Source: an uncultured Fidelibacterota bacterium
GTDB taxonomy: Bacteria; Fidelibacterota; Marinisomatia; Marinisomatales; Marinisomataceae
DNA: 36,668 nucleotides
Assembly: GCA_902624575.1 (NCBI GenBank)
Contig: CACNXV010000006.1
Span: forward strand, 1 to 36,668
Direction: 5' to 3'
The notes under the pieces are model-generated. The model had not been told where the DNA came from. It saw nothing but the letters and a program-made list of their open reading frames with translations, and searched no databases. A program made the position numbers and the translations under genes. Positions within the stretch are counted from its first letter, which is position 1. The number at the start of each line of letters is the position of its first letter. This document shows positions 1 through 36,668 of this stretch, piece after piece.

Positions 1-1
1 T

Positions 2-208
2 TTTCCTTCAGATGATCATCCTGTAGTTGTAAACAGTCTTTTTTGGAGAGAGGCGGGCATGGGTCCAACAGGCCCTGGTGTTTTATCAACGTTATTTGAA
101 TTGGCGGCAGCTAAAAAAATTAGAATTTTAAAAGAAGGTTCTTCTTTCAATTATTTCTCCTCAACTGCAATTATCCTAGCCCTTGTTGTGCCAATGTTTG
201 TTACTTGA
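2..208 (+). CDS. C-terminal fragment of an unidentified protein, truncated by the window edge
   Basis: Frame 2 is open from the window start: FPSDDHPVVVNSLFWREAGMGPTGPGVLSTLFELAAAKKIRILKEG..., stop TGA at 206-208. The last 58 nt run antisense over the cupin gene. Confidence 0.45.
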   Translation, partial: FPSDDHPVVVNSLFWREAGMGPTGPGVLSTLFELAAAKKIRILKEGSSFNYFSSTAIILALVVPMFVT

Positions 209-540
209 TGAGTAGTTGAGCCTTGTATTTGAAAATCTCCGCTTTTTAATTCAGCGGTAAATACTTCACCTTCTTCATTTGTAACTTGCATCTGACCTCC
301 TTCAACTACATAATAAAACATATCGGCATGTGTATGAAGATTATCGCCTTGACCAGGCTCAAAAATTACTTCCAAAATAATAAAATCATCAGTTTCATGT
401 AGCACCTTATAAACATCAGGAGATGCATTTTCAGGGCTCATATTGTTTCTACCTACTTCAATTGCTTTAAACTCTGTTCCAATTTGTACATTACATGCAG
501 ATATTAGAAATAATAGCATTATTGTTAAAAAAACTCTCAT
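151..540 (-). CDS. cupin-domain lipoprotein
   Basis: N-terminal lipobox-like LLFLISAC; cupin motif GDNLHTHADMFYYVVEGGQMQV. Confidence 0.75.
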   Translation of the reverse strand: MRVFLTIMLLFLISACNVQIGTEFKAIEVGRNNMSPENASPDVYKVLHETDDFIILEVIFEPGQGDNLHTHADMFYYVVEGGQMQVTNEEGEVFTAELKSGDFQIQGSTTHQVTNIGTTRARIIAVEEK

Positions 541-549
541 ATTGTCTCC

Positions 550-1818
550 TTAGCTTAGTTCATTTTTTAAGTGTTTAACAAAATCATGAAAATCAACCTC
601 CAATTTGTGTCTTGGGGTGTTAATAAATTCATAAGGCATGTTATTCTGCTGATCGTAAACTGCTTTTTCCAAATTAGCAGGTAGCTTCCATTCATTAGAC
701 AAATATTTAACAATTTGCTGTGATTGTAAATCTGAAATAGGCCATATACAACCTAAAGGTTGAAGCAAACCAACAAACATTAAATTTTTATACTTTGGGT
801 GAAAGCAAAAATTATAAAGATCAATTTCATTTTTTTCGTAATTGATATCAGCTTCATCAAAAAAAGGAAATTTTATCTTATAACCAGTTGCAAATAAAAC
901 TATATCAAAGTTATCTATTGAACCATCTTCAAATTCAACAGAATTATTTGAAAATTTTCTGATATTTTTTTGGGGTTTTATTTTTCCATGTTTAATAAAG
1001 TATAGAAGCTCTGAATTTATTGTAGCATGTGTTTGTAAAATGTCATGATCGGGCTTTTGCAACCCATAATCTTCATATTTCCCTTGTATAAATCTTAAAG
1101 CTAATTTTTGTAAAAATAACCTAATCTTTTGTGGAATCCAGAGCGTTTTAGAATAAAAAACATCTGATGGCATTCCCATGATGAATTTTGGTATAAAGTG
1201 ATATCCTCTTCTCATACTTATAGACGTTTTTTTTGCCACTCTGCTGACCTCAACTGCTATATCGCAAGCTGAATTACCACCGCCAACTACAAGCACAGAT
1301 TTATCTTTGAAATATTCATTATTTTTAAATTGATGAGAATGCATTAACTCACCATTAAAATCGCCTTCAAATGTTGGTATTCTAGGACTCCAATGGTGTC
1401 CATTCGCAATAATTAAATAATCAAACTCTTCACAAAATTCATCAAAATAAATCTTCCATTTATCATGCGAAGGAACAGCTTTACTTACTTGAGTACTAAA
1501 TTTTATGTGTTTTCTTAAGTCAAACTTATCAACATAGCTATTAAAGTATGACAATAATTGAGAGCCAGATGGATAATCAGGAAAATCATCTGGCATAGTG
1601 AAATCTGAATATTGAGAAAATTCCTTCGAACTGATTATATGGGTGGTTTTAAAAATGCTAGAATGTCCTGTTTTATCTTGATAAACCCAATTACCTCCAA
1701 TTTGATCATTCATTTCAAAACAAGTAACATTAAAGCCGTTTGTTGATAAATTTTTTAAAGCTGTTATACCAGAAGGCCCAGCACCAATTATTGCGATCTT
1801 TGAATCTGAATTCATCAT
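550..1818 (-). CDS. flavin-containing monooxygenase-like FAD/NAD(P)-binding protein
   Basis: GAGPSGI FAD motif, FMO-like FNGELMHSHQF, second dinucleotide motif VVGGGNSACDIA, ATGYK near the C-terminus. Confidence 0.85.
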   Translation of the reverse strand: MMNSDSKIAIIGAGPSGITALKNLSTNGFNVTCFEMNDQIGGNWVYQDKTGHSSIFKTTHIISSKEFSQYSDFTMPDDFPDYPSGSQLLSYFNSYVDKFDLRKHIKFSTQVSKAVPSHDKWKIYFDEFCEEFDYLIIANGHHWSPRIPTFEGDFNGELMHSHQFKNNEYFKDKSVLVVGGGNSACDIAVEVSRVAKKTSISMRRGYHFIPKFIMGMPSDVFYSKTLWIPQKIRLFLQKLALRFIQGKYEDYGLQKPDHDILQTHATINSELLYFIKHGKIKPQKNIRKFSNNSVEFEDGSIDNFDIVLFATGYKIKFPFFDEADINYEKNEIDLYNFCFHPKYKNLMFVGLLQPLGCIWPISDLQSQQIVKYLSNEWKLPANLEKAVYDQQNNMPYEFINTPRHKLEVDFHDFVKHLKNELS

Positions 1819-1826
1819 AAAATAAT

Positions 1827-2609
1827 TTATAAAACTTTTAAAGCTTTATGCCATTTTTTTGCATACCAAAAAGTTCTTCCCTGACTATCTTTCATTTTCA
1901 TTGTTTTTCCATAAAATTTCATCCATTCATGAAAGTCATTATCTTTTTCTGACTTATTTTCATTCATCCAAGAGTAAAGCTCCCCACCACCTAACCTGTA
2001 TGAATCATGAACTTGTTCAATTAAATGATTTAAAAATGGTTCATTTATAAGATTTTTCATTGGTTGGAATGGGTTTTTATTCCATTTACCAAGAATTTCT
2101 GCCCGCAAGTAATTTCCAAGACCATTAAACCATTTTTGATTCATTAGTACAATATGAGCAGGTTTTTGAAAATCTCTGTGTTCAATATTATCATAAATAT
2201 ATTTTTTAAAACTTTCTACTTCATCAAATATATCTGGCCCACGGTTTTTATTCCAATCTTTAGAGATACTCTTACCGAACCTTCTTACATCGCTCCAGCA
2301 AAACCAATTATTATCACTCATTCTAAATCTTATATGAGCATGCTTCCAATGTTTATTTTTATATCCTCTTTTTTTAAAATTTTTAAAACATCCAGTCATG
2401 CCCAATGAGATAACTACAGGCTCTTTATCAAAAAAAAGTTTGAGCTCTTTACCTCTACTCTTTGCTGTAATTCTTTTACCTAAAACATCAATATCCTCAA
2501 TGAGTTTCAATTTATTTGTTTTGAGAAATTTAACGTCCGTAATATGCCTTTTTTTGTTTGCATTATTAACAAATTCAGACGTTAACTTGACTTCAGAAAT
2601 TTCAGGCAT
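1827..2609 (-). CDS. Fpg/Nei-family DNA glycosylase
   Basis: N-terminal MPEISEV, GLGNYLRAEIL helix-two-turn-helix, C-terminal QGRTFWYAK hairpin without zinc-finger cysteines. Confidence 0.8.
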   Translation of the reverse strand: MPEISEVKLTSEFVNNANKKRHITDVKFLKTNKLKLIEDIDVLGKRITAKSRGKELKLFFDKEPVVISLGMTGCFKNFKKRGYKNKHWKHAHIRFRMSDNNWFCWSDVRRFGKSISKDWNKNRGPDIFDEVESFKKYIYDNIEHRDFQKPAHIVLMNQKWFNGLGNYLRAEILGKWNKNPFQPMKNLINEPFLNHLIEQVHDSYRLGGGELYSWMNENKSEKDNDFHEWMKFYGKTMKMKDSQGRTFWYAKKWHKALKVL

Positions 2610-2615
2610 ATTTGA

Positions 2616-3167
2616 TTAGTACCTTGTCACAAAATCTTCTAAATCAATGCTTGGAACGTTTCTATCCTTGCCACTTTTAGTGCCTACATATAAATAACCA
2701 AGAATATGGTGATTACTATCTAAATTGAAGTATCTTACAATATCGTCATTTAAAGCAAGCTTACCAGTTTTCCATATTCCAGCATAATTCAATGCACTTA
2801 ATGCTAATAAAATATTTTGAGCTGCAGCAGCAGTTGAAAGCATTTGCTCAATTGGAGGGACTTTTGGATGCTTTTTAACCTCTGTAATCAAAACGATTAC
2901 CATAGGTGCTCTAAAAGGAGCAATTTTTGCTTTTTCAATAAATGCTATATCATCTGAAAAATTGTCTTTTGCAAAGTCTTCGAAGATTTTTGATAATTTA
3001 TTTAGTGAATCTCCTTTGAATTCCAGGAATTTACTAGGTTTAAGCCAAGCGTGATCTGGTGCTCTTAAGGCTGATTGATAAACAATATCCATTTCTTTTC
3101 TGTTTGGAAATGGCAGTTCAAGATTTTTTGAAGATTTTCTATTTAATAAGTTTTTAATAGCATCCAT
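2616..3167 (-). CDS. nitroreductase family protein (YdjA-like)
   Basis: RKSSKNLELPFP, ALRAPDHAWLKPSKFLEF, AAQNILLALSALNYAGIWKTG. Confidence 0.75.
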   Translation of the reverse strand: MDAIKNLLNRKSSKNLELPFPNRKEMDIVYQSALRAPDHAWLKPSKFLEFKGDSLNKLSKIFEDFAKDNFSDDIAFIEKAKIAPFRAPMVIVLITEVKKHPKVPPIEQMLSTAAAAQNILLALSALNYAGIWKTGKLALNDDIVRYFNLDSNHHILGYLYVGTKSGKDRNVPSIDLEDFVTRY

Positions 3168-3206
3168 GATGCAATAATTTTATAAAAATTATTTTTGAAT
3201 AACAAA

Positions 3207-4214
3207 TTAATGAGGAGAAATAATTTTTTCTAAAGCTGAAATAAAATGTTTGTTGTCGTTTAAACATGGAATATAAGTAAAAGATTTACCACCAGACTCC
3301 ATAAAACTTTCTTTACCTCTCATGCCAATTTCTTCAAGCGTTTCTAAACAATCAGCAACAAATGATGGACAAACAATACCAATGTTTTCAACACCATTAT
3401 TGGGAAAATTTTCTAATTCCTTATCCGTGTATGGCTTCAACCAATATGGACTTACTACTGAAACTCTTGATTGATAAGTCATTTTCCAGTCTGAGTTGCT
3501 AAGATTCAACTTATCAGCTGTAAACTTTGAAGTCATGTAAGTATTACATTTATAACATCTGCAATACTCTTTACTATCTGTAGAGCAACAATTATCATGC
3601 TCGTAACACTGCTTACCTCCATCGCAAGACTGGGTAACATGCCTTATAGGAATTCCATGATAACTAAAGATAAGCTTATCTAATCCATTCAAGTGTGGCT
3701 TTATAGATCTAGCAAGAGAATCAATATAATCTGGATGATTATAAAAAGGTTCAATGAACTTTAACTGCAATTCAGGATATATTTTTTTAACTACTTTTTT
3801 AACCTCTTCGTTCGTTGAAACAGTAGTTGATGAAGCATTGTGAGGATATAGTGGAATTACATGAAGTTCTTTGATTCTTTTTTCTTTGAATCTCAAAATT
3901 GATTCTTCAATAGATGGATACTGATATCTCATAGCAATATCTACATCCCAACCGGTTTGCTTTGATAAAGCATCTGCAATTTTTTGCGTATTAATAATTA
4001 AAGGAGAACCATCTTCTTCCCATATTTCTTCATAAGCTTCTTTGGCTTGAGATGGTCTAAAAGGAAGTATAAATAATCTTAAAATAAGCTGTTGAAAAAA
4101 CTTAGGAAAATCTAATACGTAGTCATCTGACATAAACTCTTCAAGATATTCTCTAACATGTTGTTTATCCGTGCTCTTTGGAGACCCTAAGTTTAATAAT
4201 AATACATTTTTCAT
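3207..4214 (-). CDS. hemH: ferrochelatase
   Basis: NLGSPKS N-terminus, FSYHGIPIRHV, CPSFVADCLETLEEIG active-site region; Cys-rich internal segment. Confidence 0.92.
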   Translation of the reverse strand: MKNVLLLNLGSPKSTDKQHVREYLEEFMSDDYVLDFPKFFQQLILRLFILPFRPSQAKEAYEEIWEEDGSPLIINTQKIADALSKQTGWDVDIAMRYQYPSIEESILRFKEKRIKELHVIPLYPHNASSTTVSTNEEVKKVVKKIYPELQLKFIEPFYNHPDYIDSLARSIKPHLNGLDKLIFSYHGIPIRHVTQSCDGGKQCYEHDNCCSTDSKEYCRCYKCNTYMTSKFTADKLNLSNSDWKMTYQSRVSVVSPYWLKPYTDKELENFPNNGVENIGIVCPSFVADCLETLEEIGMRGKESFMESGGKSFTYIPCLNDNKHFISALEKIISPH

Positions 4215-4594
4215 ACTTTAACACTCGAAGCATCTGGTCTTGTTAGAATAAAAAGCGCTATAGATGTTCCAACAATTGCTAACAAAATATCTACTGCTAA
4301 AATTTTATTTACATAAATGGCACCTGAAAAAGAAATTGCTATTAAAGGTATTGCACTCATTTTTGCTTTTTTATTAATAGATCCATGGTTTCTCCAGTCT
4401 CGAATCATTTTACCAAAAATTCTATGATTTAGAAGCCAATTTTCAAGTTTTTTTGATGATCTAGCAAAAAACCATACTGAGACAAGAATAAATGGTGTTG
4501 TTGGAACAATTGGTAAAAATAATCCAATAAAACCTAGGATTAAAAAGATGAATCCTATGGCTATATATATATAGTTTTTAATGATTATTTGCAT
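4211..4594 (-). CDS. DUF454 (YbaN-like) inner membrane protein
   Basis: GFIGLFLPIVPTTPFILVSVWFFARSSKKLENWLLNHRIFG is typical of the family; overlaps hemH by 4 nt. Confidence 0.8.
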   Translation of the reverse strand: MQIIIKNYIYIAIGFIFLILGFIGLFLPIVPTTPFILVSVWFFARSSKKLENWLLNHRIFGKMIRDWRNHGSINKKAKMSAIPLIAISFSGAIYVNKILAVDILLAIVGTSIALFILTRPDASSVKV

Positions 4595-4667
4595 CTACTC
4601 AATTAATTAAAATTAATTGTCCAAAATGTAATACAGAAAAAATTATTTTAGAAGAAATTCTAGTGGG

Positions 4668-5009
4668 TTATTTCAAATAATTCATTGCCCAATCATTCAA
4701 CATATCAAACACCGGGACCAATGTTTTACCTTTTTTGGTTAATGAATATTCTACTCGTGGAGGAATTTCAGCATAAATTTTTCTTGAAATAATATCATTT
4801 TTTTCTAAATCTCTAAGTTCTCTAGTAAGCATGTTTTTGCTTATGCCATCAATTCCACGGTGTAAAATACCAAACCGATTAATATTTTGTGCAATTCTCA
4901 TAATGATAATTGGCCTCCACTTACCACCGATCATCTTCATAGAATATGTAATTGGGCATGATTCAACTGTACAACCGCAAATATCTTCAAAGCAATGATT
5001 ATTGTTCAT
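4668..5009 (-). CDS. HxlR-family winged-helix transcriptional regulator
   Basis: CPITYSMKMIGGKWRPIII, RFGILHRGIDGISKNMLTRELRDLEKNDII. Confidence 0.88.
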   Translation of the reverse strand: MNNNHCFEDICGCTVESCPITYSMKMIGGKWRPIIIMRIAQNINRFGILHRGIDGISKNMLTRELRDLEKNDIISRKIYAEIPPRVEYSLTKKGKTLVPVFDMLNDWAMNYLK

Positions 5010-5104
5010 AATAGTCCTTTTTTTGTTACTATATCAAAAAATAGTGCCTACTTGTGTAATTTGTCAATAGGTAATAATTTCATACATATTTAAAAGGAGT
5101 AATA

Positions 5105-5332
5105 ATGAAAGAAGACAAAACACCGTATTCAGTGAGCTTGAAAAAAGGCCAACATTATGCTTGGTGCAGTTGTTCGCAGTCAAAGAATCAACCTTTCTGC
5201 GACGGCAGTCACAAGAAAACAGATAAAAATCCTGTTATCTTTAAGGCAGAAGAAGATACCGATGTATTTTTATGTGGCTGCAAAGAGTCAGCAGACGCGC
5301 CATACTGTAATGGTTCTCACTTAAATGCGTAA
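5105..5332 (+). CDS. CDGSH iron-sulfur domain protein with two motif copies
   Basis: WCSCSQSKNQPFCDGSH and LCGCKESADAPYCNGSH; clear Shine-Dalgarno AAAGGAGTAATAATG. Confidence 0.92.
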   Translation: MKEDKTPYSVSLKKGQHYAWCSCSQSKNQPFCDGSHKKTDKNPVIFKAEEDTDVFLCGCKESADAPYCNGSHLNA

Positions 5333-5335
5333 AAT

Positions 5336-5367
5336 AAAAAGGACTACTTTTTGTAGTCCTTTTTTTA
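5336..5367. terminator. bidirectional intrinsic terminator between convergent genes
   Basis: A-run, then GGACTAC-TTTTT-GTAGTCC, then T-run; lies between CDGSH (+) and hydrolase (-) stops. Confidence 0.85.
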
Positions 5368-5393
5368 TTCATTAATTTTTCAATTAAAGTATA

Positions 5394-6260
5394 TCATTTA
5401 AAAACTTCATTAATTGCTTTAACTACTTCTTCTGGAGTTTCTTCTTGAACAAAATGTCCTGCATCTGTTTTTACTACTTTGGCTTGAGGAAGTAAGCGTG
5501 AAGTTCTTCTCCTTAACTTCCACATTACAGGATCATTCATACCCCAAACAATTTGTGCTTTACCCTCATAAGAATCTAAATATGTCTCTATTTCTTGTTC
5601 AATGGGTACGCTTGGATGTTGCATAGTATTCGGAACCATTCTTGCTAATGCTAATGGACCGCAATTATCTTTAAATTTTCTAAGAGGATATTTATATGCC
5701 CTCATTGATTGTGAATCAAATGATCCGGGTACATGGGCAAAACGATTCAAAAATGATAGCGGAAAATTTAATCTTCTGAAAAACAAGCTACTAATAAGCG
5801 GAACTTGTGAAAGACTATGAAACCAAGTAGGCTTAAATCCATCTTTTGGAGCGGTTATTGCTGTGTTCATTACTACCAATCCATCAATTTTCTTTCCTGC
5901 TTTTATTGCACCTGCTATTCCAATCATACCACCCCAATCATGAACGACAAGACCAATTTTTTCCTCTTTGATGGTCGAAAAAAATTTTGCCATCCATTTA
6001 CTATGAGCTTCAAGTGAGTGTTCGTGGATTTTTACTTTTTCAGAAAATCCAAAACCAATTAAATCAGGAATAATATATCTATGACTATCATCAAGTCCAT
6101 CTAACACTTTTTTATATAAATATCCCCACATGGGATTTCCATGAACCATAACAATAGGTTTGCCTGCTCCTTTTTCCATAATATGCATTTCTTTTCCAAC
6201 GTTTATCCATGAATGATTATAAGGAAGTTCTTTTTGAAGCCAATTAGGGATTTTTTTCAT
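5394..6260 (-). CDS. alpha/beta hydrolase, haloalkane dehalogenase-like
   Basis: HGNPMWGYLY oxyanion region, VVHDWGGMIG nucleophile elbow, catalytic His in DAGHFVQEE. Confidence 0.8.
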   Translation of the reverse strand: MKKIPNWLQKELPYNHSWINVGKEMHIMEKGAGKPIVMVHGNPMWGYLYKKVLDGLDDSHRYIIPDLIGFGFSEKVKIHEHSLEAHSKWMAKFFSTIKEEKIGLVVHDWGGMIGIAGAIKAGKKIDGLVVMNTAITAPKDGFKPTWFHSLSQVPLISSLFFRRLNFPLSFLNRFAHVPGSFDSQSMRAYKYPLRKFKDNCGPLALARMVPNTMQHPSVPIEQEIETYLDSYEGKAQIVWGMNDPVMWKLRRRTSRLLPQAKVVKTDAGHFVQEETPEEVVKAINEVFK

Positions 6261-6344
6261 AATTATTAAACTTACTAAAAATTATTTTAGGATGTATTAG
6301 AGAATTGTTATTCCCCTATTAAACACAAGTAGTTATATTTGTTT

Positions 6345-6437
6345 ATGAACTTGGATATTATTATTGGAGTCGTTCTTTACATAGTCATACCTGCATTTGT
6401 CTTTGTAATGGCGGTTATGTTAGATACAGATGATTAA
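6345..6437 (+). CDS. 30-aa single-TM microprotein (not in ORF track)
   Basis: ATG...TAA encodes MNLDIIIGVVLYIVIPAFVFVMAVMLDTDD; followed 24 nt later by a strong terminator. Confidence 0.5.
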   Translation: MNLDIIIGVVLYIVIPAFVFVMAVMLDTDD

Positions 6438-6461
6438 TCTTTATCTTAAATGTAAAAAATT

Positions 6462-6491
6462 AAAAAGGGGTATTTTTATACCCCTTTTTTT
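6462..6491. terminator. bidirectional intrinsic terminator
   Basis: AAAAA-GGGGTAT-TTTT-ATACCCC-TTTTTTT, downstream of the microprotein (+) and of tRNA-Val (-). Confidence 0.85.
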
Positions 6492-6518
6492 CGTCTATTA
6501 ATGACTTTATTTTGAACG

Positions 6519-6592
6519 TGGGCGATACTGGATTCGAACCAGTGACCCTCTGCGTGTCGAGCAGATACTCTAACCAACTGAGCTAATCGCCC
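6519..6592 (-). tRNA. tRNA-Val(GAC)
   Basis: Reverse complement GGGCGATTAGCTCAGTTGGTTAGAG...TCTGC-TCGACAC-GCAGA...GGTTCGAATCC...ATCGCCC-A; anticodon GAC; CCA not encoded. Confidence 0.95.
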
Positions 6593-6615
6593 CCTAATAT
6601 TATACGAAACTTAAT

Positions 6616-7482
6616 CTAATTTATAAAAAGAATAAATCTATCAAACATTTTATCTGTCATAATTCTTCTTAAAAATTTTCCAGCCTTACTATATGCCCCT
6701 GCAGCGTATCTAGTTTTAGGATTTCGCGCATTCATAGCTTTTTCAATAACTTTTGCAATGACAATTGGATCTGACTGATTTGACAATACAGAACTTTCTG
6801 AATCTGTCACTGGTTCTCCATAAAGATGAGCGTACGGAGAATCTTTTTCGTACTTTTTGATATATGATTTTGTTACGTTGAAAAAATTGGTATTTATTGC
6901 GCCTGGTTGAACTATAACAACGTCAATATCGAACTCTTTTAACTCTACTCTCAAAGCATCAGACCAACCCTCAAGGGCATGTTTTGTTGAAAGATACCAA
7001 CCGGCTATTGGTCCATAGGTTTCTCCAAGAACTGAACTGATATTAATTATAGTTCCACTTTTTTGTTCTCTCATATAAGGAAGAACTGCTTTAGTAGCTC
7101 TTGCAACTCCAAATAAATTAACATCATACTGATACTTTGCATCTTCAATAGAGACATCTTCGATAGCTCCATAGACACCTAATCCTGCATTATTTACAAG
7201 AACATCAATTCTACCTTGCTCTTCAATAATTTTACTGATAGCTGCATCAATATGCTCTTGCTTTGTTACATCCATTTCGAGGGCATATCCACCGCTCTCA
7301 TTTAGATATAAATTTTCTTCGATTAATATATCACCACCATAAACAATGTGACCTTTTTCAATTAAATGTAAAGCTGTTGATTTACCTATTCCAAGTGCAG
7401 TACCTGTGATCAAAACAACTTTTTGATTTACATTTGAAAAAAGCAATGATGAAACAGTTATTAAAGTTAATAAGATTTTCAT
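6616..7482 (-). CDS. short-chain dehydrogenase/reductase with an N-terminal hydrophobic extension
   Basis: TGTALGIGKST, NNAG, Y-x3-K (YLSTK) motifs. Confidence 0.88.
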   Translation of the reverse strand: MKILLTLITVSSLLFSNVNQKVVLITGTALGIGKSTALHLIEKGHIVYGGDILIEENLYLNESGGYALEMDVTKQEHIDAAISKIIEEQGRIDVLVNNAGLGVYGAIEDVSIEDAKYQYDVNLFGVARATKAVLPYMREQKSGTIINISSVLGETYGPIAGWYLSTKHALEGWSDALRVELKEFDIDVVIVQPGAINTNFFNVTKSYIKKYEKDSPYAHLYGEPVTDSESSVLSNQSDPIVIAKVIEKAMNARNPKTRYAAGAYSKAGKFLRRIMTDKMFDRFILFIN

Positions 7483-7661
7483 TTTTTCCCCTTTTATATC
7501 AATTTTTCTTTGTCATAATTATGAGCCATGCAAAGAATTTCATAAACATATTTTGTAATTTTTCGAACATTTTTTTTATTTTTGTTAAAAAATCTTTGGA
7601 AAAAATAATATTAAATTTTATTATTACCAGCGTTTTTTTCAAAAATTAACACAGGGGAAAC

Positions 7662-8195
7662 ATGAAAAATATATCAATATTAACATTTGCATTTCTATCA
7701 ATGATGATGATTTCAAGTTGTGGTGGTGGTGGTGCAACAGGACCTACTTACAACAACGATGGCGGTGGAGATACAGGTGGCGGTAATAACGGCGGCGGTA
7801 ATAACGGCGGCGGTAATAACGGCGGCGGTAATAACGGCGGTGGCACTACACCTCCTACAAATATTTCAGTAACCGTTTCAGCTGGTAAGTACGTAATTAA
7901 TGGAGTAACAACCGGCAACATATCACTTGAAAAAGGTATGACATATACTTTTACAAATAGCTCAGGCTCAGCTCATCCTTTCAGACTTTCGACTGCTATG
8001 GATGGTACTCATGGTGGCGGTTCAACATATGGAACTGGCGTATCATATAATGGAAGCGTCTTAACTTTTGTTGTTCCAGCAACTGCGCCTAGTACTTTGT
8101 ACTATTTTTGCACAGTCCACCAAGGAATGGGTGGTTCAGGTAGAATATCAATCACAGGTGCTTCAGGTAGCAATACCACAGGCGGTAGTTACTGA
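7662..8195 (+). CDS. secreted lipoprotein with Gly/Asn repeat linker and cupredoxin-like (pseudoazurin-type) domain
   Basis: Signal with MMISSCGG lipobox-like site; GGGNN repeats; copper-ligand-like H (SAHPF) and C-x2-H-x2-M (CTVHQGM). Confidence 0.75.
   Translation: MKNISILTFAFLSMMMISSCGGGGATGPTYNNDGGGDTGGGNNGGGNNGGGNNGGGNNGGGTTPPTNISVTVSAGKYVINGVTTGNISLEKGMTYTFTNSSGSAHPFRLSTAMDGTHGGGSTYGTGVSYNGSVLTFVVPATAPSTLYYFCTVHQGMGGSGRISITGASGSNTTGGSY
7776..7835 (+). repeat. 15-bp tandem repeat, 4 units, in-frame
   Basis: GGTGGCGGTAATAAC followed by three identical GGCGGCGGTAATAAC units. Confidence 0.95.
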
Positions 8196-8557
8196 TAAGA
8201 ATGCCAATAGGCTAAACCTATAAATACAAATTGTATAGGAAGTCTTCCCCAAGCAAGTTCTTTACTTATCTCAAGAACTGCTCCGTCAGTGACGGCTAAG
8301 TAAAGATTTGCTGGGAAAACTAAAATCAAAAGATAAATTAATCCCCAAGCAGCATAAAATCTTGTTTTAGGTAATACTAGAAAAAATCCAAATAAAACTT
8401 CGAAAAAACCACTTACATATACTGCAGCATAGTGCATAGGATAATCAGGAGGCATTATAGGTAAAAACCAATCTGGATCTACAAAATGCTTTGCTCCAAC
8501 GTTTATATAAAAAACTGCCATAATGCAAATTGTTAACATTTTAAAATGTTTCATCAT
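8189..8557 (-). CDS. DoxX-like small membrane protein
   Basis: 122 aa, four hydrophobic segments, VDPDWFLPIMPP...GFFEVLFGFFLVLPKTR. Confidence 0.65.
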   Translation of the reverse strand: MMKHFKMLTICIMAVFYINVGAKHFVDPDWFLPIMPPDYPMHYAAVYVSGFFEVLFGFFLVLPKTRFYAAWGLIYLLILVFPANLYLAVTDGAVLEISKELAWGRLPIQFVFIGLAYWHSYQ

Positions 8558-10281
8558 ACTGATATTGAACCTTTCCTAAAATCTGTTTTTGATAAATGTA
8601 CATTTATTAAAACTGGAAGACCGTTAGCTGCATCTTTTTTTGCTGCTTTAATAATTGTTTCAATGTCATTTTGGTTGTCAATAAAATAACCTACACCACC
8701 ATATCCTTCAACGACTTTCTCGTATGAAGTAAATTCTAATTTTGTACCAATATTGCTACCTAACATCGATTTTTGTTCTCTTGCTATTTGTTGCCATGAT
8801 GCATCGTTCCCTACAATTGCAATTACTGGCAGACTGTGTCTGCACATTGTATCAAACTCTGCTAGACTATATGCGCTAGCGCCATCTCCATATAAAATCC
8901 AAACTTCTTTGTGCGGAAATGAAGACTTAGCTCCAATGGCAAATCCACCACCAACACCTAAAGTTCCAAATGGTCCTGGATCTAACCATTCTAATGGATG
9001 ATTTGGATTTATTACATAAGAAGCAGTTCCGACAAAATCTCCTCCATCAGCTACAATAATACTTTCGTTACTCTTAAGCTCATTAATTTTTTTACATAAG
9101 TAAATCGGGTTTACTTTATCATAAATTGCAGAAGAATCATTTAAAATTTCATTTTCTCTTTTTTTATTTAAATCTTTTAATTCATTTTTCCATTCATTGC
9201 AATTTGGTGCATTTATAATTTTACCAATTTCATGCATAATAACCGCAGGATCCCCTAGAATTGATAAATCTGGTTTTTTATTTAAAATCAAATCATTTTT
9301 ACTCTTGTTGATTGCAACATATTCTGCCTCACGATTAAAAGAAAAACCATAATTTAATCTAAAATCTAAAGGAACTCCTAAAGCAACAATAACGTCTGCA
9401 TTTTTAAGTGCATGCCTTCTGTTATGCCTATAAAAAAAATCATGTTTGTTGTTAAAACATCCTCTGGCCATCCCTGAAGTAAAAGTTGGTACTTGAAGTT
9501 TTTTTAAGCTTTTACGAAACATTGATAAATAACCTTTATTTTGAGTTACCTGATTTCCACAAATGAAAACAGGTTTTTTCGCTTTAACAATTTTTAAAGC
9601 AGCTTGATCTATTTTTTTTTGATTTAAACTGAAATTTTTATTTTCCAATATTGCTATAGAAGAACTTTTTTTTGAAAATAAATCATTTAAATATTTATTT
9701 ACATACCAATACTTAATTTTATTAAAAAAACCATTTTTTGATAATTTATTTGAGAATTCTTTTCTTATATCCTCTTCCGGATATAATAAATCTATTGGCA
9801 GTTCTATAAAAATAGGCCCTGGAACGCCCGATTTTGCCTCATTAAGCGCATTTTGAACTACAGGAACAATATCACGCACCCTTTTTACAGAAACAGCTTT
9901 TTTAACGTATTTTTTAAATAATGAAAGTTGGTCGATATCTTGTAGAGAGCCTTTTCCTTTTAACAAAGTTGCTGCTGCACCTCCAAAAAGAACTAGTGGT
10001 GATTGTGCCATTTGTGCATTTTTGACTGCCGTAACAGTATTTGTAACTCCGGGGCCAGCAGTAACTACTGCAACGCCAACAGAATCTGTAATTCTAGAAA
10101 CAGCATCTGCTGCAAATACTGTTGTTGCTTCATCTCTAACTTGAATAATCTCAATATCAAGTTTTTCACAACCAACTAAAATTGGAGATATGTGTCCTCC
10201 GCAGAGCGTAAAGATTTTATTTACACCATTTTTATTTAAACAAGAGGCAATGGCAAATCCAGCGTGATTTTGTTCAGACAT
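8554..10281 (-). CDS. thiamine diphosphate-dependent enzyme (acetolactate synthase / 2-hydroxyacyl-CoA lyase-like)
   Basis: [13 protein letters not shown] catalytic Glu region, [22 protein letters not shown] ThDP motif. Confidence 0.88.
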
Positions 10282-10283
10282 CT

Positions 10284-11957
10284 CTAGCTATTATTTGAAG
10301 CTATATCACTACTAACATCATTTGTTAGAATAGATGAATACGTTCCTTGATTTTCCAAAATATCTATGGCTTTTAGTACAACCTTATCGTCCTTCAAATA
10401 AACTTTATATCTTCCATTATAACCATCAAAGAAAAAAGCAAATTCTCCAACAATCATTCGTTGAATTAATTTTTTTTCGCTTTCAAACATTGTTGACTGA
10501 GTTTTCTCAATTTGTTTTTCAATTACACTGAAAGCATTATTAATAAATAAATTCTTTTCTTTATCTTTCGATAATTTTTCTTTGGCTTTTTCGAGATCAT
10601 CCTGACCATCTATGTAACCAAAAATTTTATTTTCAACAATATAGTTTTCAAAATTTATCATTAACTCGTCATCTTTTTGTACATCATCTATAGATGAATA
10701 TTTTGCACTATTTTGTTGCACAAATTTAAAATATGCGCCATTTCTTAATATTGCAGATGCTAATGGATATGTACCTTCATCGCTTACTTCAACATCTGGA
10801 TAAATTCCTCCACCTCCAATAACTTCTCTCCCTGCCTTTGTTTGAAATAAAGAGTCGGAAACTACAAGTGAATTAGCTACCAAATCATCATCGATAAAAT
10901 CTCTCTTTTGAATTGATCTGCCACTAGGAATAAAATATTTTGAATTGGTTATTTTTAATGCCGTATCCTGACTAATACCAATAACAGTCTGCACTAAACC
11001 TTTTCCAAATGATTCGCTTCCAATTATTACTGCTCTATCATGGTCTTGAAGGACACCAGCAACAATTTCACTAGCTGAAGCACTTCCTCCATTAATCAAA
11101 ACAGCTAATTTTAAATTTTCTGGAACAAGAGCTGTTGTCTTTGACTTATAATTTTTAACGCTTCTACCTTGCCTTCCTTTTGTTGATACTAAATCAAGAT
11201 TTTGCGGTAAAACTAAATCTAACATATCTAAAGAAGCAGATAAAAGACCTCCTGGGTTATCTCTTAAATCGATAATAATACTCTCTGAACCAAGTGAAAT
11301 TAAATCTATAATAGCATTTTTTGTCTCGTCTGCAGTATTTAATGAAAAATTAGTTATTCTTAAATAACCAACATTATCGTTTACCATTCCAAAATAAGGA
11401 ATATCTTTAATAGTAATAATATCTCTTATAATTGTATAATCTTGGATTTCACCAGATACAGGTTTTTTAATGGTTAAAATTACAGGTGTACCTTTATCTC
11501 CCCTAATCTTGCTTGTCGCATCTTTAAGCTCAAGACCTTTGGTTGCTTCACCATCAATTTTCATAATTGCATCACCAGTATAGATTCCAGATCTGGAAGC
11601 TGGAGAACCTTCAATTGGGCCAACAACTGTAAGTTGATCCTCGTACATATAAATTTCAAGCCCAACACCGCTAAATTCACCTTCCGTTTTAACAGACAAG
11701 TCTTCTAAATCTTTTTCTTCATAATATTCTGTATAAGGATCAAAATTTGATAGCATTGAATCAATAACTCTTGTAGTCAATTCTTTAATATCCAATTCAT
11801 GTATATATTCAGTTAATAAGTATTTATATACAGTCATAATTTGTTGCTGAGATCTAGCTATTTCTCTGTAAATATCTAGTTGCTGGCTTTGCAAAAAGGA
11901 AAAAGATAAGACTCCCAAAAAAAATATGGAAAAAATTAATTTTTTAAATCTATTCAT
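10284..11957 (-). CDS. S41-family C-terminal processing peptidase with PDZ domain
   Basis: FDPYTEYYEEKDLEDL, PDZ GVGLEIYMYEDQLTVVGPIEGSPASRSGI, catalytic region NGGSASASEIVAGVLQDHDRAVIIGSESFGKGLVQ. Confidence 0.92.
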   Translation of the reverse strand: MNRFKKLIFSIFFLGVLSFSFLQSQQLDIYREIARSQQQIMTVYKYLLTEYIHELDIKELTTRVIDSMLSNFDPYTEYYEEKDLEDLSVKTEGEFSGVGLEIYMYEDQLTVVGPIEGSPASRSGIYTGDAIMKIDGEATKGLELKDATSKIRGDKGTPVILTIKKPVSGEIQDYTIIRDIITIKDIPYFGMVNDNVGYLRITNFSLNTADETKNAIIDLISLGSESIIIDLRDNPGGLLSASLDMLDLVLPQNLDLVSTKGRQGRSVKNYKSKTTALVPENLKLAVLINGGSASASEIVAGVLQDHDRAVIIGSESFGKGLVQTVIGISQDTALKITNSKYFIPSGRSIQKRDFIDDDLVANSLVVSDSLFQTKAGREVIGGGGIYPDVEVSDEGTYPLASAILRNGAYFKFVQQNSAKYSSIDDVQKDDELMINFENYIVENKIFGYIDGQDDLEKAKEKLSKDKEKNLFINNAFSVIEKQIEKTQSTMFESEKKLIQRMIVGEFAFFFDGYNGRYKVYLKDDKVVLKAIDILENQGTYSSILTNDVSSDIASNNS

Positions 11958-12595
11958 AAATTGAATTTTGAATTAATATGATTCCAGATTTCAATTTTTA
12001 TTTCTTCAATAGTTTGCTCACCGTTGATAACAATAACACGATCTGGCTCACTTTTGCTGAGCATTAAATATTGATCTCTTACTCTTTGTTGAAAGTCATC
12101 GCCTTCACTTTCTATTCTATCTCTTGCTACTGACATTCTCATATTCGCAACTTCAACAGGTATATCGATGAAGAAAGTTAAATCTGGTTTTAAAGTATAA
12201 GTTCCAAAATGGTTAATATCACTCAATGACTTAACGCTTAAACCTCTTCCTCCACCTTGATAAGCAACTGTTGAGTCAGCATATCTATCTGCCACAACCC
12301 ATTTACCATCAATAATTTGAGGAAGAATAACTTTGTCTGTAAGTTGCGCTCTGCTAGCTATCATTAATAAAGCTTCTGCTCTGTCTGACATTGATTCCTC
12401 AGCATGTAAAAGTAATTTTCTTATCGATTCTGAAATTGGATCTCCACCAGGTTCTCTAACAAGCTTTGCCGATAAACCTGCTTCAACTAATCCGTCAATG
12501 ATATATTCTGCTTGGGTTGTTTTACCGCAACCATCAATACCTTCCACAGTTATAAATTTTCCGCTAGAAATTGATTCTGTCATCATTTTTTCCAA
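11954..12595 (-). CDS. tmk: thymidylate kinase
   Basis: FITVEGIDGCGKTTQ P-loop, VREPGGDPISE, DRYADSTVAYQGGGRGL. True start probably 12586 (MTESISS...) or nearby. Confidence 0.93.
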   Translation of the reverse strand: MEKMMTESISSGKFITVEGIDGCGKTTQAEYIIDGLVEAGLSAKLVREPGGDPISESIRKLLLHAEESMSDRAEALLMIASRAQLTDKVILPQIIDGKWVVADRYADSTVAYQGGGRGLSVKSLSDINHFGTYTLKPDLTFFIDIPVEVANMRMSVARDRIESEGDDFQQRVRDQYLMLSKSEPDRVIVINGEQTIEEIKIEIWNHINSKFNL

Positions 12596-13256
12596 TCATA
12601 ATTACTATTTCGCCTTTAACTGACTTTTTTGAAAATTCTTGTATAACATCCTTTAAATTACCTCTAATAATTTCTTCATACAACTTTGTTAATTCTCTTC
12701 CAATTGCTACCTGTCTATTTCCTAATATTTCAAACAATTGATTTAAAGTTTTTAGAAGTCGATGAGGGCTTTCGAAAAGAATAATAGTATTATTAATTTC
12801 ACTTAATTGTTCAATTTTTTTAATTCTTCCTTTTTTTTGAGGAAGAAAACCCACAAAAGTAAATGAATCTGAAGGTAAACCTGCAACACTTAGTGCTGCA
12901 GTTACAGCAGATGGACCGGGTATTGGAACTATATCTACACCTTTTTTAACACACTCTCTTATCAATCTATATCCTGGATCACTTACAGTTGGGGTACCTG
13001 CATCTGATATCAAAGCAACATCATTTCCACTTTCAAGTAAATTTGTCAATTTTTCAACTTCAGAATCTTTACTGTGGTCGTGGTAACTGTAAATTTTCTT
13101 ATCAATATTATAATGATTTAAAAGCTTTTTAGATACCCTAGTATCTTCTGCAAAAATAAAATCAACACTATTTAAGGTATCAACAGCTCTGTAAGTTATA
13201 TCAGCAAGGTTTCCAATGGGTGTTCCCACAACGAAAAGCTTTCCAAAAGATGACAT
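12564..13256 (-). CDS. rsmI: 16S rRNA (cytidine1402-2'-O)-methyltransferase
   Basis: LFVVGTPIGNLADIT, EDTRVSKKLL, LISDAGTPTVSDPGYRLI, PGPSAVTAALS. Confidence 0.93.
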   Translation of the reverse strand: MSSFGKLFVVGTPIGNLADITYRAVDTLNSVDFIFAEDTRVSKKLLNHYNIDKKIYSYHDHSKDSEVEKLTNLLESGNDVALISDAGTPTVSDPGYRLIRECVKKGVDIVPIPGPSAVTAALSVAGLPSDSFTFVGFLPQKKGRIKKIEQLSEINNTIILFESPHRLLKTLNQLFEILGNRQVAIGRELTKLYEEIIRGNLKDVIQEFSKKSVKGEIVIMIGKNDDRINF

Positions 13257-13257
13257 T

Positions 13258-14562
13258 TTAAAGTTTTTTAAAGGCTCTTCTAAAACAATTCATACCAAAG
13301 TCAATGTCGTCTTCGGTTACATTAAGATGAGGTCTAAATCTTATAGAATAATTACCAGAACCTAGTAATATAGAACCTTCGTCCATTAAGTGATTTGCTA
13401 AATGATCTCTCTTTTCACTAGACGGCAAGTCAAAGGCACAGTACAATCCTTGACCTCTAGCATTTGAAACTAAATTTGGGAATTCATGTTGAAGATCTTG
13501 TAAGCTTTTAAGTAAATATTTTCCGGTTTGGGCTGCTTTGTCAACAAGGTTTTCTTTCTCAATAAGTTCAAGATAGATTGTCAATCTAACCATATCAACT
13601 AGACTACCTCCCCAAGTAGAGTTTATTCTTGATGATTCTCTAAAAACATTACCTTCTACCTCATCAAACCTTTTACTAGCTGCAACTCCGCACACTTGTG
13701 TTTTTTTACCGAAAGATATAATATCTGGATTAGCTCCTTCAAAATTTTGATGAGCCCACATCTTACCGGTAACTCCCACTCCAGTTTGTACTTCATCATA
13801 TATTAAAATAATATCATTTTCATCAGCAATATGTCTGAGTGATTGCATGAATTCATTCCTAAAGTGATTATCTCCACCTTCGCCTTGAATTGGTTCAATA
13901 ATTATTGAAGCGATATTATCAGGATGAGATTTTATTGCATCTTTTATCTCTTTAACAGCCTTTTCTTCAAGCTTAATTATATCATCGAGATTGTCTTCAA
14001 GTGGAAATGTAATTTTAGGATTTGTAACCCTAGGCCAATCAAATTTTGGGAAGTACATTGTTTTTCTTTTGTCTGGCGAATCTGTTAAAGACATTGTATA
14101 ACCTGTTCTTCCATGAAAACATTGTTTAAAATGAATAACTTTATCACCCTTTGCAGAGCTACCTTTTTCTAGATTCTTTCTTCTTTTCCAGTCAAATGCA
14201 GCTTTCAAGGCATTTTCTACAGCTAAACCACCACCTTCAATAAAAAAGGACATAGGAAGATATTCTGGTTGAGCAACTCTGTTAAAAGTTTGAACAAATT
14301 CTGCCATTTCCTGTGAGTATACATCCGAATTCGTAGGTTTGTTTATTGCTGCAACTTTTAACCTATCAGCTTGTTCTACAACATAAGGGTGATTATAGCC
14401 AACTGACAATGAAGCAAACATAGAAAATAAGTCTAAATACTCTTTACCTGATACTTTATCAACAAGCCAAGAACCATGGGATTTTTCCAAGTCAATGATT
14501 GGAGACATTCCATCAGCGAGCATACTTTTAGCTATTACATTTCTTATTTCAGACTTTTTCAT
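13258..14562 (-). CDS. lat: L-lysine 6-transaminase-like class III PLP aminotransferase
   Basis: FFIEGGGLAVENALKAAFDWKRRKN, FHGRTGYTMSLTDSPDKRKTMYFPKF, DEVQTGVGVTGKMWAHQ, FGKKTQVCG. Confidence 0.82.
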   Translation of the reverse strand: MKKSEIRNVIAKSMLADGMSPIIDLEKSHGSWLVDKVSGKEYLDLFSMFASLSVGYNHPYVVEQADRLKVAAINKPTNSDVYSQEMAEFVQTFNRVAQPEYLPMSFFIEGGGLAVENALKAAFDWKRRKNLEKGSSAKGDKVIHFKQCFHGRTGYTMSLTDSPDKRKTMYFPKFDWPRVTNPKITFPLEDNLDDIIKLEEKAVKEIKDAIKSHPDNIASIIIEPIQGEGGDNHFRNEFMQSLRHIADENDIILIYDEVQTGVGVTGKMWAHQNFEGANPDIISFGKKTQVCGVAASKRFDEVEGNVFRESSRINSTWGGSLVDMVRLTIYLELIEKENLVDKAAQTGKYLLKSLQDLQHEFPNLVSNARGQGLYCAFDLPSSEKRDHLANHLMDEGSILLGSGNYSIRFRPHLNVTEDDIDFGMNCFRRAFKKL

Positions 14563-14566
14563 TTAT

Positions 14567-15340
14567 TTAGTTTTCCTTTTTTTCAGGATTTTGAAATGAC
14601 CAAAAACCAAGGATGATAACAATGAATGCCATCATAAAAAATGTACCATAATTATATTCTGGTGATGAGAACAAAATTAAGTCATTAAAACGACCAATTA
14701 AAAGAGAAATTCTTCCCATAACAGCAAAGCCAAATGATGCACCAAAACTTATCATTAAGAAGTAAATACCAACTCTTGTAAACTTACCATATGAACCAGA
14801 TTGTTCTCTTGAAAAATAGAAATACATTAAAGCACTCAAAGTACCTATTAAAATAACTAAATTATTAAAAACACTATCTCCAGACATGTTAAAAATTGGT
14901 AAAGTTCCACTAAAGAGATCTACAGCACTAGCACTAATTTGACTAAGTACATTTGAATTAAGATAACCATATGCTTTCAAACCTGCAGCAATACCTACAG
15001 TGTAAGCAATTCCCCATCTTGCCATCCAATTAAACTGTTTAAAAATACTCAATAACATCATGATTCCAAGAACCAGAGGAAATATGTAAAGAATGTTAAA
15101 ATCGTGATTAAAGTCCACTTCGGCAATGAAAGACAATGGACCATCTTTTGGAAATAATCTACCAAATAAGTTTGGATAAATTTGCGTCCAATAAAAAGTT
15201 GCTGCCCAATAAGCCGCAGAAACACCTACAAAGATATGCTCTGCAATTTTGTAAAAAGGATTATCTCTGTACAAATATGAAAGAATTCCTAAGGTAAGGA
15301 AAGCGGCAATCCACGCACCAAAAATTGTAGAAAAAGCCAT
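14567..15340 (-). CDS. polytopic membrane protein of unknown function (module component)
   Basis: 257 aa with multiple hydrophobic segments (VGVSAAYWAATFYW...); 1 nt from the next module gene. Confidence 0.8.
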   Translation of the reverse strand: MAFSTIFGAWIAAFLTLGILSYLYRDNPFYKIAEHIFVGVSAAYWAATFYWTQIYPNLFGRLFPKDGPLSFIAEVDFNHDFNILYIFPLVLGIMMLLSIFKQFNWMARWGIAYTVGIAAGLKAYGYLNSNVLSQISASAVDLFSGTLPIFNMSGDSVFNNLVILIGTLSALMYFYFSREQSGSYGKFTRVGIYFLMISFGASFGFAVMGRISLLIGRFNDLILFSSPEYNYGTFFMMAFIVIILGFWSFQNPEKKEN

Positions 15341-15341
15341 A

Positions 15342-16184
15342 TTAATACTTCCTCTCTCTTCTTTCAGTTATGAAATAAGCTAGGTTACCTAAAACAATAA
15401 ATAATACTATTACCAGGTGTGCAAATGACTGTGCAGCCATTCCTTGAATAGCAATACCTGGTCTTGAAATCATTGACTCGTACTCTGCTGCACCTGGCAT
15501 TCCTGCTAAAACACCTTTTATTTGTCCACTTTGAACATAAGGCATCACTTCATTAACTTGAATTGAAGTTGTGCCTGATGAAAGAGGTACACCAGTTGGA
15601 TCTCCACCGTATTGAACCCATTCAAAAGTTCCTGGATATCCAGCAGAGCCAGTAAAAATAAATTGAAAATCTTTTAAATTATTAATTCCTTCCATCATTG
15701 GAATATCTTCTAGCATTGTTCCTTTAGAGTCAACTGTGTAAACTTTTCTAAGATCACTTGCTAATCCTTTTACAATAGCCTCATTACCTGGCCTGAAACC
15801 AAGTAGTACATAATCTTCATATTCTGTTAGTTCAAACTCTTGATTTATCTCTTCCAAAGCATCAAGAGCCATATATAGCCCATCAGGCCACAAGCAAGTT
15901 ATATAAATTTGATGATCGTCTCTTAGCAACTGTCTCATTACCCCTAAAGTCATTGGATGAATTTCAGGTTTCGTACTTGGACCATAATCAAATGACATTA
16001 AGACTTTTGAATTTGAGGGAATTGCTTCAATAGCATCATATACTTTCCTTGTTGTAGGAGTCTCTTTTATAGGTAAATCTACAGGTCTCAATAGAGGAAT
16101 TAAAACAGCTAATCCAATTAATAAAAAGATAAATCTTCTATCAACAGAACCTAATTTTAGTATCATATCTTCAAATAATCTCAT
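15342..16184 (-). CDS. membrane-anchored protein of unknown function: TM helices at both ends flanking a soluble domain (module component)
   Basis: N-terminal FIFLLIGLAVLIPLL and C-terminal FAHLVIVLFIVLGNLAYF helices; about 210-aa domain between. Confidence 0.8.
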   Translation of the reverse strand: MRLFEDMILKLGSVDRRFIFLLIGLAVLIPLLRPVDLPIKETPTTRKVYDAIEAIPSNSKVLMSFDYGPSTKPEIHPMTLGVMRQLLRDDHQIYITCLWPDGLYMALDALEEINQEFELTEYEDYVLLGFRPGNEAIVKGLASDLRKVYTVDSKGTMLEDIPMMEGINNLKDFQFIFTGSAGYPGTFEWVQYGGDPTGVPLSSGTTSIQVNEVMPYVQSGQIKGVLAGMPGAAEYESMISRPGIAIQGMAAQSFAHLVIVLFIVLGNLAYFITERRERKY

Positions 16185-17083
16185 TGGTCACCTATGTAAG
16201 ATTTTTCAAGTCCAAAAATGTAACGTAAACTAGTTACAATAATTCCTAAACCAATTCCAATCATTATAGCTCTCGCCCCAGCAAGATTTGGAACAGTATA
16301 AATCCATTCTTGTAAAGATGGTAGGTAGAAAATAGCAGGTTCTGTTGGATTCCAACCCATACTTGTTCCCATAACAGTTACAAGGGCTAACCCAGCAACA
16401 AAAACACCAAAAACAATTTTTCTACTTTTAAGATAAGTATTTGCAAAAATCGTGGCAACAAAGACTAATAAATACATTATCATCCATGGAGTTATTAATC
16501 CACCAATTGGCACTCTTCCTAACATGATAATAATTCCTGCTAGAAGTAGTAAAGTTGCTTCAAAATTTCTAGCTCTAAATGCTCTGTAAGAGGCTGAAGC
16601 TACATAAAATGCTAACAACGCAAACATTGTAGCTGATAAAGGTGTAAAAATATTATCAAACATCCATTTAAATAATCCGCCTTCAGTTGAAATGTGTGCT
16701 CCCCACTCAACAGCTCTAACAGAATCAGAAGAGCCTGAAGCAAGCAGTGCATTTTCAGCAGCTCTTTGAGTAAAGAAAACTTCTTCACCAACAAAGAATG
16801 CACCTTTCATAAAAAATCCAATTATAAAAGCAAAGAAGAAAGAAGCTATTGCAATTACACTATACTGCCAACCTGATTGTCTTTTAACAACTTTAAGAAA
16901 TTGAAGTTTTAGGAGGTTTAACGCTCCAAGAAAAATTGCAAAACTTGCAATAATATCATACCATTGAGTGGCATCATCATTAACAAACGCTTCAATAGAT
17001 TCATTTTCAATAAACCAACCAAACAGGGTTAAAGAACCAAAGAAAGCTACAATCCCAATCGGTATATATCTTCTTAAAATCAT
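16181..17083 (-). CDS. polytopic membrane protein of unknown function (module component)
   Basis: 300 aa, many TM-like segments; 4-nt overlap with downstream gene. Confidence 0.8.
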   Translation of the reverse strand: MILRRYIPIGIVAFFGSLTLFGWFIENESIEAFVNDDATQWYDIIASFAIFLGALNLLKLQFLKVVKRQSGWQYSVIAIASFFFAFIIGFFMKGAFFVGEEVFFTQRAAENALLASGSSDSVRAVEWGAHISTEGGLFKWMFDNIFTPLSATMFALLAFYVASASYRAFRARNFEATLLLLAGIIIMLGRVPIGGLITPWMIMYLLVFVATIFANTYLKSRKIVFGVFVAGLALVTVMGTSMGWNPTEPAIFYLPSLQEWIYTVPNLAGARAIMIGIGLGIIVTSLRYIFGLEKSYIGDQ

Positions 17084-17084
17084 A

Positions 17085-17963
17085 CTAGAGGCCTAAAAAG
17101 TTTAAAAGATTAAAATTAGTTAGTCCTAAATCATAAAGTGCTCTAGAAACTAAAGCAGCTCCTATAAAGCTGATCAATATTAGTTTAACCATATCTTGTG
17201 TTTTCACACCAGCAATTAGTTCTGGTTTTCTTGATAAATATGCACTAGCAGCAAAATACTCTTCTCCCATTAGAGTGTAGTCACATGCTGTAACAAAAAA
17301 TGGTATTTGAGCTTGTGATGCTGTACCAGCTATCTGAATTGCTCCTATACTATTTCCAGTTTCAGCAAATAATAATGACTCAGCATAGAATTTACCCATA
17401 TACATACAAGCGGCAGGTTTGTCTCTTTGCATTATTCCATTTACACCTGCAGCGTAAGCAAATTGATCATCTGTAACATAATGCACCATATCCTCTTTAA
17501 ACATTTCAGGTCTACCTTGTGTAAGATATGCTTCTTTACATGATTCACGAGCAGCTTGCATAACAATTGATCTTGCAACCGGGACATCTAAATTTGTCTC
17601 ATATTGCGCAGTCATTTGTGCAACGTGACCTAAAATAATTACACCTGCTACAGTCTCTACCTCATTCATATCCATAATTCCAGGTACGTATAATATAGGT
17701 CTACCCATTTCCGTTGATCTTCCAACAGCTTCTTCAACTGCTTTAAGTCCCGGAATTGTTCTAAGAAAAATTGAGTCTGAAGAAATTCTTGCCTGATTTA
17801 CTTCATTAAACATTACCATTATAATAGTTAGTAGTAAGATAAACATTACAGATCTTTCAGACTTGAAAAAATGAATTGAATCAGGAAGTGATGAAAGTAA
17901 AAAAGTGAACAAAGAAATTCCTACAAAGCCTAAAATATATGTTTTTAATTGCTGATTATTCAT
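17085..17963 (-). CDS. membrane protein resembling DUF6754 type (module component)
   Basis: Central soluble domain GRPILYVPGIMDMNEVETVAGV...FVTACDYTLMGEEYFAASAYLS between terminal TM segments; family name recalled, not searched. Confidence 0.65.
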   Translation of the reverse strand: MNNQQLKTYILGFVGISLFTFLLSSLPDSIHFFKSERSVMFILLLTIIMVMFNEVNQARISSDSIFLRTIPGLKAVEEAVGRSTEMGRPILYVPGIMDMNEVETVAGVIILGHVAQMTAQYETNLDVPVARSIVMQAARESCKEAYLTQGRPEMFKEDMVHYVTDDQFAYAAGVNGIMQRDKPAACMYMGKFYAESLLFAETGNSIGAIQIAGTASQAQIPFFVTACDYTLMGEEYFAASAYLSRKPELIAGVKTQDMVKLILISFIGAALVSRALYDLGLTNFNLLNFLGL

Positions 17964-18225
17964 TTTTACCTAATTTTTCTAACTCGCAGATTAAAAATTC
18001 AACACTTGATTGTTCTTCAAATAATTCTGCAGCTCTATAATAACCATCTGTTTTGACAAATGCACTAATAATCGGCCCGAAAAATACCATTGTTTGACTT
18101 CCAATAAAATTTAAAGGCTTTGCCATCTCTAAAAAAAAGATTGAGGGTGTAATCATTTGGTACTCAAAAATTTTTTTTGCCAACCTTGATAAAAAGTTTT
18201 TATCGTCTTGAGTTAAAGCACTCAT
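17956..18225 (-). CDS. small 89-aa protein with hydrophobic centre (module component)
   Basis: TPSIFFLEMAKPLNFIGSQTMVFFGPIISAF; overlaps both neighbours (4 nt and 8 nt). Confidence 0.7.
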   Translation of the reverse strand: MSALTQDDKNFLSRLAKKIFEYQMITPSIFFLEMAKPLNFIGSQTMVFFGPIISAFVKTDGYYRAAELFEEQSSVEFLICELEKLGKNE

Positions 18226-19346
18226 TGCAATTCAACCATTTCAAGGTTTGCTCTAGGTATTAAAGTTTTGACTCCATCAATATCTATTTCAGCAACTCTT
18301 ACCATAGTCTCAGACTCCATCTTATTAAGCTCTGATGGCAAAGCAGTAACTTTTCCAATTTTTCCAAAGTTTGGAGAGCGAATCACTCTTACTGTACTAC
18401 CCTCCTGAATTCCTTCTGGCTCTTTTGATACTGAATCTTCATCCATAGTTGATCCTTGAACTGGGATAACAATTTCAGGTCTTATAACTCCAGCTCTAAT
18501 TTGCGTTGCTCCATTTACTGATGCATCATTGCCATTATTTTCTTTCAATAAGTTAAAAGTTGCGTCGCTCATAGGAATGGAGCCATATCCTTCTGTGACA
18601 ATTAATGCTGTAGGAAGTTTTTCAGTCCCAGTGATAGCAACACCTAAGTCATAGCCAAGAACAGCCTTTAAATCATAATAGTTAAAACCGCCTACAACAA
18701 TTCCAGCAACATTACATTTCATTGCTTTTTTATAGGCTTCAAGACTTAAAAATGATCCGCCAATCAAAATTTTTCCAGCCATACTATCATTAATTTGCTC
18801 AGCTGTAAGTTCTTCATTTGCATTTTTAGAAACTAATTCTAATGAACCTCTTTTTTCTCCAGCAATTCCGAAAATTCCTTGAATAAAAGCTGCATCAGAT
18901 TTTAATATAATCCCTTCTTTTTCGATAACTTCGTCAACAGATCCACTTACATAAGCATCAACTTCTACTGGTATTGGTGCTTCTCTAACAACTACTCTTC
19001 CAGTCGCTTCTGATATAGATTCAATAGTGCCATCAACTGGTGATTCAACTGAAGATTTAAACATCCCAAAGATGCCTGGAGTCTCTGCAATCATATCTCC
19101 TTTTTTTACATCATCACCTTCTTTTACAACCAAACAATCAATTACATCGCTAGGTTCAATATTCAAAATATTATTTACTTTTAGCATTTGAACATTTCCT
19201 GGAAGATTAGTTGATGCAACAACAGTATCAGGAGACAGACTATCTCCCTTTTTAACCAAAACCTCTCCTTTAAGAGGAAGAATTCTTTCTTTTCTAAAAA
19301 GTGTCTTTTTTAAAACTTTTAATCCAGGTGTATATGAATGTGCCAT
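18222..19346 (-). CDS. soluble protein with two barrel-sandwich (lipoyl/RnfC-like) segments and a C-terminal KOW-like domain (module component)
   Basis: GEVLVKKGDSLSPDTVVA; VKEGDDVKKGDMIAE; SPVDGTIESISEATGRVVVRE; C-terminal VRVIRSPNFGKIGKVTALP. Confidence 0.65.
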   Translation of the reverse strand: MAHSYTPGLKVLKKTLFRKERILPLKGEVLVKKGDSLSPDTVVASTNLPGNVQMLKVNNILNIEPSDVIDCLVVKEGDDVKKGDMIAETPGIFGMFKSSVESPVDGTIESISEATGRVVVREAPIPVEVDAYVSGSVDEVIEKEGIILKSDAAFIQGIFGIAGEKRGSLELVSKNANEELTAEQINDSMAGKILIGGSFLSLEAYKKAMKCNVAGIVVGGFNYYDLKAVLGYDLGVAITGTEKLPTALIVTEGYGSIPMSDATFNLLKENNGNDASVNGATQIRAGVIRPEIVIPVQGSTMDEDSVSKEPEGIQEGSTVRVIRSPNFGKIGKVTALPSELNKMESETMVRVAEIDIDGVKTLIPRANLEMVELQ

Positions 19347-21172
19347 TAGAATAAATCTCCTTTTGGATATTCATCTACTGAATTTGACCAATTTAATAAG
19401 CTTTCAATTCTTTCAGATGAATCGGTTGATAAAGTAATTGGTCTGTTTCTACCATCAAAAATAAGTCCAACAACTCCGCCAAAAATTACTGATTCTAAAG
19501 ATTCACCCTTCCCAGCTCCAACATCAATTCCTCGAGAAGGTTTTATACTAACTTGAACTTCTTCATAAGGAACCTCTAGCATTTCAAGTGAACCTTCTAA
19601 AATTTCAATTTGCTTTGTGGAGCCGTCTTTAAATGTCATAGAAACATCAGCCATCTTAGATCCAGGTTTTGCCTTTCCAACTGGAGTAACACATGTCCCT
19701 AATCTAATTAAACAGTCATTATCAAAAACCTCTAAAGCTGCCTGACTAGCATCATCCTTTAGATCATCTTTATCAATATTTGCAAGTACTCCCAATTGCG
19801 GCATCATAAAAATTGAATCAACAGCAAGTTGCGTTATTCCTTCAGGCATAAACGCGTCAATTAACATTCTAGCTGACTGTTGTCTTCTAGGTGCATGAGA
19901 TAAGACGCCTCCAGAACCAACGAGCAAATCAAGATCCATCATATTTACAAGTGATTGACCACTTGAAGACTGCTCAAAAGCATCGGAAATGGTTCGCTCT
20001 GATTGAACACCTTTTAAGCTAGTTGCAAATGCTTTATGTTGAATAAAGGAAAGTCTTAGCGCTTCCCTGGCAATTGCTTGTTCAATAACTAGCTCTTCTA
20101 ATGATTGTGGAACAGTTGTCGGCCTAATCATTTTATTACCGATTCTATTAGTCAGTTCGCTTCTATCAATATCAAAAGGAACCCATCTCAAGACATTATC
20201 AAGTCCAGATTCTGCAAGAACATTACAAATTGAATAACTCATCCCAAGATTTGCACTTACAGTTCTGTTAAATTTTTCTTCAAAAACTGAGAAAATGTCT
20301 GTAGTAGCGCCACCAATATCAACACCTACAACAGAAATTTTTTCCTTTTTAGCAATCATTTCAATTAATGAACCAACTGCTCCAGGTGTAGGCATTATTG
20401 GTGCATCAGTCCATGACATTAATTTTTTATAACCTGGTGCTTGAGCCATAACATGCTCCATAAAAAGATCGTGAATTTTATCTCTTGATGGCTCTAAATT
20501 TTCTTGTTCTAAAACTGGTCTAATATTATCAACAATATCTAAATCAGATATCTCTCCAAGTGTTTCTCTTATAGAGTCTTGAGCTTTATTATTTCCTGCA
20601 TAAATAACAGGTAATTTATAATTTTGACCAAGTCTTGGTCTAGGATTTGCAGCAGCTAAAATTTCAGCTAACTCCATTACGTGAGTGGTAGTACCACCAT
20701 CCGTTCCTCCAGAAAGTAAAATCATATCAGGTCTTAATTGACGAATTCTTGTAATTTTTTCATGCGGCAACCTTCCATCATTAGATGCGAGTACATCCAT
20801 AACAATTGAGCCGGCACCTAATGCAGCTCTTTCTGCACTTTCTCCTGACATTGACTTGACAACTCCAGCAACCATCATTTGTAAACCACCCCCAGCAGAG
20901 CTTGTTGAAACGTAAATATCAACACCTTTAGATCCATTATCAGGTGTAATGATTTTATCTCCATCAAGAATAGTTCTTCCTGAAAGTTCTTCTACTTCCA
21001 TTACTGCATTTAAAACACCTTTAGTAACATCTTCAAAAGGAGCTTCAACAGTAGTAGGTGCCTCACCACGAAAAGTTAATCGATAACGATCATCTTTCCA
21101 CTCAATGAGAATTGCTTTTGTAGTTGTACTTCCGCAGTCTGTTGCTAAAATTGATTTAATTTTTTTACTCAT
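19346..21172 (-). CDS. GlmL/MutL-family ASKHA-fold ATPase-like protein (module component)
   Basis: ATDCGSTTTKAILIEW, VGVDIGGATTDIFSVF, LLSGGTDGG, LLVGSGGVLSHAPRR motifs. Confidence 0.85.
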   Translation of the reverse strand: MSKKIKSILATDCGSTTTKAILIEWKDDRYRLTFRGEAPTTVEAPFEDVTKGVLNAVMEVEELSGRTILDGDKIITPDNGSKGVDIYVSTSSAGGGLQMMVAGVVKSMSGESAERAALGAGSIVMDVLASNDGRLPHEKITRIRQLRPDMILLSGGTDGGTTTHVMELAEILAAANPRPRLGQNYKLPVIYAGNNKAQDSIRETLGEISDLDIVDNIRPVLEQENLEPSRDKIHDLFMEHVMAQAPGYKKLMSWTDAPIMPTPGAVGSLIEMIAKKEKISVVGVDIGGATTDIFSVFEEKFNRTVSANLGMSYSICNVLAESGLDNVLRWVPFDIDRSELTNRIGNKMIRPTTVPQSLEELVIEQAIAREALRLSFIQHKAFATSLKGVQSERTISDAFEQSSSGQSLVNMMDLDLLVGSGGVLSHAPRRQQSARMLIDAFMPEGITQLAVDSIFMMPQLGVLANIDKDDLKDDASQAALEVFDNDCLIRLGTCVTPVGKAKPGSKMADVSMTFKDGSTKQIEILEGSLEMLEVPYEEVQVSIKPSRGIDVGAGKGESLESVIFGGVVGLIFDGRNRPITLSTDSSERIESLLNWSNSVDEYPKGDLF

Positions 21173-21834
21173 AAATAATAAGCATAAACATAAAACAATG
21201 TAACCGGTGTTGTCAATATTAAAGAGTCTAATCTATCAAACATTCCTCCGTGACCCATCAAAATATTTGAAGAATCTTTTATTTTGGCTTTTCTTTTAAG
21301 ATAAGATTCAAAACTATCTCCAAAAAAACCAACTACATTGCATATAAAAATCATGACGTATTTGTCGACCATACTAATTTGATAGTTAGTAAATATTGGT
21401 AAAATATATTCATTACAGTAGGAGAAAAAAATTATTGAACCAACTAAACCACCAAAAAAACCTGAAACTGTTTTGTTTGGACTGATATTTGGTAAAATTT
21501 TGGGTCCTTTGAGCAATTTACCCACAATAAAAGCCATAGAATCATTAATCATTACACCAGAAAAAAGCAAAAATGTAAAAAAAGATAAAATTTGATCATC
21601 TATCGTTCTCAAATAAATCAAACTAATCATACTACCTAAAATGTAAATAATCCCAAAAACAAACCATTTGTTATAGCTGCTAAAAGTTTTAATTAACTTT
21701 ACGTACTCTTGAAATGCGAGCAAGTAGCAAAAGATTACAATAGCAAAAAATATAAGTATATGGTTTATTATTAAAAAAATAATAGAGGGAAACCCAATTA
21801 AACCGATTACTATTCTTGAAGTAAGTGAACTCAT
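21169..21834 (-). CDS. cdsA: phosphatidate cytidylyltransferase
   Basis: SPNKTVSGFFGGLVGS and C-terminal GDSFESYLKRKAKIKDSSNILMGHGGMFDRLDSL signature. Confidence 0.9.
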   Translation of the reverse strand: MSSLTSRIVIGLIGFPSIIFLIINHILIFFAIVIFCYLLAFQEYVKLIKTFSSYNKWFVFGIIYILGSMISLIYLRTIDDQILSFFTFLLFSGVMINDSMAFIVGKLLKGPKILPNISPNKTVSGFFGGLVGSIIFFSYCNEYILPIFTNYQISMVDKYVMIFICNVVGFFGDSFESYLKRKAKIKDSSNILMGHGGMFDRLDSLILTTPVTLFYVYAYYL

Positions 21835-21859
21835 AAAAACAAAATAATTAATGTAAAAT

Positions 21860-22747
21860 TCAAATCAAAAGTTTAAATGCTTTTGGTAAAATATCAACAG
21901 ATGCAACCTGGCTTTCAACAATGTCACCATCAATGTTATAAAAAGTCTTATAGCCCGGGTCAATGCAAAAGGTCTTTACTTGAATGCTGCTCACATATGG
22001 TAATTCAATATGAGAACCATCATATACTTTCTTAAAAACTTTAGCAATTTGTAATCTAGAAATATTTTCGTTTACCAAAACTAAGTCCATTTTCCCATCG
22101 AAAAACCCTCCTTTTGGTGCAACTTTCATTCCCTTTCCTGTGTGAATACTGTTACATCCAACAATAAATGCACATGTTCTCTTTTTTTCTTCATTATCGA
22201 TCGTAATTCTAGCAGTATGCATTTTTTTTTCAATTAAAGTTATAATTGACGCTACATCATATCTAATTGGACCGAGCCAACGTAATTTTTCAGCTCTAAT
22301 ATTACCATAAGAAAACATACCCCACCCTAAGACACTGACGCTCAACCTATTAAAGCTATCAAATTTTACATTATTTAAATCGGCTTTTTTGTAATTTTCT
22401 CCTAGAGCAGCATCAAGCGCATCTTTAATTTTTAGTAATCCTAGATCATGCATGACTGAATTTCCTGATCCGGTAGGCATTATTCCAATTTTATATTTTT
22501 CTAATTTGTCAATTTCAAACAACTTATTTAGAACATCATTTATTGAACCATCACCACCAAAAATTAAAATTCTATCAATATCATTTGGAAGTGATTCAAT
22601 GATTTTTTCTACGTGTCCGGCATATTTAGAGAGAAATAAAATAGGTTTAAAATTCCTCTGATTAATCTCATTTTCAACTTCATAATATACTTTAAGTGAT
22701 TTCTTTAAACCACTCACAGGATTGACAATACAAGCAATTTTTTTCAT
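21860..22747 (-). CDS. diacylglycerol/lipid kinase family protein
   Basis: NPVSGLKKS, ILIFGGDGSINDVLN, GIMPTGSGNSVMHDLG. Confidence 0.88.
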   Translation of the reverse strand: MKKIACIVNPVSGLKKSLKVYYEVENEINQRNFKPILFLSKYAGHVEKIIESLPNDIDRILIFGGDGSINDVLNKLFEIDKLEKYKIGIMPTGSGNSVMHDLGLLKIKDALDAALGENYKKADLNNVKFDSFNRLSVSVLGWGMFSYGNIRAEKLRWLGPIRYDVASIITLIEKKMHTARITIDNEEKKRTCAFIVGCNSIHTGKGMKVAPKGGFFDGKMDLVLVNENISRLQIAKVFKKVYDGSHIELPYVSSIQVKTFCIDPGYKTFYNIDGDIVESQVASVDILPKAFKLLI

Positions 22748-23187
22748 TTATAATACTTATTATCACCCAATCGAAGAACTTCGATTTTGACCTTAGCTGT
22801 ACCTTGACTTACAAAGTCTAATTTTCTTGCAGCTTTATAAGAAAGATCAATAATTCTTCCTTTTACAAAAGGACCTCTATCATTAATAAATAGCTTAATT
22901 GACCTTCCATTTTCAAGATTAGTAACTCTAACCTTTGTACCTAAAGGATATGATTTATGAGCTGCACTTACCTTGTACATATTAAAAATTTCTCCATTCG
23001 CAGTTCTCTTCTTATGAAATTTCTTACCATAGTATGATGCAATACCAATTTGTACTTTTGGATGATTTTTTATCGACTCAATTTGTTTTCGAGACATGCC
23101 AGTTGTGTCGACATAATCTCCATAGGCAATATTGGAACCACAGGACACAAACAGCATTGCAATTACAATAAAATACTTTTTAATCAT
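22744..23187 (-). CDS. RlpA-like septal ring lytic transglycosylase
   Basis: GIASYYGKKFHKKRTANGEIFN...AAHKSYPLGTKVRVTNLENGRSIKLFINDRGPFVKGRIIDLSYKAARKL. Confidence 0.9.
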   Translation of the reverse strand: MIKKYFIVIAMLFVSCGSNIAYGDYVDTTGMSRKQIESIKNHPKVQIGIASYYGKKFHKKRTANGEIFNMYKVSAAHKSYPLGTKVRVTNLENGRSIKLFINDRGPFVKGRIIDLSYKAARKLDFVSQGTAKVKIEVLRLGDNKYYK

Positions 23188-24244
23188 TTTTTGATAGCTC
23201 TTTGTTTATTTGTGGAATTTTAAGTGGATCGGATACAAGCAATGTTGCCATCCCTACTATGGTTGCTCCAGAATTTAATACTTCTTCAACATTTGAAAGG
23301 TTGGAAATACCTCCTGTAGCTATAATAGGAAATTTATATTTACTTGAAACTAGCTTTACCATTTCTAATGTATTGTCGAAAAGAGTTTCTCCGCTTAAAC
23401 CGCCCCCATCTTTTGAAAAGTTATCTGAGTTTAGACCTAAAGATTTTGCAGTCATATATTTTGAGTTTCCTAAATTGATTGCCACAAATGACATTTTCTC
23501 TAAAATATCACAAATTTTAATGATTTCTTCTCTTGAACTATCTGGAGAAACTTTAATAAAAATTGGTCGAGAAGTTTTGGCTCTCATTTTTAAGAGCAAG
23601 CTCTCTAAACCCTCTAAGTTATCACTTAAACATTTACCATCTGATGTATTAGGACAACTAATATTTAATTCATAAAAAAATTGATTAAAATCAATATTCT
23701 CCAATGTACAATGAATCTCATTAAAGACATCATAATAATCCTGAACATTATTTCCACCAATACTAATACCTATTGGTCTACCAAAATTAATTAGTTTTTT
23801 ATTATTAATGAGTTTTTTGAATTTTTTAACTCCCTTTGTAGGCAGCCCAAGCGAATTTAGAATACCATAACGACCATTATGTCTAACCTCTTGAATCCTA
23901 GGCCTATTATTGCCCTTAGATGGGTCTTTTAAGACAGTTTTATAGGTTATGCCTCCAATTCCTAGTAATTGCCATTGAAATAGCGAGCTTACATCATCTT
24001 TGAAAGATGCTGATATTAATGGAGAAGCAAATTTCAAATCAAACATTTTAACTTCTATATTTTTTGGAACAGCAAATTTAAAAAGGTACTTTAATGGTGT
24101 TGACATCAAAAAATGATTTAGTGCATCTCCAAAAATAATTGCTCTTTCAAGATCTTTTGGAAAAGAGGCTAAAATAGTAATAACGCTTCTTCGAATAATA
24201 CGAAATTGTAATGATAAAAATTTTGACCTTAAGTTATTGAACAC
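23180..24244 (-). CDS. pyrD: dihydroorotate dehydrogenase (class 2 / quinone-dependent type)
   Basis: LNISCPNTSDGK, IFIKVSPD, IIATGGISNLSNVEEVLNSGATIVGMAT; N-terminal extension. Confidence 0.85.
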   Translation of the reverse strand: MFNNLRSKFLSLQFRIIRRSVITILASFPKDLERAIIFGDALNHFLMSTPLKYLFKFAVPKNIEVKMFDLKFASPLISASFKDDVSSLFQWQLLGIGGITYKTVLKDPSKGNNRPRIQEVRHNGRYGILNSLGLPTKGVKKFKKLINNKKLINFGRPIGISIGGNNVQDYYDVFNEIHCTLENIDFNQFFYELNISCPNTSDGKCLSDNLEGLESLLLKMRAKTSRPIFIKVSPDSSREEIIKICDILEKMSFVAINLGNSKYMTAKSLGLNSDNFSKDGGGLSGETLFDNTLEMVKLVSSKYKFPIIATGGISNLSNVEEVLNSGATIVGMATLLVSDPLKIPQINKELSKND

Positions 24245-25859
24245 TCAACGCCTCTAATCTTTCTTTTGCAATACTCCCTTGCTCGGAAAAAGGATGATTT
24301 CTTTCCAAAAACTCATAATAATATTTTGCACTATCTGTGTCTGAAATTTCAAAATCATAGTAATTTGCCAAATAGAAGGCTGCAATCAATGCAGAAGTAG
24401 TTTCATTATTAATATTAATTACTTTCTTATAGAGATTTAATGACTCATCAATATCAGTATTCTTTTTACTTTCTGCCATTAATAAAGTCTCTGAAGGAAG
24501 ATGTTTTGATTCGGAATTTTTATTTTTAAATATATACTTTGAGAAATCTGAATTCGGGAATTGACTTAATATAATATTTTCATACTTAGAAGATTTTTTA
24601 TCTTTTTCATTATCATATATTAGATATATTGAAAATACTGCCGAAGAAAATAAATGATGGTTAGGGTAATTTTTTATTATTTCTTCAAAGTACAAAACTG
24701 CCTCATTCTGGCTTGATAAATTAAATGCTAAAATTTCCCCTATATTGAAAATTAATTGAGGTTTTATATCATTTTCTGCAGTCGATAGATCTTTATTAAG
24801 TTTGATTAACTTATTAACATCGTCTCTCTTTTTACCAATAAGAACTTTGAACTCTGAGTTATTATTTTGTCTCATTGATTCGTTCATAAAAAACTGCGCT
24901 CTTTCAAAATCAGTATTTGGTGATTTTAAATATATATTTGATAGTATGTAGTATGACTCAATAGCAGTTTTTGTGTTTGGATAATCCTGTCCAATTCTAT
25001 CTAAATTTTCAATTGCGTATTCAATTTTACCTCTTTGAAGCTCAATTTTTACAAGCTCTAATTCTAAATCTCCTTTAATTGAATTAAAATCATTATCTAT
25101 TAATAATTCTTTAATTTTTTCAGATGACATGTCAAGATTTCCTTGAAGTCTATAAATTTGAACTATTTTAAGATTCGATTCTCTAATTCTCGATGGTGAG
25201 ATAGTGTTGTTTAAAACTTTCTTGTAACTACTAAGAGCATCTTCATACTTTGATTGTTCGAATGAAATTTCAGCTAATTGAAAATAAACCTGCTCTCTTA
25301 ATATTCTATTTTTACTTAACTCTGCACCTAAATTAAAATTCATAGAGGCTTTATTAAGATTATCGATTTCTAATGATATTTCTCCAATTGATAGAGCAAT
25401 CTGAGATTGAAATTCTTTACTATTTGTTAGACTCATTAATTTTTCTAAGTCGCTAATTGCTGGTTGTGGCTTCAAGTCTTTCCATTTACATAAAGCAAGC
25501 CAATATTTTGATTCAAGCTTAAGCATTTCGCTCTTTTCATTAGATAGTTCTGCAAAAATGGATTTTGCACTATCATATTCTCTTCTATAAAAATGTGATT
25601 TTCCTTTAATCAACTTTGCATCTAAAACATATCTACTATCAGAATATTCTCTTAAAACTTTTTCAGATTTTTCAATTGCTTTACCATACAACTGAACTAC
25701 TTGAGAAGATAGTGGTTGTCCTAGGCTTTTAACTCTTAATTGTTCTGCTCTACTAAAGTGGTCTTCAGCATTATAAAATGTATTAAAATATGCACATCCT
25801 TGCAAAAAGAGCAAAAGACATAAGTATTTTATGAATTTTGAATTAAATTCAGACATCAC
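24234..25859 (-). CDS. TPR-repeat lipoprotein
   Basis: Lipobox LFLQGCAYFNTFYNAEDHF; repeated TPR-like helices. ATG at 25856 preferred over the GTG at 25859. Confidence 0.75.
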   Translation of the reverse strand: MMSEFNSKFIKYLCLLLFLQGCAYFNTFYNAEDHFSRAEQLRVKSLGQPLSSQVVQLYGKAIEKSEKVLREYSDSRYVLDAKLIKGKSHFYRREYDSAKSIFAELSNEKSEMLKLESKYWLALCKWKDLKPQPAISDLEKLMSLTNSKEFQSQIALSIGEISLEIDNLNKASMNFNLGAELSKNRILREQVYFQLAEISFEQSKYEDALSSYKKVLNNTISPSRIRESNLKIVQIYRLQGNLDMSSEKIKELLIDNDFNSIKGDLELELVKIELQRGKIEYAIENLDRIGQDYPNTKTAIESYYILSNIYLKSPNTDFERAQFFMNESMRQNNNSEFKVLIGKKRDDVNKLIKLNKDLSTAENDIKPQLIFNIGEILAFNLSSQNEAVLYFEEIIKNYPNHHLFSSAVFSIYLIYDNEKDKKSSKYENIILSQFPNSDFSKYIFKNKNSESKHLPSETLLMAESKKNTDIDESLNLYKKVININNETTSALIAAFYLANYYDFEISDTDSAKYYYEFLERNHPFSEQGSIAKERLEALSVQ

Positions 25860-25873
25860 ATTACTAATTTACA

Positions 25874-26161
25874 ATGAAGCTTGAAGAATTACAGAACATA
25901 ATTTCTAAAAAAATCTCAGATGTCATCACTGTTGATCATATCAATGTCTATGACTATACTGCTCAGCACGAAAATCATGCTACCTTTGAGGGTAATTATC
26001 ACTTAAGTATGACCTTGGTAAGTCCTGATTTTGAAGGAATGACTCTAATAAAACGACATCAGCTTGTTTATAAAGCTCTTGATGAATACATGCATGGTGA
26101 AATACATGCACTTACAATGAAAACACTCACCCCTGACGAACACGAAAAAAGCCAACAGTAA
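25874..26161 (+). CDS. BolA family protein
   Basis: LVSPDFEGMTLIKRHQLVYKALDEYMHGEIHALTMKTLTPDE. Confidence 0.85.
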   Translation: MKLEELQNIISKKISDVITVDHINVYDYTAQHENHATFEGNYHLSMTLVSPDFEGMTLIKRHQLVYKALDEYMHGEIHALTMKTLTPDEHEKSQQ

Positions 26162-27649
26162 ATGAAATCTCTACTGATTGTTTTAGGAAATCAATTATTC
26201 GATAAATCTCATCATCCTGAAGATATAACTGATATTTTTATGTGCGAAGATTTTGATCTTTGTACATATGAAAAGCATCACAAAAAGAAGATTTCTTTCT
26301 TTTTAACCGCTATGAGAGAATATAAAGATGAAATGATTAATTCAGGTTATAATGTTATCTATAAAGATTTTGACGATGCATTCAAAGAATCCTATATATC
26401 AAAGCTTCAAAAAAGTATTGAAGATATTAAGCCTGATAAAATTTACATTTTTCAGATCGAAGATAAGAATTTTGAAGGTGAGCTCATTTCTTTCATTGAT
26501 GAACAAAAATTAGATTTTGAGATACTCCAAACACCAATGTTTATTCACAGCAGAAGATATTTCAATGATTATCAAGAAAATAGGAAAACATTACTTCTTG
26601 AAAATTTCTATAGGAAAACTAGAAAAGAGTTGGATATTTTAATGGAAGATGGTCAACCAGTTGGTGGTCAATGGAACTATGATGAATTAAACAGAAAAAA
26701 AATTCCAAAAGGTCTTGAAATTCCAAATAATTCAACGTTCACGAGTAAATATCTCAAAACAGTTAACAATTTTATTTTAGAAAATTTTTCAAATCATCCT
26801 GGTGAATTAAGTGATGAATTTTGGGTACCATTTTCAAGGAAAGAAGCTTTAGCTTATCTTGAACATTTCTTTAAAATAAAATTTGAACTATTTGGTCCTT
26901 ATGAAGATGCTATTTACGAAAATCATAGCTTTTTATTTCATTCAGCAATAAGCCCACTATTAAACATAGGACTTTTGACACCTGAAGATGTAATTACAAA
27001 AGCTATTAAATATAGTAAAGAAAATAATATTTCTATTAACTCTGTAGAAGGATTTGTAAGACAAATAATGGGTTGGAGAGAATTCATCAGAGGCGTTTAC
27101 CAAAGCAGAAGTCAAGATCAAATAGGTAAAAATTTCTTTAATAACGATAGAATGTTAACTAAAGATTGGTATGAAGGTACCACTGGTATTGACCCGCTTG
27201 ATGATGCAATTAAACTCACTTTAAAGCATGGTTATACACACCACATTAATAGATTGATGGTTATATCAAATGTAATGAATCTATCCGGAATTCATCCTGA
27301 TGAAATATATAAATGGTTTATGGAAATGTTTGTTGACTCTTCAGAATGGGTCATGGTTCCAAATGTTTATGGAATGGGAACATTTGCAGACGGAGGAGTA
27401 TTTTCTACTAAACCCTATATTTGCGGATCTAGTTATATGATTAAAATGAGTAATTTCAAAAAAGGACCATGGTGCGATATTGTTGATGGACTTTATTGGT
27501 CTTTTATTAAAAATAATTTAGACTATTTTAAAACTAATCCAAGACTTGCTGTGATGCCTAGGGCTCTTGAACGGTTAAAAGATGAACGAAAAGAACTAAT
27601 TTTTAGTGCATCTGAGAATTTTTTAAAAGAAAAAACTACTTCTTCTTAA
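26162..27649 (+). CDS. cryptochrome/photolyase-related protein (DPRP / FeS-BCP-like family)
   Basis: LLIVLGNQLFDKSH N-terminus, VEGFVRQIMGWREFIRGVY, MFVDSSEWVMVPNVYGMGTFADGG, GLYWSFI. Confidence 0.88.
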   Translation: MKSLLIVLGNQLFDKSHHPEDITDIFMCEDFDLCTYEKHHKKKISFFLTAMREYKDEMINSGYNVIYKDFDDAFKESYISKLQKSIEDIKPDKIYIFQIEDKNFEGELISFIDEQKLDFEILQTPMFIHSRRYFNDYQENRKTLLLENFYRKTRKELDILMEDGQPVGGQWNYDELNRKKIPKGLEIPNNSTFTSKYLKTVNNFILENFSNHPGELSDEFWVPFSRKEALAYLEHFFKIKFELFGPYEDAIYENHSFLFHSAISPLLNIGLLTPEDVITKAIKYSKENNISINSVEGFVRQIMGWREFIRGVYQSRSQDQIGKNFFNNDRMLTKDWYEGTTGIDPLDDAIKLTLKHGYTHHINRLMVISNVMNLSGIHPDEIYKWFMEMFVDSSEWVMVPNVYGMGTFADGGVFSTKPYICGSSYMIKMSNFKKGPWCDIVDGLYWSFIKNNLDYFKTNPRLAVMPRALERLKDERKELIFSASENFLKEKTTSS

Positions 27650-27770
27650 GCTCATCTAAAATTTCTTCCAAAAGCTCGTTTGTTCTCTCCTGTCGAGTTA
27701 CATAAAAATAAAGAGGGTAAACTCCAAAAGTTATTAATGATAATAGTAGAAATTTTATAAAAGGCCACAT
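27636..27770 (-). CDS. 44-aa membrane microprotein (not in ORF track)
   Basis: MWPFIKFLLLSLITFGVYPLYFYVTRQERTNELLEEILDELKKK; starts 2 nt after the stop of the upstream thioredoxin-like gene. Confidence 0.65.
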   Translation of the reverse strand: MWPFIKFLLLSLITFGVYPLYFYVTRQERTNELLEEILDELKKK

Positions 27771-27772
27771 AA

Positions 27773-28342
27773 CTAATCCTCGCTGTAATTTGGTGTTGGT
27801 GGAATACCTAATGAAATCTCAAATAAATCACTTTCAAGTGATGCTTGTTCAGAAGAAGGTGATTCTACTATCCGCCCTAATTCAATATTATCTTTACTAA
27901 TAATTAGAGTTGGGACATAGCGTATATCCTTGCCTTCTTGCTCATTGCTCGGGCTCATTTTTTCCCTATCAACTGTTATAATTTTTACTTCACTGAAATC
28001 AACGTTTAGAGCGTTAAAAATTTTTTCTAATCTTGGCACCTCTCTCTTGCTGTCTCCACACCAAGTACCAAGAAAAAGCTCATATTCATATTGTTCTGGA
28101 TTTGATATTGCTGATAATAATTCTAAATCTACATCATAACTATCAAATTCATCATTATACCATTCTGCAAAAGGTTCTTGCTTTAATTCATCAATCAAGA
28201 CTTCACCAAGTAACATTGGTTTTCCAGTAACAGGATCTTTAAACATCCCTTCAGGAATGTTGGAAGAAGGATAAAACTTATACGCTAATACAAAGCACGT
28301 TAGTGCAATGCAAAGTGTGAATATTTTATTTTTCGAGTTCAT
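27773..28342 (-). CDS. thioredoxin-fold protein, membrane-anchored or exported
   Basis: ELFLGTWCGDSKREVPRLEKIFN; N-terminal hydrophobic segment. Confidence 0.75.
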   Translation of the reverse strand: MNSKNKIFTLCIALTCFVLAYKFYPSSNIPEGMFKDPVTGKPMLLGEVLIDELKQEPFAEWYNDEFDSYDVDLELLSAISNPEQYEYELFLGTWCGDSKREVPRLEKIFNALNVDFSEVKIITVDREKMSPSNEQEGKDIRYVPTLIISKDNIELGRIVESPSSEQASLESDLFEISLGIPPTPNYSED

Positions 28343-29264
28343 TGTAGTACTTAAAGATAAAATAAGTACAAATTATGGTACATGACAAAGTAATTACAGA
28401 GCCTTCAATTCCAAAAGCTCCACCCGAAATAATATCAGGAACATTTCCAGTATTTTCATGTGCAACCATTTTCCAAGAGTCTACATTTATTCCACTAATT
28501 TCAAAGCCCAATAATCCTTGGAAAAAATTCCATCCAAAGTGAAAGAATGTTGGAAACCATAGATTTTTTGTGAATGTATAACTAATTCCCAAAATAAAAC
28601 CTGCTGCAAACAATTCAGTCATTGGTACCCAATTACTCCAAACACTAGGATTTCCAGCATGCATTAAAGCAAATAATAAGGATGATCCACCTAATGCAAT
28701 CCACCTATTTTTTGATGAGTCCATCATATTATTCAAAATATAACCTCTAAAAATAAGCTCTTCATCAAAAGCAGCCATAAACAACATCGCACTTACAATA
28801 AAAACTCCTGGCTTAAAACCAACAAAACCTTTGACATTAATAGCTCCAATTAGCCATAATATCATAAATAACCCACCAATAAAAGCTAAAGCAAAAGCGA
28901 GACCAATTAACATTTCTTTTCCTTTATCTTTCATTGATAGCCCAATTGATTCAAGAGGTTTTCTATCAATGTACTTAGTTGCGATCCATAACGCTAAAAA
29001 GCTTCCGAGAAGCGAAAATGCTGTTAGAACTAAATAAATAGGTGAATCAAAACTCATTTCACTAAAAAAAGATTCTGCTGATTCTGGATTGGCCATATCA
29101 ACTCCAGAAACTACCATAATTAATACTACAGCAATTGCCTGAACAAATCCCATTATTATTAACCACATTGGCATAAAAATTATTGATCTTAAAAATCCAT
29201 TACTTATTCTTGGTTCCATTTTAACTTCCTTACTTTGTTGGTTTTCCATTTTTGTATTTAACAA
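28326..29264 (-). CDS. CPBP family intramembrane metalloprotease
   Basis: FDEELIFRGYIL, LLFALMHAG, FHFGWNFFQG motifs. Confidence 0.9.
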   Translation of the reverse strand: MLNTKMENQQSKEVKMEPRISNGFLRSIIFMPMWLIIMGFVQAIAVVLIMVVSGVDMANPESAESFFSEMSFDSPIYLVLTAFSLLGSFLALWIATKYIDRKPLESIGLSMKDKGKEMLIGLAFALAFIGGLFMILWLIGAINVKGFVGFKPGVFIVSAMLFMAAFDEELIFRGYILNNMMDSSKNRWIALGGSSLLFALMHAGNPSVWSNWVPMTELFAAGFILGISYTFTKNLWFPTFFHFGWNFFQGLLGFEISGINVDSWKMVAHENTGNVPDIISGGAFGIEGSVITLSCTIICTYFIFKYYNELEK

Positions 29265-29637
29265 CCTCTATAAGCTTTCCTGCTTCGTCAAAAAATGATA
29301 CATCTCCATTAAGATTGCCTTTTTTGTATTCAACTTGAACATAAATTTTTCCATTTTCATGGTAAAAAGTGTATGGTCCATGAAATTTTCCATTTCGATA
29401 GTTAGCGTCTGTTCTAATTTGACCACTTTCATAAAAATCTTTATAAGGCCCGTGATTCATTCTTCCCTTTACACTTCTAATCATCTTTATATTTATCTGT
29501 TTATCATCATAGTATTCAGTATATGTTCTTAATTCTGTATTTCGGTGAAATAAATTTGATTCAAGCCCATTACTAGTTGCTACCTGACTGTAAGCAGTCG
29601 AAATCAAAATGAATAGTGTTATAATATATTTAATCAT
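29230..29637 (-). CDS. secreted MORN-repeat / YwqK-like protein
   Basis: NHGPYKDFYESGQIRTDANYRNGKFHGPYTFYHENGKIYVQVEYKKGNLNG. Start chosen at MIKYIITLFILISTAYSQ (signal peptide) rather than the track start 29685. Confidence 0.8.
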   Translation of the reverse strand: MIKYIITLFILISTAYSQVATSNGLESNLFHRNTELRTYTEYYDDKQINIKMIRSVKGRMNHGPYKDFYESGQIRTDANYRNGKFHGPYTFYHENGKIYVQVEYKKGNLNGDVSFFDEAGKLIEVVKYKNGKPTK

Positions 29638-29827
29638 TTTTAAATATAAATATTTCTTGAAGATCTTTTTTAAAAAAACGAACAATCTTTATAGTTAAAG
29701 TTAGAGAAGGATCAAATTTACCTGTTTCGATGGAGTTTATAGTCTGTCTACTGACATTTAGAATTTCAGCTAACTTTTGTTGGCTAATTTTTTTTTCTGC
29801 TCTTAGTTTTTTTATATTATTTTTCAT
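29630..29827 (-). CDS. small Xre/Cro-family HTH regulator (65 aa)
   Basis: LRAEKKISQQKLAEILNVSRQTINSIETGKFDPSLTLTIKIVRFFKKDLQEIF. Confidence 0.9.
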   Translation of the reverse strand: MKNNIKKLRAEKKISQQKLAEILNVSRQTINSIETGKFDPSLTLTIKIVRFFKKDLQEIFIFKND

Positions 29828-29829
29828 TA

Positions 29830-30270
29830 TTAATAGAATTTTTTATAAAAATACATTTGACCAATTATCATCCCAAGAACTGAGCACCCAAAATAATCCA
29901 TAAATTGTGGTTGGTATTCAGTATAAATCGATACATAGTTTAAAAATAGTCCAAAAATAGCAAAGCCCATAAAGCCTGACATCAATGAAAAATCATGATA
30001 TTTTTTATATAGCTCATCCTGACTTTGATATAATTTATAAGCATATTTAACAGTAAAAGTAACAGTAATTAATACTGTTAATGGAATACCATAGTACACT
30101 GAAGGATGTAATATTTCAGACCACATAATGATTGCCGATTTATCAAAAGAGAGTCCTATAAAAAATCCGCTAAGAATAGCTGACAATAAAACTTTTTTGG
30201 CAAGCTTCTTGTCTTCTTTACTTAATGAAGAATATTCAAACCATAATCCTTTATGTGTTATTTTAGTCAT
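29830..30270 (-). CDS. four-TM membrane protein co-transcribed with the Xre regulator
   Basis: Four hydrophobic segments; 2 nt upstream of the HTH gene; SD AAGGAGAAATAATG. Confidence 0.75.
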   Translation of the reverse strand: MTKITHKGLWFEYSSLSKEDKKLAKKVLLSAILSGFFIGLSFDKSAIIMWSEILHPSVYYGIPLTVLITVTFTVKYAYKLYQSQDELYKKYHDFSLMSGFMGFAIFGLFLNYVSIYTEYQPQFMDYFGCSVLGMIIGQMYFYKKFY

Positions 30271-30307
30271 TATTTCTCCTTAATATCTTTTAGTAAAAAA
30301 CTACATA

Positions 30308-30348
30308 ATAGTAAAATAAACTAATTAAAATGTCAAGTACACTTTACA
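30308..30348 (-). promoter_or_regulatory. sigma70-like promoter of the membrane/Xre operon with -35 inside an 18-bp near-palindrome
   Basis: Minus strand TGTAAAGTGTACTTGACA (30348-30331); -35 TTGACA, 17-nt spacer, -10 TACTAT. Confidence 0.65.
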
Positions 30349-30366
30349 AAAAAGGAATATTTAAAA

Positions 30367-31764
30367 ATGAGAAATTTAATATTTGTTATTTCAATTTTTC
30401 TTATCATAGCATGCAATACATCAAACGAAAATATAAATATTGAGAAAAAATATAATATTTATATCAGCAAATTATCAGATAAAGAAATTGAAGAAAATTT
30501 AAAAAAGGGTTTAAAACCTATTGCTGTTAAAGACAACATTGATGTTGTAGGCTTCGCTAATACTGCAGGATCAAAAGCATTGGAAAATAATTTTCCAGAA
30601 AAAAATGCTTTTTTAGCTCAAAAACTGATTGATAACGGTTACTTCATTATTGGTAAAACAAATCTGTCAGAATGGGCTAACTTTCGTTCTTCTTCCTCAA
30701 CAAGCGGTTGGTCTAGTATGGGAGGTCAAACTATTAACCCTTATGGTGAAATGAGAACTCCATGTGGTTCTAGTTCTGGTTCTGGAGTTGTAGTTGCAAC
30801 TGGACTCGTTAATGTAGCAATTGGTACAGAAACCAACGGATCAGTAAGCTGCCCTTCTTCTGTTAATGGTATTGTTGGCATTAAGCCAACAGTTGGACTT
30901 GTTAGTAGATCAGGAATTATTCCAATCTCTTCAACGCAAGACACTGCTGGGCCAATGGCTAATTCGGTTATCTCTGCAGCCAAAGTATTAGAAGCCATTT
31001 CTGGTATTGATCCAAATGATTCAGCAACATTGAATATTCCTAAAGATTTTAATTTCAATTTTACTTCTGATTTAAATAATGCAAGTCTTGCTGGAAAAAG
31101 ATTTGGACTCTTACCAACTGGTAGTATGAATTCCGATGGAAAATTAATGTTAAAGAAAATAAGGATGATGCTTGAAAAAGCTGGAGCAATTGTTGTAGAT
31201 ATTGATGATAATAGAGAATATCCTGGTCCAGAAGAATTGCTTGTATTATTATATGAATTTAAGGTTGGTTTAGAACAATATTTGGCAAGCTCAAATTCAG
31301 AATTTAAAACTCTTGATGAATTAATTGCTTTTAATGAAGAGAATAAAGATGATGTACTAAAACACTTTGATCAAAGCCATTTTTATGACAGCAATGAAAC
31401 AACTTCTCAAAGAGAGGAATACTTAATTGCTCTTGAACGCGTTTTACAAACCAGAGATGAAATTGATAGCTTTATTGAAAAATATGATATTGAAGCTTTA
31501 GTTGGTTTGTCATGGAGTCCCGCATGGGCAATTAACCATGATGGTGGTGATGACGAAGCAATAGCAGAATATAAATTCTGGGTTAATGGTAGCTTTGCAG
31601 CAATGGCTGGATACCCCCATGTTACTATCCCCTTTAACTATGTAGATGACCTACCTATTGGAATGTCATTTATAGGTTCAAAATGGGATGATAAAAAGCT
31701 CATTGAACTGGCATACGCTGCTGAGCAAATTATTAACTTTCAACCTAAACCAAATATAAAATGA
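30367..31764 (+). CDS. amidase-signature family lipoprotein
   Basis: Lipobox LIIACNTS, IAVKDNIDVVG catalytic Lys, PCGSSSGSGVVVATGLVNVAIGTETNGSVSCPSS. Confidence 0.9.
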   Translation: MRNLIFVISIFLIIACNTSNENINIEKKYNIYISKLSDKEIEENLKKGLKPIAVKDNIDVVGFANTAGSKALENNFPEKNAFLAQKLIDNGYFIIGKTNLSEWANFRSSSSTSGWSSMGGQTINPYGEMRTPCGSSSGSGVVVATGLVNVAIGTETNGSVSCPSSVNGIVGIKPTVGLVSRSGIIPISSTQDTAGPMANSVISAAKVLEAISGIDPNDSATLNIPKDFNFNFTSDLNNASLAGKRFGLLPTGSMNSDGKLMLKKIRMMLEKAGAIVVDIDDNREYPGPEELLVLLYEFKVGLEQYLASSNSEFKTLDELIAFNEENKDDVLKHFDQSHFYDSNETTSQREEYLIALERVLQTRDEIDSFIEKYDIEALVGLSWSPAWAINHDGGDDEAIAEYKFWVNGSFAAMAGYPHVTIPFNYVDDLPIGMSFIGSKWDDKKLIELAYAAEQIINFQPKPNIK

Positions 31765-31877
31765 CTCAATATTTAGAAATAGCGCTGATTGCATTGATGG
31801 CCTTTTTTATATTATCCATCATATTGATTATTATCAGAGATTTAATAAGAAGCATTATTGATAAATTCAGGAAATAA
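31761..31877 (+). CDS. 38-aa single-TM microprotein (not in ORF track)
   Basis: MTQYLEIALIALMAFFILSIILIIIRDLIRSIIDKFRK; ATGA overlap with the amidase stop. Confidence 0.65.
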   Translation: MTQYLEIALIALMAFFILSIILIIIRDLIRSIIDKFRK

Positions 31878-32429
31878 CTACTTCCACTTAATATTGCAGC
31901 CCATAGAAGGTTTTTGAATTTCATTCAAACCTTCATTGTTTAATGCTAATTGAATAGCTTTTCGAAGATCTTCGCCCGTTACTTTAACATCTTTACCTGG
32001 AGACGAACTATCAAGTCTTCCTCGATAAATCAATGTACTTATCTTATCAAATAAATAGAACTCTGGAGTACACTCTGCCATTAAGCTTTTTGCAACACTT
32101 TGATTATCATCAAACAAGTAAGGAAAGTTTAGCTTTAAATCGTTGAATAGATTTTTCATTTCTTCTGGACCATCTTGAGGGTAGTTATTTATATCATTTG
32201 AGCTAATAGCTACAAAGTTAATTTCTTTCCCAAAATCCCTCCATAATCGCACTATCTCATCATGATAGTGGATTACATAAGGACAATGATTACAAATGAC
32301 CATAATAATAGAATTTTTTCCATTTGATAATACACTTGAATCAAACATAGATTCGTCTAAAACATTCTTTAATTCAAATGATGGCATTTTTGTGCCAAGT
32401 GGAAGCATTGATGAATATGTTAAAGCCAT
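31878..32429 (-). CDS. thioredoxin-family / AhpC-TSA-like protein
   Basis: MVICNHCPYVIHYHDEIVRL CxxC region, FVAISSNDINNYPQDGPEEM. Confidence 0.85.
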   Translation of the reverse strand: MALTYSSMLPLGTKMPSFELKNVLDESMFDSSVLSNGKNSIIMVICNHCPYVIHYHDEIVRLWRDFGKEINFVAISSNDINNYPQDGPEEMKNLFNDLKLNFPYLFDDNQSVAKSLMAECTPEFYLFDKISTLIYRGRLDSSSPGKDVKVTGEDLRKAIQLALNNEGLNEIQKPSMGCNIKWK

Positions 32430-32437
32430 TATATCTC

Positions 32438-32830
32438 CTAAAAAATTATTAAGTATGAATGAAAAAATAATATCAACATTGTAGTCAAGACACTGATGGA
32501 ATGTAAAAATCTAAATTTTTTATTATTACCTTCATCCCTGCTTTTATTCGTTGCTGGTATTATTAAAAAGTTAATAGTCATCAATAAAAAAGTTATGACA
32601 TAGGCAACTTGATTTATTAAATCACTATTGATCAAAATTGATGCTATAGTCATATAAAAACCCATAAATGCGATGATTTTAAAAAGTTTAGGGAAAATAT
32701 TTCTTATTATCTTTCCTGCATTTTTCTCATCTAACGTTGAAAAAATCGTTGGAGCAATTACACTTGACTGAAAAATTATCATACCAACAATAATTCCTGA
32801 TAAAAAAGTATTAATATTTTCCAACATCAT
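32438..32830 (-). CDS. four-TM membrane protein (DUF4149-like)
   Basis: FQSSVIAPTIFSTLDEKNAGKIIRNIFPKLFK, further hydrophobic segments. Confidence 0.6.
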   Translation of the reverse strand: MMLENINTFLSGIIVGMIIFQSSVIAPTIFSTLDEKNAGKIIRNIFPKLFKIIAFMGFYMTIASILINSDLINQVAYVITFLLMTINFLIIPATNKSRDEGNNKKFRFLHSISVLTTMLILFFHSYLIIF

Positions 32831-32839
32831 CTTAATATT

Positions 32840-33415
32840 TTAGCGTACATCTTTTCTAATATCTCTAGCTACTGTACGTAGATATTTTTTTCTTTTTTTA
32901 TCGCTAACTGCTGGTACAGACCAAAATTGCTTGGTTTTTGTCCAAAGAGACAACTTCCAACCAAATACAAATGAAAAAACACCCATTACAAGTCTTAATT
33001 TCACTGAGTTTAAATACAAAGTAATAACAGGCAAAGCTGGTGCACCATGAGTAATGTATGTTCGAACTTGCTTGTTTTTTAAATACGGCTTTGGAATTGC
33101 ATAGATTTTGGTAATATTTATAAATTTGAAAGCAAACTCTGGTGTGAAAACTTCATCAAAAAAATTTTCTGTTTTTGGAGTTAACCTGAACCACCAAACT
33201 GGAGAAACAAAATATAACCTATCAGACCATGTAACTAATTCTTGATACTTTTTAACTAAGTCCTTTCTTTGAATACTCTCATCTTCGTGATAAAGATCAA
33301 TGACTTCAATTTGTTGTTTATCACTCTTTTGAAGCTCGGTTTTTATAGTCTGAAATATACCATTATAACAAAATGAATTTTTATCTGGATGTCCAACTAT
33401 TATTAAATTTTTCAT
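32840..33415 (-). CDS. flavodoxin-fold NAD(P)H oxidoreductase
   Basis: IIVGHPDKNSFCYNG, DRLYFVSPVWWFRLTPKTENFFDEVFTPEFAF. Confidence 0.85.
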   Translation of the reverse strand: MKNLIIVGHPDKNSFCYNGIFQTIKTELQKSDKQQIEVIDLYHEDESIQRKDLVKKYQELVTWSDRLYFVSPVWWFRLTPKTENFFDEVFTPEFAFKFINITKIYAIPKPYLKNKQVRTYITHGAPALPVITLYLNSVKLRLVMGVFSFVFGWKLSLWTKTKQFWSVPAVSDKKRKKYLRTVARDIRKDVR

Positions 33416-33422
33416 TTTATTC

Positions 33423-33506
33423 CTATTGAAACATTAAGTGAAAAATAAATACCAAAAAAAATATAACAAAGCCTATTGCAATAATATTGAATACTTTATC
33501 AATCAT
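33423..33506 (-). CDS. 27-aa single-TM microprotein (not in ORF track)
   Basis: MIDKVFNIIAIGFVIFFLVFIFHLMFQ, ending 7 nt before the oxidoreductase start. Confidence 0.45.
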   Translation of the reverse strand: MIDKVFNIIAIGFVIFFLVFIFHLMFQ

Positions 33507-33518
33507 TTTATACCTTTG

Positions 33519-33605
33519 CGGAGAGAGAGGGATTCGAACCCTCGATACCCTTACGAGTATAACACCTTAGCAGGGTGCCGCTTTCAGCCACTCAGCCACC
33601 TCTCC
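33519..33605 (-). tRNA. tRNA-Ser(GCT)
   Basis: Reverse complement GGAGAGGTGGCTGAGTGGCTGAAAGCGGCACC-CTGCTAA-GGTGT..., long variable arm, TTCGAATCC, acceptor TCTCTCC-G. Confidence 0.95.
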
Positions 33606-33635
33606 AAGCATGTGTAATTTACATCAGCAAAACAA

Positions 33636-34607
33636 TTATGCCGAAAGAAAAGATACCAATTTATCTTTCAAAATATCCAAACCATCTCTACTTATAGATG
33701 ATATATCAATAAAGTCTTCAGAAAAATTGCTCCAATTTTTTTCAATCTTACTCGAAATTGTATCAATTTTTGTTCTAATTATTAGCCTCTTTTTATCTAA
33801 TAAATTTTTATTGAAATTTCCTAATTCATCAATCAGTTGATTATATATTTTCTGAGGATTTTCTTCATTGCAATCAATTAAAAATAATAGGATTTTATTT
33901 CTCTCAATATGTCTTAGAAATTGATGACCTAAACCCTTCCCTTCGCTTGCTCCCTCAATTAAACCAGGTATATCAGCCATAACAAAAGATTGGTAATCTC
34001 CGTATTTAACAATACCTAAATGTGGTTGTAAAGTTGTAAAAGGATAATCAGCTATTTTTGGTTTAGCAGTAGTCATAACTGATAATAAAGTCGACTTTCC
34101 TGCATTAGGTAAACCAACTAAACCAACATCAGCTAAAACTTTTAATTCTAATTCAACAACAATCCTTTTTCCTTTTTCACCTTCCTGTGAAAATCTAGGA
34201 GTTTGTTGAGTGGATGACTTGAAATGATAGTTTCCTTTTCCACCAATACCCCCTTCGCAGATAATATGCGAATGATTTTCTTTTATTAGATCTTTAATGA
34301 TTGTATTGTTCTCAAAATCCTTGATAACAGTCCCGCATGGAACCTCAATTATTAAGTCTTCTCCGGACTTTCCGGTTTTCTTATTGGAACCTCCAGCCTG
34401 GCCGCTTTTAGCCTTATAAAGTCTTCTGTATCTGATATCTTGCAAGGTATGTAGATTAGAATTGGTGGAGAAAACTATATTTCCGCCTTTTCCTCCGTCA
34501 CCACCACTTGGACCGCCTTTATCGATGTATTTTTCTCTGTGAAATGCTACAGCACCCTTTCCACCGTTGCCAGCTTGCAACTCAATTTTTGCATAATCGA
34601 TAAACAT
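33636..34607 (-). CDS. obgE: Obg-family GTPase
   Basis: Gly-rich Obg fold GNGGKGAVAFHREKYIDKGGPSGGDGGKGG, GLPNAGKSTLLS, DIPGLIEGASEGKGLGHQFLRHIER. Confidence 0.95.
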   Translation of the reverse strand: MFIDYAKIELQAGNGGKGAVAFHREKYIDKGGPSGGDGGKGGNIVFSTNSNLHTLQDIRYRRLYKAKSGQAGGSNKKTGKSGEDLIIEVPCGTVIKDFENNTIIKDLIKENHSHIICEGGIGGKGNYHFKSSTQQTPRFSQEGEKGKRIVVELELKVLADVGLVGLPNAGKSTLLSVMTTAKPKIADYPFTTLQPHLGIVKYGDYQSFVMADIPGLIEGASEGKGLGHQFLRHIERNKILLFLIDCNEENPQKIYNQLIDELGNFNKNLLDKKRLIIRTKIDTISSKIEKNWSNFSEDFIDISSISRDGLDILKDKLVSFLSA

Positions 34608-34616
34608 AGTAAGAAA

Positions 34617-35879
34617 TTAAAATTTACTGATGATTTCATCGCCAAATTCAGAGCATTTTAGCAATGTTGCGTTTTCCATCAACCTATGGAAGTCATAAGT
34701 AACTTTTTTATTAAATATTGCTTTTTCAAGAGCATATTCTATTGAACCAGCTGCTTCTTTCCATCCAATGTAATTTAACATCATAACAGCAGATAAGATA
34801 ACCGATGATGGGTTAACTTTATCTAAACCAGCATATTTTGGTGCAGTTCCATGTGTTGCTTCAAAAATAGCATGTCCGGTTTTGTAGTTGATATTAGCAC
34901 CAGGTGCAATTCCAATACCTCCAACTGCTGCGGCAGCAGAGTCAGATAAATAATCTCCGTTTAAATTCATTGTCGCAATGACATCATATTCATTAGGTCT
35001 TAAAAGGATCTGTTGAAGAAATGCATCTGCGATAACATCCTTAATGATTATTTTTCCATCTAAAACAGCCTTTTTTTGTGCTGAATTTGCAGCTTCAGTT
35101 CCTTTTTCTTCTTGAATTCTGTCATACTGAGCCCATGTAAAAACCTTATCTCCATAATGCTCTTCAGCATGAGCATAAGTCCACTTTTTGAAGTATCCCT
35201 CTGTAAACTTCATAATATTACCTTTGTGAACAATAGTTACTGATCTTCTATTATTATCAATAGCATAGTTTAGGGCTGAATCAAATAACCTGATGGATCC
35301 TTCCTTTGAGATAGGTTTTAGTCCAAAAGAGCTTGTATCCGGAAACCTTATTTTTTTGGCTTGGCCGAAATCTTCCATTAGTTCAATAATTTTCTTTGCT
35401 TCATCAGTTCCGTTTTCAAATTCTATTCCAGCATAAACGTCTTCAGTATTTTCTCTAAAAAGTACGAAGTCAACTCTGTGAGGATTTAATATAGCTGCTG
35501 GAGTTCCTCGAAACCATCTTACAGGTCTTACACAAGCATACAAATCTAACTCTTTTCTTAAAGCAACATTTAAAGAACGAATTCCACCACCGATGGGTGT
35601 TGTTAAAGGACCTTTCAGACCTACAAGATGAGTCCTTAGTGTTTCTAGAGTTTGCTCAGGTAACCATTCACCAGACTCTTTAAAAGACTTTTCACCGCAA
35701 AGAACCTCCAACCATTCAATCTTCCTTGCACCATGATAGGTGTGTTCAACAGCAGCATCTATAACTCTTTTTGATGCAGCCCAAATATCTGGCCCAATGC
35801 CGTCACCCTCAATAAATGGAATTATCGGATTATCTGAAACAATAAGTTTTCCATCTTTAATTTTAATTTTTTGAGCCAT
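34617..35879 (-). CDS. icd: NADP-dependent isocitrate dehydrogenase
   Basis: [70 protein letters not shown]. Confidence 0.95.
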
Positions 35880-36364
35880 TATCTCCCCTTTACCTTATCT
35901 AGCAGGCGTTTTTCAACGTTTTCTGGAACGAATTTTTTTAAATCTGTTTTATATTCTGCTAATTCTCTAATTATGGTGGAATTTAAATGAAGAAATCTTT
36001 CATTTGAAACCATTAAAATTGTTGAGATTTTATCGCTTATTCCATGATTAACGTTTGCCATTTGAAATTCAAGCTCAAAGTCACTGACATGACGTAAACC
36101 TCTAATTATTGCAACTGCTTCTTTTTCTTCTGCAAATTTCACAACCAAATTATTTGGGTTAGAAAAAGCATATACATTTTTTAAATCACTTGTACACTCA
36201 GATATCATTTCAACCCTTTCTTCATGCGTAAATAAAGGATTTTTGTGGAGATTATCAGATACACACATATAAACTTCATCAAATAATTTTGAAGCTCTTC
36301 TTGCAATATCAATATGACCATAATGAATAGGGTCAAAAGTTCCTGGATATATTATTCTTTTCAT
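35879..36364 (-). CDS. coaD: phosphopantetheine adenylyltransferase
   Basis: [45 protein letters not shown] at 36364 preferred over the TTG at 36373. Confidence 0.94.
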
Positions 36365-36668
36365 TTTTCCCAATATAATAATTTTGTATCACCAAATTTA
36401 GCAATTTTATTGCATCCTTCAACGGATTCATTTGCTGAACACTCCATTACAAAAATACCATTTGGATTTAATTTTTTTAAAGCTTCAGTGGCAAATTCAT
36501 TTACATTTAAATGTCCATATGGAGGATCTGCAAAAATAATATCATATTTATCGCACTTTTTTATGAATCTACTTGCGTCTCTTTTAAAGAAAATGAATTC
36601 TTCGAAATCAAAAATTTCTGCATTTTTTATAATATTGTTAAGATATTTACTATTTAATTCAACAAATG
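36361..36668 (-). CDS. rsmD: 16S rRNA (guanine966-N2)-methyltransferase, C-terminal part, truncated by the window edge
   Basis: ...CDKYDIIFADPPYGHLNVNEFATEALKKLNPNGIFVMECSANES...LLYWEK, stop overlapping the coaD start (ATGA). Not in ORF track. Confidence 0.85.
   Translation of the reverse strand, partial: FVELNSKYLNNIIKNAEIFDFEEFIFFKRDASRFIKKCDKYDIIFADPPYGHLNVNEFATEALKKLNPNGIFVMECSANESVEGCNKIAKFGDTKLLYWEK

Follow-up and report, generated by a model that had tools for sequence, protein, structure and literature searches.

A seven-gene module pairing a MutL-type ASKHA ATPase with four membrane proteins is probably an unstudied cell-envelope machine

Seven minus-strand genes, designated A to G and located at positions 14567-21172 in the small genome of a member of the Marinimicrobia (Fidelibacterota), constitute a module which recurs in many phyla and probably forms an as yet unstudied cell-envelope machine. 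The term window is used here for the whole stretch of DNA that was analyzed, 36,668 nucleotides in length. A literature search by family name and accession retrieved no paper dealing with the module or naming its families, and DUF6754, the family of gene D, is unnamed in the papers of the literature searched. The genes and their relevant segments are as follows.

19346..21172, minus strand: gene A, long-form MutL/GlmL-family ASKHA ATPase, 608 aa (PF13941)
21116..21139, minus strand: phosphate-1 motif of A, DCGSTTTK (aa 12-19), in at least 90% of 42 module MutLs
20297..20320, minus strand: phosphate-2 motif of A, DIGGATTD (aa 285-292), kept in module MutLs
19883..19921, minus strand: adenosine-motif region of A, VGSGGVLSHAPRR (aa 418-430), of which GSGGVLSHAPRR is kept in module MutLs
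19349..19765, minus strand: C-terminal extension of A (aa 470-608), lacking in canonical GlmL
18222..19346, minus strand: gene B, barrel-sandwich and KOW protein, 374 aa, no TM helix; RnfC_N, Biotin_lipoyl and KOW matches, weak in the window copy
18972..19133, minus strand: barrel-sandwich segment of B (aa 72-125; RnfC_N aa 72-117, Biotin_lipoyl aa 73-125)
18345..18401, minus strand: KOW-like C-terminal segment of B (aa 316-334); KOW E=0.011 in the window copy, 2.1e-4 at best in relatives
17956..18225, minus strand: gene C, small protein, 89 aa, no TM helix, no family; core PAIFFLE-KPL-F-GSQ-MVFFGPI
17085..17963, minus strand: gene D, DUF6754 protein, 292 aa, three TM helices (PF20539 E=2.4e-108; AlphaFold model)
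17226..17768, minus strand: predicted cytoplasmic six-strand alpha/beta domain of D (aa 66-246; AlphaFold model, positive-inside rule)
16181..17083, minus strand: gene E, polytopic membrane protein, 300 aa, no family, about 7 hydrophobic segments
15342..16184, minus strand: gene F, predicted TM - periplasmic alpha/beta domain - TM protein, 280 aa, no family (AlphaFold model, positive-inside rule)
15456..16067, minus strand: predicted periplasmic alpha/beta domain of F (aa 40-243), with conserved loops at the C-terminal ends of the strands
14567..15340, minus strand: gene G, polytopic membrane protein, 257 aa, no family, 5-6 hydrophobic segments

The genes had been described in an earlier note on this DNA as overlapping or lying 1 nt apart, and the measured coordinates and junction lengths all agree: overlaps of 1 nt for A/B (TAATG), 4 nt for B/C, 8 nt for C/D and 4 nt for E/F, and gaps of 1 nt for D/E and F/G. 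Tight gene packing is frequent in this small genome, and the CdsA gene located upstream of A also overlaps it by 4 nt. Such density could be taken as a sign that seven housekeeping genes became adjacent fortuitously or as an operon grew within one lineage. The probability of this explanation is nevertheless considered negligible, as the same set is encountered in many phyla and in several gene orders, and its members have been fused, duplicated as a block or lost together. The module recurs in Zixibacteria, Riflebacteria, Planctomycetota (31 carriers among the 119 sampled), Gemmatimonadota, WOR-3, Fermentibacteria and others, with its marker gene found on at least 574 genome contigs of many phyla and with gene orders that include ABCDEFG, CAB-DEFG and DEFG-C-A-B. 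The arrangement is therefore far beyond chance. Co-occurrence outside this lineage had been set beforehand as a test able to refute the proposal, which has withstood it.

The proposal of a single dedicated seven-gene complex holds in that the genes recur together, but the module is better described as two sub-units, A-B and D-E-F-G, along with the small C; the sub-units may be separated in the genome or present in several copies. The fusion of A and B into a single ORF, encoding a protein of about 1000 aa, in four genomes (L144-L147) shows that these two go together; divergent A-B fusions are also present at L148-L150. D, E, F and G likewise belong together, being contiguous in 44 of the 46 loci outside Marinimicrobia and duplicated as a block, with two or three copies in 13 of these loci. 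Both sub-units are gained and lost together. When D-G is not adjoined by MutL, a MutL is located elsewhere in the genome in 17 of 20 cases, mostly in its form of about 600 aa. A survey of 149 Marinimicrobia genomes detected MutL in all 92 of those having DUF6754, MutL alone in 5 and neither in 52. Gene B is present in 8/8 module genomes and missing from the 12/12 module-free genomes that are at least 90% complete. No MutL match over the cut-off was obtained in the L067 and L106 genomes, and a chromosome-level record (L072/G151) carries two D-E-F-G sets with no MutL match; the requirement for A may not be strict, unless this assembly is flawed.

Gene A was confirmed as a member of the GlmL/MutL ATPase family, scoring 417 bits against a Pfam cut-off of 27 for PF13941 (MutL superfamily, E=1e-124). 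The ASKHA phosphate-1, phosphate-2 and adenosine motifs expected from the initial reading of the sequence (DCGSTTTK, DIGGATTD and GSGGVLSHAPRR) are intact in the 42 module MutLs, the canonical GlmL counterparts of the first two being D-GST-TK and D-GGATTD. GlmL (MutL) is the accessory protein of methylaspartate (glutamate) mutase, and the reference GlmLs are encoded in glmS-glmL-glmE operons. Gene A resembles GlmL (NF040745) in its Pfam family, its ATP-binding motifs and an identity of 26-30% over the ATPase part. It differs in its score, 220.8 bits against the NCBIfam equivalog cut-off of 475, in its B and membrane partners in place of GlmS and GlmE, which leaves it outside GlmL proper, and in a C-terminal extension of about 130 residues that GlmL lacks. 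Module MutLs accordingly measure about 600 aa, versus 461-467 aa in six GlmL-type proteins, and form their own clade, apart from GlmL. Or-4 (NF040744) also belongs to the MutL superfamily, but gene A, at 209.3 bits, lies below its equivalog cut-off of 600. The separate clade, the two equivalog scores and the extension all speak for the suggestion that this MutL has been repurposed.

Membership in PF13941 and retention of the GlmL ASKHA motifs would also suit an ordinary GlmL-like chaperone serving a B12 enzyme encoded elsewhere, the membrane genes being mere neighbors. We regard this as very improbable. The absence of a GlmS/GlmE-like B12 gene near MutL, remarked upon at the outset, extends to the window's own genome, where no B12-binding match was obtained; as this genome is 72% complete, the near-complete sibling genomes provide the stronger test. 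The presence of glmS/glmE elsewhere in the same genomes, named in advance as a refuting observation, was looked for and these genes are absent: GlmE exceeded the cut-off in 0/149 genomes of the phylum, with weak matches below it in 15 genomes, where the frames measure about 330-570 aa. The siblings have a single strong B12-binding protein, McmA, the C-terminal subunit of methylmalonyl-CoA mutase; this mutase is provided with a MeaB of its own, and sibling G122 contains both of these proteins yet yields no MutL match. The separate clade with its extra domain also argues against such a chaperone, as does a Riflebacteria genome (G171) containing two short MutLs besides one long.

The partner protein B had been credited with two barrel-sandwich segments and a KOW-like end. 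In the window copy, the matches to RnfC_N (24.3 bits versus a cut-off of 25.6), to biotin/lipoyl (two stretches) and to KOW are all below the curated cut-offs; they are recurrent in relatives, RnfC_N being matched in 16/21 (best E=5.6e-7) and KOW in 10/21, in agreement with this description. RnfC and NqrA are cytoplasmic barrel-sandwich subunits of membrane redox pumps, and B recalls them both by this weak similarity and as a soluble subunit beside polytopic membrane proteins. The module departs from these pumps in that the partner is an ATPase and in that no ferredoxin domain, other Rnf/Nqr subunit, or iron-sulphur or other Rnf/Nqr domain was detected in any module protein. A match between B and Thermotoga NusG obtained with phmmer (E=5e-4) was not reproduced by a profile of 21 relatives and was discarded. 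Profile searches of the PDB with B, D, E, F and G returned no significant match.

The conserved core of C is found in several phyla. The four membrane proteins were confirmed and their topology is conserved, as expected of an envelope complex, with the refinement that one of them is already named in Pfam: D is a full member of DUF6754 (PF20539, 361.6 bits versus a cut-off of 27). Judged by sequence, E, F and G match no family, the Pfam searches with E and F giving none over the cut-off. Conserved motifs are FALLAFFVASASYRAFR and AG-RAIMIGIGLG in E and SFLYKDNPFYK-AEH-FVGVSAGYW in G. The TM-domain-TM layout reported to be shared by two of the proteins is seen in the AlphaFold models of D (pLDDT 88) and F (pLDDT 95.9, pTM 0.90), but the DUF6754 model has three TM helices and the positive-inside rule places the two alpha/beta domains on opposite membrane faces, cytoplasmic for D and periplasmic for F. 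Homology between D and F, considered in view of a common predicted fold class and a likeness of motifs by eye, was not detected by profile comparison (hhalign probability of about 1). The D model has no PDB match at E<=0.001; the F model has one at 5.9e-4 which, with a TM-score of 0.17, is not credible. The excess of conservation at the strand C-terminal ends of F is reached by 3/203 circular shifts, a sequence pattern that suggests a ligand site. Conservation of the D domain is strong and uniform and is not gathered at strand ends (70/180 circular shifts reach it), so that a ligand pocket in D is conjectural. Most D relatives outside the phylum, from many phyla, carry an FN3-like secreted N-terminal domain (fn3 over the cut-off in L115) that this lineage lacks.

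No constant functional neighbor was found across phyla. The adjacent genes do offer some argument for a peptide-uptake accessory, powering or processing the cargo of an Opp/Dpp ABC importer or an OPT transporter. SBP_bac_5-OppB-OppC immediately precedes A in L049 and L061, an OppD-type gene immediately follows G in several Marinimicrobia, SBP-OppD-OppF precedes D-E-F-G in three Riflebacteria-type loci, and a hand count gives roughly 22 sampled genomes, belonging to five families, in which SBP_bac_5 is no more than about 6 kb away from MutL. OPT genes adjoin D-G in L108 and a MutL-B fusion in L155, and C69 and M28 peptidases adjoin other module loci. Such a role appears improbable, as an Opp/Dpp accessory would always accompany SBP_bac_5 and the Opp permeases, whereas SBP_bac_5 occurs in 0/12 genomes of the window's genus, though the module is kept. 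It is moreover frequent in module-free genomes, and in most other phyla no peptide gene adjoins the module. Other neighbors pertain to signaling or to the envelope: DUF4388 in WOR-3, MotA/TolQ/ExbB and ExbD/TolR beside B-A in Zixibacteria (L094), and NfeD and SPFH between the two D-G sets of L072. Together with the FN3-like and periplasmic domains, which suit sensing, they would fit an A-B unit working as an ATP-dependent switch, comparable to ASKHA proteins of the FtsA/MreB/PilM type, that reports on or positions D-E-F-G, while F and the D FN3-like domain allow this complex to sense the state of the envelope, with no transport involved. This alternative is rather unlikely: the module has no kinase, receiver or output domain, these neighbors vary between phyla, and the strong conservation of the D cytoplasmic domain is more like that of a working site than of a sensor linker.

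We favor, at about even confidence, a single inner-membrane machine made of two sub-units, in which the A-B ATPase unit would act on D-E-F-G in the manner of an ASKHA reactivase. The intact ATP-binding motifs and the A-B fusion support the earlier prediction that it is ATP-driven. A-B would be a soluble cytoplasmic unit that docks on D-E-F-G, and C a small adaptor. Binding and hydrolysis of ATP by A would shift the barrel-sandwich domains of B against the cytoplasmic alpha/beta domain of D, and E and G would relay this movement to F, at its periplasmic alpha/beta domain. Through this cycle, a small ligand lodged in the domains of D and F would be loaded, released or moved. That this ligand is a peptide or a peptide-derived compound is a weak and doubtful guess, prompted by the neighboring Opp and OPT transporters. 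In ASKHA reactivases, ATP opens the partner complex and the bound cofactor is released (PMC7674605). The diol/glycerol dehydratase reactivase combines a chaperone-like ASKHA ATPase, a swivelling domain and an alpha/beta partner subunit (PMC7674605), and by analogy the mechanism considered here may resemble it, though at the membrane, through the proposed ATP-dependent opening of a partner complex and an A-B fusion that recalls the ATPase with its swivelling domain. The reactivase differs in being soluble, in acting on B12 dehydratases and in having no membrane subunits, the shared family being only ASKHA.

More broadly, and with slightly less than even confidence, the module may represent an undescribed class of membrane machine, in which a MutL-type ASKHA ATPase, fused to or paired with a barrel-sandwich protein, would drive a four-protein transmembrane complex with an alpha/beta domain on each side, distributed among many mostly uncultured phyla and with block-duplicated complexes for different ligands. 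Planctomycetota is a phylum with cultured members and includes some of the carriers, and the question is therefore open to gene deletion. If the proposal is true, GlmL-type ASKHA ATPases, whose recognized role to date is to assist soluble B12 enzymes, also serve a different purpose at the membrane.

A seven-gene module had been described in the earlier note, and all seven genes are present as reported. They are designated A to G in order of transcription:

19346-21172, minus strand: A, MutL (Pfam, E=1e-124)
18222-19346, minus strand: B, barrel-sandwich/KOW protein
17956-18225, minus strand: C, small protein
17085-17963, minus strand: D, DUF6754 (Pfam, E=2.4e-108)
16181-17083, minus strand: E, polytopic protein
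15342-16184, minus strand: F, TM-domain-TM protein
14567-15340, minus strand: G, polytopic protein

The junctions from A/B to F/G measure -1, -4, -8, +1, -4 and +1 nt, and a CdsA gene located upstream overlaps A by 4 nt. In Pfam, the window copy of B displays RnfC_N, biotin/lipoyl and KOW matches, all sub-threshold, and C, E, F and G gave no match above the curated cut-offs of the family libraries searched. Outside the module, CdsA and a YegS/DagK-type lipid kinase (21169-22747) are both conserved neighbours in Marinimicrobia. An L-lysine 6-transaminase gene (13258-14562; TIGR03251, 637 bits) lies immediately downstream and is also found near the module at many Marinimicrobia loci. A photolyase-related gene (DPRP, PF04244) occupies positions 26162-27649 of the plus strand.

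The window's genome assembly (667 kb, 72% complete) contains one MutL and no B12-binding match, and this MutL is indeed an orphan. Since this genome is incomplete, ten siblings (87-98% complete) were tested as well. Each encodes one strong B12-binding protein, with an additional weak or partial match in two of them. In the three examples tested, this protein is the C-terminal subunit of methylmalonyl-CoA mutase (TIGR00640, E about 1e-45), an enzyme whose own chaperone, MeaB, was found in all ten siblings. MeaB belongs to a G-protein family whose role is described in PMC10356863. One sibling (G122) possesses the B12-binding protein and MeaB while MutL and DUF6754 are both absent. GlmE exceeds its cut-off in none of the 149 genomes of the phylum. 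The closest relatives of the window MutL in the tree are from Fidelibacterota/Marinimicrobia, and the module MutLs form a compact clade distant from GlmL. Their ATP motifs are kept, but they carry about 130 extra C-terminal residues that are absent from six GlmL-type proteins; membership tests place A outside both GlmL and the GlmL-related ornithine degradation protein Or-4.

Within the phylum, MutL exceeds the cut-off in 97 of the 149 genomes and DUF6754 is found in 92. Both are present in 92 genomes, MutL only in five (assemblies 72-89% complete) and neither in 52 (Fisher p about 1e-34, a statistic that ignores phylogeny). Among genomes at least 90% complete, B was detected in 8/8 module-positive versus 0/12 module-negative ones. 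Six of the latter are species of a single genus from which the module was lost or in which it never existed. Genus g6 of family f3 (G048, G072, G104, G106, G114 and G117; 90-96% complete), where A, B and D are absent and sister genera carry them, is a natural gene-loss experiment.

When 84,980 species genomes were scanned with a DUF6754 alignment, at least 574 matches were confirmed. The 80 loci kept for inspection include Zixibacteria, Riflebacteria, WOR-3/Stahlbacteria, Eisenbacteria, Fermentibacteria, Coatesbacteria, Gemmatimonadota, Phycisphaerae, Acidobacteriota and MAGs labelled Methylomirabilis, Caldithrix and Deltaproteobacteria. Co-occurrence extends beyond the lineage: D-E-F-G are together in 44 of the 46 non-Marinimicrobia loci, 13 of which display two or three tandem copies, these proportions not being unbiased because a Marinimicrobia query was used and the 80 loci are those most closely related to it. 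In Planctomycetota, DUF6754 was found in 31/119 sampled genomes. A and B are placed ahead of, behind or apart from D-G, in orders such as A-B-C-D-E-F-G, C-A-B-D-E-F-G and D-E-F-G-C-A-B. Of 20 genomes where A was not seen beside D-G, 17 encode a MutL over cut-off elsewhere, mostly as a frame of about 600 aa; none was found for L067, L106 and L072. The last, a chromosome-level Zixibacteria record in whose whole genome no MutL was found, contains two D-E-F-G sets (9203-18735) with NfeD, SPFH/Band-7 and CBS-like genes between them.

The module can be divided into two sub-units. In four Marinimicrobia genomes (L144-L147), A and B share a single unbroken ORF of 977-1031 codons, which is strong evidence that they work as one; the multiplied block is D-E-F-G, in contrast to A-B. 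These four genomes come from four families other than the window's. Their fused proteins group with Phycisphaerae MutLs (SH-aLRT 100, quick tree), and C precedes the fusion in both loci whose upstream end is visible, as in Phycisphaerae, which suggests a second module version transferred between phyla. More divergent MutL-B fusions of 910-1030 aa, with D-G not adjacent, are found at L148:510-3458, L149:924-4010 and L150:815-3577. This second family of fusions occurs in Zixibacteria, Eisenbacteria and Sabulitectum MAGs and adjoins a C69 peptidase in L154 and an OPT transporter in L155.

B is strongly conserved, its relatives being 45-82% identical to the window copy, with a nearly invariant NGATQIRAGV-RPE core. 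In the AlphaFold model of D (pLDDT 88), three TM helices accompany an alpha/beta domain of six strands, which the positive charge following TM2 (4.3 K+R versus 1.0 D+E over 80 sequences) puts in the cytoplasm. In most other phyla D begins with a signal-like segment, frequently accompanied by an FN3-like domain (fn3 exceeds the cut-off in L115), both lacking in the window lineage. F is modelled as a six-strand alpha/beta domain between two TM helices (pLDDT 95.9), and the charges at both ends predict a periplasmic location. Its conservation is concentrated in the loops at the strand C-termini (reached by 3/203 circular shifts), a feature shared with ligand-binding Rossmann-like domains; D is conserved along its whole length (70/180 shifts). 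Neither model gave a convincing match to solved structures. Next to C, L068 (6230-6697) encodes an additional small membrane protein (about 140-150 aa), with similar genes in L062, L064, L069, L113 and L115 from several phyla; by eye this protein resembles the bacterial PH type (YdbT-like), and the copy tested had no Pfam match.

Module neighbours differ among lineages: CdsA ahead of A at most Marinimicrobia loci, PlsX and fatty-acid genes in Phycisphaerae, Wzz in Riflebacteria, MotA/TolQ/ExbB and ExbD/TolR in Zixibacteria (NfeD/SPFH in one of them) and DUF4388 in WOR-3. Peptide-transport genes are a recurring theme. SBP_bac_5-OppB-OppC immediately ahead of A, or an OppD-type gene behind G, is seen in several Marinimicrobia families, SBP_bac_5-OppD-OppF precedes D-G at three Riflebacteria-type loci, and OPT genes adjoin D-G in L108 and the fusion in L155. 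This neighbourhood is not obligatory, since SBP_bac_5 is absent from the window's own genus.

We give an even chance to a scheme in which an ATP-driven A-B unit acts on a D-E-F-G membrane complex to move or release a small ligand; that the ligand is a peptide seems rather unlikely. A-B, observed as a fusion, would be a cytoplasmic unit whose use of ATP is suggested by its motifs, and would contact D-E-F-G, co-inheritance and block duplication being the observed facts. ASKHA reactivases hydrolyse ATP to loosen a partner subunit, and the bound cofactor is freed (PMC7674605); by analogy, A-B would act on D at its cytoplasmic domain, which it would open or reset. E and G would then relay this movement to F and its periplasmic domain, and a small ligand would be moved or released.

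A belongs to the known MutL superfamily and D is an already named domain of unknown function. As A lies outside GlmL and Or-4, and E, F, G and the whole assembly have no described counterpart in the families and open-access literature searched, the module seems new as a system, with a function that we infer; this view could be altered by a paper beyond that literature or by one in which the genes are named differently. If the scheme is true, duplication of the D-G block would allow one ATPase unit to serve several ligands.
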